A program made the translations under genes and the position numbers. A stretch of 64,000 bases of DNA from an uncultured Sulfurovum sp. GTDB lineage: Bacteria > Campylobacterota > Campylobacteria > Campylobacterales > Sulfurovaceae. The stretch spans positions 284,567 through 348,566 of the forward strand of contig CACVAS010000058.1 of assembly GCA_902727855.1 (NCBI GenBank), given 5' to 3'. This document shows, piece after piece, positions 1 through 64,000 of this stretch (position 1 is its first letter; the number at the start of each line of letters is the position of its first letter). The notes beneath the pieces are model-generated. The model did not search any database, was not told where the DNA came from, and saw only the letters and a list, made by a program, of their open reading frames with translations.

Positions 1-750
1 TTTAAACATGTAAATAAAGAATATTCCAAAGATCCCAGCCCATGTTACTAAACAAGGACGCGTGCGTATGAGTCTATATGTACTTTTTACATACATTAAT
101 GCTAACACAAAGACATAAAGGAAATAATACAAAAGTTCCATAGCATGTGCCTGCAAAATAAACCATATTAACACAAAGACTTGCACAATAAAAAACAGTT
201 GTATTCTTCTAGATGGCTTTTCGAGCGTTAAAACCAGAGTCAAGCCTGTAATGTAAAAGAAAAGGGGTAACGTAATTTGGTAATTAATAGAGTACCACAT
301 CACCCATACTTGATGGTAATATATGGAAAAAGTGGCAAATATAGTCACCCAAATAATTACCGACCATAAAGATAAATACTTCACCATCACCGAATCAATA
401 TCTTTAAATACATTGCGTATCACAACATGTGAAAAATAATAAACACTAAAAAGAGCAATAAGTGTTTGAGTAATATGTATAATTTTTGTACGCAGTAGAA
501 ACTCTACACTTTCTATATGAAATATTTGAAAAATCGTTGCCCATAATCCGTGCCAAATAAGCCTTTTTGGAGGGATGCTGGTTGAGCTAACAGCCACATC
601 ATGATAACGTTCATCAATAGCCATAAGATGTGCGATTGCATCATAGGGAAGTCGAACAAAAGGATACGAGAAAAAAACAGACGCTATACCTATAATAACA
701 AGTATATAAAAAAAATAAAATGCCATAGTATTTAGATATTCTTTTGACAC
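1..750 (-). CDS. Multi-pass membrane protein, C-terminus cut off by window edge
   Basis: This gene is absent from the ORF track because it runs off the left edge without a stop. I translated the reverse strand by hand and the frame is open from about 813 to 1. A GTG at 750 sits just after AAAGGGAAAGG-like purines and gives MSKEYLNTMAFYFF; an in-frame TTG at 813 would add 21 residues but has no clear ribosome site. The visible roughly 250 residues contain several hydrophobic segments (e.g. FYILVIIGIASVFF near the N-terminus) separated by short polar loops. It resembles the integral membrane proteins common in O-antigen loci, but I do not recognise a specific family. It diverges from the GT2 gene at 863. 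Confidence 0.75.
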   Translation of the reverse strand, partial: MSKEYLNTMAFYFFYILVIIGIASVFFSYPFVRLPYDAIAHLMAIDERYHDVAVSSTSIPPKRLIWHGLWATIFQIFHIESVEFLLRTKIIHITQTLIALFSVYYFSHVVIRNVFKDIDSVMVKYLSLWSVIIWVTIFATFSIYYHQVWVMWYSINYQITLPLFFYITGLTLVLTLEKPSRRIQLFFIVQVFVLIWFILQAHAMELLYYFLYVFVLALMYVKSTYRLIRTRPCLVTWAGIFGIFFIYMFK

Positions 751-862
751 ACCTTTCCCTTTTATCCAATATTGTGCATGAATTGTATCACAAAACCTTG
801 ATTTTAGAGACAAGATGCTACCATTCTAACATATAAATAAAACTTTGTTCAAGGGTTCTACT

Positions 863-1603
863 TTGCTTGTTTCTATTATCACACCCTCTTACAATGCGCA
901 AGACTATCTTAAGCCCTGCATTGAATCAGTTTTATCTCAAACATATACAGATTGGGAAATGCTTATCGTGGATGATTGTTCATCGGATAACTCCCGTGAA
1001 ATTATAGAAGCATATGCAAAAAAAGATTCACGTATTAAGCCAACTTTTCTTCAAAAAAATGTTGGTGCTGCTATGGCAAGGAACGATGCTATCGCGACTT
1101 CAGAAGGTCACTACATTGCATTTTTAGACTCAGATGATACTTGGATACCTCATAAATTAGAAAAACAGCTCAAGTTTATGCAAAAAAATGATATAGCATT
1201 TTCGTACTCTTCTTACTACACTATGTCCGAGACGGGAGAAAATACAGGGGAGTTTATTGTCCCAGCGCGTATCAGTTATGAAAGTATATTAAAGACATGT
1301 AGTATAGGGTGTCTTACCGCGATTTATGATGTAAAAAAATTAGGTAAGACCTATATGATAAATGCTTCAAAAGGCGAAGACCTTGCGTTATGGCTCAATA
1401 TTATGAAACAAATTAAGGTAACAAAAGGGATAGTAGAACCCTTAGCACACTACAGAATCCAAAGCAATTCCCTCTCTAGTAACAAGCTCAACGCCGCCAA
1501 AGCACAATGGCATGTCTATAGAGAAGCAGAAGGCTTAAGCATTTTAAAGAGTAGCTACTACATGCTTCACTATGCCTACCATGGTTTTATGAAATACCGT
1601 TAG
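863..1603 (+). CDS. Family 2 glycosyltransferase
   Basis: A GT-A fold glycosyltransferase of about 246 residues, expected to transfer a nucleotide-activated sugar to a lipid-linked glycan on the cytoplasmic face. The N-terminus has VSIITPSYNAQ, followed by the nucleotide-binding IVDDCSSDNS and the metal-binding FLDSDDTW. The track starts at a TTG at 845 with no ribosome site. I prefer the TTG at 863, which has AAGGG about seven bases upstream and starts MLVSIITPSY. It is clearly paralogous to the product of 10127-10885 (same length, shared SNSLSSNK-type and FLDSDDTW motifs). It converges on the Wzz-like gene with a 17-bp overlap. Acceptor and donor are unknown. Confidence 0.9.
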   Translation: MLVSIITPSYNAQDYLKPCIESVLSQTYTDWEMLIVDDCSSDNSREIIEAYAKKDSRIKPTFLQKNVGAAMARNDAIATSEGHYIAFLDSDDTWIPHKLEKQLKFMQKNDIAFSYSSYYTMSETGENTGEFIVPARISYESILKTCSIGCLTAIYDVKKLGKTYMINASKGEDLALWLNIMKQIKVTKGIVEPLAHYRIQSNSLSSNKLNAAKAQWHVYREAEGLSILKSSYYMLHYAYHGFMKYR

Positions 1604-2429
1604 CCTTCTTCTTTTTTTCTGGCAGGAAAGAGATAAACAGTGCGAGTAAGGTTGATAAAATGAAAAAACCAACTATCCCCAATACCATAATCATAAATTT
1701 ACTTAGTGTAACCGGTTTATCTTCTACCTTTACATTATCTATCATCTGTGTTTCATAAGTATACTTCTTTAAAATTTGTCTTTTAGCTGTATTAATCTCT
1801 CTTATATACACATCACGACGATTATAAGCTCTTTCTAATATGCCATCACCTCTTATCATTTGTAATAAATTCATATTAATTAATGCCTGCTGATTATTAT
1901 CTAATGTAGACAATGCTTTATCATGTGACTTATGAGATAGCTTTATCTCTCTAATTTCATCATCAACTTTTTGCAGCATATCATTAGATAAATCAATTTT
2001 TTCATTTTTTGTTTTAATAAAATTATCTAATTGGGTATTATGCTCTGTAACAATCTCTGAAACTTTCTCTTCTAAGAATGCTGACAACTCTTCTTTATCA
2101 TACCCCTTTGCTTGCAAACGAATAATACCATTTTTTTTGTCACGAATCTTAATTTTATATACTCTTGGTAATGCTTTATTTGTCGCATTTACATTGTACT
2201 TATTAATTAGTTTTAACTCCAATGGTTTAATAGGCTCTATTAAAGACCTATTCTCTTTACCCACTTGTATCAATACTAATGCAGAGTAAATAGGTTTATG
2301 GACAACGCTTGCATATATTATTGATAATATAGTACCCATTATCGTTAATATAATGACCAATGTCTTATATGTTTTTATTAAAGTAAACAATTTATCTATC
2401 TCATTACGCTCTATTACATTATTATTCAT
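1587..2429 (-). CDS. Wzz/chain-length determinant-like membrane protein
   Basis: A 280-residue protein with the polysaccharide co-polymerase layout: a short cytoplasmic N-terminus, TM1 near residues 24-44 (VIILTIMGTILSIIYASVV), a long charged and partly coiled periplasmic region (about 45-245), TM2 near 248-268 and a lysine-rich tail EKKKKANG. Wzz proteins set the modal chain length of Wzy-made polymers in the inner membrane. The proline/glycine-rich pattern around TM2 is only weakly visible, so family assignment rests on topology and locus. It overlaps the next gene upstream by 8 bp and lies two genes downstream of the Wzy-like protein, which fits a Wzy/Wzz pairing. Confidence 0.75.
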   Translation of the reverse strand: MNNNVIERNEIDKLFTLIKTYKTLVIILTIMGTILSIIYASVVHKPIYSALVLIQVGKENRSLIEPIKPLELKLINKYNVNATNKALPRVYKIKIRDKKNGIIRLQAKGYDKEELSAFLEEKVSEIVTEHNTQLDNFIKTKNEKIDLSNDMLQKVDDEIREIKLSHKSHDKALSTLDNNQQALINMNLLQMIRGDGILERAYNRRDVYIREINTAKRQILKKYTYETQMIDNVKVEDKPVTLSKFMIMVLGIVGFFILSTLLALFISFLPEKKKKANGIS

Positions 2430-3186
2430 TCATACTCCTAAATTTTTTTATTCCCGTTAGCATTTTTTTTGTAAAAACTCCTATAGAAAAAGGAGATCTA
2501 TGATGTTTTTTATATGCATAAAGCAGTGTAGCCATATACCCCAATCTACCAAAAATTCTATAGAACATCGCACCCTTTGCTTCTAAAAGTCTTTCATTAC
2601 CGTAGTTACTGCCAGAACTCTCTTTTGGATGTGTCACTATTTTCTCAGGTATATATAAAACTTTCAAACCTTTATCTAATGCATCAGATAAAAATATAAT
2701 CTCTTCACCTGTAGGAAAATTGGAGGCAAGTCCAAAACGCTCATCAAAATACAGTTTGTTCGCTAAAAGTGACTCTCTTCTAAAAGCGATTTCAACAGAA
2801 CACACACTCATGATTGTTCTTTTTGTGTGCCAAAATTTATTTTTTTTATAATTATTAAATGGCTCTCCTTCTGGAGAAACCACTTGAAAAGTAATTATAT
2901 CTGCTTCTGGATTTTCAGAAAAGGCATTTTCAATCACTAAATCAAAATTTTTAATATACTCTAAATCATCATCACTTATATGACATATCTCTGCACTAGC
3001 CTTAGCAATAGCATAGTTTCTACTTTTTGCCAACCCTCTTCCCTTCATATTAAAAAGGTTCTCTTTATTTAAAAGCCTTAGTGACTTATCACCATATTGG
3101 TTAATCACAATAAAGTTACTCGAAGGCAATATATTTCTTTCAAAAAAATAATTATCCATAGTCGATATTAAAGTTTGAAACTTCAT
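2422..3186 (-). CDS. Putative GT-A glycosyltransferase
   Basis: A 254-residue protein of glycosyltransferase 2 type, although its N-terminus is less canonical than in neighbouring GT2s (MKFQTLISTMDNYFFERN). A metal-binding acidic motif is present as ISDDDLEYI around residue 70, preceded by GRGLAKSRNYAIAKASAE, which matches the conserved GxxxARNxGxxxA helix of the family. A later TGEEIIFLSDALDKG segment probably contributes the catalytic acidic region. It overlaps both neighbours by 4-8 bp, so it is translated with the Wzy-like and Wzz-like genes. Substrate is unknown. Confidence 0.78.
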   Translation of the reverse strand: MKFQTLISTMDNYFFERNILPSSNFIVINQYGDKSLRLLNKENLFNMKGRGLAKSRNYAIAKASAEICHISDDDLEYIKNFDLVIENAFSENPEADIITFQVVSPEGEPFNNYKKNKFWHTKRTIMSVCSVEIAFRRESLLANKLYFDERFGLASNFPTGEEIIFLSDALDKGLKVLYIPEKIVTHPKESSGSNYGNERLLEAKGAMFYRIFGRLGYMATLLYAYKKHHRSPFSIGVFTKKMLTGIKKFRSMNE

Positions 3187-4349
3187 ATCTTGGCCTTTAT
3201 ATCTTGATACATTTTTAAGAGCCCATAGCTTGCGACAGGTAGCATAATCATTACTAAAGGCATACGATGTCTAGCAGCTCCAGTTATATGGAATTCCCAT
3301 ATGGAAAAAATTGAGGCGGCTAAAATAAATATAAATACATATACTTTAGAAACTCGTATACCAGCATATATTACAGCTATGTAAACTATTATTAAGAAAA
3401 TAGCATCCATAAATACAGCCAAATAATGTATAGGATTCATATCATGTAGTAAGGGTAAGGGGGAAAGTAAAAACTGCATGAGTAAACTTGGCATGTCTTT
3501 AAGTATATCCACATACGTATTCCATTCAACCTCGCCGTAACTCATAGGATAATATTTATTAAAACTACCATTTCTAATATATTCAAAAAAGTCAGGTGTA
3601 AACTTAAAAGATAATATCGTAGTAAATAGTACTGGAATTACAAATATGCTTCCTACTACTAATGTATATTTAATCCACTTAGTCTTTTGAAAAAGTGCAA
3701 AAAATATGATAACAATGACTATAAGTTGTGGTCTTCCAAACAACAACAATATTGAGCCCAAAACTATGTACATCAGTCCATTATTGTTATAATATTTGTC
3801 AATAAGTCCATAAACCATAACTGAAAACCCAAAAAGTATAAAAAATTCTCTTAGAGGTATAGGCATATAGAGTAAAAATGCTGGGTAGACTGCTGTTAAT
3901 GTTAAAAAGACATGTACACCTAAACTTTTACTGTAATTATTTTTTTCCAATACAATTTGCCAAGATTTCCATAAAACCATCAATGAAATAATAAAAATAA
4001 ATAGTTGAAATAAAATGAATAACTCTATCTTAAACAATGATATTATCCTAAAAGGATAAGTAATATAGTAAAATAACCGTACTCCTAAAGATTGGTCTGG
4101 GGGAAAATAATTTTCTGATATTATTAGGGAAAATAATCTAGTATCTGGAAAATCTGGGATTAATGGATTTAATGTTCCCACTAAAAAAAATAGATAATAA
4201 TAAAGAAATAAACTTGCTATTACCCTTGAAGAAAACCCAGCCTTCATACTATTGTTAATTTTAATTAAAACACTTGTTAAAATGATTATATAAATAGGTG
4301 CCAGTACAACTCCCCAAACATCCATCATAGGTATATATGATTTATCCAT
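3183..4349 (-). CDS. EpsG/Wzy-like polysaccharide polymerase
   Basis: A 388-residue integral membrane protein with about ten hydrophobic segments and a larger hydrophilic loop near residues 255-290 (FEYIRNGSFNKYYPMSYGEVEW), a topology typical of O-antigen/exopolysaccharide polymerases. PIPLREFFILFGFSVMVYGL in the middle and GAARHRMPLVMIMLP near the C-terminus resemble the arginine-containing conserved segments of EpsG-type proteins. Wzy proteins join lipid-linked repeat units on the periplasmic side. No Wzx flippase is visible in this window and an ABC exporter is present, so the polymerase role is inferred from topology and from the nearby Wzz-like gene. Confidence 0.65.
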   Translation of the reverse strand: MDKSYIPMMDVWGVVLAPIYIIILTSVLIKINNSMKAGFSSRVIASLFLYYYLFFLVGTLNPLIPDFPDTRLFSLIISENYFPPDQSLGVRLFYYITYPFRIISLFKIELFILFQLFIFIISLMVLWKSWQIVLEKNNYSKSLGVHVFLTLTAVYPAFLLYMPIPLREFFILFGFSVMVYGLIDKYYNNNGLMYIVLGSILLLFGRPQLIVIVIIFFALFQKTKWIKYTLVVGSIFVIPVLFTTILSFKFTPDFFEYIRNGSFNKYYPMSYGEVEWNTYVDILKDMPSLLMQFLLSPLPLLHDMNPIHYLAVFMDAIFLIIVYIAVIYAGIRVSKVYVFIFILAASIFSIWEFHITGAARHRMPLVMIMLPVASYGLLKMYQDIKAKI

Positions 4350-5273
4350 CTAATTTTTTACCCACAATGTTTTTATACGGAACTTGATGTAACGTATTGT
4401 TTCAATAAACTTTAACCCTATATAAAACTTTTTTTTATTAAAATCAACATCTCTATCTACAATAATATTATCTACACTAGTAACATTATTCCTATGCAAT
4501 AGACTATACGGGGAAATCGTCTTAATCGGAAAATACTTTATTTGAGATTCTATAAGTACTTCTTCTCCTACAAATAAATCATTTGAGGATACTTCAACAT
4601 TTAGTTTTACTCTTGAAATCGGATCATTCCATCTAAAATATCCATAAAGACATTCTTCTACTATTTGGAAAGGATATTCACTCAGTCCGTTTGTCACAAA
4701 CCTATAGGTGTGTTCTGTATGTCCAAAGCGTTTATATTGTGCAAAATCTGTGTGAAAGCCTCCTACAATTTCTAAGCCTTTTTTAGTAAAAAAGTTAAAT
4801 TGTGCTGACCCATACATAGATTGAATGATATTATGTTTCCCATGAGACAAAGAATCTTTTCTACCTCTTATTCTTCTCTCTTCAAACAATGAGAAATGTT
4901 GAATATTTAGTTCTTTAGAAAGTTGTAAATGTAAATCGAAAACATCTGCATTTAACAATTCAACGTCATCTTCAATAAAAAAGTAATTATCATATTCACA
5001 AAACTCTTTTAAAACCCTATTTTTTGAAATACCAACGCCTTCGTTAGTTTCTGAATACAAAAGTGGGATATTATACTTATTACAATAGGCAATACTCTCC
5101 TTATCCATACCATCAAGACTTACAATAAAATCATATGCCTCATGATGCTTAGCAAATTCTATATAATCCCATATAAACGTTTTTAGAAGGCTGGGACTTT
5201 TGTAGGTATTGATACAGATGAGGTTTTTCATTAAATTACAGATTCCTAAAAAATAATGCCATAATGATACCAT
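4350..5273 (-). CDS. Putative glycosyltransferase
   Basis: A protein of up to 307 residues that I read as a GT-A glycosyltransferase: LICINTYKSPSLLKTFI at the start of the fold, NEGVGISKNRVLKEF for the conserved nucleotide-proximal helix and YFFIEDDVELL as the acidic metal site. Two starts are possible. ATG 5273 has AAAAGGG five bases upstream and adds MVSLWHYFLGICNL; ATG 5231 begins exactly at the fold (MKNLICINTYKS) with AGGA about 12 bases upstream. I keep 5273. It diverges from the GT4 gene across a 76-bp AT-rich intergenic stretch that should contain both promoters. Confidence 0.75.
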   Translation of the reverse strand: MVSLWHYFLGICNLMKNLICINTYKSPSLLKTFIWDYIEFAKHHEAYDFIVSLDGMDKESIAYCNKYNIPLLYSETNEGVGISKNRVLKEFCEYDNYFFIEDDVELLNADVFDLHLQLSKELNIQHFSLFEERRIRGRKDSLSHGKHNIIQSMYGSAQFNFFTKKGLEIVGGFHTDFAQYKRFGHTEHTYRFVTNGLSEYPFQIVEECLYGYFRWNDPISRVKLNVEVSSNDLFVGEEVLIESQIKYFPIKTISPYSLLHRNNVTSVDNIIVDRDVDFNKKKFYIGLKFIETIRYIKFRIKTLWVKN

Positions 5274-5349
5274 AGTCGCCCTTTTAGGCTATCATTTTTA
5301 GCATAACTTAGATAAAATCCTCTATCTTACCAATTAAAAAGTGAATATT

Positions 5350-6486
5350 ATGAAAATCCTTATGTACGCAGATGGTTTTGGTGTAAAGACACAAACCTTT
5401 ATTACACAAGATGTTACATACCTTACTAAAAAAAATGAACTTACTTTTGTATGTATTGAACAAAATAATACAGTCAATATTCCTCATGTAAATGTCCAAA
5501 AAATAGACTATAAAACAACTATTTTTAAAAAAATACAATCAAAGTTTATCCCCTATACTAATTTTAAAAATAAACACTTTAAAACAACTATTAATTCAAT
5601 CATTAATAAAATAAAACCTGATGTCATACACTGTCAGTTTGGTATAGAAGCACTTAGACTTATAGATAACCTTGATCAAAATACTTCTATTCCTCTTGTT
5701 ATTCAGTTTAGAGGCTATGATGCAAGTAGACTACTCAATCACCCTGCTTATGTAAAACGGCTACAAGAAGTACTTAGTAAACCACACAACTATGCCATTT
5801 TTGTATCTGAGTCCTTAAGAAAAAACCTCAATAAATACCATATAAATACCCAAAATAGTATGATTTTACATAGTGGCATAGATGTAAACAAGTTTGTACC
5901 TAACCCATCCATAGCAAAATCAGACATATTTACATTTTTACAAATATCTTCCCTGAAAAGTAAAAAAGGTCATACCTATACCATCAAAGCTTTTGCACAA
6001 TTTCTTAAAAAACAATCTTCCAAAAAATATAAACTGCAACTCACGGGAGATGGAGATGAAAAAAAGGCTCTTAAAAAACTGGTTACATCTCTAGGTATAG
6101 ATAATTTTGTTGAGTTTGTGGGCTTTGTTGACCACCAAAAAGCAAAAGAGCTTTTAGAAAAAGCCCATGTTTTTGTACACCACAGTATTACCCCTAAAGA
6201 TGGTGACGAGGAAGGTATACCCAATGCCCTTATGGAAGCTATGGCAATGGAATTACCCGTTATCAGTACCTATCATGCCGGTATACCTGAACTCATAACA
6301 AATGAAATAAATGGTTACCTTGTTAAGGAGAAAGATATAAATTCCTATGCTCAAAGGATGGAAGACATCCTTTCATGGGGAAGAACGCCAAAAAATAGAG
6401 TACGTATCAAAGAAAAGTTTGAGATAAACTATCATATTGAAAAACTTGAAAGTTTTTATCGTTCTATATCTTTACCTAAGTATTGA
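5350..6486 (+). CDS. Family 4 glycosyltransferase (GT-B fold)
   Basis: A 378-residue retaining GT4 enzyme. The N-terminal Rossmann half has HCQFGIEALRLID and VIQFRGYDAS. The C-terminal half has LQISSLKSKKGH, LTGDGDEKKALKKLV and the donor-binding E-x7-E motif in EEGIPNALMEAMAMELP. Such enzymes add sugars from nucleotide donors to lipid-linked polysaccharide or lipid A core. The track start is GTG 5341; ATG 5350 (MKILMYADGFG) fits family alignments better, but neither has a strong ribosome site. It is one of only two plus-strand genes in the polysaccharide locus and ends convergently with the dehydratase gene, overlapping it by 11 bp. Confidence 0.88.
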   Translation: MKILMYADGFGVKTQTFITQDVTYLTKKNELTFVCIEQNNTVNIPHVNVQKIDYKTTIFKKIQSKFIPYTNFKNKHFKTTINSIINKIKPDVIHCQFGIEALRLIDNLDQNTSIPLVIQFRGYDASRLLNHPAYVKRLQEVLSKPHNYAIFVSESLRKNLNKYHINTQNSMILHSGIDVNKFVPNPSIAKSDIFTFLQISSLKSKKGHTYTIKAFAQFLKKQSSKKYKLQLTGDGDEKKALKKLVTSLGIDNFVEFVGFVDHQKAKELLEKAHVFVHHSITPKDGDEEGIPNALMEAMAMELPVISTYHAGIPELITNEINGYLVKEKDINSYAQRMEDILSWGRTPKNRVRIKEKFEINYHIEKLESFYRSISLPKY

Positions 6487-8212
6487 GATTGTGATTAAAT
6501 TCTGGCACAATTTTTTTAAGTGATACAAGCTTTACTTGACTCTTTAAAAGATTTTCGATATCTTTATTTAAATACTCTAAACTATATTGAGTAGGTGCAG
6601 CAACAGTAATTGACTCGTATTCCGTATGCATATCACTCTCATCTATAAGGAGTTCTTCGTAAAGCTTTTCTCCTGGGCGTAAACCTGTAATCTCTATTTT
6701 GACATCTTCTTTCTCACTAAGTTTTATCATTTTTTTGGCAAGGTCAACTATCTTAATAGGTTCACCCATATCTAATATAAAAATTTCACCGCCCTTTCCT
6801 ATAGCCCCTGCTTGTAGTACAAGTTCACATGCTTCATGCACAAGCATAAAATATCTACTTACCTCAGGATGTGTAACAGTTACATTTTGTCCATTTTCTA
6901 TTTGAGACTTAAACTTTGGTATTACAGATCCACTAGACCCCAACACATTACCAAATCGGACCGCAACAATATCTGTGCTTTGTCCATTTGAGTTTTGTGC
7001 GTAAAGTTCACATATACGCTTTGTTGCGCCCATCACATTTGTAGGTCGTACTGCTTTATCGGTACTTATTAATACAAATTTTTCAACACCATGAGCTACA
7101 GCAATATCTATACAATTCTTTGTCCCTACCACATTGTTTAAAATAGCTTCTTCTATGTTTACTTCTACCATAGGAACATGCTTGTAAGCTGCAGCATGTA
7201 TAACAATCTGAGGTCTATGTCGTTTAAAAGTCTTTTCTAGTTGCAGTTTATTTACCACAGATTGCATCACCGGTACAATTTCAACATTGGCTTTACCTAT
7301 TGCCTGTTCTACTGCATATAGATTATATTCACTATGATCTAAGAGTATTAACTTCTTAGCACCATACTTTACACACTGACGAACTATCTCAGAGCCTATA
7401 CTTCCACCTGCACCTGTAACAAGAATAGCTTTATGTTTTATAAATGTTTCTATCTTTTCATTATCTAAGTCTTTTGAATTACGTGCAAGTAAATCGACGA
7501 GGGAAATACTTTTTAATTGCGTTACAAAAGACCTGTCACTTAATATGTCATGCAATGATGGTAAAATCTTAATCTGTTTAAAACAGTTATGTAACTCTGT
7601 ATAAATTTCTTTTGTTCTTTTACTATCTACAGAAGGCATTGCAATAACCAAAAGATCCATTTTTTTATTGTTTAGCCGTTTTCTTAATATATCTTTAGAA
7701 ATAATATTTATAGTATCCACACTTCTTTTCTGTAGAGAACGTGCATCATCAACAAAGTATTTCACTTTATACTCTGTTGTTGTAAACTCCTCCCCCAATT
7801 TAAGTCCTGCTTTTCCTGCACCATAAATTACAACTGTTTTTGTTTTTTTTATGCTCCCTCTATTCACATAACTATAATAGCTATACATTAAAAAATTTAT
7901 CCCAAAAAGATAAGCAAATAACTCAGAAATGAAAAAATAAATATGTATCTGACTATAGAAAATAGGCATATATATAGCAAATGCAGCTATATATACAGCA
8001 CTTTTAAGTAAAAAAGTTTTTTGTGAAGCCTTACTCCAAGATAGAGAGTAGTCTTTATAGATTACAAGAGAAGCAACAATTCTTACTATACTTACAACAA
8101 TAATGACATCCCAAAGAATCTCTCTATGAAATATCCAAAAAGTCCAGGAGAATGTAAGTATAGTTAAAAGTACAATCACTGCTATATTTAAAAATCTTTT
8201 ATCTATACTCAT
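6476..8212 (-). CDS. Membrane-bound UDP-GlcNAc 4,6-dehydratase (PglF/WbpM/CapD type)
   Basis: A 578-residue enzyme with the architecture of PglF/WbpM. Four or five TM segments lie in residues 1-115, a first Rossmann domain starts at VVIYGAGKAGLKLG, and the catalytic SDR domain starts at LVTGAGGSIGSEIV. The active site shows the variant triad STDKAVRPTNVMGATKR, where Met replaces the usual SDR Tyr, as known for these inverting or retaining C6-dehydratases. It converts UDP-GlcNAc to the 4-keto-6-deoxy sugar, the entry point for QuiNAc, FucNAc and bacillosamine. Downstream of the WecA-like and ketoreductase genes it completes a priming module. The near-family-length C-terminus is intact. Confidence 0.92.
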   Translation of the reverse strand: MSIDKRFLNIAVIVLLTILTFSWTFWIFHREILWDVIIVVSIVRIVASLVIYKDYSLSWSKASQKTFLLKSAVYIAAFAIYMPIFYSQIHIYFFISELFAYLFGINFLMYSYYSYVNRGSIKKTKTVVIYGAGKAGLKLGEEFTTTEYKVKYFVDDARSLQKRSVDTINIISKDILRKRLNNKKMDLLVIAMPSVDSKRTKEIYTELHNCFKQIKILPSLHDILSDRSFVTQLKSISLVDLLARNSKDLDNEKIETFIKHKAILVTGAGGSIGSEIVRQCVKYGAKKLILLDHSEYNLYAVEQAIGKANVEIVPVMQSVVNKLQLEKTFKRHRPQIVIHAAAYKHVPMVEVNIEEAILNNVVGTKNCIDIAVAHGVEKFVLISTDKAVRPTNVMGATKRICELYAQNSNGQSTDIVAVRFGNVLGSSGSVIPKFKSQIENGQNVTVTHPEVSRYFMLVHEACELVLQAGAIGKGGEIFILDMGEPIKIVDLAKKMIKLSEKEDVKIEITGLRPGEKLYEELLIDESDMHTEYESITVAAPTQYSLEYLNKDIENLLKSQVKLVSLKKIVPEFNHNLNT

Positions 8213-8263
8213 TATATTTTCACTTCCTAATTATTGAAGTATTATATAATATTTGTTATCTTT

Positions 8264-9247
8264 TTACGATTTATCGTTAGGAAAACTTTTAAGGTTACAT
8301 TGAATATCAATATATTTTAAAATAGTAAACATTAAAAACATAGAAATAAAAAATACAAGATATATATTCGGAATAAAATATACTAATCCACACAACAATA
8401 TATTAATCATAATAGAAAATTTTACTATTTTATTAGGCTTCCATCCTTGTTGATTTAATCTTTGATAGGCATGTTTCTTATGTGCCTGGCTTAGTTTCTC
8501 ACCATTTTTATAACGCCTAAAAAGTGTTACCGTTGCATCAAACCAAAATAGACTAAATAATACAAGCCATATCCACATGTTAGTAGCTTCCACATTACTA
8601 TAATAGATTGTAAATATTGCAACAGTGTATCCAAGGAAAGTACTTCCAACGTCTCCCATGAATATTTTAGCTTTATGCCAATTCCACAGTAAAAAGCCTA
8701 ACACAGTTACTATTAAAACTAAAAAATGGGTACCTCCAAACAGTGTATATCCTGCAAAGCCAAGAAAAACCGCTTCGCTTCCCGCATACCCATCAATACC
8801 ATCTATAAAATTATAGAGATTAATAGACCATATAATTCCAATAATGGCAACAAGATTTACAATATATTGATTTTCTAACCTAAAGAAACCAAAGTCTAAA
8901 TAGTGCAACCCTCCAAGTAAATACAGTCCCCATAATGCGACAAAAAGTTGCACAAAGAATCTTATTCTTGATCCTAAATCGACAATATCATCCACGTAAC
9001 CAAGTATCGCAATGATTGCCCCACACATTAAAGCATAATAGAGAGAGCTTTCAATTTCATTGAAATAAAACAAATAACTAAGCCCTAAAAACCATGTAAT
9101 TGCTATCGCTACACCTCCACCATGAGGGGTAGGAATTGTATGACTACTTCGCTCATTGACCTCAGCAATAAGTGTATGTTTTATGGCATAATTTTTAATG
9201 ACATAGGTCAAAATAAAAGATAAAAGGAATAGGACAATATAGATCAT
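8264..9247 (-). CDS. WecA/WbpL-type undecaprenyl-phosphate sugar-1-phosphate transferase
   Basis: A 327-residue polytopic membrane enzyme of the MraY/WecA family that starts lipid-linked glycan synthesis by moving a sugar-1-phosphate to undecaprenyl phosphate. Diagnostic motifs are PTPHGGGVAI near residue 40, GYVDDIVDLGSR (the aspartate pair), NLYNFIDGIDG, and FMGDVGSTFLGY with the catalytic Asp. The cytoplasmic HIHH-like site is reduced to QAHKKHAYQRL. It overlaps the 4-ketoreductase gene by 4 bp. With that gene and the dehydratase next door, the expected substrate is UDP-QuiNAc, UDP-FucNAc or a similar 6-deoxy sugar rather than UDP-GlcNAc. Confidence 0.92.
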   Translation of the reverse strand: MIYIVLFLLSFILTYVIKNYAIKHTLIAEVNERSSHTIPTPHGGGVAIAITWFLGLSYLFYFNEIESSLYYALMCGAIIAILGYVDDIVDLGSRIRFFVQLFVALWGLYLLGGLHYLDFGFFRLENQYIVNLVAIIGIIWSINLYNFIDGIDGYAGSEAVFLGFAGYTLFGGTHFLVLIVTVLGFLLWNWHKAKIFMGDVGSTFLGYTVAIFTIYYSNVEATNMWIWLVLFSLFWFDATVTLFRRYKNGEKLSQAHKKHAYQRLNQQGWKPNKIVKFSIMINILLCGLVYFIPNIYLVFFISMFLMFTILKYIDIQCNLKSFPNDKS

Positions 9248-10098
9248 ACCTTCATACCCATAGTTGTAGCCTTTAGTCCTTCTTCAACACTATATCTATT
9301 TTTATATTCCAATATCTTTTGTGAATATTTATTGCATACTTCAAAGTTTCCATACAGCTGTTGATACAATGATGGTTTTACTTTTTTTAAAATCATTTTG
9401 AAAAATGGCACTCTAATCATATATACTCTACTTTCAAGACCTTGTGACAATAACTTTATAAGTTTAGATGTAGAGATACTCTTATCATCAGATGCTAAAA
9501 ACAAACCTTCTTTTTGTTTTTCTACTACCATCTCGATCATCGCTGTGAGGTTACGAATATAGACAAAACTTCTTTTATTTTGTGTATTATAAAAAGGTAA
9601 TATTGGCATTATTTTAATTATTTTTATAAGAGATACTATATTTCCTGGAGCACTTGCTCCATAGACCATAGGAGGTCGTATAACTGACACTTTAAACTCT
9701 TTATCGGACAGTTTATTCAACTTCTGTTCAGCTTCAAATTTACTTTTTGCATAAGGTGTCCTTGGGGTACATTCACTCTCTTCATCTACCTTGTCCATAC
9801 TATCTCCATATACAGCAATAGTACTTATAAAAATAAAATGTTTAACCCCATTAAGTTTAGCTTTTTTTGCAAGGTTTACCGTATATTCTGTATTTATTTT
9901 ATAGTACTTAACATAGTCAGTTTCATGTTTCTTATGTACCAGAGCAGCACAGTGCAATACAGTATCAATACCTTTTATGGACAATGATTCAAGAGAACTG
10001 TTTTGTAAAGAAAATACCGAAAATGTATATTTTTCTTTAAATGTTTCAATAAAGCTCTTACCTATGTAGCCACTACTACCTGTAACCAGTATATTCAT
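9244..10098 (-). CDS. NAD-dependent 4-ketoreductase/epimerase (WbpV-like)
   Basis: A 284-residue extended SDR protein. It carries the cofactor motif VTGSSGYIGKSF at the N-terminus, ISTIAVYGDS with the catalytic Ser, and the catalytic YAKSK in RTPYAKSKFEAE, followed by VIRPPMVYG. Enzymes of this kind adjacent to WecA-like transferases (e.g. WbpV-type) reduce UDP-2-acetamido-2,6-dideoxy-hexos-4-ulose to UDP-QuiNAc or UDP-FucNAc. The exact stereochemistry cannot be read from the sequence. The context, sandwiched between glycosyltransferases and overlapping the priming transferase, supports donor synthesis for the first sugar of the glycan. Confidence 0.85.
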   Translation of the reverse strand: MNILVTGSSGYIGKSFIETFKEKYTFSVFSLQNSSLESLSIKGIDTVLHCAALVHKKHETDYVKYYKINTEYTVNLAKKAKLNGVKHFIFISTIAVYGDSMDKVDEESECTPRTPYAKSKFEAEQKLNKLSDKEFKVSVIRPPMVYGASAPGNIVSLIKIIKIMPILPFYNTQNKRSFVYIRNLTAMIEMVVEKQKEGLFLASDDKSISTSKLIKLLSQGLESRVYMIRVPFFKMILKKVKPSLYQQLYGNFEVCNKYSQKILEYKNRYSVEEGLKATTMGMKV

Positions 10099-10126
10099 CT
10101 TGGGTATCCTATCTTAACCTATTGTC

Positions 10127-10885
10127 TCATAGTTTTTTGTATTTTGTGAAACTATAAACAACATAGTGAACAAAGTAAAAAAATGATTTCAATACCGATA
10201 ATTTTTCTTTATTTCTATAGATATTCCACACCCATTGTAAAGCTTGTATTTTATTACTTGAAAGACTATTATCATGTACTCTATATGCTGCCAAAGGTTC
10301 AAGTATCCCAACCGCTATTCCAATTCTTTTTAATATTTTTAACTTCAAGACATAATCTTCATGACCAATATTTTCAAAAAAATATTTACCTATCTTTTGT
10401 GTGTCATAGACTAATGTTAAAGTACCTATTATACTAGGGTATTTTAACAAATCGATATACCCTACTTCTCCTTTTACAGGATGAAGAGCAAGTTTCTTAT
10501 CTTGATCATCCATCGTATAGTATGCAGTATAACTTAACGCACTATTCTTTTCATTCATAAGACTTATTTGCCTTTCTAGTTTATTCTTATACCAAGTATC
10601 ATCACTGTCTAAAAAAGCTATATACCGCCCTAAAGAACGTTGCGTCGCAATATTTCTACTTTGTGCAGCTCCCATATTGTTTTGATTCCTAATAAAAATT
10701 ATTCTATTATCAAAATTGCTATATTTTTTTATTATCTCTAGACTATTATCATTTGAGAAGTCATCAACAATAATCATCTCCCAATGTATAAACGTTTGGG
10801 CTAAAACAGATTCAATACACTTATTTATAAATATCTCAGCATTATAACATGGTGTGACGATAGAGACAATGGGTATATTATTCAA
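10127..10885 (-). CDS. Family 2 glycosyltransferase, paralogue of the gene at 863
   Basis: A 252-residue GT-A enzyme with VSIVTPCYNAEIF, IIVDDFSNDNS and the metal site FLDSDDTW. It aligns along its whole length with the product of 863-1603: both have CIESVLxQT, YIAFLDSDDTW, an SYxxYYTM stretch, GILEPLA-type and DNSLSSNK motifs, and an LKSxxYxxHY C-terminus. The two therefore arose by duplication and probably use related donors or acceptors. It belongs to the minus-strand run between the 4-ketoreductase (28-bp gap) and the Stealth gene (18-bp gap). Which linkage it makes is unknown. Confidence 0.9.
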   Translation of the reverse strand: MNNIPIVSIVTPCYNAEIFINKCIESVLAQTFIHWEMIIVDDFSNDNSLEIIKKYSNFDNRIIFIRNQNNMGAAQSRNIATQRSLGRYIAFLDSDDTWYKNKLERQISLMNEKNSALSYTAYYTMDDQDKKLALHPVKGEVGYIDLLKYPSIIGTLTLVYDTQKIGKYFFENIGHEDYVLKLKILKRIGIAVGILEPLAAYRVHDNSLSSNKIQALQWVWNIYRNKEKLSVLKSFFYFVHYVVYSFTKYKKL

Positions 10886-10903
10886 AAATAATTCCTCATT
10901 ATA

Positions 10904-11947
10904 TTAAAATTCAAAACTTGCTTTTTGCTTGAATTTCTCTTTAAGAGATTGCTCCAACATAGCAACAACCTCTTGAAATTCACTATCACTAATATCATTC
11001 ATTTGATCATTAAAACAAACAAAACTAAATGTGTCTCCATATTTTATTTCTTCTAATATATCCTTCATTTGTTGAAAACAATTCATCCTCACTACATACC
11101 CATCATCATAATTATGTGGTTCGAAGTCACCAGTCATTAAATGCCAATATCTATACAAATACTGTGTAATATCTGTATTAAGTTTAAACCTGTGCCTAGA
11201 TGTCTCTTTCATCTCTTTACTAAAAATACTACTTACATATTTCAAATTCTGTTTTACATATGGCTGAGGATGGTGCCAATGATTAATCCAAAAGACTTTT
11301 TTGTATAAAAATCTATATAAAAAATTACTTATCTTTTGCTTTAACCCATAAGAATGATGAAAATATTGGGAGTAACTCATCTTACCTAGAGAAACTTCAT
11401 TATTAATAAGATGAATATTATTTAAAATTGCATCCACCCAAACATCACTACTTCTCACAAGTTTATAGACTCTTCCTCGAGGAAGCCATCCATGATAAAA
11501 AAAGTCAACTGGCTTGTTATTCTTAAAAAACCTATCTATTTCTAAATATTTCCATATGATAGTATCATCATTCAAATAAACAAATTTTTCTGACAACCCT
11601 TTAATATTTACTAGATTCATCTCTATAGCATTTACATTAAATACTGGTAAGTCATTGTTATCCGGAAATATATCATCATGTGTAATAAGTTCTATTTTAG
11701 GATGATGTATATCAAGCCAACGTGGATAATGTCCAGTAGTAATAAGATAAATTTTATGATACCAAGGACAATTTTTCTCAATACTTCTTAGTACATACCT
11801 CAAGGTATTCGCATCTCGATATCTTGTGTTATTTTCTGTATCATGACTAGTGCTATTTAATGCATATTTTCCTTTTTCTTCTTGCCAGCTTAAATCGCTA
11901 CTATCAACCCATGGAAGCACAAAATCAATTTTATCTTCTTCATTCAT
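10904..11947 (-). CDS. Stealth-family sugar-phosphate transferase
   Basis: A 347-residue protein showing the Stealth conserved regions in order. CR1 is IDFVLPWVDSSDLSW (about 7-22). CR2 contains RYRDANTLRYVLRSIEKN and later YLNDDTIIW, both in residues 40-135. A histidine-rich CR3 HWHHPQPYVKQ lies near 225, and a CR4-like FVCFNDQMND near 305. Stealth proteins are hexose-1-phosphate transferases that build phosphodiester-linked capsules, and the human homologue is GlcNAc-1-phosphotransferase. The start overlaps the stop of the upstream glycerophosphotransferase-like gene by 4 bp, suggesting coupled translation and a polymer with phosphodiester links. Confidence 0.9.
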   Translation of the reverse strand: MNEEDKIDFVLPWVDSSDLSWQEEKGKYALNSTSHDTENNTRYRDANTLRYVLRSIEKNCPWYHKIYLITTGHYPRWLDIHHPKIELITHDDIFPDNNDLPVFNVNAIEMNLVNIKGLSEKFVYLNDDTIIWKYLEIDRFFKNNKPVDFFYHGWLPRGRVYKLVRSSDVWVDAILNNIHLINNEVSLGKMSYSQYFHHSYGLKQKISNFLYRFLYKKVFWINHWHHPQPYVKQNLKYVSSIFSKEMKETSRHRFKLNTDITQYLYRYWHLMTGDFEPHNYDDGYVVRMNCFQQMKDILEEIKYGDTFSFVCFNDQMNDISDSEFQEVVAMLEQSLKEKFKQKASFEF

Positions 11948-13125
11948 AGTTGCAAACTTTCGATGAGCCTATTACTAAAGCCTCTCTCATGTAAATGAAA
12001 CTCTTTTTTCACTTTATCTCGTTTATCAATGTAACAATCATTGCCCCTGACAATCAAATCGTCTAGCACATTAATTAACTCTGTATAATTCTCGACTATT
12101 GCCCCTGGCATAAAACCTTTAGGCTCTGAAAATACGAAATTTCTTGTTTTCTTATACACGTCAAAATCATCTATAGCAAAAATAATGGGTTTATTCAGTA
12201 ATAAAAAATCGATATATATCGATGAAAAATCTGTTAGTAAAATATCTACTTCAGATAGAAGGGAATAGAGTTGACAGCTATTTTCTAATAAATCCATCTT
12301 TTTGATAATTGTGATATTTGAATACTTTTCAAAATCATGTTTATTCAATGCATCCATAGGATGCAACTTTATAAGCATATAGGACTTAATAGATAACAGA
12401 TACTCATTTAACTTGCTTAGTTCCCCATTGTTTAATAAGGGTAAATGATTTTGAAAGTCTCCATCTTGCATTTTACCATCCTCTGTATTTCTATATGTTG
12501 GTGCCCAAAAAATGATTTTTTTATATTGTTCTTTTTTAATGCCCAGTGTAGTTAGACAACCACTCTGATTAAACAAGAAGTCACATCTCGGTTGTCCTGT
12601 AGTTAGTACACTATTGGATTTTAATAAAAATGCATCTGACATAATTTTTTGAAACCGTTTAGAAGTAGCAATTGTATAAGTACATTTTTGGATATCCATA
12701 GACTGATTAGCAGTATCCAAATAACCAATCGTTTTCAATGGCATCCCATGCCATAAATTAATACGAACTTGACTTTTAGGGAGACTCATCCCCGCATAAA
12801 ACCCATGTGTAAAAAATATATATCTTGAATTTATATAATTAAGCAATCCACAAAAAGACTTTTTATCAATTATTTTAATTTTGCAAAGTTCATTATCTTC
12901 TATATCAATATTATTTTTTATCATGTTAAAATATAAATTTTTATTTTCAATCTCATCTACAAGCCATATATACTTATACCCTATCGTTGCATTTTCAATT
13001 AAGTATTTAAACGTTGCAAAGCTATTATCAGAAAAGTCTGGGGAGCTAAGAAAAATAATTTGATTTAACTTTTTAGGATATGTAAGATTTAAAAATTTAA
13101 AAAAATTTAAAATTATATTTTTCAT
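11944..13125 (-). CDS. CDP-glycerol-type glycerophosphotransferase (TagB/TagF-like)
   Basis: A 393-residue GT-B-like protein with the family signature WHGMPLKTIGYLD (about residue 125), ATSKRFQKIM, LTTGQPRCDFLF, the KLHPMD motif and the nucleotide/phosphate-binding LLTDFSSIYIDFL. Enzymes of this family move glycerol phosphate, ribitol phosphate or related polyol phosphates from CDP donors onto glycans. At 393 residues it is the single-domain TagB-like size. It overlaps both the GT2 gene and the Stealth gene by 4 bp. No CDP-glycerol synthase (TarD-like) is seen in the window, so the donor either comes from elsewhere or from the cytidylyltransferase gene at 18092. Confidence 0.9.
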   Translation of the reverse strand: MKNIILNFFKFLNLTYPKKLNQIIFLSSPDFSDNSFATFKYLIENATIGYKYIWLVDEIENKNLYFNMIKNNIDIEDNELCKIKIIDKKSFCGLLNYINSRYIFFTHGFYAGMSLPKSQVRINLWHGMPLKTIGYLDTANQSMDIQKCTYTIATSKRFQKIMSDAFLLKSNSVLTTGQPRCDFLFNQSGCLTTLGIKKEQYKKIIFWAPTYRNTEDGKMQDGDFQNHLPLLNNGELSKLNEYLLSIKSYMLIKLHPMDALNKHDFEKYSNITIIKKMDLLENSCQLYSLLSEVDILLTDFSSIYIDFLLLNKPIIFAIDDFDVYKKTRNFVFSEPKGFMPGAIVENYTELINVLDDLIVRGNDCYIDKRDKVKKEFHLHERGFSNRLIESLQL

Positions 13126-14135
13126 CTAAAACTACTTTTGGCATAAAACAAAAGATAGCGAATATACTTTTTTAATTTCACCCATTTATTTTTTGTATTA
13201 TTTTCTTTAGAAATATTTAAAAACTCTTCTAAAATAAGTTCTTTATCATGAATCTCTTCTAAAATAATTTTATCCACAAAATATTGCTTCTTATCAATTA
13301 GAGAGTCATATTTTATAAGAAAATTTTTATAAATTGTATATAATTCAGCCCTCTCTTCTAAACTATATATATGTATTTTGTTAATATACACTTTAAAGTC
13401 ATGCTTGATAATATTCTGACATAATACTTTTAATAATAACTGATCATTTATGTATTCCATGCATTGATAATTAACTTTCATTCTTTCTTTTAAATTATTA
13501 ATTGATAGTGAGTTTGTAATACTAGCACTATTATAATGTATATGCCAATGATAAACGACATCTTTAATATAGATAAACTTTTGACTATTTTCGAAAACCT
13601 TCAATGTAAATAGTTTATCTTCATAGAGTCCTACTAAAAAGTTAATATTATTTTGTACTAAAAAAATTTTCCTATACAGTTTATTCGTTGCAATAGTATC
13701 TATAATCAAATTATATTTATTATGCTTTTTATAAAAAATATTTTTCTTCCATATAACTTCATGATAAATATTTTGATGCCTATCATAATACACTCGTTTG
13801 CATCTACCTATTGCAAAATCATTTCCATCAATAATTTCTCTTAAAGTTTGGATAGCGCCAACTGGCAACGTATCATCTGCATCTAGAAAAAATATGTATT
13901 CCCCTTTAGCTAAACTCATACCTAAATTCCGTGTTCTACCTAAACCCTCATTTTGTTTACTAAAAAACTTAATTGTAGTGTGGAAAGCATGTATATATGA
14001 TACATCTAATCCATCAGTTGAGCCATCATCAATAACAATTATTTCTATATTTTTATAACTTTGATTTAAACAGCTTTCTATAGCATGTTTTATATATTTT
14101 TTTCCATTAAAAACGGGGATAATAATTGAAACCAT
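13122..14135 (-). CDS. Family 2 glycosyltransferase
   Basis: A 337-residue enzyme with a canonical N-terminal GT2 domain: VSIIIPVFNGKKYIKHAI, IIVIDDGSTDG, EGLGRTRNLGMSLAKGEY and the metal motif FFLDADDTLP at about residue 85. The C-terminal third (from about 230) is rich in Lys, Ile and Asn and has no recognisable domain; it probably contributes acceptor binding. The gene overlaps the glycerophosphotransferase gene by 4 bp and lies 29 bp downstream of the HAD phosphatase gene, so it is at the junction of the transferase part and the precursor-synthesis part of the operon. Confidence 0.9.
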   Translation of the reverse strand: MVSIIIPVFNGKKYIKHAIESCLNQSYKNIEIIVIDDGSTDGLDVSYIHAFHTTIKFFSKQNEGLGRTRNLGMSLAKGEYIFFLDADDTLPVGAIQTLREIIDGNDFAIGRCKRVYYDRHQNIYHEVIWKKNIFYKKHNKYNLIIDTIATNKLYRKIFLVQNNINFLVGLYEDKLFTLKVFENSQKFIYIKDVVYHWHIHYNSASITNSLSINNLKERMKVNYQCMEYINDQLLLKVLCQNIIKHDFKVYINKIHIYSLEERAELYTIYKNFLIKYDSLIDKKQYFVDKIILEEIHDKELILEEFLNISKENNTKNKWVKLKKYIRYLLFYAKSSFR

Positions 14136-14164
14136 AACTTACTTAAACACTTATCCTCTGTATA

Positions 14165-14830
14165 TTATATACGACTTTCATCACTAAGTCTCTTCAAGTA
14201 TCGTTCAAGATTTACAAAATCATTAATAGATAGCATATTTTTATCTGTAAAAATATTTTTATTATTTTGTGTCCGACGTAGCAGAAAATGTATATTATTT
14301 TCTTTTGCTGCTGTATAGTCTGACATGGCATCACCAATAAAAAGTGTTTCACTCTTATTTAATTTATTTGTCAGTAATATTTCTTTAACCCAATCAATTT
14401 TTGATTTAGGTGACCCAAAAATAGCATTAAAATAACTATCAATACTTTTTTCTTTACAAATTTTTTTCATCTCTTCCATAGGTGTTGCTGACACTATAAA
14501 ACAATTATAATTTTCTGCATAACTCTTCAAAAAATTATTTACTCCTTCAACCAGTGGTGCCTCAATCACTTTAGTTAAAACTAAATTTGAAAAAACTTCT
14601 GAAAGTTTATCTATTTTAGATTGTGTAATTTCTTTTTTTAATAATTCTTGTTCATAAAAATTAAATTTATCAAACCTAGACATGCCTCCATTTTGTAAAT
14701 GATGTAATCTCACTTTACTTGCAATATCATCCCCATAAGATAAATACATTTCATAAAAAGCCTCTGTTTTTATATCAACAGACTCACAGAGAACACCATC
14801 AAAGTCAAAAATAATATTTTTAATTTTCAT
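14165..14830 (-). CDS. HAD-superfamily phosphatase
   Basis: A 221-residue HAD subfamily I hydrolase. Motif I is IIFDFDGVLCES with the nucleophile Asp, motif II is FIVSATP, motif III includes the Lys in SPKSKIDWV, and motif IV is LFIGDAMSDYTAA. Such enzymes remove phosphate from small sugars or acids. It is the last precursor-type gene of the block that begins with the cytidylyltransferase at 18092, and overlaps the cyclase-family gene by 11 bp. By analogy with KdsC and similar phosphatases it may dephosphorylate the intermediate made by the aldolase or epimerase, which is an inference from position only. Confidence 0.85.
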   Translation of the reverse strand: MKIKNIIFDFDGVLCESVDIKTEAFYEMYLSYGDDIASKVRLHHLQNGGMSRFDKFNFYEQELLKKEITQSKIDKLSEVFSNLVLTKVIEAPLVEGVNNFLKSYAENYNCFIVSATPMEEMKKICKEKSIDSYFNAIFGSPKSKIDWVKEILLTNKLNKSETLFIGDAMSDYTAAKENNIHFLLRRTQNNKNIFTDKNMLSINDFVNLERYLKRLSDESRI

Positions 14831-15509
14831 ACTGTTCTATCTCTGCAATAATAGTACAAGGTAAACCATCACACTTAGATATTCTAAGTGGTACAATATT
14901 CAGTTTTTGTATTGTAGAATTTTTATCTAGCAAAGTTAAATCCATATCTTCAAGTAAAAGAATAGGTTTTGAAGGGTCTAAAAATGCTTTATGTGCTTCC
15001 CTTCCTAATAATCTATTTGAAAAACTTGAAACAGACACACTATCAAAACCCAATACCCTTACATTGCTAAAGTTTTCTCTCAAATAATTAGCAAGAATTG
15101 GATCGAACCCATAATTTTTTTCCCAAAACTCTTCTGTATTTCGTCTTTCACATATACCTGTTTTTATCACGATTAGTTCATAACTATTTTTATTTTTCAC
15201 CTTCTCTAAATAGCTTATTAAATCATCTTTTATGATGATGTCATCAGGTATAATATCAATAAATAAAATAGTGCCAAACCTAAAATAATCTATATCAAAA
15301 TCTTCTATCGTTTGTCCATTATCAAAAAAATGGTATGGCATATCTATATGTGTACCGATATGTACAGTAGTGCTAATGGAAGTATCATTCGCAACATCAC
15401 CTTTTGAGATATCTGATTTTTTTTCACATATAAATTTATTTCTATTCCCATATGTGGGGGTGTTTTCATCCAATATATATGAAAGATATTTATATTTACT
15501 CTGATTCAT
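14820..15509 (-). CDS. Cyclase/kynurenine-formamidase-like metal hydrolase
   Basis: A 229-residue protein of the Cyclase family (PF04199 type). The metal-binding signature is clear: TTVHIGTHIDMPYHFF, i.e. HxGTHxDxPxH. Later come GICERRNTEEFWEKNYGFDP and VRVLGFDSVSVSSF, also typical. Known members hydrolyse formamides, lactones or cyclic imines, using Mn or Zn. The track starts at TTG 15521, but ATG 15509 is preceded by GAGGATAATC and starts MNQSKYKYLSYIL, so I prefer it. The gene overlaps the epimerase gene by 14 bp. Its presence in a sugar-nucleotide block is unusual; the substrate may be a lactone or an N-acyl group on the sugar acid. Confidence 0.85.
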   Translation of the reverse strand: MNQSKYKYLSYILDENTPTYGNRNKFICEKKSDISKGDVANDTSISTTVHIGTHIDMPYHFFDNGQTIEDFDIDYFRFGTILFIDIIPDDIIIKDDLISYLEKVKNKNSYELIVIKTGICERRNTEEFWEKNYGFDPILANYLRENFSNVRVLGFDSVSVSSFSNRLLGREAHKAFLDPSKPILLLEDMDLTLLDKNSTIQKLNIVPLRISKCDGLPCTIIAEIEQYEN

Positions 15510-16377
15510 GATTATCCTCAATATCTTTCAGACAGTCCAACAGTCCTTGCCCCATATCAATATATGGGTTTGCTACCAATTTTTTACTCCTTGTCGGATG
15601 AAAGGAATAAGGCGTTGTTTTATAGTGATTACTATACCCATCATCTTGAAGAATAATTTTCAACTTTCCTCCCAATACTTCATTTATCATAGCGAAGAGT
15701 TCTTTTCTTTGCATACGTTCAACACCCGTTAATATAATATGCTCATTTATAAAGTCATCTGATTCTATTAAATCTACTGCCAATTTTGCAACATCTGCAG
15801 CATGTATATATTCTCTTATCTCTTCCCCATCACCACTATGACTTATTTCATTTGTACTTAATGACTTTTTTAAAAGATTGTAAATATAATTATTGTGATA
15901 GTCTCGTTCTCCATAGACTGAACCATAACGCACTATAGTAAATTCTAAGCCAAACTTTTTATAATACTCTTCTGTAAGCTTCTCCGAAGTTAATTTGCTT
16001 ATACCATAGAACGAACCCTTATCACTCATGGCATAGGCACTACTAGCATAGACAAATCGTTTAACATGGTACATTCTACATGCTTCTAAAATATTTAAAT
16101 TGCCCATTACATTTAACTCTAAGGCCTTGATAGGGTTAGCTATAGCATCATCTAAATTTGCAAAGCCTGCAAAATTATATACAATATCTGCACCTTCCAC
16201 TAGTCTATTTACATCACTTTTATCTAAAATATCACATGTTTTAAAATATTTATTGTCTACATATTTTGAGCTTTGTAAATCTGCAGATATAACCTCAAAC
16301 CCTTTAGATAAAAGTTCTTCAATCACATAACTACCTATAAACCCATTACCTCCAAAAACCACAACTTTTTTACGCAT
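15496..16377 (-). CDS. NAD-dependent epimerase/dehydratase (extended SDR)
   Basis: About 293 residues with the Rossmann motif VVVFGGNGFIGSYV, the conserved DIVYNFAGFANL, the catalytic YASSAYAMSD, and YGISK as the Tyr-x3-Lys pair, then IVRYGSVYGERDYHNNY. It belongs with nucleotide-sugar epimerases, dehydratases and reductases. The track start at ATG 16392 lies inside the upstream gene without a ribosome site; ATG 16377 is preceded by GAGG nine bases away and gives MRKKVVVFGG. It overlaps the hydroxyacid dehydrogenase gene by 8 bp. Whether it works on a nucleotide sugar or on a free or phosphorylated sugar cannot be decided here. Confidence 0.88.
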   Translation of the reverse strand: MRKKVVVFGGNGFIGSYVIEELLSKGFEVISADLQSSKYVDNKYFKTCDILDKSDVNRLVEGADIVYNFAGFANLDDAIANPIKALELNVMGNLNILEACRMYHVKRFVYASSAYAMSDKGSFYGISKLTSEKLTEEYYKKFGLEFTIVRYGSVYGERDYHNNYIYNLLKKSLSTNEISHSGDGEEIREYIHAADVAKLAVDLIESDDFINEHIILTGVERMQRKELFAMINEVLGGKLKIILQDDGYSNHYKTTPYSFHPTRSKKLVANPYIDMGQGLLDCLKDIEDNHESE

Positions 16378-17323
16378 TGTTGTATACCTCATTTTTCAAA
16401 GGTAATTCATTTTTATACCGTATCACTTCTTCGATAGCTTGTACTTCCATATCTGTTCTACTATCAATAGTACTAGCTCCCATATGGCAAGTTAACAAGC
16501 AGTTATCTAATTCTTTTAAATTTCCTTTGTACGGTTCAATTTCAAAAACATCAATCGCAGCAGAAGTGATCAAACCATTCTTTAATGCAAAGTATAAATC
16601 TTTTTCATTGACTATTCCCCCACGTGCACTATTAATGAGTATGGCATGATTTTGCATAAGTTCCAATTCAGGTAATGCAATATAATCTTTGGTCTTAACA
16701 TTTAAAGGCACATTGATGGATACAATATCGCTGGATGTTAAAAGTTCTTCTTTGGAGATAAACTCTACATTATAAAGTCTACCAAAAGCCAAGTCAGGTT
16801 CAATGTCATATACTTTAAACTTCATATTAAAAGTAGAAAGTAAGTGAATTAAACTTTTGCCTATCCGCCCCATCCCCAAAATACCTATGGTTTTTCCATA
16901 AAGTAAGGTACCCATATATCTGTGCCAAATGTCATTTTTAATATTGATATTTGTATCTGTTATTTTTCTAGCTACATCCAGTATCATCCCCACGCAAAGT
17001 TCAGCAACTGCCATAGTAGGAGCATCAGGGGTATAGGCTACACGTACACCATATTTTTTACATAAATCAAAGTCTATACCATCTAATCCTATGCCAACTC
17101 TAGAAATTAATTTTAAATGAGGTGCATTTTTAAAAACATCTTCCGTAATCTTTTCTGTACCAGCTACTAATACCTCTGCATCTTTTATATCTAGTGCTAA
17201 CTCTTCTGAGGTATTTTTTCGTCCATGTTCATTGACTGAGAGTTCAATACCATTGTCTTTTACAAGCTGCATTGGCAACGGTGATGTAGAGGAGAATGGA
17301 TGAGTAGAGACAAATACTTTCAT
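16370..17323 (-). CDS. D-2-hydroxyacid dehydrogenase (SerA/phosphoglycerate dehydrogenase family)
   Basis: A 317-residue NAD(P)-dependent dehydrogenase. The cofactor domain begins at TIGILGMGRIGKSLIHLL, followed by VYDIEPD and NVPLNVKTKDYI. The catalytic residues are visible as NSARGGIVNE (Arg), DVFEIEP (Glu) and CHMGASTIDS (His). Family members interconvert 2-oxo acids and D-2-hydroxy acids. Here it sits one base from an HpcH/HpaI aldolase gene, so it probably reduces or supplies a 2-oxo acid connected to the aldolase. Start ATG 17323 is supported by AAAAGG upstream. It is shorter than SerA and lacks the regulatory ACT domain. Confidence 0.9.
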   Translation of the reverse strand: MKVFVSTHPFSSTSPLPMQLVKDNGIELSVNEHGRKNTSEELALDIKDAEVLVAGTEKITEDVFKNAPHLKLISRVGIGLDGIDFDLCKKYGVRVAYTPDAPTMAVAELCVGMILDVARKITDTNINIKNDIWHRYMGTLLYGKTIGILGMGRIGKSLIHLLSTFNMKFKVYDIEPDLAFGRLYNVEFISKEELLTSSDIVSINVPLNVKTKDYIALPELELMQNHAILINSARGGIVNEKDLYFALKNGLITSAAIDVFEIEPYKGNLKELDNCLLTCHMGASTIDSRTDMEVQAIEEVIRYKNELPLKNEVYNNA

Positions 17324-17324
17324 C

Positions 17325-18083
17325 TTAAAACCTTTTCACTTTTTGCATGCCATCTATAGCCGCATCTCGCATAAAGAAGTAGTCAATTCCATACGCAAGG
17401 AAAGTACAACCTTGTGCTATTTTTTGATTTAAATTTTCGGGATTTGTGTCAACCACATGAAAACCAGATGGTATATTATGCGCTTTACAGTTATCTAAAA
17501 CTTTTTGCACGGCTTCTTTAACATCTGCTCTTTCAAATTCTCCAGGGTAACCCATAGAACCCGATAAATCATAGGGTCCTATAATAGTTCCATCTATCCC
17601 CTCGACCTGTAGAATATCATCAATGTTGTTGACCGCATCAATATGTTCAATTTGTGCAATAATGACCAACTCTTCATCTACCCACTTCTTATACTCTTCA
17701 AATTTTGTACCAAATTTAGTCGATCGATATAAGCCTACCCCTCTTTTACCTACAGGAGGGTATTTAGCATAATTGACAGCTTGCTCAGCATCTTCTTTAG
17801 AAGAAACCATAGGAACGATGATACCATCTGCTCCCATATCTAATACTTTTTTAATAACCACTTCTTCATTTTTACTCACCCGTACCAAAGCTTTTATGTC
17901 ATTGGCTTGAATTGCTATAATCAATGTTTGCACAGTTTCCATGTCTATAGGAGTATGTTCTATATCTACTACCAACCATTCAAAGCCAGCTAACGCCATG
18001 ACCTCTACACTCATTGAATTCCCCATCATAATCCATGAACCTATGGTTAATTGATTATTATTTAACTTTTGTTTTAAAGTCAT
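17325..18083 (-). CDS. HpcH/HpaI-type class II aldolase
   Basis: A 252-residue TIM-barrel aldolase of the HpcH/HpaI/citrate-lyase family. Recognisable parts are the general base region VVDIEHTPID, the pyruvate-binding Arg in ALVRVSKNE, GADGIIVPMVSS, the metal Glu in IIAQIEHIDAVNN and the metal Asp in IIGPYDLSGSMG. Family enzymes reversibly add pyruvate (or a related oxo acid) to aldehydes, giving 4-hydroxy-2-oxo acids such as 2-keto-3-deoxy sugar acids. In a polysaccharide locus, beside a CMP-sugar-type cytidylyltransferase, a synthetic role is plausible. AAGGAATAAA precedes the ATG. It lies 8 bp from the cytidylyltransferase gene. Confidence 0.92.
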   Translation of the reverse strand: MTLKQKLNNNQLTIGSWIMMGNSMSVEVMALAGFEWLVVDIEHTPIDMETVQTLIIAIQANDIKALVRVSKNEEVVIKKVLDMGADGIIVPMVSSKEDAEQAVNYAKYPPVGKRGVGLYRSTKFGTKFEEYKKWVDEELVIIAQIEHIDAVNNIDDILQVEGIDGTIIGPYDLSGSMGYPGEFERADVKEAVQKVLDNCKAHNIPSGFHVVDTNPENLNQKIAQGCTFLAYGIDYFFMRDAAIDGMQKVKRF

Positions 18084-18091
18084 TTTATTCC

Positions 18092-18766
18092 TTAAATAGT
18101 ATCTTTATGTATGTGTAATAGTTCTGCCAATTTAAAATCTTCTGGTTCGTCTATATCTATAGCCTCTAGTTTATTGACTTCAAAGATCTGTGGTTTTAAA
18201 CCTATACGTTTTTTACCAACATTATCAAAAGAACTTTTAGAGAATATGTAAAAGTTAGAGTTCTCTTCGTAGAGTGGTTCTAGATCTTGAGTTCTTAAAA
18301 GTTCTTCGGGGTTATGGTTCACAGGGGTTGCATCTTTATCATAAAAACGTGTTTGTATCTTAGTCACACCAAATAAAGAATCGTTTGTTTTCAATTGTCT
18401 AAAGTAAGCTTCTATAGCTCTATCTATTGTTTCACTTCGTACAAGTGGGTTGGTACTATGTGTTTGTAAAAAATGTTCACCCTCAAGTTTATTTAAATCA
18501 TAATCTATGATGATGTTCATAGAAACATCACCACCCTGTATAGATTCAGGCCTATCAATAATAATTACTTTATCCCCAAAGTGTTTTGTTGCATCTTCAG
18601 CGATGATAGGGCTATCGGTATTGATAACTACACTCTCAACATATTGAGATGCCAAAAGTGCCTTCATGACAGCATGATAAAGCGGTGCACCATCAAAATA
18701 ACGCATATTTTTATTGGGTACGCGTTCAGAGTTCCCTTTCATGGGCAAAAGAGCCGTTATTTTCAT
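18092..18766 (-). CDS. Acylneuraminate/CMP-sugar-type cytidylyltransferase
   Basis: About 224 residues of the NeuA/KdsB-like family, which activates ulosonic acids with CTP. The N-terminus has ALLPMKGNSERVPNKN, a variant of the family's LxARGGSKxxxxKN loop, followed by VVINTDSPIIAEDA, FLQTHSTNPLV and the C-terminal EAIDIDEPEDFKLAE, whose aspartates bind the metal. The track start (18832) is too long: ATG 18766 has AAGGA seven bases upstream and starts MKITALLPMKG. It is the first gene of the block running down to at least 14165 and probably to 6476. The activated compound is unknown; no NeuB or KdsA homologue is in the window. Confidence 0.87.
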   Translation of the reverse strand: MKITALLPMKGNSERVPNKNMRYFDGAPLYHAVMKALLASQYVESVVINTDSPIIAEDATKHFGDKVIIIDRPESIQGGDVSMNIIIDYDLNKLEGEHFLQTHSTNPLVRSETIDRAIEAYFRQLKTNDSLFGVTKIQTRFYDKDATPVNHNPEELLRTQDLEPLYEENSNFYIFSKSSFDNVGKKRIGLKPQIFEVNKLEAIDIDEPEDFKLAELLHIHKDTI

Positions 18767-18826
18767 GCATAAATCCTTAATACTATATGTTAGAAGGATT
18801 ATACAATAAACTTTATAATGTTGTAG

Positions 18827-18861
18827 TACCACAAAACTTTCAACGAGTGAGCTTTGTGGTA
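18827..18861. terminator. Stem-loop between secreted fibre-like gene and cytidylyltransferase gene
   Basis: A perfect 9-bp inverted repeat, TACCACAAA and TTTGTGGTA, with a 17-base loop, begins 8 bases after the stop of the 18869-20233 gene. It could end that transcript, but no long T-run follows on the minus strand, so a role as an operator for the cytidylyltransferase operon is also possible. Confidence 0.45.
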
Positions 18862-18868
18862 AAGAGGT

Positions 18869-20233
18869 TTATTTTAAGTTCACAGAAACTTTGTCTGCCT
18901 TAATGGTAGAGGTATCTAATGCCAAATTCGTAAGTAATGACTCTACTTTTACCAATCTTTTTTGCATAGCCTCAAGCTTGCTTATTTTCTCTTCCATTAG
19001 TTTCATCTGTACTGTTTTGGAAACAAGAGCCTCTTCTTGCTGAAGGGTATAAAGTGTTAATTCTTCTACTTTTTCAAGTAAGGTCATTTGAAGACCAGAA
19101 AGATTTATTACACCTGCTTTTCCTACTTCATCCGCAGAGACTACACCAGGTAAATGGTTGTTTTTGCTAATGTAGGTTTTTAACTCATGTAACGGCATAA
19201 GCTTATAATCTTCTTCAAAAACGTAATCAGGTACATTCATTTGTGTACCATTTACATAGAGATTACCATTTGGTATGATAACATCACCATGATTTTTTAT
19301 CTCAATACCTACTACAGCAGTTGTAGAGTTATAAGGGGTTGTTGCAATTTCAATTTTTGTTCCAGTATTGGTACCTGACCAGTCACCCACCGCACGCACC
19401 ATCATGTAGGCTTTTGCCCCAGTCCAGTCAGTACCATCATGTCCTCTCCATGCGAAAGAACCCAAAACATTTTTATTTTTTGTATTTGCCACATTTCCAC
19501 TACCATCAGACCCCCCGTGCCTACTGGTAAACTGTGGTGCATCATACTCACCTGCTCCAACTGTAGTCAAAACAAGTCTCGCACCATCTTCTTCTTGGTA
19601 TACATCAAGTTTTTCTACAGGTGCATTATTCCCTATCCCAATACCCTTTTCACCAACTACCAAACTATCGGTTTGAGCATTATTTAGTATCTTCATTGGT
19701 TCAGTGGAAGGGGAAGAAGTACGATTGATAATCTCTAAGGTATTATAGACAGAATGGGCATTTATTGCCCACTCAGAAGAGCCATCTTTTAAATCTATGC
19801 GACCATCAGATGCATCAAGTTTAATATAATCTAAATCATCCACTACATCTAAATCTGTTGTTGGGGTTGTTGTCCCAACTCCTAATCTATCTAAAGACCT
19901 ATCGATAAATACTGAACCATTTGCAAACGCAACATCACCGGATGAGTCAACCATAATACTATTTTCATTATTTAGTGAATGCATTATGCGAAAAACTGTC
20001 TTGGCATTATGGTTTACATCATCAATATCATCTTGGAGATAAAAACTAGCCGTCCCCCCATATAAATACCATTCTGCTCCTGAACCAGAGTCTGTTTCAT
20101 CAAACCACAGTGAAGGACTACCAGTTGAAACAATAGTTGCAGGAGATGCAATATCTTCTGCTTTACTCATAGAAATAGTCAATGTCGATACTAACAGCAC
20201 TGATGCCAACATAGATAATTTTATGTTTTGCAT
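18869..20233 (-). CDS. Secreted fibre-like protein with C-terminal coiled coil
   Basis: A 454-residue protein with a signal peptide (KLSMLASVLLVSTLTISMSKAED). Short beta-structured repeats follow: RLGVGTTTPTTDLDV and GIGIGNNAPVEKLDV have the 'GVGTxxPxxxLDV' pattern seen in phage tail-fibre-like and TMF-type surface proteins. Near the C-terminus, ELKTYISKNNHLPGV with a hydrophobic heptad region (LLEKVEELTLYTLQQ and beyond) matches the chaperone-like stalk of such fibres, widespread in Bacteroidota. It is 3 bp downstream of another secreted protein gene, with which it is surely cotranscribed. Role in adhesion or surface decoration is inferred. The S74 autocatalytic peptidase residues are not evident. 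Confidence 0.8.
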   Translation of the reverse strand: MQNIKLSMLASVLLVSTLTISMSKAEDIASPATIVSTGSPSLWFDETDSGSGAEWYLYGGTASFYLQDDIDDVNHNAKTVFRIMHSLNNENSIMVDSSGDVAFANGSVFIDRSLDRLGVGTTTPTTDLDVVDDLDYIKLDASDGRIDLKDGSSEWAINAHSVYNTLEIINRTSSPSTEPMKILNNAQTDSLVVGEKGIGIGNNAPVEKLDVYQEEDGARLVLTTVGAGEYDAPQFTSRHGGSDGSGNVANTKNKNVLGSFAWRGHDGTDWTGAKAYMMVRAVGDWSGTNTGTKIEIATTPYNSTTAVVGIEIKNHGDVIIPNGNLYVNGTQMNVPDYVFEEDYKLMPLHELKTYISKNNHLPGVVSADEVGKAGVINLSGLQMTLLEKVEELTLYTLQQEEALVSKTVQMKLMEEKISKLEAMQKRLVKVESLLTNLALDTSTIKADKVSVNLK

Positions 20234-20236
20234 AAC

Positions 20237-20620
20237 TTACTCCTCTTCTTTTGTAATCATTTGACCATCTGTAACTTCAACTGAACCACCAGCATAATCA
20301 CTTTTTATACTTGTATCTACTTCTGATATTTCTTCCTCTCCCTCAACAGGGACTATATCTGTAGCTTTTGGAATGACTCTTACATCATATCTGTATGCAC
20401 CATCTGCACCTGAAGGAGTCCAGCTAAATGTGTTACCCTCATACTTTTCATTGACGATTACTTTATCATCCGGTCCGACTATCTTGGCTACCACTGTTCC
20501 GTCTATAGTAGAAGTTAGAGTTAGCATTTCTACTGACTTCTCTACTGTCATATCTGCAAGTGCACCCACACTTGATACTACTCCAACGAGTAGACATTTT
20601 ATTAAAATATTATTTTTCAT
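20237..20620 (-). CDS. Secreted protein of unknown function
   Basis: A 127-residue protein with an N-terminal signal peptide (KCLLVGVVSSVGALAD). The mature part has a beta-rich segment, TIDGTVVAKIVGPDDKVIVN followed by FSWTPSGADGAYRYDVRV, which looks like one Ig/FN3-type sandwich. The tail is acidic (VEGEEEISEVDT and ending KEEE). GGGG-rich Shine-Dalgarno sequence lies upstream of the ATG. It is the first gene of a two-gene unit with the fibre-like gene, so the two proteins may act together at the cell surface. I do not recognise the family. Confidence 0.75.
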   Translation of the reverse strand: MKNNILIKCLLVGVVSSVGALADMTVEKSVEMLTLTSTIDGTVVAKIVGPDDKVIVNEKYEGNTFSWTPSGADGAYRYDVRVIPKATDIVPVEGEEEISEVDTSIKSDYAGGSVEVTDGQMITKEEE

Positions 20621-20641
20621 ATGTTCCCCTTTAATATTGAG

Positions 20642-20683
20642 ATAATATAACTATAACATATATTTGTGACAAAGTGTGACAAA
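20642..20683 (-). promoter_or_regulatory. Candidate promoter with direct-repeat operator
   Basis: In the 67-bp gap upstream of the secreted pair, the sequence TGTGACAAA occurs twice on the plus strand (20665-20673 and 20675-20683), exactly 10 bp apart, so both would lie on one face of the helix. Reading the minus strand, an AT-rich TATATTAT stretch (20642-20649) could be the -10 element, about 20 bases from the ATG. The arrangement suggests an activator or repressor site; the regulator is unknown. Confidence 0.4.
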
Positions 20684-20687
20684 ATAT

Positions 20688-21665
20688 TTATTCATTTATA
20701 TGATATGTATATGTATTTTTAAGTATTTGTGACTTTATATTACTGTGAGTGTTTATGTTGCCAAATACTTTTTGTGTAAACTTCAAAGCTCCACTATGAG
20801 CTAAGTGAGTATCGTCCTTAAAGTCTTCATAGCTTAAGTTAAAATCTTCAGGCCAAAGGCTGCCAATTACCTTACTTTTTCCCAAATGCTTATTAAGCAT
20901 TTCTATAAGCATATTATCATAAGCTTTTGCTTCATTAGCATAAATTTTTTGCCATGTATATGTTGGAGTGAATACAAAAATAAAATCTGTACCTTGTCTT
21001 TCAAGTTCTTCTTTAAGTTCTTTTAAATATTTAATGCCATGTTCTGAAACAGGGAATAGTTCTAAGGGTTCATAAACTTGTTTTGAAACTTTCCTTTTAG
21101 AATATGTATTAAATTTTTTATGTTTTAATGCAGAATATCCATTGGTCCTAGAACGATTAGAGTTTTTAAACTCTAAAGACTTTACAAAAGTTTGGAAAGA
21201 AAAAAAGTAATTATTATGTTTATTATGATTTTTTTCTAAATATTTCCACTGTTCATAGCTTAAAAAAATCTCCTCGTATGTATTGTACGGATAATACTTT
21301 TCACCCAACATATGAGGTTCTAGCGTATAGTAAACCGTCTTTAATTTTGAAAACTTATCTCTATTTTTCATAAATGTTGTGTACATTCTAAAAGGACTTG
21401 CGGCATTTTCACCTATATTTACAATATCTTTAAATTCATAGCCCTTATTTAACTTAGCTATCTCTGATGGTATGATGTGATATCTTGCATGTGAACTCCC
21501 CATGATAGCTATTTTGGGTTTTCCTTTTACCCATGAGGCGTCATTATATAACTCAGTATATAAATTGAGGTTGTATATAGGAGTAAACTTAAAAAGTACA
21601 AATTGTCCAATAGGGCCAAACACAATAACAATGAGTAATATATTTAAAGTAAACTTTTTATTCAT
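20688..21665 (-). CDS. SGNH/GDSL-like acyltransferase partner (AlgJ/DltD-like), membrane-anchored
   Basis: A 325-residue protein with one N-terminal membrane anchor (LNILLIVIVFGPIGQFVLF) and an extracytoplasmic SGNH-hydrolase-like domain. The Ser block is IAIMGSSHARYH near residue 55, and the C-terminal Asp-His pair is DDTHLAHSGA near 295. Proteins of this kind accept acetyl groups exported by an MBOAT protein and transfer them to glycans in the periplasm (AlgJ/AlgX, DltD, PatB analogues). It lies 11 bp downstream of an MBOAT gene, which makes the pair functionally coherent as polysaccharide O-acetylation. Exact subfamily is not resolved. Confidence 0.8.
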   Translation of the reverse strand: MNKKFTLNILLIVIVFGPIGQFVLFKFTPIYNLNLYTELYNDASWVKGKPKIAIMGSSHARYHIIPSEIAKLNKGYEFKDIVNIGENAASPFRMYTTFMKNRDKFSKLKTVYYTLEPHMLGEKYYPYNTYEEIFLSYEQWKYLEKNHNKHNNYFFSFQTFVKSLEFKNSNRSRTNGYSALKHKKFNTYSKRKVSKQVYEPLELFPVSEHGIKYLKELKEELERQGTDFIFVFTPTYTWQKIYANEAKAYDNMLIEMLNKHLGKSKVIGSLWPEDFNLSYEDFKDDTHLAHSGALKFTQKVFGNINTHSNIKSQILKNTYTYHINE

Positions 21666-21676
21666 TATTCTTTCAC

Positions 21677-23089
21677 CTAGAAATTAAAATATAAAAATTC
21701 TGTTGGTCTATGCATAAAGTACATTGAAAACAATAGAGTTACTGCAGTTACAACCATATAGCGTGTTGTACCCTTAAAACTAACTCTCCACTGCATCGAA
21801 TTAGGTATAAAGAGACTTATAATAAGAGCTAAACTTAAAAAGATATATAATTTTTCACTTGGTTCTTTGGAAGATAAGACAGATAGTTTGGTCGCTAGTT
21901 CTGGTGTTGTCAAGAACATACCTTTTAAAACCTTAGTAGCATCACTCCATTCTTTAGCTCTAAAAAACACCCAAGCTATATTAATAAAATTAAAAGTTAT
22001 AAACCATGCCAAAAACTTAGGCATTGTAAAACCTAAACTTTCCCATAGTCTGTGTATGACTAATGCAAGTCCATGTAAAAATCCCCAAAAGACAAATGTC
22101 CATCCTGCGCCATGCCAAATGCCACCAAGAATGAATGTAGCCATAAGGTTTACATATGTTCTCAATGAACCTTTCCTATTGCCACCTAAGGGAATATAAA
22201 TATAATCTCTTAGAAATCTACTTAAAGTAATATGCCACCTTCTCCAAAAGTCTTGTATGTCTAAAGCTTTATATGGACTATTAAAGTTAATTGGGAGCTT
22301 TATATTAAATAGTAGTGCTGTACCTATAGCCATATCTGTATATCCACTAAAATCAAAATAGAGTTGAAAAGTATAAGATAGTGATGTCACCCAGGCTTCA
22401 ACGAATGTCAATATCTCTAGTGTATCAAAACCTTTAGTTGCCCAAACAGCAAAGGTGTCAGCGATTACAACCTTTTTGAACAACCCCATAGAAAAAATAA
22501 AAATACCCAAAGCTATATTTTTATATTTTTTAACTAAATTCCACTTAGACGCAAACTGTGGCATCATTTCGGAGTGATGTACTATTGGACCAGCAATCAA
22601 TTGAGGGAAAAAAGTAACAAAAAGTGCATAGTTTAAAAAATCATATTCTGCTGTTTCTCTTCTATATGAATCTACTAAATAGGCAATTTGTTGAAATGTA
22701 AAGAAAGAGATAGCAAGAGGTAAAGCAAGATGCAGTAAAGGAACTGAACCATCAAAAGCAAAGTTGAAATTTTCAATTAAAAAATCAGTATACTTGAAAT
22801 AGCCCAAAAGTGAGATATTTCCAATGATACCAAAAATCAATAATGATTTTTTATGTATCTTTACCTTTTTAAAGTTCTCATTTAAAGAGTTGCCAACCAT
22901 ATAATTAAAAAGCATTGAACTTAAAATTAATGGTAAATAGGCAATATCCCACCAACTATAAAAGAATAGAGATCCAAAAATGAGAAGACCTTTTGCACCT
23001 ACTATCAATCTTTTTTCTAATAAAAAAAAATATAGAAAAAAGGTTAGTGGTAAAAATGTAAATATAAATAAATAGGAATTAAAGAGCAA
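21677..23089 (-). CDS. MBOAT-family O-acyltransferase (AlgI/DltB-like)
   Basis: A 470-residue polytopic protein with the MBOAT hallmarks. LFVTFFPQLIAGPIVHHSEM lies near residue 165, SGYTDMAIGTALLF near 250, DFWRRWHITLSRFLRDYIYIP (RWHxTLSxxLRDYxYxP) near 285, and GGIWHGAGWTFVFWGFLHG with the catalytic His near 330. MBOAT proteins carry acyl groups across the inner membrane for O-acetylation of alginate, peptidoglycan or other polymers. The SGNH protein encoded next is the likely periplasmic partner. A run of nine A/T bases occurs in the 5-prime part of the gene; the frame is intact in this sequence. Confidence 0.93.
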   Translation of the reverse strand: MLFNSYLFIFTFLPLTFFLYFFLLEKRLIVGAKGLLIFGSLFFYSWWDIAYLPLILSSMLFNYMVGNSLNENFKKVKIHKKSLLIFGIIGNISLLGYFKYTDFLIENFNFAFDGSVPLLHLALPLAISFFTFQQIAYLVDSYRRETAEYDFLNYALFVTFFPQLIAGPIVHHSEMMPQFASKWNLVKKYKNIALGIFIFSMGLFKKVVIADTFAVWATKGFDTLEILTFVEAWVTSLSYTFQLYFDFSGYTDMAIGTALLFNIKLPINFNSPYKALDIQDFWRRWHITLSRFLRDYIYIPLGGNRKGSLRTYVNLMATFILGGIWHGAGWTFVFWGFLHGLALVIHRLWESLGFTMPKFLAWFITFNFINIAWVFFRAKEWSDATKVLKGMFLTTPELATKLSVLSSKEPSEKLYIFLSLALIISLFIPNSMQWRVSFKGTTRYMVVTAVTLLFSMYFMHRPTEFLYFNF

Positions 23090-23099
23090 TATTTACCTA

Positions 23100-24995
23100 C
23101 TAAAATAATTTATCATAATCTTTTCTCTCGAAAAGTTCAAGCTTCCCGCCAACAGTTGCATTATAAATTTTACGTCCATCTTCTTCAAACGCTTCTTTAC
23201 ATTTTTCATAGTTCATAAGCACTCTGTCAAGTTTTGGATCATGCCACTTTTTACCTTTTCCAAAGTAGTCTGGATGAAAGTGATTTGGATCATCTTCATT
23301 ACTTTCGTATGTATTTCCAGTAATTTCTGTACTTGTAGGTACATCATAAGAAAAGTCCATTCCTATAAGATAAACTTCAGTGAAACCTAAATAATAGGCT
23401 AATTGTAGTTGCATCATAGTAACAGATTGACCAGCATAAGCCTTCTCTGAAAAATCAGTAGAAAACTGTGCTATAGGGTTTTTGCTATTATAGAAAGATA
23501 AATCCGCATTAAAAAAATGTGTTTTTTTAGTCTTTCTAATTTTATTTTTATATATATAAGGAAAAAATCTATGTTCACAATCAAATTTATTTATTTCTTT
23601 GATATTATCATTTACTACATGACCATCTTCTACCATATAAAAGTTTGGTCTATATCCCATTTCTCTAGTTTTATAAAAAATTCCATTCACAGCGAAACTA
23701 TATTCATCTTTTAGTAATGATAAGTCACATTTATTTAAAGATGGGCCATTTCCAATTACAAAACATCTTTCTCCTTGAAACATATTATGATATTGTTTCA
23801 ATTCTATTTTATCTTTATTTGTAAAAGTTGGTTTTTTTAATTTAGGCATAATAGTATTTCCTAAAATTGTTTTAACAACTTGTCTCTTATTTGATTTTTT
23901 TGGTAAAATCTTATCGATTATCTTTTTCATATCTTTTTTAGATCCTTTGTATTTTTTCAACTCTTCTACTTGTTTCTCTAATTCTAAAATTCTATTTTTA
24001 TAATTGATAATATCTAAGCTATCAATTTGTAAATTTTTATCAAATTTTTCATTATAATATTTAGCACATTTCTTACTAAGATCATTATCATATTCCAATA
24101 ACATTTTAATGTTACTTTCTGTCAATATATTATCTTCTAGTAAGTTTTTTCTAACAATTGATTCTAAATAAGTTTTTTCTTTATCTAAAAGTGTTGAGTG
24201 TTCTATTCGACTAAAAAGCCCCATTGTAAAATGAAAATATCTTCGTAAATAATATAAGTAGTTTTTATCTAAAATATTATTTTGTAACAAATATCTTTTT
24301 GTATCTCTAACTATAAAGAAAATGTCATCAATGTGCTTTTGAGTAATACTTTTACTAATAGAATCTTTACGTTGTAGCCAATTATAAAAATTTTCAGAAA
24401 CTGAACCTATTTTTTGACTCTTTATAAAAAGTTTGTATGTTATTGCCACATCCTCATGATATAAATCTTTGGGGTATAACAATTTATTTTTAATAAAAAG
24501 ATCTTTTTTAAATATTTTATTACAAGCCATAGATGTAATCTTTGATGATAACATTCGAGAACAAATATAATCATTATCAAAAATTTCATTTTTCATTACC
24601 GTCTGATATAAAATATTGCCTTTAGTATCAACTTGGCTAAAACCACAAATAACAATGTCTAATTTATCATTTTTAGCCTTGTTGTACATAGTTTCAAGCA
24701 TAATACTATCTATATAATCATCTGAATCTAAAAATGCTAAATACTCTCCTTCACTATTCACTATACCACTATTTCTTGCTTCACTAAGTCCTTTATTTCC
24801 CTGATCGATAATTTTAATTCGAGAATCTTTTTTTGCATACTGTTCCAATATCTTAATACTATTATCATTGGATCCATCGTTAATGGTTATGATTTCAATA
24901 TTTTTAAGCGTTTGTATGACTACAGAGTCTAAACACTTTTCAAGATATTGTTCAACGTTATATACAGGGATAATTAAACTAATGTATGGTTTCAT
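23100..24995 (-). CDS. Fusion of GT2 glycosyltransferase and DUF115/MptE-like domain
   Basis: A 631-residue two-domain protein. Residues 1-330 are a GT2 domain (ISLIIPVYNVEQYLEKCL, ITINDGSNDNS, GLSEARNSGI, LAFLDSDDYID). A basic coiled linker (about 335-385, ILELEKQVEELKKYKGSKKD) follows. The C-terminal domain (about 395-631) contains CFVIGNGPSLNKCDLSLLKD, YRPNFYMVEDG, YLIGMDFSYD and a final NATVGGKLELF. That pattern matches the DUF115/6-hydroxymethylpterin-pyrophosphokinase-like fold, related to Maf motility-accessory glycosyltransferases, and also recalls GT42 sialyltransferases (GNGPSL). A second transferase activity is likely. It overlaps the methyltransferase gene by 17 bp and precedes the MBOAT gene by 10 bp. 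Confidence 0.82.
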   Translation of the reverse strand: MKPYISLIIPVYNVEQYLEKCLDSVVIQTLKNIEIITINDGSNDNSIKILEQYAKKDSRIKIIDQGNKGLSEARNSGIVNSEGEYLAFLDSDDYIDSIMLETMYNKAKNDKLDIVICGFSQVDTKGNILYQTVMKNEIFDNDYICSRMLSSKITSMACNKIFKKDLFIKNKLLYPKDLYHEDVAITYKLFIKSQKIGSVSENFYNWLQRKDSISKSITQKHIDDIFFIVRDTKRYLLQNNILDKNYLYYLRRYFHFTMGLFSRIEHSTLLDKEKTYLESIVRKNLLEDNILTESNIKMLLEYDNDLSKKCAKYYNEKFDKNLQIDSLDIINYKNRILELEKQVEELKKYKGSKKDMKKIIDKILPKKSNKRQVVKTILGNTIMPKLKKPTFTNKDKIELKQYHNMFQGERCFVIGNGPSLNKCDLSLLKDEYSFAVNGIFYKTREMGYRPNFYMVEDGHVVNDNIKEINKFDCEHRFFPYIYKNKIRKTKKTHFFNADLSFYNSKNPIAQFSTDFSEKAYAGQSVTMMQLQLAYYLGFTEVYLIGMDFSYDVPTSTEITGNTYESNEDDPNHFHPDYFGKGKKWHDPKLDRVLMNYEKCKEAFEEDGRKIYNATVGGKLELFERKDYDKLF

Positions 24996-26241
24996 GTATT
25001 ACCTTTACTATGTTTATACACATTTTATATTTTTTTATAAGCCGCAAGGATAATCTACTATTATTAACATTACTTGCCATTTCTTTTAAACTCTTTATGA
25101 AATTATCTTTTTCGAAAATTTCTTTATCTCTAGTCTCTATTCTTTCTTTCTGTTTTTCTATTTCTTTATCTCTAGTCTCTATTCTTTCTTTCTGTTTTTC
25201 TATTTCTTTATCTCTAGTCTCTATTCTTTCTTTCTGTTTTTCTATTTCTTTATCTCTAGTCTCTATTCTTTCTTTCTGTTTTTCTATTATTTCTTTTTGC
25301 TTCATTGCATACATTTGATTATCTTCCAAAAACTTTAAATAATGTTGTATACGATGGTAATCATTAGATACGAGATTATTTCGAATATTTTTAATTTGAA
25401 AAACGGCTTCTACTTCTTCATTACCCTCTAGCAATGAAAAACTATTCTTTCCTAAGATATTGGTAAGTGTTATCAACGAAAAGTTGTACATGTGTGCATG
25501 CACAGCATAACCTAAAAATGAGAAATTATAGTAGGGTTTATTATGATTTTTTAATATACCTGGTACTTCTATATACAATAATCCATCATTATTAAGTAGC
25601 TTTACTAAAGTATTTAACTCATCTTCCAAATCAATAAAATGTTCAAATACATGGCTTAAGATAATAATATCGAATTTTTTATTTAATTTTAAGACAGAGG
25701 AAGCGTTACCTTCAATCATATTTAGGTTGCGCTTTTGACATTGTCTAATGCAATCATGTGAATATTCAGTTCCATATAACTCAATATCCATGAGTTTTTC
25801 AATAGATTTTTGTCTAAATTCATCTAGTACATTTCCTACTCCCGCTCCAATCTCAAGAATATCAAGGTGTTTTTTATCTTTTACATACGGATAAAGTGTA
25901 TTAAATATCTTCTTTCCTTGTCCTGACTTAAAGAGTGCAACTTGATTATCAAGATTTTCTTTACCATAATTAAGAGGGTGATAGTATTTTTCATAATAAT
26001 ACGGTAGAGAATCTTGTGTCATACGTGGACTTGTCATAATTAGCCCACAGTTTGTACATACATAACTACCAAAAGGTAAATCAAATCTATCAACTTCAAG
26101 TAGTTTTTCTAAATTATCATTATTGCAACAGATACAATAATTAACCTTTTCAAGCTTGATTTTATAGCTTTGTATATCTTGAATTAAAAGCTCTTTATAT
26201 TTTTTTGTAACATCACTTAATGTACGTAATCCTATTTGCAT
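24979..26241 (-). CDS. SAM methyltransferase with N-terminal Zn-knuckle and C-terminal repeat coiled coil
   Basis: A 420-residue protein. Residues 35-70 carry CxxC pairs (CICC and YVCTNCGL) of the zinc-binding methyltransferase type. The SAM-binding core follows, with LDILEIGAGVGNVLDEF (motif I), FDIIILSHVFEHFID and GLLYIEVPG. From about residue 310 the chain becomes a long coiled coil containing four units of EKQKERIETRDKEI, with Ile every seventh position. A basic amphipathic C-terminus follows (SLRLIKKYKM). It overlaps wzt by one base and lies in the Wzm/Wzt operon, the position occupied in E. coli O9a by WbdD, a capping methyltransferase whose coiled coil measures chain length. Substrate is unknown. 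Confidence 0.85.
   Translation of the reverse strand: MQIGLRTLSDVTKKYKELLIQDIQSYKIKLEKVNYCICCNNDNLEKLLEVDRFDLPFGSYVCTNCGLIMTSPRMTQDSLPYYYEKYYHPLNYGKENLDNQVALFKSGQGKKIFNTLYPYVKDKKHLDILEIGAGVGNVLDEFRQKSIEKLMDIELYGTEYSHDCIRQCQKRNLNMIEGNASSVLKLNKKFDIIILSHVFEHFIDLEDELNTLVKLLNNDGLLYIEVPGILKNHNKPYYNFSFLGYAVHAHMYNFSLITLTNILGKNSFSLLEGNEEVEAVFQIKNIRNNLVSNDYHRIQHYLKFLEDNQMYAMKQKEIIEKQKERIETRDKEIEKQKERIETRDKEIEKQKERIETRDKEIEKQKERIETRDKEIFEKDNFIKSLKEMASNVNNSRLSLRLIKKYKMCINIVKVIHETIH
25118..25285 (-). repeat. Four perfect 42-bp tandem repeats within the methyltransferase gene
   Basis: The unit ATTTCTTTATCTCTAGTCTC... (plus strand) is repeated at 25118, 25160, 25202 and 25244 with no mismatches over 168 bp. 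Each unit codes for 14 residues, EKQKERIETRDKEI, i.e. exactly two heptads, so adding or losing a unit keeps both the reading frame and the coiled-coil register. Perfect identity points to recent expansion or ongoing homogenisation. Confidence 0.98.
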
Positions 26242-28262
26242 TATACAATCCCTTTAGGATAAACCATAAGGTCACACCAACCTCTATCATTTTGGTTATG
26301 TCCAATTATATATGATATAAACATATCTACTTCTTCTAGCTGAATTGTATTTCTCAAGATATCATTTAGACTATCGTTTTTAAATTTGTTTCTCATAGGT
26401 AATTCAACAACATTATACTTACTTATTAATTCTTTTAAAAACTCATGAGGGTTAGTGCCTTGTGATCTTAACCAGTATGGAGCAAATTCAGTTTTTATTA
26501 ACCAGTTATTATTTTTTACTAAATAATTTTCTCCTCCATGAAATACATTTTCTTCATAACCTTGTGTGTCAATTTTTATAAAATAAAAATCACTATGATA
26601 CATTTCAAATAATTTATCAAGACTTATTGTGGGTATAACTTCTTGTCCCCATCTATCATTTTCAGCAACAACCCTATTATCTTGACTTCCAGAGGGATTT
26701 AATGAAAACTTTCTCTTTTCATCGAAATTTTCAGCACATATGGCATTATGAAGTGTGTAGGTATTGTTAATATTACATGATAGATTCTTATTTATGTAAT
26801 TACAAAGATCACTACTTGCCTCAACCAATACTATTTCAGCTTTTGGAAATGCTTTTGCAAAAACAATACTTGTAAACCCATAATTGGCACCAATATCAAA
26901 TATTACAGAGGGATTAAAATATTTCTGTATATCTGAATATAATTCTGAATTAAGTTCTTCGTACGAGGTTTTTCCTCCATACGTAAGAGCACTTTTATCT
27001 AAACTATTTACTGTCAATGATACATCGTTAATAAGAATGTCTTTATTAATGTTTTTTTTAGGTAACCATGTATGTTCCACTGTAACAAAACCAAAGTATC
27101 TAGTATCGGTATTGATGCTTATAAGATCATTATTTAAAGTCCTTGTTAAACATTCTGAACCATCATATATACTGATAATACTAATATATCTACCTGGATT
27201 AAAAATATTATTGAATGTACAAATTATTTCACATATTCCATTTTTAATGATGGGTTTATATTTTTGCATTTCATTTGAAATGCCTGTAATACATTCTCCA
27301 TTTTCTGTCCAAAATGGTATACCGACGATAAGATTTTTAGGTTCATATAATAGATTAAACATAATGATTAAAGATACTTTTTGGTTGGTTTTGACTTTTT
27401 CTAGAGTATTGCCACTACTATCTACCCATGAAAAGGTTATAGTTTGAATTTTATTTGCATTATGAAAAAGATCTCCATAAAAGGGTTTAGTAGAGATAGA
27501 TTTTTCTTTCATTTTAGTTTTTTTATTTTCTTCTTGCTCTAAATAATATTTAATCGCATCATCTGGCTTACCATTAAAGGTCAAATTCCCTTTTTCTAGA
27601 ACAATAACTCTATCACAAAAAAGACGTACACTATTCATAGAATGAGAAACAAATATCATAGATATATTTTCTCTCATGCCGTTTATCTTAGCTAGGCATT
27701 TTTGTTGGAAATTAAAATCACCAACTGCTAAAACTTCATCGAGTATAAGTATATCGGGTTCTACAGAAGTTGCTATGCCAAAACCTAGCCTAGACTTCAT
27801 CCCAGAACTATACACTTTAACAGGTTGGTCTATGAACTCACCTATCTCTGCAAAGTCTTCTATCTCTTTGGTTTTATCTAATATCTCTTTTTTAGATGTG
27901 AAACCTTGTACTTTTAGGTTGTAGACTATATTTTCCCGCCCAGTCATTTCAGGCTTTAAATTAGAAGTTAGTTCTAAGATAGCCGAGACCTTACCATATG
28001 TTTTTACCTTACCACTACTAGGGCTAATTACCTTTGCTATAATTTTAAGAAGTGTAGATTTACCATTACCATTACGACCTATAACCCCTAGTGCTTCCCC
28101 TCTTCTTAACTCTAGAGAGACATTATTAAGCGCATAAAACTTTTTATGGTATATTTTCTGAGAAAAACCCAATGACTCTTTTACTCTATCAAATGGTTTT
28201 TTATAAAGTCTATATGTTTTTGAAACTTTTTCAGCATATACTACCACTTCTCTCAAACTCAT
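26241..28262 (-). CDS. wzt: Polysaccharide ABC transporter ATPase (Wzt) fused to an FkbM methyltransferase
   Basis: A 673-residue three-part protein. Residues 1-240 are the ATPase: LGVIGRNGNGKSTLLKIIAK (Walker A), VYSSGMKSRLGFG (signature) and DILILDEVLAVGD (Walker B). Residues about 265-405 are a beta-rich domain in the position of the Wzt C-terminal carbohydrate-binding domain. Residues about 430-650 are an FkbM-type SAM methyltransferase (VIFDIGANYGFTSIVFAKAF, EIVLVEASSDLCNYI, FIKIDTQGYEENV). Wzt energises export of lipid-linked glycan, and its C-terminal domain reads the terminal cap in some systems. The start overlaps the stop of wzm by 4 bp. Fusion with FkbM is unusual and is discussed in the findings. 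Confidence 0.93.
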   Translation of the reverse strand: MSLREVVVYAEKVSKTYRLYKKPFDRVKESLGFSQKIYHKKFYALNNVSLELRRGEALGVIGRNGNGKSTLLKIIAKVISPSSGKVKTYGKVSAILELTSNLKPEMTGRENIVYNLKVQGFTSKKEILDKTKEIEDFAEIGEFIDQPVKVYSSGMKSRLGFGIATSVEPDILILDEVLAVGDFNFQQKCLAKINGMRENISMIFVSHSMNSVRLFCDRVIVLEKGNLTFNGKPDDAIKYYLEQEENKKTKMKEKSISTKPFYGDLFHNANKIQTITFSWVDSSGNTLEKVKTNQKVSLIIMFNLLYEPKNLIVGIPFWTENGECITGISNEMQKYKPIIKNGICEIICTFNNIFNPGRYISIISIYDGSECLTRTLNNDLISINTDTRYFGFVTVEHTWLPKKNINKDILINDVSLTVNSLDKSALTYGGKTSYEELNSELYSDIQKYFNPSVIFDIGANYGFTSIVFAKAFPKAEIVLVEASSDLCNYINKNLSCNINNTYTLHNAICAENFDEKRKFSLNPSGSQDNRVVAENDRWGQEVIPTISLDKLFEMYHSDFYFIKIDTQGYEENVFHGGENYLVKNNNWLIKTEFAPYWLRSQGTNPHEFLKELISKYNVVELPMRNKFKNDSLNDILRNTIQLEEVDMFISYIIGHNQNDRGWCDLMVYPKGIV

Positions 28263-29050
28263 ATTACATCTCCAAAATGTGGTCTTAGCTTTTTATAAAC
28301 AAAGATACCTAAAAACATAAAAACAAGGGTAAAGCTAAGAAATGAGAATAAAAATGTACCATCTTCCCAAAACCAAACGTTATTAAGAAATGTATTTCTA
28401 TAGCCATTGACTATGTAAACCATAGGATTAAAATTCAATATCCACAGGTATTGTTCTGGTACACGAGAAAAAGACCAAAATATAGGGGTAACCCAAAACC
28501 CAACTTGTAGTAATGCTCCTACAAACTGTGCAACGTCTTTAGTAAAGACACTCAAACTTGCCAATAGTAATCCAAAACCGAAGAGTAATAGAGAAAGCAT
28601 CAAAATATAAAAAGGTAACTGAAACCAATAAATACTAGGATAAAAACCCATGATTAACATCATTACTACAACAATACTTAAAAAAATAAGATGCAATAAA
28701 AAAGATGAAAGTATTTTAACTACGGGCAATAATATTATCTTAAAGGACGGTCTCTTTACTAAGCTTTTGTTACCTGTGAATGCATTCATAGTACTGCTTA
28801 GTGAGGTAGAAAAAAACATCCATGAAGTATAACCAGTAAGTAGATAGAGTATAAAGGGTGCTTTGCTATCTATCAGATCATCTTTAAGTCCTACAGAGAA
28901 TATAAGCCAAATAACAAAGATAAAGATAAGAGGCCTAATAATTGCCCAAACAATACCTAGGTATGAACCCATAAACTGTTCGTTAAAGTCTAGTAATGCA
29001 AGAGAAATAAGAAGCTTGTAGTTCTTTAAAAGAGCATATATATGGTTCAA
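28259..29050 (-). CDS. wzm: Polysaccharide ABC transporter permease (Wzm)
   Basis: A 263-residue ABC-2-type membrane protein with six hydrophobic segments. The N-terminal DFNEQFMGSYLGIVWAIIRP is the conserved amphipathic start of Wzm/KpsM/TagG permeases, and GFWVTPIFWSFSRVPEQY precedes the penultimate segments, ending NPMVYIVNGYRN. It forms the inner-membrane channel for lipid-linked polysaccharide, with Wzt as motor. The start is a TTG (29048-29050) with a strong GGGGGAG ribosome site. It is the first gene of the minus-strand operon; the 149-bp gap upstream should contain the promoter, though I cannot assign a convincing -10. Confidence 0.92.
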   Translation of the reverse strand: MNHIYALLKNYKLLISLALLDFNEQFMGSYLGIVWAIIRPLIFIFVIWLIFSVGLKDDLIDSKAPFILYLLTGYTSWMFFSTSLSSTMNAFTGNKSLVKRPSFKIILLPVVKILSSFLLHLIFLSIVVVMMLIMGFYPSIYWFQLPFYILMLSLLLFGFGLLLASLSVFTKDVAQFVGALLQVGFWVTPIFWSFSRVPEQYLWILNFNPMVYIVNGYRNTFLNNVWFWEDGTFLFSFLSFTLVFMFLGIFVYKKLRPHFGDVI

Positions 29051-29199
29051 TAAACTCCCCCTTAAATAATATAGTCATCATAGGGTATATGATAATTAAA
29101 AGTATTTTATCATATTGTAGATAATATCTTACAAAAAGAGTGAGAGTCTTTAGCCGATATATTTGATATATACAGAAACTTATAAAAAGTTTCTGTCAA

Positions 29200-29538
29200 T
29201 TATTCAACCATACTTACCCCGTAAGCTTTTGGAACAGTTTCTGTAGCACTCCAATTTGCACAGTTTTTATATCCGAAACGTACCTTTTTCCCTGAGACAT
29301 ATGCAGAAAGTATTGCCGAATAAAGTCTATTTCCTCCAGCTGTATCTGTACTAAGAAGTAAATATTCTTTAGCTTTAGGGTGCGTACATATATCTGGATT
29401 AGTATGTTGATTTGCCAATTTAATTACAACTGATGTTTCATATACATAAATATCTTTTATTGTTGTGATAGGTGTTGCAGTTGCCATAGCAATTTGTGTT
29501 GTCGCAAGCACAGAAAGTGCAATAAGTATTTTTTTCAT
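29200..29538 (-). CDS. Small secreted protein of unknown function
   Basis: A 112-residue protein with a clear signal peptide (KKILIALSVLATTQIAMATA). The mature roughly 90 residues contain two cysteines (DICTHPKAKEY and GYKNCANW) that could form a disulphide in the periplasm, and a central YLLLSTDTAGGNRLYSAILSAYVSGKKV stretch. AGGATTTAG lies upstream of the ATG. It precedes the Wzm/Wzt operon on the same strand, separated by 149 bp, so it need not be part of it. Family unknown. Confidence 0.72.
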   Translation of the reverse strand: MKKILIALSVLATTQIAMATATPITTIKDIYVYETSVVIKLANQHTNPDICTHPKAKEYLLLSTDTAGGNRLYSAILSAYVSGKKVRFGYKNCANWSATETVPKAYGVSMVE

Positions 29539-29570
29539 TTCTAAATCCTTTAGTTTTTATTTGCTTAAAT

Positions 29571-30017
29571 TTACCTAGCTAGTTCACTGGGGTCATATCC
29601 AAGATTTTCTGTTGACGCAGAAAAATCATCTTCTTGACTAATTTCTCCTGATGCGATCATATGTTTTTCAATAGCATCTAATTCTTTGTCACTTAATGGT
29701 TCATCAGATGTTCTATTGACATTAGGATGATATTCTTGATCTATTTCCAACTCAGTAGTATCTATTTCTTTAGAATCCTCTACCGAAGGAATAAGCTCTT
29801 TGACAGGAGCTTCTTTATTCGTAGAAGTATCTTGCTTTAGCTGAGTTACCTGTTGAGAAACTTCTTTTTTTACTTCTACTAAAGGTTCTTCAATGGGAGG
29901 AGTTGATACTTCTTTTTTTACTACAGTCTTAATGGTGGATTTATCCTTATCTATGTTTACATAGTAAGCAAGTCCAACAAAAACAATTGTAATGACGATG
30001 AGTATAAACTTTACCAT
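29571..30017 (-). CDS. Membrane-anchored acidic protein of unknown function
   Basis: A 148-residue protein with one N-terminal hydrophobic anchor (FILIVITIVFVGLAYYV) and a long hydrophilic tail that is rich in Glu, Lys, Ser and Thr. The anchor leaves the tail probably periplasmic. The repeated VKKEVS motif appears at two positions. The C-terminus is strongly acidic (DKELDAIEKHM, EDDFSAS). No domain is recognised. It lies 32 bp upstream of the small secreted protein gene on the same strand, which suggests cotranscription. The composition suggests a disordered tether or spacer. Confidence 0.72.
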   Translation of the reverse strand: MVKFILIVITIVFVGLAYYVNIDKDKSTIKTVVKKEVSTPPIEEPLVEVKKEVSQQVTQLKQDTSTNKEAPVKELIPSVEDSKEIDTTELEIDQEYHPNVNRTSDEPLSDKELDAIEKHMIASGEISQEDDFSASTENLGYDPSELAR

Positions 30018-30112
30018 TTTAGCCCTTTATTTGGTCACGCAATATTACAAATATTATATAATCAATATATAATATTTAATAACATAGCAACAGTATACAA
30101 CTTAAATGTTAG

Positions 30113-30460
30113 TCAAATGTTAGCTATACATTTGAAATATTGACAAAAAGTATGATGGACAAGAGTATATGCTTTGGGAGAAAGTGTGCCGTACTTTTTT
30201 GCTATGGCATTTTTGGAAACAACAAACGTTTTTCGCAACATAAGTTTTGAGTCTTTAGGAATACTACCTGTTTGAAAACTTTTGAAAGATAGTAACAATT
30301 CATCGTTATGCATTTTAGAAATTTGACTACTGATGGGGATAGCAATAAAGTCATTATGTGGCAAGTTGTCTTTGAAAACAAGAACTGGTCTTTTTTTAGA
30401 TCGTTTTAAATCTGAAAAATAAAATTCACACAATACAATGTCACCTACAGTTAGGTCCAT
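30113..30460 (-). CDS. PemK/MazF-family endoribonuclease toxin
   Basis: A 115-residue protein with the PemK/MazF barrel layout: VGDIVLCEFYFSDLKRSKKRPVLV at the N-terminus (the Arg-Pro-Val-Leu-Val core strand), FIAIPISSQI in the middle and KLMLRKTFVVSKNAIAKKYG containing the conserved second strand with Ser/Thr. MazF-type toxins cut single-stranded mRNA at short motifs. The gene overlaps the upstream antitoxin gene by 10 bp, the usual arrangement for coupled synthesis. The partner is of DinJ/RelB type rather than the usual MazE type. Confidence 0.88.
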   Translation of the reverse strand: MDLTVGDIVLCEFYFSDLKRSKKRPVLVFKDNLPHNDFIAIPISSQISKMHNDELLLSFKSFQTGSIPKDSKLMLRKTFVVSKNAIAKKYGTLSPKAYTLVHHTFCQYFKCIANI

Positions 30461-30717
30461 ATATCATCCTCTCTCTCATCTTTCCATTCTTCAATGAGGT
30501 TGGCAGAATGGTCTGAAAATGCATTGGTTTCCTCTTGTTCTTTAGCCTGCTTGCTAGGAAGCTTAATATCAAAAGGCATACCTCCTTCAAGACGTACCTT
30601 ATTTAAAAAGATATTGATAGCATCAGAGAGAGTTAAGTTATACTCTTTAAAAATATCTCTTGCCGCTTCCCATGCTTGAGGATCGACTTTAATTGAAGTC
30701 TGTTTTCGAACAATCAT
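30451..30717 (-). CDS. DinJ/RelB-type antitoxin
   Basis: An 88-residue protein with an N-terminal ribbon-helix-helix: RKQTSIKVDPQAWEAARDIF, then LTLSDAINIFLNKVRLEGGMPFDI, the signature of RelB/DinJ antitoxins. The acidic C-terminus (EEWKDEREDDIWT) would bind the toxin. The RHH dimer is expected to repress its own promoter, which would lie in the 101-bp gap upstream shared with the divergent response regulator gene. AGAAGGAG precedes the ATG. The gene is cotranscribed with the PemK/MazF toxin. Confidence 0.88.
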   Translation of the reverse strand: MIVRKQTSIKVDPQAWEAARDIFKEYNLTLSDAINIFLNKVRLEGGMPFDIKLPSKQAKEQEETNAFSDHSANLIEEWKDEREDDIWT

Positions 30718-30830
30718 AATTTACTCCTTCTTTTCTATTTATTGGGAGTATACTTCAAAAGAATTATTTTGTCAAGTTTAATCCAAATAATGATACCATC
30801 ATACTTATCAACAAAAATATGGAGTCCTAT

Positions 30831-31460
30831 TTGATTAAGATACTCTTACTGGAAGATGATCCAAACTTAGCAAAGTCACTTGTTAAATACTTACAGAGAC
30901 ACGACTATATAGTAGACTGGGCTAAACATGGAGAAGAAGCTATAGATTTAAGCTATGATCATAACTATGACCTTTACCTGTTTGATGTTAACGTGCCACT
31001 CATGAATGGTATAGATGTACTCACTGCTTTACGTCAGGCAGAAGATAGAACGCCTACCATTATCATCTCTGCTCAAATTGATCTTGACTCTATGAGTAAG
31101 GGGTTTGATGCTGGGGCAGATGACTATGTTAAAAAACCATTTGATCCTGAAGAGTTACTTTTACGTATAAAATCTAAAACTATGTTACTTCAAAAAAGCC
31201 TAACCGTACACGGGTATAGTGTAGATACGCATAACAATGACATCTACCATAATAATACACTCTGTGGGATGGGAGAGGTACAAAAAAATATTTTTATCCA
31301 ACTTTTAACTGCCTATCCTAACCCTGTAGCCAAAGAACTATTGATGGAATCATTGGTTACGCAAAATGATGGTGCCTTGCGTGTGAATATAGTGAAGCTA
31401 AAAAAAGAAACAGCCTTAGATATACAGGCTGTACGAGGAGTTGGTTATAAAATTCTCTGA
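30831..31460 (+). CDS. OmpR-family response regulator
   Basis: About 209 residues: a receiver domain with the acidic pair LLLEDDPNLAK, phosphoacceptor Asp in YDLYLFDVNVP, switch Thr/Ser region TIIISAQ, and Lys in DYVKKPFDPEELLLRI. The C-terminal winged helix ends in the family motif RVNIVKLKKE...AVRGVGYKIL. The track begins at ATG 30819, but that ATG is immediately followed by GGAG, which serves as the ribosome site of TTG 30831 (MIKILLLEDD). It overlaps the histidine kinase gene by 20 bp and forms a two-component system with it. Target genes are unknown. Confidence 0.93.
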   Translation: MIKILLLEDDPNLAKSLVKYLQRHDYIVDWAKHGEEAIDLSYDHNYDLYLFDVNVPLMNGIDVLTALRQAEDRTPTIIISAQIDLDSMSKGFDAGADDYVKKPFDPEELLLRIKSKTMLLQKSLTVHGYSVDTHNNDIYHNNTLCGMGEVQKNIFIQLLTAYPNPVAKELLMESLVTQNDGALRVNIVKLKKETALDIQAVRGVGYKIL

Positions 31461-32568
31461 AAAAGAATCATTTATAAAAAGTTTTTTACTTTTTTTTAGT
31501 GTCATTATCCTTTTTCTATTGTATATCTTTTATGATAATGTACGTGATGAAACTGCACATATTCGAAATAATATTTTTTTAGAAATGAAAAGTTACAGCC
31601 TTGGCTTTAAAGATGCCCGCTTTAAAACAAGCAAAATAAAGAAAAGAAATACCCAAGTATTTTATACACTTTATGAAGACAAAGAAAGTCTTTATCTCTT
31701 AACACCTTTACCTGATAGTAATAAAAAAGAGATAATGATGATAGCCAGTCCTTTGGGTACTATTATGGTTCCCTATTCAAGTACAAATAGAGAAGTATTT
31801 AAAGTATCCTATCCTCAAGTAGACTATTCACAAAAAGTAACCCAAATGCAACGCCATCTACTTTGGCAGTTACTTTTCTTTGGTATAGGCGGAATCATTC
31901 TCTCTTTACTTGCTGCATGGTATACACTGAATCCTCTTCGGTCCTCATTGCGTCTATTGGAAGATTTTATAAAAGATATTATTCATGATCTTAATACGCC
32001 ACTCACTTCTATGATGTTAAATTTAAAAATGATTGACAGCAAAGAGGAAGAGATAGAAAGCATACGTACAGCCACCCAAACCATCGAAATGCTACATCAT
32101 AACCTAGATGCTTACCTTAGAGAACAAAAACAAACAGAAGAGATGTTTTCCCTTGATGAAATTGTCAATAGATATGTTTCATTTTTCACACCCTTATATG
32201 ACTATCTAGACTGGGATGTACAAATCAAAAACCTTACCTTATATACAGATAAACAAGCTTTTGAACGTGTCATATATAATCTTTTGAGCAATGCATGCAA
32301 ATACAACACCAATAAAGGGAAGATAGAAATAAGTGTAAAGGGAACAATATTATCTATACGTAATAGCAGTTACGGGGTAAGTAATCCTCATAGGGTTTTT
32401 GAACGTTTTTATAAAGAGAATGAAAGAGGTTTGGGCATCGGATTGCATATAGTAGACAAACTCTGTTTATCTATGGAGGTAGAAAAAAAGTTTAGTTTAG
32501 AAGGTACCGATGTCATTGTAGCATTGGAATGTAAAAATATTATTTCAAATACACATAATTCAGAGTAA
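31441..32568 (+). CDS. Sensor histidine kinase
   Basis: A 375-residue membrane kinase. TM1 is near residues 14-32, the sensor loop about 33-135, and TM2 about 138-160 (LLFFGIGGIILSLLAAWY). A short linker leads to the phosphoacceptor box IKDIIHDLNTPLTSMM. The ATPase domain has NLLSNACKY (N box) and ERGLGIGLHIVDKL (G box). The spacing between TM2 and the His is too short for a HAMP domain. It starts from a TTG inside the end of the response regulator gene, with GAGGAG directly before it. The signal is unknown; the sensor domain is small and has no recognised fold. Confidence 0.92.
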   Translation: MVIKFSEKESFIKSFLLFFSVIILFLLYIFYDNVRDETAHIRNNIFLEMKSYSLGFKDARFKTSKIKKRNTQVFYTLYEDKESLYLLTPLPDSNKKEIMMIASPLGTIMVPYSSTNREVFKVSYPQVDYSQKVTQMQRHLLWQLLFFGIGGIILSLLAAWYTLNPLRSSLRLLEDFIKDIIHDLNTPLTSMMLNLKMIDSKEEEIESIRTATQTIEMLHHNLDAYLREQKQTEEMFSLDEIVNRYVSFFTPLYDYLDWDVQIKNLTLYTDKQAFERVIYNLLSNACKYNTNKGKIEISVKGTILSIRNSSYGVSNPHRVFERFYKENERGLGIGLHIVDKLCLSMEVEKKFSLEGTDVIVALECKNIISNTHNSE

Positions 32569-32700
32569 CTATAACCATACTCACGTAAAGATACTACAAA
32601 AAACATCTATTCAAGATTTTTCATCCTTCTTCTAATTGTATTCATTCTATATTTACAGCTTTATGTTATAATTTTTTCTATTACACCGTGAGGAGTGTCT

Positions 32701-33525
32701 ATGAAAAAAATGATGTTACTTTTGCTAACAGCTTTACTGTCTTTTAGCACACACAGTTATGCAAAGATGATAGACGGTATTGCCATTATTGTTGAAGGTG
32801 AGGCAATCACCACCGCAGAGATAAGCGCTGTAAGAAAACAACTTTCTCTCTCTAAAGACAAAGCAATTGATGTATTGATACAGGACAGGCTCCAAAAGTC
32901 TGCGATGAAAGACATTGTCATTGAAGAGAACCTCATTGACAAGAAAATTGAAAATATCGCTGCACAAAATGCTGTAACAATTTCTAAAATGCAAAAAATC
33001 CTCAAACAGCAAGGTACATCATGGACACAATACAGAGAAAGTATTAATGAATCTTTGAAAAAAGAAAAGTTTTATCAAGAAAAAGTTATTGCATCTATCC
33101 CTGTACCTACAGAAGATGAGATAAAGCTTTTTTACAAGAAACATAAAAAATCGTTTCATATACCTAGCAAAATAACAGCAACAGAGTATAGTGCTCCTAA
33201 TGAAAAAAAAATAACTACTTTTATAAAGACAAAAAAACATGCAGGTATAGAGTCTCGTAAAATTGTAAAATCGACTAAAGAGATGGATCAAACATTGCTC
33301 GGAATGTTTTTAGAAACACCTATAGGAAAATATACTAAAGTCATCAATGCTGGAGATAAGTTTATCACTTACAAACTACGATCAAAGACAGGAAAAGTAA
33401 TCATGCCTTTTGACGTGGCACGCCCTGCGATTATCTCTGCATGGAAACAGCAGCAACAAGGTAAAGCACTAGAGGACTATTTTAAAAAACTCCGTACACG
33501 TGCAAATATTCAAATACTACGATAA
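32701..33525 (+). CDS. SurA-like periplasmic chaperone / PpiC-type protein
   Basis: A 274-residue secreted protein with a signal peptide ([20 protein letters not shown]). The SurA N-terminal domain follows: [21 protein letters not shown] and [19 protein letters not shown], then [14 protein letters not shown] and [25 protein letters not shown]. The C-terminal half has the spacing of a parvulin domain but lacks most consensus residues, so isomerase activity is doubtful. Such proteins help outer-membrane proteins fold; Campylobacter PEB4-type proteins are related. ATG 32701 is preceded by GAGGAG and is preferred to the GTG at 32695. It lies 17 bp upstream of dcd. Confidence 0.82.
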
Positions 33526-33542
33526 AGAAGGACTCAAAAAAT

Positions 33543-34109
33543 ATGGGATTAAAATCTGATGCGTGGATACGCGACAAAGCACTCAAAGAAAAAATGATCA
33601 CACCATTTTGTGAAGGACTTGTAGGAGAAGGGGTTGTCTCCTATGGACTTAGCTCATATGGGTACGATATTCGTGTCACAGATGAGTTTAAAATTTTTAC
33701 AAACATTAATGCTGAAGTGGTTGATCCCAAAGACTTCAATGACAATAATGTCGTTGACTTTCAAGGAGATGTATGTATTGTCCCTCCAAATTCCTTTGCT
33801 CTTGCACGTACCGTAGAGTATTTTAAGATGCCTAAAGATACCCTAGCTATATGTTTAGGTAAAAGTACCTATGCACGTTGTGGTATTATTGTCAATGTTA
33901 CACCCTTTGAACCTGGGTTTGAAGGTCACATTACCATAGAGATATCTAATACAACCCCACTTCCTGCTAAAATTTACGCCAATGAAGGCATCGCACAAGT
34001 ACTTTTTTTACAAGGTGATGAGCCATGTGAGGTAAGCTACTCAGATAGAAAAGGTAAATACCAAAATCAAACAGGTATTACACTTCCACGTATACTCAAA
34101 GAAACATAA
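33543..34109 (+). CDS. dcd: dCTP deaminase
   Basis: A 188-residue homotrimeric enzyme converting dCTP to dUTP and ammonia in the cytoplasm for thymidylate synthesis. The sequence shows SSYGYDIRV, the catalytic-core [16 protein letters not shown], and [24 protein letters not shown] with the catalytic Glu, ending in [12 protein letters not shown]. Length and motifs match the family throughout. AGGACTCAAAAAAT precedes the ATG. Its position behind the SurA-like gene indicates an operon without functional relation. Confidence 0.97.
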
Positions 34110-34176
34110 TTTAAAAAACATAATAAAAATAGTGTATACTATAGGTGTAACAAATAACTATATAGAAGGAAAACAA

Positions 34177-34650
34177 ATGGCATTTTTTGATTTTTTAGGT
34201 TCAGCAGGAAAAAATATATTGGGTACAACACAAGATGATGCAGCAGCAATTAAAACTGAAATAGAAGGTGCTTTTTCTGAACTCCCTGTGCAAGGTCTTG
34301 TCGTAGAAGTTGAAGGTGAGACTGTAAACCTTGGTGGCGTAGCAACAGATGTTGCAACCAAAGAAAAAGCAATACTTATCGCAGGTAATATTGAAGGTAT
34401 TTCACAAGTAAATGCAGAGCAACTTGTAACTATGGTGCAAATAGCAAACGAAAATACTAGAGAAGAAGAGGTATTTGAACCTGTATTTTATACCATTGAA
34501 AAGGGTGACACACTATGGGGAATATCAACAGAGTTCTATAAAGATGGTAGTAAATATCCACTCATCGTAGATGCAAATATTGAAGTCATTAAAGATGCTG
34601 ATCTGATTTACCCAGGTCAAGCCATTAGAATTCCAGAGCTTATTGTATAA
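34177..34650 (+). CDS. BON-LysM protein (Kbp/YgaU-like)
   Basis: About 157 residues with a BON domain (about 20-85, GLVVEVEGETVNLGGVATD) and a LysM domain (about 103-152, FYTIEKGDTLWGISTEFY...IYPGQAIRIP). No signal peptide is visible, so it is probably cytoplasmic like E. coli Kbp (YgaU), a potassium-binding protein of the same architecture and size. The track starts at 34132, but ATG 34177 has GAAGGA seven bases upstream and begins MAFFDFLGSAGKN as in homologues. A strong hairpin terminator follows directly. Confidence 0.88.
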   Translation: MAFFDFLGSAGKNILGTTQDDAAAIKTEIEGAFSELPVQGLVVEVEGETVNLGGVATDVATKEKAILIAGNIEGISQVNAEQLVTMVQIANENTREEEVFEPVFYTIEKGDTLWGISTEFYKDGSKYPLIVDANIEVIKDADLIYPGQAIRIPELIV

Positions 34651-34654
34651 AACC

Positions 34655-34683
34655 AAATATTACCTCTTAATGAGGTAATATTT
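34655..34683. terminator. Bidirectional hairpin terminator
   Basis: A perfect 12-bp stem (AAATATTACCTC and GAGGTAATATTT) with a 5-base loop lies between the convergent Kbp-like and ugd genes. It is followed by T-rich sequence on the plus strand and preceded by A-rich sequence for the minus-strand transcript. Confidence 0.88.
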
Positions 34684-35858
34684 TAACTATCGCTATTAAA
34701 AATATCTCTTGTATAAATCTTCTCTTCTACATCTTGTAGTTCCTCTGAGAGTCTATTGGCAACAATGACATCTGATATCTCTTTAAATGCATTTAACTCT
34801 TTAATCACTCTAGAATTGAAAAATTCATCTTCTTCTAGTACTGGTTCATAGACAACCACTTCTATACCTTTTGCCTTAATACGTTTCATAATGCCTTGTA
34901 TAGCTGAAGCCCTAAAATTGTCTGACCCAGATTTCATGACAAGTCTATACATCCCAACTACTTTAGGGTTTCTAGAAAGTATACTATTGGCAATAAAATC
35001 TTTTCTTGTCGAATTTGCATCTACAATGGCTGAAATTAAATTATTTGGGACATCTTTATAGTTTGCTTTGAGCTGCTTTGTATCTTTAGGTAAACAGTAT
35101 CCACCATAACCAAAACTAGGATTATTATAATGCTTTCCAATGCGAGGGTCAAGTCCTACACCTTCAATAATATCTTTAGTATTTAAGTCCAATGCCTCCG
35201 CATAAGAGTCAAGCTCATTAAAGTATGACACCCTCATAGCAAGGTATGTGTTTGAAAACAATTTGACAGCTTCAGCCTCCGTAGATTCGGTCAGTAATAC
35301 ATCTACATCTTCTTTAATTGCTCCCTCTACAAGTAAGTTTGCGAAGGTTTGCGCTCTGTCTGACTTCTCACCCACAATGACTCTTGAAGGGTAAAGGTTG
35401 TCATACAGTGCAGAACCCTCTCGTAAAAACTCTGGAGAAAAAATAATGTTATTCGTATTAAATTTTTGATTAATCCCTTTTGTATAACCCACGGGTACAG
35501 TAGATTTAATAATCATTGTTGCCTTTGGATTAATAGACAAAACATCTTGAATCACTACCTCTACCAATGAAGTATTAAAATAGTTAGTCTCAGGGTCATA
35601 ATCTGTAGGCGTAGAGATAATCACATAACTCGCATCTTTATATGCCTCTTCTTTATTTAAAGTGGCTTTAAAGTTTAATGACTTCTCTTTAAGGTATTCA
35701 CTGATTTCTTTGTCTTCAATGGGTGAAATTTTATTGTTAAGCATATCTACCTTTTCAGGCACAATATCCAGTGCCACCACTTCATTATGCTGCGCTAAAA
35801 GTAGTGCATTAGACAACCCTACATATCCTGTACCTGCTATTGCAATCTTAAAACCCAT
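34683..35858 (-). CDS. ugd: UDP-glucose 6-dehydrogenase-type nucleotide-sugar dehydrogenase
   Basis: A 391-residue enzyme that oxidises UDP-sugars twice at C6 with NAD to give UDP-uronic acids. It has [19 protein letters not shown] for NAD binding, [26 protein letters not shown], and the catalytic Cys in [15 protein letters not shown]. The size matches the short E. coli Ugd type rather than the longer WbpA/TuaD types, so UDP-glucose is the likely substrate. It stands alone on the minus strand between plus-strand genes, 5.6 kb from the polysaccharide locus, but presumably supplies it with uronic acid precursor. AGAGAGAATATG precedes the start. Confidence 0.92.
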
Positions 35859-35984
35859 ATTCTCTCTTCCTTATTGGTGCTTTTATATTTGAAACAAATT
35901 ATACCTCTCTTTCAATTTAATCTTACTTTTACTATTTTTTGTGCTACAATGCCAAAAATCCCTCATTATAAAAGTAAGGTATTA

Positions 35985-38183
35985 ATGAAAAATTTAATTA
36001 TTGTGGAATCACCGGCAAAAGCACGCACTATCACTAACTTTTTAAGTAAAGAATATAAAGTTATTGCTTCAAAAGGACATATTCGTGATCTTCCTAAAAG
36101 TACCTTTGGCATTACCCTAGATGATGATACTGGTGATTTAATACCTAAATACTCTATACCTAGAGATGTGAATCCAACAGTAAAAGAGTTAAAGAAACTT
36201 GCAAAGTCTGCCCAAACTGTTTTTATTGCTACAGATGAGGACCGTGAAGGTGAAGCGATAGGCTACCATATTGCAAAAGCTATTGGGAAAGAACCTACTG
36301 AGTTACCACGAATTGTCTTTCATGAGATTACAAAAAATGCTATTGTACATGCTGTTGAAAATCCAAGAAAAATAGACATGGATTCAGTTGATGCACAACA
36401 GACAAGACGTATGTTAGACCGTATAGTAGGATATAAGCTTTCACCCTTACTAGCAAGTAAAATTCAAAGGGGTCTAAGTGCCGGTAGAGTACAAAGTTCT
36501 ACACTTAAACTTGTTGTCGAACGAGAACGTGAGATTAAAGCCTTCATTCCTGAAGAATTTTGGACTATTGACGCACTCTTTGAGAAAAACATAGAGGCAA
36601 GTATTTATGACTATAATGGTCTTAAGATTGACAAACTTACCATTAAAACAGAAGCGGATGCCACAGAGATAGTTACATCTGCAAAAGATGAATCGTTTAG
36701 TGTAGAGTCTATTTCAAAAACCAAACGTAAAACGAAAACGCCTCCACCATTTATGACTTCTACGCTACAACAAGCAGCCTCCACACAACTTGGTTTTTCT
36801 CCAAAGAAAACCATGATGGTTGCACAGAAGCTTTATGAAGGTGTAAAAACAGACCAAGGGACTATGGGTGTAATTACCTATATGAGAACTGACTCCATGA
36901 ACCTTGCTAAAGAAGCAGTTGAATCTGCTCGTGATTATATTGAAAAAAATTATGGTAAAAAATATTTACCTAGCAAAGCAAAAAGTTATGTCACAAAATC
37001 TAAAGGGGCACAAGAAGCCCATGAAGCTATACGCCCCACAATGGTTAACTTTGATAGTAAAATGGCAGCAGACTATCTTTCTGTAGATGAATTAAAACTC
37101 TATAGACTCATCTATAACCGTTTTCTAGCCTGTCAAATGACAGAAGCAGAGATGGAGTCTCAAACTATTCTCTTTAAAGGTGATAAATGTACCTTTAAAG
37201 CAAGTGGAAGAAAACTTCTATTTGATGGTTTTTACAAAGTCACTGGGCATGGAGATAAAGATAAACTTCTACCTGACCTCACAAAAGGTCAAGCAGTAAG
37301 TTTAGATGACATTAAGCAAGAGCAACACTTTACAGAGCCTCCTCCACGCTATAATGAAGCAAGTCTCATTAAAAAACTAGAGTCTTTAGGTATTGGTCGT
37401 CCAAGTACCTATGCGCCCACTGTTACCACACTGCAAACCCGTAAGTACATAGAACTTGAGAAAAAACGTATCCATCCTACAGAAGTGGCGTTCACTGTAA
37501 CAGAGATGTTAGAAAAGCACTTCCCCGAAATAGTCGATAGCGGATTTACTGCTTCCATGGAAGAAGAGCTTGATGAAGTTGCAGAGGGCAAAACATCTTG
37601 GCAGACTATCCTTAAAGCATTTTATACCCCATTCTTGCAAAAAATTGAAGAAGGAAAAAAGGGGATTAAAAGCTTAAAAGTAGCTATTCCTACAGGAGAA
37701 AACTGTCCTAAATGTGATTCAGAACTACTCCTTCGAAAAGGACGTTATGGTGAATTTATAGCCTGTTCAAATTTCCCTAAATGTAAATACACTAAAAATA
37801 CTGATGGCACAGAGATAGAAGGTCCAGAAGAGACTGACCAAAAATGTGAAAAATGTGGTTCCATGATGGTCATAAAGAACTCCAAGCGTGGGAAGTTCCT
37901 CGCTTGTTCTGCCTACCCTAAATGTAAAAATGCCAAATCACTTGAACCTACAGTCGAATTAAAAGTACCTTGTCCTGAGTGTGGAGGGAAATTACAAGAG
38001 AGAGAAGGTAGACGTGGTAAATTCTTTGGTTGTGTGAACTATCCTAAGTGTAAATTTATTGCCAATTTCGAACCTACAGACAAAAAATGTCCTAAGTGTG
38101 ATTATATTATGGGTAAAAAAACACTTAAAGCAGGTGAAGTCTATGAGTGCTTTAAATGTAAACATAAAGAAGATGCAAAATAA
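35985..38183 (+). CDS. topA: DNA topoisomerase I
   Basis: About 732 residues of a type IA topoisomerase relaxing negative supercoils. The N-terminus is the TOPRIM domain (IVESPAKARTI, then TDEDREGEAIGYH). The active-site Tyr lies in ITYMRTDSMNL, and IGRPSTYAPT and RIHPTEV mark the core. The C-terminus carries four CxxC zinc-finger units: CPKCDSELLLRKG, CEKCGSMMVIKNS, CPECGGKLQEREG and CPKCDYIMGKK. The track start at 35874 is too early; ATG 35985 follows AAGG and gives MKNLIIVESPAKA. It ends with an overlap of 1 bp with bioB, so the two are cotranscribed. Confidence 0.97.
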   Translation: MKNLIIVESPAKARTITNFLSKEYKVIASKGHIRDLPKSTFGITLDDDTGDLIPKYSIPRDVNPTVKELKKLAKSAQTVFIATDEDREGEAIGYHIAKAIGKEPTELPRIVFHEITKNAIVHAVENPRKIDMDSVDAQQTRRMLDRIVGYKLSPLLASKIQRGLSAGRVQSSTLKLVVEREREIKAFIPEEFWTIDALFEKNIEASIYDYNGLKIDKLTIKTEADATEIVTSAKDESFSVESISKTKRKTKTPPPFMTSTLQQAASTQLGFSPKKTMMVAQKLYEGVKTDQGTMGVITYMRTDSMNLAKEAVESARDYIEKNYGKKYLPSKAKSYVTKSKGAQEAHEAIRPTMVNFDSKMAADYLSVDELKLYRLIYNRFLACQMTEAEMESQTILFKGDKCTFKASGRKLLFDGFYKVTGHGDKDKLLPDLTKGQAVSLDDIKQEQHFTEPPPRYNEASLIKKLESLGIGRPSTYAPTVTTLQTRKYIELEKKRIHPTEVAFTVTEMLEKHFPEIVDSGFTASMEEELDEVAEGKTSWQTILKAFYTPFLQKIEEGKKGIKSLKVAIPTGENCPKCDSELLLRKGRYGEFIACSNFPKCKYTKNTDGTEIEGPEETDQKCEKCGSMMVIKNSKRGKFLACSAYPKCKNAKSLEPTVELKVPCPECGGKLQEREGRRGKFFGCVNYPKCKFIANFEPTDKKCPKCDYIMGKKTLKAGEVYECFKCKHKEDAK

Positions 38184-39052
38184 TGACTAAAAAACTATCA
38201 AGAAAAAAAGAGATTTTTTTATGTGCTATTAATAATATACTCTCAGGTACTTGTGCGGAAGACTGCAAGTTTTGTACACAATCTGTACGGTACAATGCAG
38301 ATATTGAACGGTATAAATTTAAAGAGATATCACAAATTGTAGAAGAAGCAAAAATTGCAAAATCAAATGGTGCCCTTGGGTATTGTCTAGTTACAGCCAA
38401 CAAAGGTCTAGATGATAAAAAAACAGACTTTGTAGCACGCGCCGCACAAGCGGTTAAGGCTAAGGTACATGACCTAAACCTCATTGCATGTAATGGTACT
38501 GCATCAAAAGAACAACTAAGCTATCTTAAAAAGCATGGTATAGACAGCTATAACCATAACCTAGAAACTTCAGAACGTTACTATGCAGATATCTGTTCCA
38601 CTCACCCATGGAGTGAACGTTATGAGACCTGTGAAAATGTCAAGTCTGCTGGATTGGCGCTTTGTTCAGGTGGTATTTTTGGTATGGGAGAAACCCATGA
38701 AGATAGAGAGAGCCTCTTATCTTCTATAGCCTCTCTTTCTCCAGAGTCAACACCACTTAATTTTTATCACCCCAATCCCGCGTTACCTATTAAAACAGCA
38801 AATATTACCTTTGATGAAGCCGTTCAAATTATACAAAAAGCTAGAACACTTCTAGGAGAAGGACGACTTCTTATGGTTGCTGGAGGACGAGAACTTCTTT
38901 TTAACGGAAAAGAGAAGGAGATGTTTGATGCGGGTGCAAATTCAATGGTCATTGGAAATTACCTCACTACGGAAGGATTATTACCACATAAAGATAAGAG
39001 TATGTTAGCCAAGTTAGGCTATGAAATAGCGACGTCTTGTGATACACTCTAA
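38183..39052 (+). CDS. bioB: Biotin synthase
   Basis: A 289-residue radical-SAM enzyme inserting sulfur into dethiobiotin. The 4Fe-4S motif is CAEDCKFC (Cys 24, 28 and 31), followed by NGALGYCLVTANKG and the later SYNHNLETSERYY and GGIFGMGETHEDR, which match the family. It is shorter than E. coli BioB (346 aa), as usual in Campylobacterota. The start codon overlaps the topA stop by 1 bp, and the antiporter gene overlaps its end by 14 bp, a conserved-looking tight operon with no functional link between the three products. Confidence 0.95.
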   Translation: MTKKLSRKKEIFLCAINNILSGTCAEDCKFCTQSVRYNADIERYKFKEISQIVEEAKIAKSNGALGYCLVTANKGLDDKKTDFVARAAQAVKAKVHDLNLIACNGTASKEQLSYLKKHGIDSYNHNLETSERYYADICSTHPWSERYETCENVKSAGLALCSGGIFGMGETHEDRESLLSSIASLSPESTPLNFYHPNPALPIKTANITFDEAVQIIQKARTLLGEGRLLMVAGGRELLFNGKEKEMFDAGANSMVIGNYLTTEGLLPHKDKSMLAKLGYEIATSCDTL

Positions 39053-40187
39053 TATTACACTCATCTTAACACTCTCCTTACTTATTATAGGAAGTCCTTT
39101 TGTTGCAAAAATTTTACGACTCCCTATTCCCCCTGTGGAGATTATCCTAGGGTCAATTTTTACCTACCTTGGATTTATTGGACATAACGAATACTTTTAT
39201 CTCGTAGCAGAAGTAGGATTTTTATATCTTATGTTTTTAGCAGGTATGGAAGTAGACTTAAAACAAATTACAAATAGTCCTAAAGAGATTATACGAAAGT
39301 CTCTACTTTTTCTCTTTTTTATTGTTTTCTTCTCCATTGTAAGTGGTCTAATTTTTAACTTAAATACTATCATTATTATCTCTATGCCTCTCATCTCCAT
39401 CGGACTCTTAGCCGCGCTCTCAAAGACATACGGAAAAACACAACCTTGGATACGTCTCGCACTCATTGCAGGTGTTTTAGGAGAGATAGCAAGTATCGCT
39501 GCATTAACCATTTTAGATGCCGCTGTTGTATCTGCAGGTGGGAGTTTTGAACTTATCCTAAAAATTGGCTACTTACTTCTATTTATTGTTGTCATATATG
39601 TGCTTTATAGAGCAATACTTTTATTATTTTGGTGGTTTCCAGAATTTAAAAAAGTGCTTATGCCCAAACTAGATACCTCAGATCAAAAAATCCGACTCTC
39701 TATTGCACTCTTTTTTATTATGATTGCAATCATGCTCTCACTAGAATTAGAACTTGCATTGGGTGCCTTTATTGCGGGGGTGGCAATTTCTGCATTTTTC
39801 CATCATGAAAAAGAACTTGAAGAAAAAATGTCCAGTTTAGGTTTTGGTTTTTTAGTGCCACTTTTTTTCATTCACGTAGGGTCATCTTTTGATTTAAGGG
39901 CATTGCCTTTAGAAGGTGTCGTATCTGGTGCTTTACTCATCACATTTTTAATGCTTCTTAGCAGAGTTTTAGCAGCGATTGTACTTAAAAATATTAGTGG
40001 ATCTAGAGATGCCTTACTTATAGCACTTTCACTCTCTATGCCTCTAACATTACTCGTTGCTGTTGCGACCATTGGCTATGAAACAAAATTATTGGATTTA
40101 CTCAACTATTACCAACTCATACTTGCAAGTATCTTTGAAATTTTACTCTCTATGACTATCATAAAGATATTACACAAAACGAGATAA
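39039..40187 (+). CDS. CPA2-type cation:proton antiporter (KefB-like membrane domain)
   Basis: A 382-residue membrane protein with about 12 hydrophobic segments. The N-terminal LRLPIPPVEIILGSIF and GFLYLMFLAGMEVDLKQI are typical of CPA2 antiporters, as are ELELALGAFIAGVAIS and VPLFFIHVGSSFDLRAL. It exchanges Na+ or K+ for protons across the inner membrane. The cytoplasmic RCK/TrkA domains of KefB/KefC are absent, so regulation by glutathione or NAD is not expected. It starts from a GTG inside the bioB gene and ends just before a hairpin terminator. Confidence 0.9.
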   Translation: MIHSNITLILTLSLLIIGSPFVAKILRLPIPPVEIILGSIFTYLGFIGHNEYFYLVAEVGFLYLMFLAGMEVDLKQITNSPKEIIRKSLLFLFFIVFFSIVSGLIFNLNTIIIISMPLISIGLLAALSKTYGKTQPWIRLALIAGVLGEIASIAALTILDAAVVSAGGSFELILKIGYLLLFIVVIYVLYRAILLLFWWFPEFKKVLMPKLDTSDQKIRLSIALFFIMIAIMLSLELELALGAFIAGVAISAFFHHEKELEEKMSSLGFGFLVPLFFIHVGSSFDLRALPLEGVVSGALLITFLMLLSRVLAAIVLKNISGSRDALLIALSLSMPLTLLVAVATIGYETKLLDLLNYYQLILASIFEILLSMTIIKILHKTR

Positions 40188-40210
40188 ACCAACCATTTAA
40201 AATGGTTGGT
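40188..40210. terminator. Hairpin terminator between convergent genes
   Basis: ACCAACCATTT and AAATGGTTGGT form a near-perfect inverted repeat immediately downstream of the antiporter stop and 10 bp before the end of the charged-helix gene. The T-run is short, but the location between convergent genes supports a terminator. Confidence 0.75.
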
Positions 40211-40220
40211 ACACTAAGTA

Positions 40221-41210
40221 TCAATCCATCATCCTCACAGCTTCTCTATACTCTCTCTCTGCATCTTCGTTTGCTAACCTTTTCTCTTTAGCAATATCTA
40301 TATCTACAATACTAGATTTTTCTTTCATTCTTTTTTGGGCTAATGCTTTTTTCTTAAGTGCTAACTCTTTTTTCTTTTGTTCAAATGCCTTTTTTTTCTC
40401 TTCTTCAGCCTTTTTTTGGGCTTCTTTTATTTTTCTCTTCTTCTCTTCATTTTTCTTTTTAACCTGAAGTGCTTTAATTCTTTGTTGTTCTTTCTTCGCT
40501 GCTGCTTCTTTTTTCTTTATAGCATTTTCTTGTTTTATTTTTTCAGCTTTGCGTTTTGCTTCTTCAATCTTTTTTAATCTTTCTTGCTCTTTTTTTGCTT
40601 TTGCTTTCTTTTTCGCCAAAGCTATTCCTTTTGCCTTTTTAGCTTCACGCTTTTCTCTTTCAATCTTTTTCTTCTCTAGGGCAATTTTTTTTGCTTTTGC
40701 TCTCTCTTCTTCACGCTTCTGCTTTAGCTCTTGGGCTTGTCTTTTTTTCTCTTTTAGCGCTTCTTCTCTCTTTTTTCGTTCCAAAGCTAGTTTTTGTTCT
40801 CTTTTAAGTTTAGCTTTTTGTCTTAATTCATTTTTAATTCTAAGTGCTTCTCTCTGTTTTTGCTTACGTGATTTTACAACATTTTGTTCTGGTTCAGACT
40901 GCAAAATAACATTGTTTTTGTCTAACTGTAAAGCTTCTTTTGCTCTTTTCTTCTCTAAAGCAATTCTCTCTAGTCTTTTCTGTCTATTACGTGCTTGCTG
41001 TGACTCTTTTTGTGCTTCTAATCTACGTGCCTTTTCTTTTATCAGTTTTGAACGATTTTCTTTTTCTGTACGTACTGAGTCCTCTTTTAGGTCACTTAAG
41101 AAACTCTCTTGACTCTTTTCAATTCTCTGCATATTATCTTGTAGAGCAAATGGATTTTCAGATGCAACGAGCGCAACTGTAAGTAACACAAACCATAAAT
41201 ACTTTTTCAT
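40221..41210 (-). CDS. Secreted, highly charged helical protein (ER/K-like)
   Basis: A 329-residue protein with a signal peptide (KKYLWFVLLTVALVASENPF). Almost the whole mature chain (about 40-320) is Lys, Glu, Arg, Ala and Gln, with repeated KKxEE/EKKR-type stretches. Few hydrophobic heptad positions are present, so a single stable alpha-helix (ER/K type) or loose coiled coil is more likely than a tight coiled coil. The non-helical C-terminus is EREYREAVRMMD. It lies 2 bp downstream of the FtsB-like gene and so belongs to the eno operon. TolA-like bridging across the periplasm is conceivable, but no TolA domain III is present. Confidence 0.8.
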   Translation of the reverse strand: MKKYLWFVLLTVALVASENPFALQDNMQRIEKSQESFLSDLKEDSVRTEKENRSKLIKEKARRLEAQKESQQARNRQKRLERIALEKKRAKEALQLDKNNVILQSEPEQNVVKSRKQKQREALRIKNELRQKAKLKREQKLALERKKREEALKEKKRQAQELKQKREEERAKAKKIALEKKKIEREKREAKKAKGIALAKKKAKAKKEQERLKKIEEAKRKAEKIKQENAIKKKEAAAKKEQQRIKALQVKKKNEEKKRKIKEAQKKAEEEKKKAFEQKKKELALKKKALAQKRMKEKSSIVDIDIAKEKRLANEDAEREYREAVRMMD

Positions 41211-41212
41211 TT

Positions 41213-41464
41213 CTATTCCTTTGGTGTTAATTGCTTCAATTCAAAATACTCTTTTTGGAGCCTTTGATTTACAGTTTTTAATCTTATCCCTTCATTGCGA
41301 AGAGACTCTTTTTTCTCTTTTAAGTGGCTAAGCACGGTAAGAGAGTTTTCACCATAAATCAAAACCCCCACATAAATACCAAAAAGTAGTATGCCTATGG
41401 TTGCGATTAAAAGTGTTTTAACCGACAACCCAGCAAGTGCACCTACTTCTTGACCTCTATGCAT
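41213..41464 (-). CDS. FtsB/DivIC-like septum protein
   Basis: An 83-residue single-pass protein: a short N-terminus, one TM (LLIATIGILLFGIYVGVLIYG) and a coiled coil (SHLKEKKESLRNEGIRLKTVNQRLQKEYFELKQL), which is the FtsB/FtsL/DivIC layout. Such proteins link FtsQ and the septal synthase complex. In Campylobacter a protein of this kind follows eno, and here it lies 7 bp downstream of eno, supporting the assignment. Sequence similarity itself is low, as usual in this family. Confidence 0.8.
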   Translation of the reverse strand: MHRGQEVGALAGLSVKTLLIATIGILLFGIYVGVLIYGENSLTVLSHLKEKKESLRNEGIRLKTVNQRLQKEYFELKQLTPKE

Positions 41465-41471
41465 CTTTACA

Positions 41472-42746
<1,275 letters not shown>

Positions 42747-42921
42747 CTATATACCTTTATTTATAATTAATAGACTTATTTTATCGAAATGTTGCTGATA
42801 GCTCTTTTTAAAAATATATGAACAATTGTTCTTTTTCTTTCAAGTGCCTATTCATAGGCTACTTTAGAGGTTTATCCTTTTTAAATATTTATTAATATTA
42901 TTTTAGTCGTGTTTAGCTATT

Positions 42922-43317
42922 TTATGCCAAGAAAAGCTCTTTTTTCGCTCCATTTATAACACTACATTGTTCTACTTTTCCGAATATTCTGTAGCGATAT
43001 TTAGCGATAATATCGTAAACAAAATCTCGTATAAACGGCGGAATAATATATAATATTTGCAGTAAACTCCAAAGACCACCAAGTTCTTTCACTATCTTTA
43101 GAATGGCTGTAGACTTATAAAACACCTGATCATTCCTATAATAAATAAGACTATCAATGGACTCATTAATCTCTAAACTTTTCACATATTCACCCTGTAA
43201 AGATGTGTACTTAAATAGATTTTTTTTGTCTAACTTTATCAGTAATGCTATGGAACTATTACATAATCCACATACTCCATCAAAGATGATGACATTTTGT
43301 TTTTTTATTTTTTGCAT
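42922..43317 (-). CDS. DCC-family (DUF393) thiol-disulfide oxidoreductase-like protein
   Basis: A 131-residue protein with the family signature FDGVCGLCNSSI (DxxCxxC), FKYTSLQGEYVKSL, STAILKIVKELGG and the C-terminal KYRYRIFGKVEQC. Members are small thioredoxin-like proteins of mostly unknown function, often near redox or membrane-lipid genes. It is the last gene of the operon that starts with the MerR regulator, 8 bp downstream of the aminotransferase gene. The partner substrate is unknown. Confidence 0.85.
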   Translation of the reverse strand: MQKIKKQNVIIFDGVCGLCNSSIALLIKLDKKNLFKYTSLQGEYVKSLEINESIDSLIYYRNDQVFYKSTAILKIVKELGGLWSLLQILYIIPPFIRDFVYDIIAKYRYRIFGKVEQCSVINGAKKELFLA

Positions 43318-43325
43318 ATTTTACC

Positions 43326-44447
43326 TCATACAGAACTACTTATAATTTTATGCCTATCTTTCTCCGTGTTGGCTATCCTAAATACATACAACAATTTTTG
43401 TATCTCATCCTTTGAGTAAAACCCCATATAGGCAATTTGAAATATATTTTGTTCTTTTAAATAAAATGCTTCATCATACACACAAATAGCATACTTACCT
43501 AGCACTTGTTTTATTACCTTCCATCTATGTTTATCTGGATAATAGAAGGATAATATGTTTGAAGCATTGCAATTTTCTAAAATATCGATATTCATCTTTT
43601 TCATTTCCAAAATAATCATTTCCCGAAAAATTATATATTGTTGATAATGCTTTGATAACCCTACTGTATGTATAAGTTCATTTAAAGATATATAGAGTGA
43701 TTGAACTAAAAAATAAGATAATGTATTTTTAACCAGCCCTAAACTACTCTTACTCTCTAATAAATAAGCCATATCGATAGCAGTAGGAAGGTTACTGTTT
43801 TTTTTAGTCATGATACTATTTCGAACAAATATAATTGCTATACCAGAAATTGAAGCTAAATTCTTTCCACTACTTGTTGTTATATAAGAGATTTGTTTTG
43901 AAGTAAAATCAACTTGTTCTGCTCCCATAGCACTTATAGCATCTATACCAATTTTAATATCTAGCTTTTTACATATCATACAAATCTCTTTTACAGAATT
44001 CATCATCCCTGTGCTTGTCTCTAAGGCAACAAAAAATAGTGTATCAACGTTTTTTAATTTTTTCTGTAATGTGTCAAAATTTATACAATTTGCAAATCCA
44101 AAATCAATTGCAACTGTGTTCGCATTATACTTTAACGCTTGGTTAAATAATCTCTGACCAAATTCACCATTTACAATGACAGCAGGGTTTTTACTTAACA
44201 ACATGAGATTTGCAACCATAATTTCATTAGCTAAAGTACCATTGCCTGATAATAGAATAGGTGTAAATCTTTCATTACCTAGTATTTTCAAAAGTAAAGC
44301 ATCTACTTTCTTCATTGTCTCTAAATATACTTCTGTTCTATGTGGGACTAATGATTGTAAATCTATTTCATTTATTTTTTGGCTTAATCGTGGTAACGAG
44401 GGGTTAAAATACAAATCGTCAATAGCTGAGTTTAGTTGTTCATGCAT
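43326..44447 (-). CDS. Class V PLP aminotransferase
   Basis: A 373-residue enzyme of aspartate aminotransferase fold, class V, resembling 2-aminoethylphosphonate/alanine-glyoxylate-type transaminases. Visible features are PHRTEVYLETMKK, the phosphate-binding LLSGNGTLANEIMVANL, VALETSTGMMNSV, IDAISAMGAEQVDF (PLP-pyridine Asp) and the PLP Lys in TTSSGKNLASISG. It overlaps the GNAT gene by 8 bp, suggesting that its amino product is the acceptor for the neighbouring acyltransferase. Substrate is not determinable; no phosphonate genes were seen nearby. Confidence 0.85.
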   Translation of the reverse strand: MHEQLNSAIDDLYFNPSLPRLSQKINEIDLQSLVPHRTEVYLETMKKVDALLLKILGNERFTPILLSGNGTLANEIMVANLMLLSKNPAVIVNGEFGQRLFNQALKYNANTVAIDFGFANCINFDTLQKKLKNVDTLFFVALETSTGMMNSVKEICMICKKLDIKIGIDAISAMGAEQVDFTSKQISYITTSSGKNLASISGIAIIFVRNSIMTKKNSNLPTAIDMAYLLESKSSLGLVKNTLSYFLVQSLYISLNELIHTVGLSKHYQQYIIFREMIILEMKKMNIDILENCNASNILSFYYPDKHRWKVIKQVLGKYAICVYDEAFYLKEQNIFQIAYMGFYSKDEIQKLLYVFRIANTEKDRHKIISSSV

Positions 44448-44994
44448 TGGTTAACTCCTTCTTACATTTTTGAATAAATCTATTTTGAATAATATGATTG
44501 AAACTTGCAAACATTGGATAAAAGATAGCCTTCCCCTCCTGTTTACCTTCAGCAAAAATACTAAAACCTAATTTTTGGTACAAACTAACTTGTTTTTCAA
44601 TAGCAGATACAACAATATAGTCTATTTCTTTTTTCAATAAGTAATCTATAGCTTGCGCTACAAGTCGCCATGATAAGAATGACTTTCTATATTCCTTCGA
44701 AACACTAAATAATCTTATCTCAACAATATTTGAGTCCTTTTTTATAGTCCCATAGAAATCTTCACACTTCTCTTCAACAGAATAAGGACTTTGACAATGT
44801 ATCGCCAAAAGACCAATCACTTTTAAATCTTTTACGGCTATGAAATAGTGATTTTTATCATGAAACTTATCAATTTTCATACCTTCTCTGTTCTTAGCGT
44901 ATTGTCCTATCTCTTCTGTAAATATTTGATAATTAAATTTAAAAATCTCTTCAAAATCTTTGGGTGTTGCTTTTTTTATTATAATATTCTTCAT
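44440..44994 (-). CDS. GNAT-fold N-acyltransferase
   Basis: A 184-residue protein: IIIKKATPKDFEEIFKFNYQIF at the N-terminus, the strand HYFIAVKDLKVIGLLAIH, EIRLFSVSKEYRKSFLSWRL (a variant of the acyl-CoA loop) and YQKLGFSIFAEG near the C-terminus. The fold is clear but the family is broad. The order of elements resembles FeeM-type N-acyl amino acid synthases and autoinducer-synthase-like GNATs, which use acyl-ACP. The upstream gene encodes an acyl-ACP ligase fusion, which would fit such a donor. It overlaps the aminotransferase gene and lies 17 bp from the fusion gene. Confidence 0.78.
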   Translation of the reverse strand: MKNIIIKKATPKDFEEIFKFNYQIFTEEIGQYAKNREGMKIDKFHDKNHYFIAVKDLKVIGLLAIHCQSPYSVEEKCEDFYGTIKKDSNIVEIRLFSVSKEYRKSFLSWRLVAQAIDYLLKKEIDYIVVSAIEKQVSLYQKLGFSIFAEGKQEGKAIFYPMFASFNHIIQNRFIQKCKKELTNA

Positions 44995-45011
44995 ACCAGT
45001 AAATTCCTATT

Positions 45012-48000
45012 CTAATTACTAAGCTCCATAGCCATCTTCTTAGCCCCTTTAAAGTCAGCTTTTCCAGTACCTAACTTAGGCAGATCCTCTACTTTAAAAT
45101 ACTCAGATGGTACAAAAAGAGGATTCATTTCTATGGCTTTTATTTTCTCTTTTAAACTATCTATTTGCATTTCGCCCTCTAGTAAAAGCACCAGCTTCTC
45201 ACCCTTTTTTTCATCAGGTAAAGCAGAAATAGAAATTTGGTCATTCTCGCCTAAGACATTAGCTATTTCACGTTCTACGAGTCCTAGACTTACCATCTCT
45301 CCTGCGACTTTTGCAAAACGACTGTAACGGTCTACAATAGTAAGAAATCCATCTTTGTCTACACGCCCTTTGTCTCCGGTAACATACCAGCGTATACCAT
45401 CTATCTCTTTGATGACCGACGCCGTTTTTTCTGGGTCAGCTATATACCCTTTCATAATTTGTGTGCCCCCTATGAGTATCATACCCTCATCTCCAACTGC
45501 TAGTTCCTCAAAACTATCTGGATCTACTATCTTGAAACTTGACCCTGGTAGAGGTAGTCCCACTGTGCCTATTCGCTGTCCTTCTTGTACTTTCCATGAG
45601 TCCTGCATGAGTACATCCTGCATGTTTCCTGAGGCTACTGGTGTGGTCTCTGTAGCTCCATACCCCTCGTATACCTCTAGTCCAAACTTCTCTTTAAATG
45701 CATCTCGTATGCTATTTGGCAACTTTTCTGCTCCAGCAATGACCATACGTATATGAGAAAACATCTGAGGAAGTACCTTTTTATTTCGTGTGTAAAGTCT
45801 TAAGAAGGTAGCTGTACCTAGTAAAAAAGTAGCTTCATATTTAGCAGAAAGCTTCCCTATGCCTACACCGTCAGTTGGGTCAGGGTGGGCTGCTACAGGA
45901 ATGCCTTCTATTAGCGGTAAAAGTGTAGTAACCGTGAGTCCAAAAGAGTGAAATATAGGTAAGGTTCCCAGTATCAGGTCTTGTTCTGTTGGGTTAAGTA
46001 GCGTCACTGTTTGTTTAATGTTACCCATCATATTTTTATGGCTTAATTCTATGCCTTTAGGTGTACCCTCAGAACCTGAGGAAAAGAGTATCGCAGCAGT
46101 GTCATAACTCTTTGCATTTTTCACAAATAGCATAGAGAGTATCTTTGCAGGTAGCAACTTTACACTCATAAGCATCAGTAGACTTTTTACCTTAGAGAGT
46201 TTGGCTTTGACATCTTCTAAATAAATAACTTCAACATTTTTGAGTACCTCACTCATATCAAAACCTTTTGCTTTAAGTTTAGATAAAAATTGGCGTGAGG
46301 CAACGACTTTTGTGACGTTTGCTATGTTTATTGCATGATTAATGCTAGCATCACCTGCAGAGTAGTTTAAGTTGACAATCGTCTTACCCAAACTTAATAT
46401 CGCCATATTTCCCAAAGAACCCCCTACAGAAGTGGGTAATAATACGCCAATATTTTGACTACTTTTAAGCTTAGGTTTTAAAGCACTTGCCATCATCAAT
46501 GTACCTGTGATAAAACGATGCCCATTGACCTCTACCCCCGTAGAGTCTGCCATACAAAGTTTAGAACCTACACCTTTAGCTGACTTTATCCATGCTTTTT
46601 GTAATGAAGGTAGGGTATCTGCATAGGTATCCCAACTAGATACAGAGAGGTTAAATACTGACTTTTTCACCTCTGTTGCATTACTGTGTATATCTATAGG
46701 TTTTCCAAAATGTACAGAAATCTCTTTATTCCGTCTATTTTTCATCTTTTGTGAAGCGTAAGAGAAATTATCTTCCCATAAACCATGTAAGTAAAAAGGT
46801 ACAATCACGCCCTCATCTAACTCTTTTGTCGCCATTTCAAACCCACGTTGAAACTCACCTAGCTGCCCATTTCGAGAGAGATGACCTTCTGGAAAAAGCG
46901 CTACAGTCTCACCTTTTTTAAGTGCCCCTGTAACCAAAGAGAGTGCGGTTTTACTGCCCCTACTTGAGATAGGGATGACCTTAAAAAAGTTTAAAAATGG
47001 CTTCATGTACCACTTCTCATAATACGAACGCTCCATCACAAAGCGTATTTGCTTAGGGTATGCCATTTGCAATATAGCCCAATCCAAATAAGAAACGTGA
47101 TTTCCCAAAAGTAGTATGCCCTTATCTGACTCTACATTTTGCAATCCATCAACATGTAATTTATATCTAAACCGTAAGATAATACGAACAAAATAACGCA
47201 CCAATGATTGAGGTAATACATAGAGTGTATACCCCATACCCACAAAAGCTACTGTGGCTATAAAGTACAATAATAGCGTTGAAGACCAACCTAAATAACC
47301 AAAAAGGGCTGTAATAATTAAAAACCCAAACATACTGACATTTTGTACAAAGTTATTACCAGCTAGTACTTTGCCTAGTATTTTCCCAGGAGCTAGAAAT
47401 TGTATCATTGCATTGAGTGGTACTAAAAATAGTCCTGCTGAAAAACCAAATACAAACAATGCGACACCCAAAGAAGATAAGGTATTTAAGTTTGGTATAA
47501 AATAGAGTGATATTGCAACACCTAGCGCACCAATGGGTATAGTCCCCGTCTCAATATAATTCCTACTCATCCGTCCTGCAAACAATGACCCTACAATCAT
47601 ACCCAAACCTGCCAGTGTCAACAAACCTTGGACTATAACTGTATCGGTTATATCCATTGTACGTTTAAGATAGTCTCCAAAGACTGCCATAAGCACTTGC
47701 GAAACACCCCATAATATAGCCAAACCAATAATACTCAACCATACCGTTCTATGCTCTTGGAGTACGCCCAAATTTCGCTTAAGATAGTTTAGATTTTGAT
47801 ACTCCTTCACTTTAAAGACCATCTTCTCATCAATCTCTTGTTTTTTAAACTTTTTCACAAGCCTACGTGCAAGTATGTATTCAACTATACTGGCACCTAT
47901 TAGAAGATATCCTACAGGTGCAATGTAGCGGAGTATTTCAGAAGGTACCAAAGAACGATTGTCTAAAAAATACTCAAAAAATATAGAGTAGACTACTGCC

Positions 48001-48461
48001 CCTGCCAAAATAGAAACAATAGTCACCGCCTGCACCAATGCGTTTGCCAAAGCCAAATTTTGCGTGCCAGTCATCTCTTTAATAAGCCCATACTTTGCAG
48101 GTGAATAGATAGCAGACTGTGCAGCAAGTACAAAAGTAAGTCCAAAAGCTACCCAAAACCATCCCAAATAATAACTCAGTAAAATAAGCGTGGTAATCCC
48201 CACTGCTGCTAAAGAAGCGTACTCAACTACTTTTACTTTAGGGTATTTATCCGAAATGTGCCCAGCAGGAGAGAAGAGAAATATAAAAGGCAAAAGTATC
48301 AAAGCATTGACAATGGCTGTAAGCACTATCAGTTCAGAACCATCATAGGCTTTAAAAATAGTATTTTGCAAAATAATCTTGTGTCCTAAGTCGGTCATGG
48401 CATTAAGTAAAATAATCAATATATACGGGGTAAATCCAGATATTTTAAATAAACTTCTCAT
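45012..48461 (-). CDS. MFS transporter - PlsC acyltransferase - acyl-ACP synthetase fusion (LplT-Aas type)
   Basis: A 1149-residue three-domain protein. Residues 1-415 are an MFS transporter of the LplT type (FLFSPAGHISDKYPKVK and 12 TM segments). Residues about 430-615 are a 1-acylglycerol-3-phosphate acyltransferase domain with the catalytic HX4D in GNHVSYLDW and FPEGHLSRNG. The rest is an AMP-forming acyl ligase: LFSSGSEGTPKGIELSHKN, VYEGYGATETTPVAS, WYVTGDKGRVDKDGFL and GTGKADFK with the catalytic Lys. Together such fusions import lysophospholipid and reacylate it (LplT/Aas). It is the second gene of the MerR-led operon and overlaps merR by 1 bp. Confidence 0.93.
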   Translation of the reverse strand: MRSLFKISGFTPYILIILLNAMTDLGHKIILQNTIFKAYDGSELIVLTAIVNALILLPFIFLFSPAGHISDKYPKVKVVEYASLAAVGITTLILLSYYLGWFWVAFGLTFVLAAQSAIYSPAKYGLIKEMTGTQNLALANALVQAVTIVSILAGAVVYSIFFEYFLDNRSLVPSEILRYIAPVGYLLIGASIVEYILARRLVKKFKKQEIDEKMVFKVKEYQNLNYLKRNLGVLQEHRTVWLSIIGLAILWGVSQVLMAVFGDYLKRTMDITDTVIVQGLLTLAGLGMIVGSLFAGRMSRNYIETGTIPIGALGVAISLYFIPNLNTLSSLGVALFVFGFSAGLFLVPLNAMIQFLAPGKILGKVLAGNNFVQNVSMFGFLIITALFGYLGWSSTLLLYFIATVAFVGMGYTLYVLPQSLVRYFVRIILRFRYKLHVDGLQNVESDKGILLLGNHVSYLDWAILQMAYPKQIRFVMERSYYEKWYMKPFLNFFKVIPISSRGSKTALSLVTGALKKGETVALFPEGHLSRNGQLGEFQRGFEMATKELDEGVIVPFYLHGLWEDNFSYASQKMKNRRNKEISVHFGKPIDIHSNATEVKKSVFNLSVSSWDTYADTLPSLQKAWIKSAKGVGSKLCMADSTGVEVNGHRFITGTLMMASALKPKLKSSQNIGVLLPTSVGGSLGNMAILSLGKTIVNLNYSAGDASINHAINIANVTKVVASRQFLSKLKAKGFDMSEVLKNVEVIYLEDVKAKLSKVKSLLMLMSVKLLPAKILSMLFVKNAKSYDTAAILFSSGSEGTPKGIELSHKNMMGNIKQTVTLLNPTEQDLILGTLPIFHSFGLTVTTLLPLIEGIPVAAHPDPTDGVGIGKLSAKYEATFLLGTATFLRLYTRNKKVLPQMFSHIRMVIAGAEKLPNSIRDAFKEKFGLEVYEGYGATETTPVASGNMQDVLMQDSWKVQEGQRIGTVGLPLPGSSFKIVDPDSFEELAVGDEGMILIGGTQIMKGYIADPEKTASVIKEIDGIRWYVTGDKGRVDKDGFLTIVDRYSRFAKVAGEMVSLGLVEREIANVLGENDQISISALPDEKKGEKLVLLLEGEMQIDSLKEKIKAIEMNPLFVPSEYFKVEDLPKLGTGKADFKGAKKMAMELSN

Positions 48462-49123
48462 TAGACATCCTTTTTCATTTTTGCATGATGCGATTGAACC
48501 GTATGCATGTTGAAAATGTAAGGCTTAAGCTTGAGAATAAGATCAAAAATAAGTTCATACCTTGCATTATGAGAGCTTGTATCTTCATCTAAAAGGTCTG
48601 AGCCTACTTCATTTTCTCTGTCTGCTAAAACCTTGGCATCTTCTACATAGTCATCTAGAAGGGTAAAATCAAGTCCTAACGCTTTTGCTCTAGTAAGTAT
48701 TTCAGCAATCTCAATTTCTTGACTAGAAAAACCTTTTGCACGCTCAAACAAATATCCTCTGGCTTGATAAGCCATTAATGTTTCTTCATCCATCTCAACA
48801 ATTTCTAAAAAGTCACCCCTACTGTACCACACATTGTCACGCCCTCCAGAGATAAGCTCTAAGGACTGCACCATCGTTTCAAAAGAACCATCAAAATCAA
48901 AATGGTTGTCTTGAAAAATACTTTGTATCTGTGCAATGGAGTAAGAGAAGTTATGCTGTAGGTATTTTATAAACTTAAGTATCTGTACACAAGACTCATC
49001 ATAGAGGTGTACATTGGGTTTAGGTTTAGAAGGTTCAGGAAGTAACCCCTCTTTTATATAGTAGAGTATGGTAGATTTACTCTCTGAAGTTTGGAGCATT
49101 AAGTCTTTCATTTTAAGTGCCAT
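48461..49123 (-). CDS. MerR-family transcriptional regulator
   Basis: A 220-residue DNA-binding protein. Residues 1-70 form the winged helix: MKDLMLQTSESKSTILYYIKEGLLPEP with the typical YYxxEGLLP segment, then a wing NVHLYDESCVQILKFIKYLQ. The remainder is a helical effector/dimerisation region with no cysteines positioned as in metal sensors, so an organic ligand such as a fatty acid is likelier. AAGGA precedes the ATG. It heads the five-gene lipid-like operon and probably controls it through the palindrome and promoter at 49151-49197. Confidence 0.88.
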   Translation of the reverse strand: MALKMKDLMLQTSESKSTILYYIKEGLLPEPSKPKPNVHLYDESCVQILKFIKYLQHNFSYSIAQIQSIFQDNHFDFDGSFETMVQSLELISGGRDNVWYSRGDFLEIVEMDEETLMAYQARGYLFERAKGFSSQEIEIAEILTRAKALGLDFTLLDDYVEDAKVLADRENEVGSDLLDEDTSSHNARYELIFDLILKLKPYIFNMHTVQSHHAKMKKDV

Positions 49124-49150
49124 CGCTAATCCTTTTAGGTTATTGATGAC

Positions 49151-49197
49151 AGTATAAACTATTTTAACTTAAAGTGTAAAGTGATGCTTTACACTTT
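49151..49197 (-). promoter_or_regulatory. Candidate promoter and palindrome upstream of merR
   Basis: Reading the minus strand, TTTACA (49175-49180) and TATACT (49151-49156) are separated by 18 bp, longer than the usual 17 and compatible with MerR-type activation. A perfect 11-bp palindrome AAAGTGTAAAG-TGATG-CTTTACACTTT (49171-49197) overlaps the -35. It could be the regulator's operator, or the hairpin terminator of recA, which ends 11 bp upstream. Confidence 0.55.
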
Positions 49198-49207
49198 TTA
49201 TATTTAC

Positions 49208-50242
49208 CTACTCTCCACTATCACTGGTGTCAACTTCAAGTCCTTCTCCCCAACCAAGCGCTTCTTTAATCTTGCCTTCTATCTCTGCCATCATTTCAGG
49301 GTTCTCTTTGATGGTTACTTTGGCATTCTCTTTACCTTGCCCTAACTTTTCTGTCCCATAGCTAAACCATGCACCAGATTTATCGACGATGTCCATTTTA
49401 ACACCATAGTCAATAAGCTCACCGACAAACGAAATACCCTCACCAAACATAATATCAAACTCTGCTTGTCTAAATGGAGGGGCAACTTTATTTTTAACTA
49501 CTTTTGCTTTAACACGGTTACCTATACTCGATTCTCCTTGCTTCAGTGTTGCAATACGTCTTACATCAATTCTTACAGAACAGTAAAACTTTAAAGCATT
49601 ACCACCTGTGGTAGTCTCTGGAGAGCCATATCCCATGGTGCCTATTTTCATACGAATTTGGTTAATAAATATTACGGTTGTATTGGTTTTATGTAAAATA
49701 GCTGTTAACTTACGAAGTGCCTGAGACATAAGTCTAGCTTGAAGTCCTACATGCGTATCACCCATGTCTCCTTCTATCTCAGTTTTAGGTGTAAGTGCTG
49801 CAACAGAATCTACAATAATCAAATCAACCGCGCCGGAACGTGCCAATGTTTCAAGTACATCCAAGGCTTGTTCCCCAAAATCTGGCTGAGATACTAGTAA
49901 ATTATCTGTATCTACGCCTAAATTTTTAGCATAGACTACATCAAGCGCATGTTCTGCATCTATAAATGCACAAACCATCTCTTTTTTCTGAGCAGAAGCA
50001 ATGGTCTGTAAGGCAAGCGTTGTCTTACCAGAAGACTCAGGCCCATAAATTTCAATAATACGCCCTTGAGGGATTCCTCCAATGCCTAACGCCATATCTA
50101 GTCCAAGTGAGCCCGTAGAGATAGACTCAATAGGTTCAAACTCTTTATCTCCCAATCTCATGAGCGTACCTTTACCAAACGACTTATCTATCTGCTTGAT
50201 TGCCATGTCTAGTGCTTTTTGTTTGTTTGCGTCCATTGCCAT
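49208..50242 (-). CDS. recA: RecA recombinase
   Basis: A 344-residue homologous-recombination ATPase. Walker A is [13 protein letters not shown], followed by FIDAEHALD, Walker [11 protein letters not shown], loop L1 region [20 protein letters not shown] and L2 [26 protein letters not shown]. The track start at 50248 leaves only one base to the AAGGAT site; ATG 50242 ([11 protein letters not shown]) is seven bases from AAGGA and is preferred. No LexA-type operator was seen upstream, consistent with lack of LexA in this phylum. The acidic C-terminus (EVDTSDSGE) is normal. Confidence 0.98.
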
Positions 50243-50386
50243 TGTCATATCCTTAACCTTAATATTGAAGTAATTTTATCTAAATAATGCGGGTTTATTT
50301 AGTCATAGGAGTAGTTTAATAGAATTTTGAGAAAAAGATAGAAAAGATGTCAAATTGTCATGTTTTTGAAGTGATTTGTTTTATTT

Positions 50387-50415
50387 AAGAGAAAATAGAC
50401 GTGTCTATTTCTCTT
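50387..50415. terminator. Stem-loop at the end of the small membrane peptide gene
   Basis: AAGAGAAAATAGAC and GTCTATTTCTCTT pair along 13 bp with one bulged A; the stem covers the stop codon of the 59-aa gene. It probably terminates that transcript before recA, though only weak T-rich sequence follows. Confidence 0.55.
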
Positions 50416-50584
50416 CTGTAGGCTCTTTTTTAGGGATAATAGTATGTGTAGTATCTCCTTGATCTTTTCTAAATTTTTGCTCACTAGGATCTGCTCTCAT
50501 GACATTTAACATTAAAAACATATATCCACCCACAAAAAAGACCATAAAACAAAACGTGATAAACAATATCCAACCTAAACCCAT
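50405..50584 (-). CDS. Small single-pass membrane protein (59 aa), below the ORF-track cutoff
   Basis: Hand translation gives 59 residues starting MGLGWILFITFCFMVFFVGG, with one TM segment, a short MLNVMRADPSEQKFRKDQ juxtamembrane part and a hydrophilic tail ending KKEPTEEK. The ATG at 50584 has AGAAGGGG five bases upstream, an excellent site, and the composition is that of a real protein. It fills most of the 440-bp gap between recA and mqnD. The layout resembles small accessory subunits of membrane complexes or positive-inside anchor peptides, but I do not recognise the family. Confidence 0.8.
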   Translation of the reverse strand: MGLGWILFITFCFMVFFVGGYMFLMLNVMRADPSEQKFRKDQGDTTHTIIPKKEPTEEK

Positions 50585-50715
50585 AAAAACCCCTTCTAAT
50601 ACACTTTATATGTGCCTCATTATACTCTTTGTAGCCTTATGTTAAAATACTTCTACTAAAAACCAAATTTATATCGTTCAGCGTCACTAATTTGGGATAT
50701 AATGAAAGAGAAACT

Positions 50716-51582
50716 ATGTCTAAAACAATCCAGCTAGCCCACTCTCCAGATGCCGATGATATCTTTATGTACTTTGCTATTAAATTTGGCTGGGTTGATA
50801 CTAAAGAGTATGATTTTACCAATATTGGGCTAGACATAGAAACCCTCAATGTCGAGGCGCTTAAAGGTACCTATGATGTCTCTGCAATCAGTTTTGGTAT
50901 GTACCCACTCATAAAAGATGAGTACGCCATGCTCCGTACCGCTGTGAGTTTTGGTGAGGGGTATGGCCCTAAACTCATACGGCGTAAAGAGAAAAAGCTA
51001 AAACGAAACTTTAAAGTAGCCCTTTCTGGCAAATACACAACCAATGCTATGCTCTTTCGTATCTATTACCCAGATGCACGCCCCATATACATGGATTTTT
51101 TAGAGATAGAAGAAGCTGTAGTCTCTGGTAAGGTAGATGCAGGGGTGCTCATACATGAATCTATCCTAGATTTTGATGAAAGTCTAGAAGTAGAAAAAGA
51201 GCTATGGGATATTTGGGTCGAACTTGCAGGAGAGGGATTACCTCTTCCACTTGGTGGCATGGCAATTCGTCGTTCACTTCCTCTCAACCGTGCCATAGAG
51301 ATAGAAAATATTCTTATAGAAGGTGTCAAAGTAGCCAATGAGAAAAAAGAGGAACTCTGTACCAAACTTGAAGCAGACAATCTTGTACGAATCTCTGATG
51401 AGATGCTAACAAAATACCTAGACATGTACGCCTCAGATGAATCCGTAGAGCTCTCATCGCTACAACTGGAAGCACTAGACAAACTCTATGAACTAGGATT
51501 CAAACATGGCTTATGGGATACTGCTATAAAAACAGTGGATTATCTTATTCCTAAAGAGTATGCAGATTTACGGAATTCCTAG
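50716..51582 (+). CDS. mqnD: 1,4-dihydroxy-6-naphthoate synthase (futalosine-pathway menaquinone synthesis)
   Basis: A 288-residue enzyme of the MqnA/MqnD substrate-binding-protein-like fold. Motifs that fit MqnD rather than MqnA are AHSPDADDIFMYFAI, DIETLNVEALKG, GEGYGPKLI, SGKYTTNAMLF, VDAGVLIHES (with the catalytic His) and GLPLPLGGMAIRR. It cleaves cyclic dehypoxanthine futalosine, giving 1,4-dihydroxy-6-naphthoate for menaquinone in anaerobic and microaerobic respiration. The track start is TTG 50692; ATG 50716 (MSKTIQLAHSP) follows AAAGAGAAAC. Its stop codon directly abuts the ATG of the KAP-type gene. Confidence 0.93.
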   Translation: MSKTIQLAHSPDADDIFMYFAIKFGWVDTKEYDFTNIGLDIETLNVEALKGTYDVSAISFGMYPLIKDEYAMLRTAVSFGEGYGPKLIRRKEKKLKRNFKVALSGKYTTNAMLFRIYYPDARPIYMDFLEIEEAVVSGKVDAGVLIHESILDFDESLEVEKELWDIWVELAGEGLPLPLGGMAIRRSLPLNRAIEIENILIEGVKVANEKKEELCTKLEADNLVRISDEMLTKYLDMYASDESVELSSLQLEALDKLYELGFKHGLWDTAIKTVDYLIPKEYADLRNS

Positions 51583-53400
51583 ATGAGTAATAAGCAACAA
51601 ATAGAAGACGCTTTAAAAAGCTTAATCCTTAATGATGATAGAGAATTTGTTGCTATGCTTTCTGGGGAATGGGGTATAGGGAAGACTTATTTTTGGAATA
51701 AATTTAAAAATAATTTTTTGCAACCCGAACATGATTTTATGAGAGGAGATAAACCAAAAAATAAAGATGTTGTTTATATTTCTTTATTTGGTAAAAATTC
51801 TTTAGCAGATATAGAAACTGCAATTGTAGCGAAGCTATATAAATATAATAAAGGTTTAAAAAAATATACTAAACACTTAGACACTGTTAGCAATATGGCG
51901 TCAAAAGCAATCGGCTTGCCTATAAACGTTTCTTCTGGCTCACTTTTATCACTGTTTTGCCCTAGCAATTTTAAAAATATCATTATTTGTTTTGATGATT
52001 TTGAGAGATTGTCAGACAAAGTACCTTTAAAAGATGTCATGGGACTCATCTCTCAATTTAAAGAACAAAAAGAGTCTAAAGTTATTATGATACTCAATGA
52101 AAAAGAGCTCGATAAACTTTCAGATATTGATGGTAAAAAACATGATGAGATATTTTCCCTTTATAAAGAAAAGATTGTCGATTATAGTTTTCACTATATC
52201 CCTAGCCAAGACGAATTATTTGAGGCTATCAAAGAGGGTATAAAGGAAATAAGTTTTTGTGAACATGAAGTTATATATGCTTTTTTCAAGAAAATAGAGT
52301 TAAAAAATATTCGCATTATGAAGCAGGCACTTTATCAATTAGAATATTTTAACTTTATCAAGGATAATCATTTTGATGCAAAAGTAATTAATGAGTTTAT
52401 TGAGATAGCTTTGAATCTTTTTGTATTTAAGACTAAGAGTAATTATACTTATTCAGAATTTTACGATTTCAAAGCGTATACACCAAGTGGAATACTAGAA
52501 TCTGCAGCTAAAATTATGAATTCCCCTATAGATAAAGAAGATTATACAATAAATGAAAAGCATGAAATAAACTTTAAAAATTATTATATTCTCTCCACTG
52601 GCTACCATACTGAATTATATTATTCAATAAATAAAGATGTAATTGAAGAAATTGTATATGGATTTATAGATAATCATAGTTTAAGGAAGCAAGACCTACA
52701 AAAACAACTAGAAAAAAACAACAAAAGTCTTGATTCGTATGATATTAGAAATGAAATATCGGAACTGAATACAAGATTTTACACAGATTTCTCTGTTTCA
52801 AACAATGAAATAGCAAAACAATTATTTAACTTACTCAATACACATAAAGATGTTATGCATCGCCTATTTCATTATAGCGACTATAAGGCATTCATAGTAA
52901 ATATCAATACATTTTCACAAGAAACAACAAACGAGGCATTTGAACAAGAAATTGCAAAAAAGTATATAGTTTTCTATAGTGATAACCCCGATGAGGATAG
53001 ATGGGGTTCATTAGACATAGAAGGTGGCCAATTAAATTTACTAATTTCAGATTATTCTTTGGCACATACGTATATAAGTGAATATAAAAAAAAGACTCTA
53101 AAAATTACTCCCGAAGAACTTCTTTCAGTTATAGCAAATACATTAAATCAGAAATATCTTTCAGAAGACAATGCCTTCAAGTTTAATCAAATTTCTAGTA
53201 AGGACTATGAGAAACAAATAAAAGAAAATCCTGACTTTATTCAACCACTAGTTAGATTTTTAAAAATGCCTGATTCAAGGGAGGTGAGAAAAAACATTAT
53301 TAACGCACTAAAATCTTTACAGAAAGAAAATGATGACTATGCATGGAAGGTAGACAAAATATTTAAAAGTTCTGAAATTAAAATTGAGGATGAAGACTAA
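51583..53400 (+). CDS. KAP-type P-loop ATPase, candidate defence gene
   Basis: A 605-residue predicted cytoplasmic ATPase. Walker A is GEWGIGKTYF at residues 28-37, and the KAP-like Walker B is NIIICFDDFERLSDK around 132-146. A helical region follows (160-260, with IRIMKQALYQLEYF as the sensor/arginine-type helix), and then a long, lysine- and asparagine-rich C-terminal half with no domain I know. KAP NTPases are frequent in anti-phage systems. The ATG immediately follows the mqnD stop (TAGATG). Base composition is more AT-rich than mqnD and murB, which fits transfer. Function in defence is an inference from family and from the HEPN neighbour. Confidence 0.85.
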   Translation: MSNKQQIEDALKSLILNDDREFVAMLSGEWGIGKTYFWNKFKNNFLQPEHDFMRGDKPKNKDVVYISLFGKNSLADIETAIVAKLYKYNKGLKKYTKHLDTVSNMASKAIGLPINVSSGSLLSLFCPSNFKNIIICFDDFERLSDKVPLKDVMGLISQFKEQKESKVIMILNEKELDKLSDIDGKKHDEIFSLYKEKIVDYSFHYIPSQDELFEAIKEGIKEISFCEHEVIYAFFKKIELKNIRIMKQALYQLEYFNFIKDNHFDAKVINEFIEIALNLFVFKTKSNYTYSEFYDFKAYTPSGILESAAKIMNSPIDKEDYTINEKHEINFKNYYILSTGYHTELYYSINKDVIEEIVYGFIDNHSLRKQDLQKQLEKNNKSLDSYDIRNEISELNTRFYTDFSVSNNEIAKQLFNLLNTHKDVMHRLFHYSDYKAFIVNINTFSQETTNEAFEQEIAKKYIVFYSDNPDEDRWGSLDIEGGQLNLLISDYSLAHTYISEYKKKTLKITPEELLSVIANTLNQKYLSEDNAFKFNQISSKDYEKQIKENPDFIQPLVRFLKMPDSREVRKNIINALKSLQKENDDYAWKVDKIFKSSEIKIEDED

Positions 53401-53503
53401 TGAAGTTCAATACCCAACGGCTACACCTCAAAGGATGCAGACTTACAAAGGGAATTTCATCTATATTATATACAAACGTAAATCATAAGTCAAGGTGTCT
53501 ATA

Positions 53504-54097
53504 ATGAACGAAATACTTATCAATACATTTATTTCACCCTCAAGGTTCTCAAAATATAAAACGCTTGCAAACTATGAAGAAAACCTTATTTCTTCTAAAC
53601 AATATTATATACCCCTATCTATACTAGAAGTTTCACTTAGAAATGCCATCAATAACCACTTTGAAAAAATGTATGGACGAGGATGGCTATTACATCAAGC
53701 AAGTTTCCTCCGAAATGATTTGGTACGCAAGATAGATGAAGCCAAATTAAAACTAAACGCACGCAATGAAAACATCAATAAAGAAAAACTTGTTGCTGAA
53801 TTATCCTTTGGTTTTTGGACTTCACTTTTTAAAGTGCCCTATGCTAAACAAATGAGAACCTATGACCTAAAAAGAATTTTTCCAAATCTTCCACCTAAAC
53901 ATAAAGAGTTAATCGATAGAGCTAAACTTTCGACTAGGCTAAATCATATCCGTGCTTTTAGAAATAGGATTTCTCATCATGAGAAAATTACAGATAAGTC
54001 TGAATTCAAAAATATAGGAATAGAGATAAACTCCATATTATTTTACTTTGATGAAGATATTTTGGCATTTTCCAAAAGGCTTAATCATGTTCACTAA
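53504..54097 (+). CDS. Abi-like HEPN-domain protein, candidate RNase effector
   Basis: About 197 residues of the Abi_2/AbiD-like family. The helical PLSILEVSLRNAINNHFEKMYGRGWLL is typical, as is GFWTSLF in the middle. The HEPN catalytic motif R-x4-H is seen in IRAFRNRISHHEKI (Arg153, Asn154, His158 with my start). HEPN proteins of this type cut RNA and cause abortive infection. ATG 53504 has AAGG eight bases upstream and is preferred to GTG 53495. It follows the KAP gene by 103 bp with no gene in the gap, and its last 11 bp overlap murB. Confidence 0.87.
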   Translation: MNEILINTFISPSRFSKYKTLANYEENLISSKQYYIPLSILEVSLRNAINNHFEKMYGRGWLLHQASFLRNDLVRKIDEAKLKLNARNENINKEKLVAELSFGFWTSLFKVPYAKQMRTYDLKRIFPNLPPKHKELIDRAKLSTRLNHIRAFRNRISHHEKITDKSEFKNIGIEINSILFYFDEDILAFSKRLNHVH

Positions 54098-54863
54098 AAC
54101 CATAGACTTCTCCAAATATTCCAGTATCAAAGTAGGACAACCTACAGAAGTACTGATGATAGAAAAAGGAGACACTATTCCTGATGATAGATATCTCATT
54201 GGTGGTGCGAACAATCTTTTAGTCTCACCTAACCCCCCACCGCTGATGATGCTAAGTAAAGACTTTGCCTACATTACAGAAGAAAAAAACATGTTAGAGA
54301 TAGGTGCAGCCATGCCTACTGGGCGTATAGTCTCTTATGCTAAAAAGCACAATATAGCTGGCTTTGAGTTTTGTTCTAAACTTCCAGGTACACTGGGAGG
54401 TATGCTTGCTATGAATGCTGGGGTAAAAGAGTATGAAATCTTTAATATCTTACATAGTATAGAGATAAATGGAAAATGGGTTTTAAAAGAAAATATCCCA
54501 CATGGGTACCGTTTTGCACAACTCTCAGGTGTTGCTACGGCTGCTAAATTTAAAGTGAAAGAAGGCTTTAGTCAGAGTTTACTTGATAGCTTATTAAACC
54601 TACGTTCCAATCAACCCCATGACCCTTCAGCAGGTTCTGCGTTTAAAAACCCAGAGGGCGACGCAGCAGGAAGACTCATAGAAGCTGTGGGACTTAAAGG
54701 GTTTCAAAAAGGAAACATGGCATGGAGTGACGTACATGCTAATTTTCTGGTAAATCTAGGTGGAGGGACCTATGGTGATGCTTCCTATCTTATGGAACTG
54801 GCAAAAACCAATGTCTATAAAGAATTTGGTATTGTACTGAAAGAAGAGGTAAAGATTTTATAG
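54087..54863 (+). CDS. murB: UDP-N-acetylenolpyruvoylglucosamine reductase
   Basis: About 258 residues, the short epsilonproteobacterial form of MurB, a flavoenzyme that makes UDP-MurNAc for peptidoglycan. The FAD-binding part has GGANNLLVSP and SKLPGTLGGMLAMNAG. The catalytic Ser motif is PSAGSAFKNPEGDAAGRLIEAVGLKG, and HANFLVNLGGG is near the C-terminus. The track start (54048) is upstream of the true ATG at 54087 (MFTKTIDFSKYSS), which lies inside the HEPN gene with AAAAGG upstream. Its translation is therefore coupled to the HEPN gene, so the defence-like pair must be expressed with it. A hairpin follows the stop. Confidence 0.96.
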   Translation: MFTKTIDFSKYSSIKVGQPTEVLMIEKGDTIPDDRYLIGGANNLLVSPNPPPLMMLSKDFAYITEEKNMLEIGAAMPTGRIVSYAKKHNIAGFEFCSKLPGTLGGMLAMNAGVKEYEIFNILHSIEINGKWVLKENIPHGYRFAQLSGVATAAKFKVKEGFSQSLLDSLLNLRSNQPHDPSAGSAFKNPEGDAAGRLIEAVGLKGFQKGNMAWSDVHANFLVNLGGGTYGDASYLMELAKTNVYKEFGIVLKEEVKIL

Positions 54864-54882
54864 ATTATTTTTATAATCTATC
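54861..54882. terminator. Bidirectional hairpin terminator
   Basis: ATAGATTAT and ATAATCTAT form a perfect 9-bp stem with a TTTT loop. It covers the stop codons of murB and, on the other strand, of the DUF1566 gene; T-rich sequence flanks it on the plus strand. Confidence 0.75.
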
Positions 54883-55435
54883 TTCTCTCTTCTCCTGACA
54901 TTTCTTTGAAAATACTAAATAGCGTCGCATCTTTATGTATATCCTCTTCTGGAACACATCGTACACATCGTACATAGTTAGATTGCTTCATTTTTCTTTT
55001 GTAGCGCTGAGCATCTGTAGGGTATACGACATAATATCTGTTGTCTGTTGCAGGGGTTGATGACCAAAAATCATCACCTCTACCATACGTAAACAACTCT
55101 CCATCTTTTCCATACACGTGAGTCAGTTCATCTGAGGTAGGCAATCTCCAATCTGAGTACCCTAGATATGACAGTTGACGACAATAGTTTACTGCATGGT
55201 TCCAATTCCCAGCTTTACCCACAGAATGATTTCGCTTATATGCACCATCTTCAGCATCTACATAACTTTGATCTTGCCACATCAATTTAGTATCTTTTTC
55301 AAAAAAGTATTTATCTACTTTACATGAAGCCGCTGTGTTAGATATATCTGCCACTTCTGATACCATTGTATTTACATTGCTTCCCCCAAAAAGAAAAGAG
55401 ACTGAAACAGTCAATGCTAGATATAGGTTTTTCAT
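54878..55435 (-). CDS. Secreted DUF1566/Lcl-domain protein
   Basis: A 185-residue protein with a signal peptide (KNLYLALTVSVSFLFGGSNV). The mature part contains TKLMWQDQSYVDAEDG, WNHAVNYCRQLSYLGYSDWRLPTSDEL, FWSSTPATDN and VRCVRC. The sequence from the WQD box to the SDWRLPT box is the DUF1566/Lcl C-terminal fold found in many secreted bacterial proteins, including surface lectins. It carries four cysteines that could form disulphides. The partner is unknown. AAGGATGCATC precedes the ATG. It is transcribed convergently with murB. Confidence 0.85.
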   Translation of the reverse strand: MKNLYLALTVSVSFLFGGSNVNTMVSEVADISNTAASCKVDKYFFEKDTKLMWQDQSYVDAEDGAYKRNHSVGKAGNWNHAVNYCRQLSYLGYSDWRLPTSDELTHVYGKDGELFTYGRGDDFWSSTPATDNRYYVVYPTDAQRYKRKMKQSNYVRCVRCVPEEDIHKDATLFSIFKEMSGEERR

Positions 55436-55498
55436 GATGCATCCTTAAAGGTTATATTATTCAATATGATAATATAACCTTTATCATAATAAGCTAAA

Positions 55499-56086
55499 TT
55501 ATGCTTTTATTTCTATCTTCACACCATTTTTAACAGCAACCCACAATCTATCCATGGCTTTGTTTGGTACGGCTAAGCAGCCCTCAGTCCAATCATTTGC
55601 TAAAGTATATCTGTCTCCACGACCATCTGCATTCCACTTAGGTTGTCCATGTATGGTAATGTAGCCACCAGGGTTTACTCCACGTTTACGTGCTCTTTTT
55701 CTATCAGAATGGTTAGGATAAGAGATCATCAAAGACTTGTAGAGTCTATTGTCACACTTCTTACGTACTATCTTGTAATTTCCTTCTGGTGTCCTGTAGT
55801 CTCCCACTTGTACCTTATCGCCTTTGTCACCATTTTTACCTAAGGAAAAAGGAAATTCTCCTACAAGTTTACCCTGAGCATAGGCATAAAGACGTCTTTT
55901 TTTCTTAAATGCCACAAGCTTGTCTACAGGCTTACCACGAAGCTCAGCCCCCTTGGATAATTCCTTAATACACTCTTTCGTTGCATACGGTGTGTTGTCA
56001 GGCTTTCCATAATAGACAGGTTCTTTTTTACATCCACTTAACATCAGTGTCACTGCTATAATCATATATATTAATTTAATTTTCAT
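55499..56086 (-). CDS. Lipoprotein L,D-transpeptidase (YkuD family)
   Basis: About 195 residues starting MKIKLIYMIIAVTLMLSGCKK, a lipobox-containing signal sequence. The YkuD domain shows FPFSLGKNGDKGDKVQVGDYRTPEG, then GYITIHGQPKWNADG with the conserved His and WTEGCLAVPN with the catalytic Cys. Such enzymes form 3-3 crosslinks in peptidoglycan or attach proteins to it. The track start at 56161 reads through the previous gene; ATG 56086 is preceded by AGAGGAAAG. A second homologue lies two genes upstream, with a small unknown gene between. Confidence 0.9.
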   Translation of the reverse strand: MKIKLIYMIIAVTLMLSGCKKEPVYYGKPDNTPYATKECIKELSKGAELRGKPVDKLVAFKKKRRLYAYAQGKLVGEFPFSLGKNGDKGDKVQVGDYRTPEGNYKIVRKKCDNRLYKSLMISYPNHSDRKRARKRGVNPGGYITIHGQPKWNADGRGDRYTLANDWTEGCLAVPNKAMDRLWVAVKNGVKIEIKA

Positions 56087-56099
56087 TCTTTCCTCTATT

Positions 56100-56486
56100 T
56101 TAACCCCAGTCTTCATTCTGGCTTTTTGTTTTATGTTTATCTTTTTTGTAACTTGTACCATTTTTGAGTTTTTGCAAGCGATTTAGGTTGCTCATCTCGG
56201 CATCTCTTATATCTGAAAACTCTTTTTCACTAAATGCTTCGTTGTTACATGTTTGTTGATGTAGCCTTATAATATATGCTTTAAGTTGCTGGTGATACTC
56301 TGAATCCAGATGTATCTCTATACGCTCATCAAACTTTTTCTTTAAAGCATCGAATTTTAACGTAAAAGATTCTACGGTGACCTTATCATCTCTAAGCATT
56401 CTAAAAAGATTTTTAGAAACTTTTTCCAATTCGCTAATATACTTTTGTCTGTTAAATTTATCTATCTGTTTTTGTGTATATGCCAC
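56100..56486 (-). CDS. Small helical protein between two L,D-transpeptidases
   Basis: A 128-residue hydrophilic, probably all-helical protein, starting MAYTQKQIDKFNRQKYISEL. It has many Lys, Glu and Asp residues and no signal peptide or TM segment; a coiled coil is likely near 70-90 and the last 20 residues are Lys-rich and flexible. I do not recognise the family. The stop lies 13 bp upstream of the lipoprotein start, and its ATG is 4 bp downstream of the end of the frameshifted transpeptidase, so the three genes form one transcription unit. Confidence 0.68.
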   Translation of the reverse strand: MAYTQKQIDKFNRQKYISELEKVSKNLFRMLRDDKVTVESFTLKFDALKKKFDERIEIHLDSEYHQQLKAYIIRLHQQTCNNEAFSEKEFSDIRDAEMSNLNRLQKLKNGTSYKKDKHKTKSQNEDWG

Positions 56487-56490
56487 TGTA

Positions 56491-57071
56491 TCACCTTATC
56501 ATCACAGGTACACCCTCTCTTACGGCATACCATAATTGACTCATTGTTTTATTGGTCACTGCCACACACCCCTCAGTCCAATTACGAGAGAGCATGTAGT
56601 TATCTTTATGCCCATCTGCATTCCATTTAGGTTGTGCATGGATGGTAATATTCCCACCAGGGTTCAGTCCTTTTGCCTGTGCTTTGACAATATCTTGTGG
56701 GCGCGGATAAGAGATGCACAAAGACCTATAATACTTAGAGGAACAAAGCTTTCTACTGATCCAAAACATCCCTTCTGGTGTTTTATTATCACCCTCTTTC
56801 TCTTTGGTTCCTATAGGGTTTTTCCCTAGAGAAATAGGTACAGAACTCTGTACTTTATTATGTTTATACAAGTACATCCGACGCTTTTTTTATTCACTAC
56901 TATATAGTCAACACTTTTTTCTTGACTATAGTCTTCAGCTTCAAGCAACTCTTGCTTACACTCCTCTAAACTATACATCTCATTTTGAGGTTGAACATTT
57001 TTTGTACATGCAGTTAAAAATAGTAGTAAAAATAGGTTTAAAAATAATAATATTATAGAATTTAATTTCAT
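56491..57071 (-). pseudogene. L,D-transpeptidase lipoprotein split by a -1 frameshift at an A7 run
   Basis: Two track ORFs cover one gene. ATG 57071 begins MKLNSIILLFLNLFLLLFLTACTK, a lipoprotein signal, and reads to NKK at a run of seven A (56885-56891). In the next frame down, KRRMYLYKHNKV continues into a complete YkuD domain (GNITIHAQPKWNADG, WTEGCVAVTN). The paralogue at 55499 reads KKKRRLYAYAQGKLV across the same point, showing that one A is missing or that ribosomes or RNA polymerase slip by -1. Restored, it would have 193 residues against 195 in the paralogue. All YkuD catalytic residues remain, so it may be a mutation, a sequencing error or programmed slippage. Confidence 0.82.
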
Positions 57072-57120
57072 GCTGTGATTGTAGCAAAAGTTGGGTAAAG
57101 AAAGAGGAGAGACTAATAAA

Positions 57121-57150
57121 TAAAAAGGGTGCAAAACCCAAAAGGGTTTT
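57121..57150 (-). terminator. Rho-independent terminator of tpx
   Basis: On the minus strand AAAACCC-TTTT-GGGTTTT forms a perfect 7-bp stem, followed after six bases by TTTTTA. It lies 20 bp downstream of the tpx stop codon. Confidence 0.85.
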
Positions 57151-57170
57151 ACATAGTTACGCAAAAAAAC

Positions 57171-57686
57171 TTAACATGCTGCCTTAGCTGCTGTAAGTGC
57201 TTCTTCATAGTTTGGCTCTTCTGTAATTTCAGGTACTGTTTGCTTGTAAGCAATCTTACCATCTTTTCCTACTACAAAAATAACTCTAGCTGTCACACCT
57301 GCTAAAGGACCATCTGCAAGAAGTACACCATACGCATTAGCAAAGTCTTTATTTCTAAAGTCAGAACATACTTTAATGTTTTCAACACCAGCAGCTCCAC
57401 ACCATCTTGCTGCTGCAAATGGTAAATCCATAGAAACAGTAAGTACCTCTACACCATCAAGTGATGTTGCTTCTTTGTTAAATCTTCTAGTCTCAGCGTC
57501 ACATACCCCTGTGTCAAGTGAAGGAACTGCTACGACTAGTTGTACTTTACCTTCTCCACCTACTTGCTCATCTTGAAGCATTGGGTCACAGTTTACTACT
57601 GTCACTACTGGTGCCGTATCTCCTACGTTTACTTCTGTTCCACCAAGTGTACATACGATGTCATTTTTAAATGTTACTGTTGCCAT
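57171..57686 (-). CDS. tpx: Thiol peroxidase
   Basis: A 171-residue atypical 2-Cys peroxiredoxin that reduces hydrogen and lipid peroxides with thioredoxin. The peroxidatic Cys is in PSLDTGVCDAETRRFN (near residue 60), the resolving Cys in IKVCSDFRN (near residue 94), and PFAAARWCGAAG between them is typical of Tpx. Length and motifs are complete. AAGGATAAT precedes the ATG. It is a single-gene unit with its own terminator. Confidence 0.96.
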   Translation of the reverse strand: MATVTFKNDIVCTLGGTEVNVGDTAPVVTVVNCDPMLQDEQVGGEGKVQLVVAVPSLDTGVCDAETRRFNKEATSLDGVEVLTVSMDLPFAAARWCGAAGVENIKVCSDFRNKDFANAYGVLLADGPLAGVTARVIFVVGKDGKIAYKQTVPEITEEPNYEEALTAAKAAC

Positions 57687-57779
57687 TTATTATCCTTAAA
57701 ATTAATTTGTGAGAGATTATGACTTAAATAGGATAAATTTTATCTTAATTAAAAAAATTTACCAATCTGAATTGACTTT

Positions 57780-58331
57780 TTACCTAAATCTATCAAAGAT
57801 AGCAGAAAAGTTAAAGTTCACTTCACATTTTGTATCATCAAATTTCAAGACTTCAGCATCAAATTCACCTATTTTCTTGAAGTTGAAATCATCATTTTTA
57901 TATACTTTTGCTACCAAGTCATTTGGATAGACCAATATATAATACTTTACACCCTCATTTGCATAGATATGAAACTTTAACCCTTCATCCTTACTCGCAG
58001 TAGATGGACTAATCACTTCAAATATTATTTCCGGCGTTTTAGAGATGTACTTTTCATTTTTATCATTACAGACTACAGCAACATCTGGTTTGAGTATGTT
58101 TTCTGAGTTTACTTTCCAATCAGAGTCCATAAGCACTTCGCACTCTTTACACATATCTGTCTGTTGCAAAAGTTCACTGCCTATACTTAAGACTAATTTT
58201 TGATGCTTCTTTACAGGTGCAGGAGCCATAGCATAAGCTATACCATCCAAGAGTTCCCACTCACCTTCCCACTGCACGTAGTCTTCATAAGTATAATGAG
58301 GTAAATAATCATATTTTTTTAAAGCTTCCAT
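57780..58331 (-). CDS. Uma2-family PD-(D/E)XK endonuclease-like protein
   Basis: About 183 residues of the Uma2 (DUF820) family. The recognisable sequence is YTYEDYVQWEGEWELLDGIAYAM at the N-terminus, the nuclease-fold strand LKPDVAVVCN with conserved Asp, and PEIIFEVISPSTASKDEGLKFHIYANEGV with the Glu and Lys of the active site, then YYILVYP. Uma2 proteins are common in cyanobacteria, sporadic elsewhere, and of unknown function. The track start at 58400 is longer; ATG 58331 has AAGGCGAC upstream and starts MEALKKYDYLPH. It stands alone between tpx and the adhesin. Confidence 0.88.
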   Translation of the reverse strand: MEALKKYDYLPHYTYEDYVQWEGEWELLDGIAYAMAPAPVKKHQKLVLSIGSELLQQTDMCKECEVLMDSDWKVNSENILKPDVAVVCNDKNEKYISKTPEIIFEVISPSTASKDEGLKFHIYANEGVKYYILVYPNDLVAKVYKNDDFNFKKIGEFDAEVLKFDDTKCEVNFNFSAIFDRFR

Positions 58332-58448
58332 TTTGTCGCCTTTTTGTTTATTATAACACAATTGGACAGGGTGGTTTTTTAGCCCACCACACAATACCAC
58401 ACAGCAAAATATAAAAAAATAAAACTCTCTCCGTAAGAACCAATCAGT

Positions 58449-61400
58449 TTAATCCCTCAACGGCACCATGATAACCATATCATTCATCATGATAGGCACA
58501 AATCTCTTAGGTTTCTTCGTATCATCAGGGTCAAGTGGATCAGAACCTGCTTCTATTTCATCTGCATTAGAGACACCATCACCATCTGCATCATCATCTC
58601 CACCATCACTGGCATCGAGTGGGTCTAATCCCCATCTATTTTCATCTACATCACTTATGCCATCATTATCATCATCTCTGTCTGCATTGTTACCTGTGCC
58701 ATCACCATCAGTGTCAACAGATTCATTAGGATTTAGAGGGAAGTCATCTAGACTATCTACAACTCCATCATTATCATTGTCATCATCTTCACTATCTGGT
58801 ATGCCATCATTATCTATATCCATGTCACTGTTAATAGCTATAGTCATCATCCCAACATATGAGATACCATAATCATCTAATATTCTAAATTCTACAGTTT
58901 TATAGCCTGCAATATCAAATCGTCCATTATATATCCATGAAATCTGATTTGAACTAAGCATATCAAACCAATTGTTTTCTAATTTTATTTGTACTCTATA
59001 ACTATTATCCAAAAGATCTGTCTCTACAGCAAATTGAACATTTTCACCTACTGTCATAAATCTACTAGAAATATTTATATGAAACTTTGGATTTGTTACT
59101 TTAAGTGCTAATGTTTTGTCAGATATTCCATCATTATCTATGTCAACATAACATGTAGTATTACCTTTTATACCTACACTTCTAGTATAGGTCCATGTTT
59201 TTCCTCCATTACTTGCTGTAGCTTTATGCCATGAACCACTACCAAACCTGAACGTAACACTATTCCTTGCAATACTTGTTGTAGCACGCAATGTAATAGC
59301 TTGGAGTTTTCTAGGCACAGATGGGCTAGAGACAAAAGAATTCACTACACCTATCTCAGGTTTTGTTACACTCATAGTTATAGATTCTGAACCAGTAATG
59401 GCAACCCCCCCTGCTATTTCTTTTAGATAAAACCTTTGTGTATCTCCCACAACATCTGCTCTACAATTAATGGTAACACTACTACCTCCACCAGAAATAT
59501 ATTGACAGTGTCCTATTGAGCCTTCTATGTTACCTACTATTGTTCTAGGTAAATTTGTCCCTACGATAGTATAGTTTTTATACTCTCCTTGTATAGCTGT
59601 TAGTGGAGTAACTCTAGTGATGGTAACCTCTGTATTTTGCTCTTCTCCTCTTGGGTCTGTTCCTGCTTTAATTTCATCTATATTACTAATACCATCATTA
59701 TCTGCATCTTTCAATGCATCAGAGCTATCTAAAGGGTTTAATCCATAGCGTATTTCATCTATATCACTTATGCCATCATTATCATCATCTGTATCTGTAC
59801 TGTCCGGTGTTCCATCCTTATCTGTATCTACATCATTTACTGTCACATCTGCTTTTCCTACTACGAGTTGTGCTGCATAGTCATATCTTCCATTAGGATT
59901 ACCTAGTATTAGATCTCCATTTTGTGAGATATCTGCTATTTCATATATGTCTTCCGTACTACCAGCTTTATTGCCTATGATTATAGATTCTATTTCATTT
60001 GTTATTCTATTGTAAACCACAGTTTTAAATTTATTGGTGTCATCAATATATATTGTAATCACTTTACCACCATATATAGATATAGTAAATTTATAGTCAT
60101 TATTTGATGCATCTAAGACATCAAAAAGGTTTTCTTTTGTTCCATCTTGCTTTAAAAGTATAAGTTTTTTACTAGCATCCAATAGGATTTCTTTTACATT
60201 ATGATCATAGATATTAACATCACCGGATACATAATTCTGTACTTCTATCTCTTCTTTACTTGATGGTATCACCTTCATATCGTCAGATAAAGTATAAAAT
60301 ACACCTTCTTGATAAAAATAAATATTATCATCATGAATTCTATGATAGTTACCTAAGTACTCCTCTAAAATATTTTCATCACTTCCACTAAAAGTTGGAT
60401 AAACTTCTTTTCGTTTAAATCGTCTATTCTCTTGCACTGCATCCCTTGTTTTGTATGCAATGTATGTTTTACTCTTATAATTTATCAGATCCCCATATCC
60501 ATAGATATCAGTTATAAAAGGAGAGGATGTTTGTAGACTATTACTCTTTAACGTATATAGTTTTGCTTTATTCGTTTCAGAATTTCGTGTTAAAACCATC
60601 GCTATATTTCCATTCATTATAAAGTCTCTATATTGTTCATCTGGAAGATTACCCGTATCTAAGCTTTGATTTTCGAACATTAAGATTGGGGTCGACTTTT
60701 GTTTTGTTTTAGGATTGTATGTTAAATAATAATAATTAAAGGCTCTACTCTGCTGTGTTGAAGCCTTACTGTCTTTTTTCCACCAAGCTATCTGTTCAAC
60801 TATAATATGGCTTATCCCATTCGTATCAACTTTAATCTTTTTAATATAATTTTCAGTTTTCTGATTTGTAGAGCCTGATGGAAAATTATTATACTGCTGT
60901 GTAAATATGTCTTCCTCATTACCAAGTGTAAGTATCTCTCCATTTCCTGTATCTTCAACTTTTGTTGTAACACTTACCACATTTGTAGCACATTCTTTAC
61001 TGATACCTTTAACTGCACACAACTCAAAACTATATGTCTCTCCTGCTTCTAGCCCAACTATAGTTTTACTTGTGGAGTTTTTAAACATCTCATAATTGTC
61101 TGATGTGTACCCTATTTGGGTCAACTCATAACTATCTTCATTATTACTATCGTCCCACGTCAATACAACACCATTTTGTGTAATAGAGTTAGTATATACT
61201 TTAAAGTTTACTGGTGCATCTAAGCTGGCTGTTTCATCTAAGTTTGGATTTGTTCCTCCATTTATCTCATCTATGTTACTTACACCATCTCCATCAGAAT
61301 CATACGCTGCATCATTAGGATTAAGCGGGTCTAATTTATATTTTATTTCATCTATATCTGAAATACCATCATTATCATCATCAGGGTCTCTACTGTCAGG

Positions 61401-64000
61401 AATACCATCACCATCTGTATCTACTTCAGTTGTGCTTTTAGCAGGTACTATCACTGTAAATGCTCTAGTGTCAACAGCATCACCTTTTCTTAGGGTAGCA
61501 GTGAGAATTACTGTTCTTTCCGTACTCTGTTGTGTTACTTTACCTGTAGTGCTTATAGTGGAACTATCACTACTACTCCATGTGATGTCTACCTCGAATA
61601 AACTTTGTACAAGGTAAATATCTTCGCTAGTATAGTTTGGAAAATTCAATGCATTTTTCGCACTCTCTATAGGGTCTGTATCATTCAGGTTTCTATCAAC
61701 TACTATAGTACTACTTGTTACCCCTGCGTAGATATTGTCTGATTCTACACTCATGTAACTATGTACTATAGTATCTGTATTGACTGTGGTACAAGTAATA
61801 CTTACCTCCTTCGTCCCCAATCCACTTGGAGTATTACAAGCACTTCCTTCCAACGCTATCGTTGTATCTGATGGTATATCTATACTTGAGGTTAATGTAA
61901 ATGATACAGACTCATTACTAGGTACATGTATAGGTAAAACTTGAAGATTGAGAGATGGTCGTGCATCTTCACCTAAAAGCACCACGTATTTACTTGGTGA
62001 CTGATAGGTTAATTCTACATCTACAGGCTCAAAACTATTTTTGACACTATTTTGGCTGGTTCGCACAGTTATAGTGTTGGTTGCTCCCGTGCTCTCCAAC
62101 ACATAAAAGAACTCTCCTTCATCATTGAGGTTTACTGTCTCCGAACCTATGACTATAGAAGTGACCTGAGTACCCTCTTCTTCATTATAGACTTTTCCTC
62201 TAAGCGTAAATTGCGGTACGTACCTAACATTAAATATCTTTGGACTACCTAGTTTCACTTTGTGACTATAGAGTTCCACTTCTATATCGACATACTCAGC
62301 ATAGAGCTCAGGGTAGTCTCCCATTACAAATCTTGCTTGTTTATCGAATACTGAATTATTAAAGAGTTGGTGCCTTTTACCACTGTTATCTACCATCGTG
62401 ATAGTAACATGGTCTACACCAAGTTCTATATTTGACTTTTTAACACTTACATCACTTAAGTCTAGGGTAATCAGCTTACCACTTACTATGGCATTTCCTG
62501 CCAATGAACCACTAGTGAAATCTACTCCTACTATGTCAGCATCGATGCTATCTACATTATCATCTATCTCATCATAATCAAAACTTGATGCGTCTAACGT
62601 AAGAGTATAGCTATCTACATGCCCTAAGTTATCTCCCCCAAATACTGTGATAGTATAATCACTGTCTGGCTCTACACTCATAGGGTAAAAGTGTACTGTT
62701 TTATAATCACTACTACTGCTTACTTCTTTAAAGTAACCTTTATCTGTACTCCACCAGTAGTATGCTACAGCCCCATTGGCTGTGTCAAGTGTACTTGTAT
62801 TGACTGTAAGATCTACATACTTTCGACCAATATAATCTGTCGATACACTACCTATCTCTATAGGGTCAGCATTAGGATTATATGTTGCTGGTGTGAGTTC
62901 AAAACCAATAGTTTTAGAGAAAAGGGCATCTAAATCTAAACTCTCAGGTGTTTCATAGCGGCTAGTAGTACATGGATAATTTGGTGCAAATTTATCTTTG
63001 ATTCTTCTTAGAATTTTCAGTGCATCTTTGACAAGAAGGTACTCTTTTGGCTTAAGTTCATTATTCTCATTCCCAAAAAGTAATTCGTTGGCTACTGCTG
63101 TCTCTAAATATTTTTTTGCCCAATCTGACATATTTGTCTTGCCATCTATATAGTCATCAAATACAGAAAGGTCGTAAGATTGTATTGGTATATCAAAAGC
63201 ATTCATAGTGATCTTTATAAACTCTTCACGACTTACTTTTCGCATAGGTTTAAACAGTGTGTCCTTTTCGATGACAGTTTGTCCAAAATTACTTTTATAA
63301 TACGACAGTCTCATCAACGATGGCAAATACTCAGCATCATCTGCTACATCTACAAAAGGATTATAGTATTCATCTAAATCTAGGCTTTTCATGCTGCTAT
63401 TGCCCAAATTACGCATAGTATCTGATAAAATAATGGCATCTGAACGGGACAACTCTTCTTCTAGGTTGTTTGATAGTTGCATTTTTTGTATGAGAGAATC
63501 AACTTTTAAATAGTTTATGATGGCACTAAAATCTTCGTTTAAAGTGACTTTAGTAAATTCATATCTTATTTCTGCTGCCTTTCCATTACTTAAGTCTCCA
63601 TCTGTTGCAAAAAAGATTACTTCATACTTACCATCATTGAAACTAGAAACATCTAACGTAAATGTATGCGTTTCAGTAGGATCTTCACTCTCGTTATTGT
63701 ATGCATAGAGTAATTGTGTCCCACCAGTATCACCATCATTATATACCTTTACAGAAAATTTACTAATTCCTAATTGGCTATACCCGCTTAAAGAAACATC
63801 AAAACTATCTGTGCTTATCTGGTTTGAAGAGGGTTGGTTTGTGATTCTTATCGTCTCTTGTGGGACTTGTGGTGTGACTTTAGTAAATTCATATCTTATT
63901 TCTGCTGCCTTTCCATTACTTAAGTCTCCATCTGTTGCAAAAAAGATTACTTCATACTTACCATCATTGAAACTAGAAACATCTAACGTAAATGTATGCG
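58449..64000 (-). CDS. Giant modular surface protein with Ig-like repeats, SLH-like, FN3 and thrombospondin-3 repeats (5' end off the window)
   Basis: The track begins this gene at Met 63482, but the reverse-strand frame remains open without a stop to 64000, so the true start is off the right edge and at least 1850 residues are encoded. In N to C order I see tandem roughly 110-residue Ig-like units (HTFTLDVSSFNDGKYEVI...), an SLH-like segment (VSREEFIKITMNAFDIP, WAKKYLETAVANELLFG), an aBig_2-like unit ending AFTVIVPA, and two clusters of calcium-binding TSP3 repeats flanking an FN3 domain and a beta-rich, possibly propeller, region. A third TSP3 cluster ends near the short C-terminus VPIMMNDMVIMVPLRD. 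Likely an adhesin. No secretion domain is visible. Confidence 0.85.
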   Translation of the reverse strand, partial: HTFTLDVSSFNDGKYEVIFFATDGDLSNGKAAEIRYEFTKVTPQVPQETIRITNQPSSNQISTDSFDVSLSGYSQLGISKFSVKVYNDGDTGGTQLLYAYNNESEDPTETHTFTLDVSSFNDGKYEVIFFATDGDLSNGKAAEIRYEFTKVTLNEDFSAIINYLKVDSLIQKMQLSNNLEEELSRSDAIILSDTMRNLGNSSMKSLDLDEYYNPFVDVADDAEYLPSLMRLSYYKSNFGQTVIEKDTLFKPMRKVSREEFIKITMNAFDIPIQSYDLSVFDDYIDGKTNMSDWAKKYLETAVANELLFGNENNELKPKEYLLVKDALKILRRIKDKFAPNYPCTTSRYETPESLDLDALFSKTIGFELTPATYNPNADPIEIGSVSTDYIGRKYVDLTVNTSTLDTANGAVAYYWWSTDKGYFKEVSSSSDYKTVHFYPMSVEPDSDYTITVFGGDNLGHVDSYTLTLDASSFDYDEIDDNVDSIDADIVGVDFTSGSLAGNAIVSGKLITLDLSDVSVKKSNIELGVDHVTITMVDNSGKRHQLFNNSVFDKQARFVMGDYPELYAEYVDIEVELYSHKVKLGSPKIFNVRYVPQFTLRGKVYNEEEGTQVTSIVIGSETVNLNDEGEFFYVLESTGATNTITVRTSQNSVKNSFEPVDVELTYQSPSKYVVLLGEDARPSLNLQVLPIHVPSNESVSFTLTSSIDIPSDTTIALEGSACNTPSGLGTKEVSITCTTVNTDTIVHSYMSVESDNIYAGVTSSTIVVDRNLNDTDPIESAKNALNFPNYTSEDIYLVQSLFEVDITWSSSDSSTISTTGKVTQQSTERTVILTATLRKGDAVDTRAFTVIVPAKSTTEVDTDGDGIPDSRDPDDDNDGISDIDEIKYKLDPLNPNDAAYDSDGDGVSNIDEINGGTNPNLDETASLDAPVNFKVYTNSITQNGVVLTWDDSNNEDSYELTQIGYTSDNYEMFKNSTSKTIVGLEAGETYSFELCAVKGISKECATNVVSVTTKVEDTGNGEILTLGNEEDIFTQQYNNFPSGSTNQKTENYIKKIKVDTNGISHIIVEQIAWWKKDSKASTQQSRAFNYYYLTYNPKTKQKSTPILMFENQSLDTGNLPDEQYRDFIMNGNIAMVLTRNSETNKAKLYTLKSNSLQTSSPFITDIYGYGDLINYKSKTYIAYKTRDAVQENRRFKRKEVYPTFSGSDENILEEYLGNYHRIHDDNIYFYQEGVFYTLSDDMKVIPSSKEEIEVQNYVSGDVNIYDHNVKEILLDASKKLILLKQDGTKENLFDVLDASNNDYKFTISIYGGKVITIYIDDTNKFKTVVYNRITNEIESIIIGNKAGSTEDIYEIADISQNGDLILGNPNGRYDYAAQLVVGKADVTVNDVDTDKDGTPDSTDTDDDNDGISDIDEIRYGLNPLDSSDALKDADNDGISNIDEIKAGTDPRGEEQNTEVTITRVTPLTAIQGEYKNYTIVGTNLPRTIVGNIEGSIGHCQYISGGGSSVTINCRADVVGDTQRFYLKEIAGGVAITGSESITMSVTKPEIGVVNSFVSSPSVPRKLQAITLRATTSIARNSVTFRFGSGSWHKATASNGGKTWTYTRSVGIKGNTTCYVDIDNDGISDKTLALKVTNPKFHINISSRFMTVGENVQFAVETDLLDNSYRVQIKLENNWFDMLSSNQISWIYNGRFDIAGYKTVEFRILDDYGISYVGMMTIAINSDMDIDNDGIPDSEDDDNDNDGVVDSLDDFPLNPNESVDTDGDGTGNNADRDDDNDGISDVDENRWGLDPLDASDGGDDDADGDGVSNADEIEAGSDPLDPDDTKKPKRFVPIMMNDMVIMVPLRD
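63544..64000 (-). repeat. Perfect 127-bp direct repeat, copies 330 bp apart
   Basis: Positions 63544-63670 and 63874-64000 are identical over 127 bp, and the second copy runs to the window edge, so the array continues. The 330-bp period is 110 codons, so the repeats stay in frame as Ig-like units of the giant surface protein. The identity suggests gene conversion or recent expansion. Confidence 0.95.

Follow-up and report, generated by a model that had tools for sequence, protein, structure and literature searches.

Does the gene that follows wzt in a polysaccharide cluster of an uncultured Sulfurovum sp. encode a chain terminator whose length ruler is built of tandem DNA repeats? The question was raised by an earlier note on the window (the whole stretch of 64,000 nucleotides of contig CACVAS010000058.1 analysed here), which described a methyltransferase joined to a repeat-built coiled coil and likened it to WbdD. 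In E. coli O9a, shortening the WbdD coil gives shorter O antigen in vivo and lengthening it gives longer O antigen (PMC6286764), and terminators can in general be recognised by their coil (PMC11231755). The features of the locus are listed below, with the basis for each in parentheses.

28259..29050, minus strand: Wzm, permease of a glycan ABC exporter (Pfam ABC2_membrane)
26241..28262, minus strand: Wzt, with an ABC ATPase, a Wzt_C carbohydrate-binding domain and a fused FkbM methyltransferase (Pfam; 1-bp overlap with the methyltransferase gene)
24979..26241, minus strand: methyltransferase-coil protein, proposed chain terminator with a repeat-built ruler (ORF; Pfam Methyltransf_23; orthologs in the same gene order)
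26047..26136, minus strand: putative zinc ribbon CxxC...CxxC, residues 36-65 (cysteines conserved across all orthologs)
25432..25878, minus strand: SAM-dependent methyltransferase domain, residues 122-270 (Pfam Methyltransf_23, E=1.3e-16; AlphaFold/Foldseek)
25066..25359, minus strand: continuous predicted helix, residues 295-392, proposed ruler (AlphaFold2; heptad periodicity)
25118..25288, minus strand: perfect array of 4.1 tandem copies of a 42-bp unit that encodes two heptads, IEKQKERIETRDKE (Tandem Repeats Finder; unit comparison)
24985..25044, minus strand: C-terminal helix, residues 400-419, basic and amphipathic (AlphaFold2)
23100..24995, minus strand: family 2 glycosyltransferase (GT2) with a short coil and an MptE-like domain, candidate polymerase partner (Pfam; 17-bp overlap with the methyltransferase gene)

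The ORF at 24979-26241 on the minus strand encodes a methyltransferase-coil protein of 420 amino acids. Its start codon shares 1 bp with the stop codon of wzt (TAATG at 26243-26239), in agreement with the overlap claimed in the earlier note. Wzm and Wzt are encoded upstream and the GT2 protein downstream, giving the order wzm-wzt-MTase-glycosyltransferase; the gene thus lies with wzm, wzt and a candidate polymerase glycosyltransferase, the operon setting of the terminator class. Like WbdD of O9/O9a, it occupies the terminator position in the order wzm-wzt-terminator-polymerase (wzm-wzt-wbdD-wbdA in E. coli O9) and encodes an N-terminal methyltransferase, a long coil and a predicted C-terminal helix. 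Unlike that protein, it has no kinase, carries a zinc-ribbon-like N-terminus and lacks the SRSWRMTK tail. With WbdD of O8 it shares a methyltransferase and coil without kinase and the same 1-bp overlap with wzt, but its methyltransferase belongs to a different subfamily. Similarity to the WbdD methyltransferases is weak (hhalign probability 46%; 92% for O8 WbdD). Two assignments were rejected: WbdD sensu stricto, the O9a methyltransferase-kinase, because the 420 residues hold no kinase and give no convincing alignment; and O8-type WbdD, because the BLAST match is poor (E=0.009 over 104 aa) and the tail motif SxSW[KR]xT is absent. Of the proposed likeness to WbdD, the joining of methyltransferase and coil in a protein encoded where wbdD would lie therefore stands, but orthology does not.

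The fold claimed for the catalytic part was borne out by the Pfam match, and Foldseek agrees on the AlphaFold model; a catalytic domain that could modify a chain end, as in coiled-coil terminators, is accordingly a predicted part of the protein. Near the N-terminus, the cysteines of the CxxC...CxxC motif are kept in all orthologs, with a different spacing within the first pair, and this region may bind zinc. The best Foldseek matches of the catalytic part are the zinc-ribbon sugar C3-methyltransferases MtmC, KijD1 and TcaB9. Since such enzymes act on dTDP-sugars, the window protein could instead be a sugar methyltransferase that modifies a nucleotide sugar or an internal residue, with a coil that serves only to form oligomers or to anchor the enzyme on the glycosyltransferase and transporter, and with a nearly neutral number of units. 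The FkbM methyltransferase fused to Wzt could then be the real capping enzyme. We consider this reading unlikely: in the window protein a coil replaces the C-terminal part of MtmC/KijD1/TcaB9-type enzymes, the gene lies between wzt and the glycosyltransferase in each ortholog lineage, a long rod followed by a short C-terminal helix is predicted, and the array design recurs in homologs of characterised terminators (see below).

Tandem Repeats Finder, run on the window, returned a period of 42 bp with 4.1 copies, 100% matches and a score of 342, a count that may be a lower bound if the 170-contig assembly was made from short reads, the array being 171 bp long. It is by far the strongest tandem array within the window (25118-25288), and the whole genome carries it a single time. 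Pairwise comparison of the four whole units revealed 0 nucleotide differences, confirming the claim of four perfect 42-bp units of two heptads. Each unit encodes IEKQKERIETRDKE (14 aa; the earlier note gave the unit in another phase). The unit is highly charged.

AlphaFold2 predicted one uninterrupted helix from residue 295 to 392 (98 residues, approximately 14.7 nm at 0.15 nm per residue). As the earlier note had anticipated, it runs unbroken through the array and is followed by a short helix of 20 residues (400-419), the latter modelled with low confidence. Residues 395-412 have a hydrophobic moment of 0.51 and a net charge of +5, and helix 400-419 is a candidate for contact with the membrane or the polymerase. 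Heptad periodicity of the coil was matched in strength by only 1 of 2000 composition-preserving shuffles. The core is thin, with core residues (nearly all Ile) at 10 of 10 places of one register position and mostly polar residues at the other, suggesting that the coiled coil is weak or that the helix is held mainly by salt bridges. An extended helix toward the C-terminus, as in coiled-coil terminators, is therefore predicted, with a thin core.

Taken together with its position, these features make it probable that the window gene encodes a WbdD-like chain terminator of the Wzm/Wzt pathway, in which a rod of in-frame repeats sets glycan length stepwise. The N-terminal methyltransferase would cap the growing polysaccharide chain, while the helical rod would keep its active site at a distance from the polymerase at the membrane, such that only chains long enough to span the rod would be capped and exported. 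The rod would be built of in-frame tandem DNA repeats, mostly of whole heptad numbers; slippage or unequal recombination would add or remove units, altering rod length stepwise with the frame intact and thereby shifting the modal length of the glycan. Because the units are in-frame and mostly whole heptads, gain or loss changes rod length without breaking the reading frame. Given the published effect of WbdD coil length and the use of the coil as a terminator marker, a repeat coil beside Wzt is most simply read as a ruler that changes by units. Capping activity, control of glycan length and the rate of change in the window organism are what we infer. Several observations count against the terminator reading: similarity to the WbdD methyltransferases is weak, the closest folds methylate nucleotide-linked sugars, the FkbM domain on Wzt could do the capping, the window family is without the SxSW[KR]xT tail, the core is thin, the ruler of E. 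coli O9 WbdD is constant in length, and heptad register is not strictly kept in L031 or in an O8 duplication (see below).

One scan over 84,980 species genomes yielded five loci with true orthologs of the window protein (44-50% identity). The order wzm, wzt, methyltransferase-coil, glycosyltransferase is common to all five, being visible only from the wzt end onward on the short L033 contig, and in L035 the GT2/MptE-like protein also has an ortholog in the same position (47% identity over the full length). Methyltransferase domains align along their whole length (approximately 50% identity); the coils do not align. Coil length varies from 59 to 163 residues among the orthologs, and the number of units differs; the fixed number that the earlier note named as a refutation of its idea was thus not found. 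L035 has a coil of 63 bp x 7.3 copies and L033 one of 84 bp x 2.2 copies. In L031 the 63-bp array is irregular, containing duplications of 54 bp and 15 bp and departing in places from the heptad, and L032 shows a decayed periodicity of 21 residues (63 bp), as judged by eye. The translated units have the core IEKQxxxIxxRDxxI in common, suggesting that the units are homologous and were probably amplified anew in each lineage. For L035, AlphaFold predicts a layout like that of the window protein, with a helix at 330-496 and another at 503-521. Variable coil length would also be expected from relaxed constraint, which favours the sugar-methyltransferase reading set out above. The window subfamily is rare: 397 genomes spread over the phylum and 175 from the family yielded just three carriers. 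Searches of viral and phage collections found no full-length relative of the window enzyme, and a plasmid search matched distant methyltransferases only.

A difference of one whole unit was seen between L033 and L034. Taking exactly 84 bp out of L033 gives identity with L034 over 3,149 bp, with no mismatch; the two are thus alleles set apart solely by one unit (four heptads). A copy-number difference between otherwise identical alleles, as expected at a VNTR contingency locus, was therefore found in this pair of the family, not in the window's own strain. The loci come from sibling metagenomes, and their bins are different organisms at a ribosomal locus (71% identity), indicating that one contig was mis-binned or that the cluster moved recently; under either explanation there are two alleles. 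It is also possible, however, that the difference reflects an assembly error in one contig, against which counts that the array overlaps itself by 100 bp, less than the k of 151 given in the L034 contig name.

A survey compared 54 regions around Wzt_C domains in Campylobacterota with 40 random regions drawn from many of those genomes, the control being random genomic DNA rather than other polysaccharide loci. Coil-coding tandem arrays were present in 19 of the 54 Wzt_C regions and 1 of the 40 random regions (Fisher p=7.4e-5). Some counted arrays sit in genes of other kinds, such as that of a histidine kinase in L116, leaving approximately 16 loci by Wzt on inspection. Among ORFs with a coil, called by a simple composition rule, the array lay inside the coil in 19/142 from Wzt_C regions vs 1/72 from random regions (p=0.0027). 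Each of the 23 coil arrays near Wzt has a period divisible by 3, and for 16 of them it is a multiple of 21 bp (binomial vs 1/7, p=2.7e-9). Non-heptad periods in the survey include 33 bp (hendecad) and 54 bp (18 residues), both compatible with a coil, and also 27 bp. The 42-bp unit of two heptads described in the earlier note thus holds for the window but is not general, units elsewhere being of 21, 42, 63, 84 and 105 bp and in some cases 33, 54 or 27 bp. In L104, a sulfotransferase-coil protein, orthologs within the genus have coils of differing length and repeat period, but sequence divergence prevents a count of units, and two leave their contigs inside the coil. Plasmid homologs from Pseudosulfitobacter, Sulfitobacter and Shinella had no coil arrays.

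These data also bear on whether the arrays lack biological meaning, having arisen by neutral slippage or through misassembly of repetitive coil sequence. Many of the loci are metagenome assemblies, two contigs stop within the coil, and the different organisms in the L033 and L034 bins show that binning is imperfect. Nevertheless, the enrichment by Wzt_C stands against both random regions and other coil ORFs, all periods keep the reading frame, and a duplication in O8 WbdD (see below) lies on complete plasmids from two species. We therefore regard this explanation as having hardly any probability.

Several array bearers are related to terminators that have been characterised. One, the WbdD homolog L094, matches E. 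coli O9 WbdD across methyltransferase and kinase (444 aa, 39% identity); its ruler consists of 105 bp x 5.9 copies (five heptads per unit), and it has a WbdD-type tail. L085, L092, L121 and L123 are O8-type WbdD homologs (36-46% identity) with 21-bp or 42-bp arrays. Behind the coil, the tail SxSW[KR]xT is present in E. coli O9 WbdD and at eight loci of the survey; it was found in no control region and is absent from the window family. L110, beside Wzt, encodes a terminator-type protein with a 42-bp repeat coil and a GT99 domain, the class of Kdo transferase to which the WbbB terminator belongs. The Klebsiella GT99/WbbB and GT137 terminators likewise combine a capping enzyme with a coil ruler in ABC-dependent glycan synthesis (PMC11231755), although their cap is Kdo and not methyl.

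In contrast to the perfect array of the window protein, the O9 WbdD coil is of constant length, and no heptad array was found when it was examined. The C-terminal ruler region is exactly 810 bp in each full-length match listed, including alleles of 87% identity (211 of 263 genomes cover at least 80% of the query). Variation of ruler length in E. coli O9 WbdD was accordingly rejected, the shorter matches being IS1 truncations. O8 WbdD, on the other hand, has a natural allele with an exact tandem duplication of 156 bp (52 residues) of the coil, giving 477 instead of 425 aa. It is carried on complete IncX5 plasmids found in E. coli and in Serratia marcescens, and the accompanying wzm and wzt proteins are unchanged. 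The duplication junction is present in 1 of 5,426 E. coli genomes; the O8 WbdD query is covered to at least 80% in 302 genomes, and the full-length matches listed are all of single-copy length. A natural tandem-duplicated coil allele is a further likeness between O8 WbdD and the window family, although the O8 duplication is a single 156-bp event and no array. As 52 residues are no multiple of a heptad, the register is broken. The expectation that unit changes keep heptad register thus holds for most units, which are whole heptads, but fails for the O8 duplication and the L031 irregularities.

A different role for variable repeats is known from NeuO, the O-acetyltransferase of the E. coli K1 capsule. 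There, a variable tandem repeat encodes heptads and activity climbs linearly with heptad number (PMC3046976). NeuO resembles the window protein in being a surface-glycan enzyme whose heptads come from tandem DNA repeats, and in NeuO the copy number alters function (PMC3046976); by analogy, repeat number in the window protein might tune catalytic rate or avidity instead of measuring length, and its unit is highly charged, as in NeuO. However, NeuO is no terminator, its 7-bp units lead to on/off frameshifts, and its repeats are N-terminal, unresolved in the structure and change activity with no length ruler. The window array, in contrast, lies between the catalytic domain and the C-terminus, like the experimentally shown ruler of WbdD. 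Tuning of rate or avidity is thus very improbable.

The terminator reading draws on what the sequences show, namely the repeat array, where the gene lies, the helix prediction, natural differences in unit number and the recurrence of this design in terminator homologs. It is possible, and we propose this tentatively, that the ruler in ABC-transporter glycan pathways commonly evolves as a tandem array, its length heritable, stepwise and slippage-driven, with contingency-fast change in some lineages. Coiled-coil rulers and VNTR-encoded heptads (NeuO) were already known; a literature search that missed key ruler papers found no ruler built from tandem repeats whose natural alleles differ in unit number.

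The coiled-coil ruler of glycan terminators has so far been known mainly from engineered E. coli WbdD. If the reading proposed here is correct, nature would have repeated the length-change experiment many times, through gains and losses of whole units in several enzyme classes beside Wzt. Natural allele pairs (L033/L034 and the 425- and 477-aa forms of E. coli O8 WbdD) make the ruler model testable outside O9a, and a repeat coil may serve as a practical marker when unannotated polysaccharide clusters are searched for terminators, sulfotransferase-like candidates among them. For the bacteria, such arrays would provide a simple genetic route by which the length of a surface glycan is altered in steps while its expression is kept.

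The coil of the E. coli O8 chain terminator WbdD was found in two forms, the longer of which contains a 156-bp exact tandem duplication and is carried by IncX5 plasmids of E. coli ECONIH4 and Serratia marcescens.

L191 2501-3934: O8 WbdD, duplicated coil
L190 2501-3778: O8 WbdD, single-copy coil

The duplicated coil is a naturally occurring long-ruler allele. In some E. coli O9 strains (loci L188 and L189), wzm and wzt are absent next to an IS1 copy, and wbdD is reduced to its C-terminal portion, whereas wbdA is intact.

Two contigs with orthologs of the window methyltransferase-coil gene, L033 and L034, differ solely by one repeat unit. The bins that hold them belong to separate organisms, only 71% identical to each other at a ribosomal locus, and therefore either one contig was mis-binned or the cluster moved recently. 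A WbdD homolog from the Campylobacterota survey carries a ruler built of 105-bp units.

L094 4914-5529: 105-bp ruler array, 5.9 copies

A T run in one 105-bp unit, unlike the other units, splits this gene into two frames, reflecting either a sequencing error or a frameshifted gene.

Repeat coils were also joined to other domains. Near Wzt, proteins at L102, L104, L106 and L181 combine a sulfotransferase-like domain, a repeat coil and a WbdD-type tail, and are possible sulfating chain terminators, a type with no counterpart among those described in the literature examined. In three further proteins, with coil units of 11, 18 or 9 residues, the domain order of WbdD is reversed, with the methyltransferase following the coil.

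DUF4214-type N-terminus, repeat coil, C-terminal methyltransferase:
L086 7443-8966
L089 7446-9035
L119 8755-10218

The exporter itself can carry a methyltransferase, a second candidate enzyme for capping or post-capping.

Wzt with C-terminal FkbM methyltransferase:
Window 26241-28262
L035 3912-5960 (by full-length similarity)

Wzt of the ortholog loci L031, L032 and L034 has no FkbM methyltransferase.

Elsewhere in the window, a gene row that may yield a CMP-activated acidic sugar by an unusual route is 74-83% identical to its L032 counterpart, above the 49% identity of the proposed terminators of these loci.

Window 14820-18832: consecutive cyclase, NAD epimerase, 2-hydroxyacid dehydrogenase, HpcH aldolase and cytidylyltransferase genes
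L032 8712-12346: counterpart row
Window 1587-2429: Wzz-type chain-length protein

Because the Wzz-type protein and the ABC exporter lie in one polysaccharide region, two length-control systems may coexist in the window.
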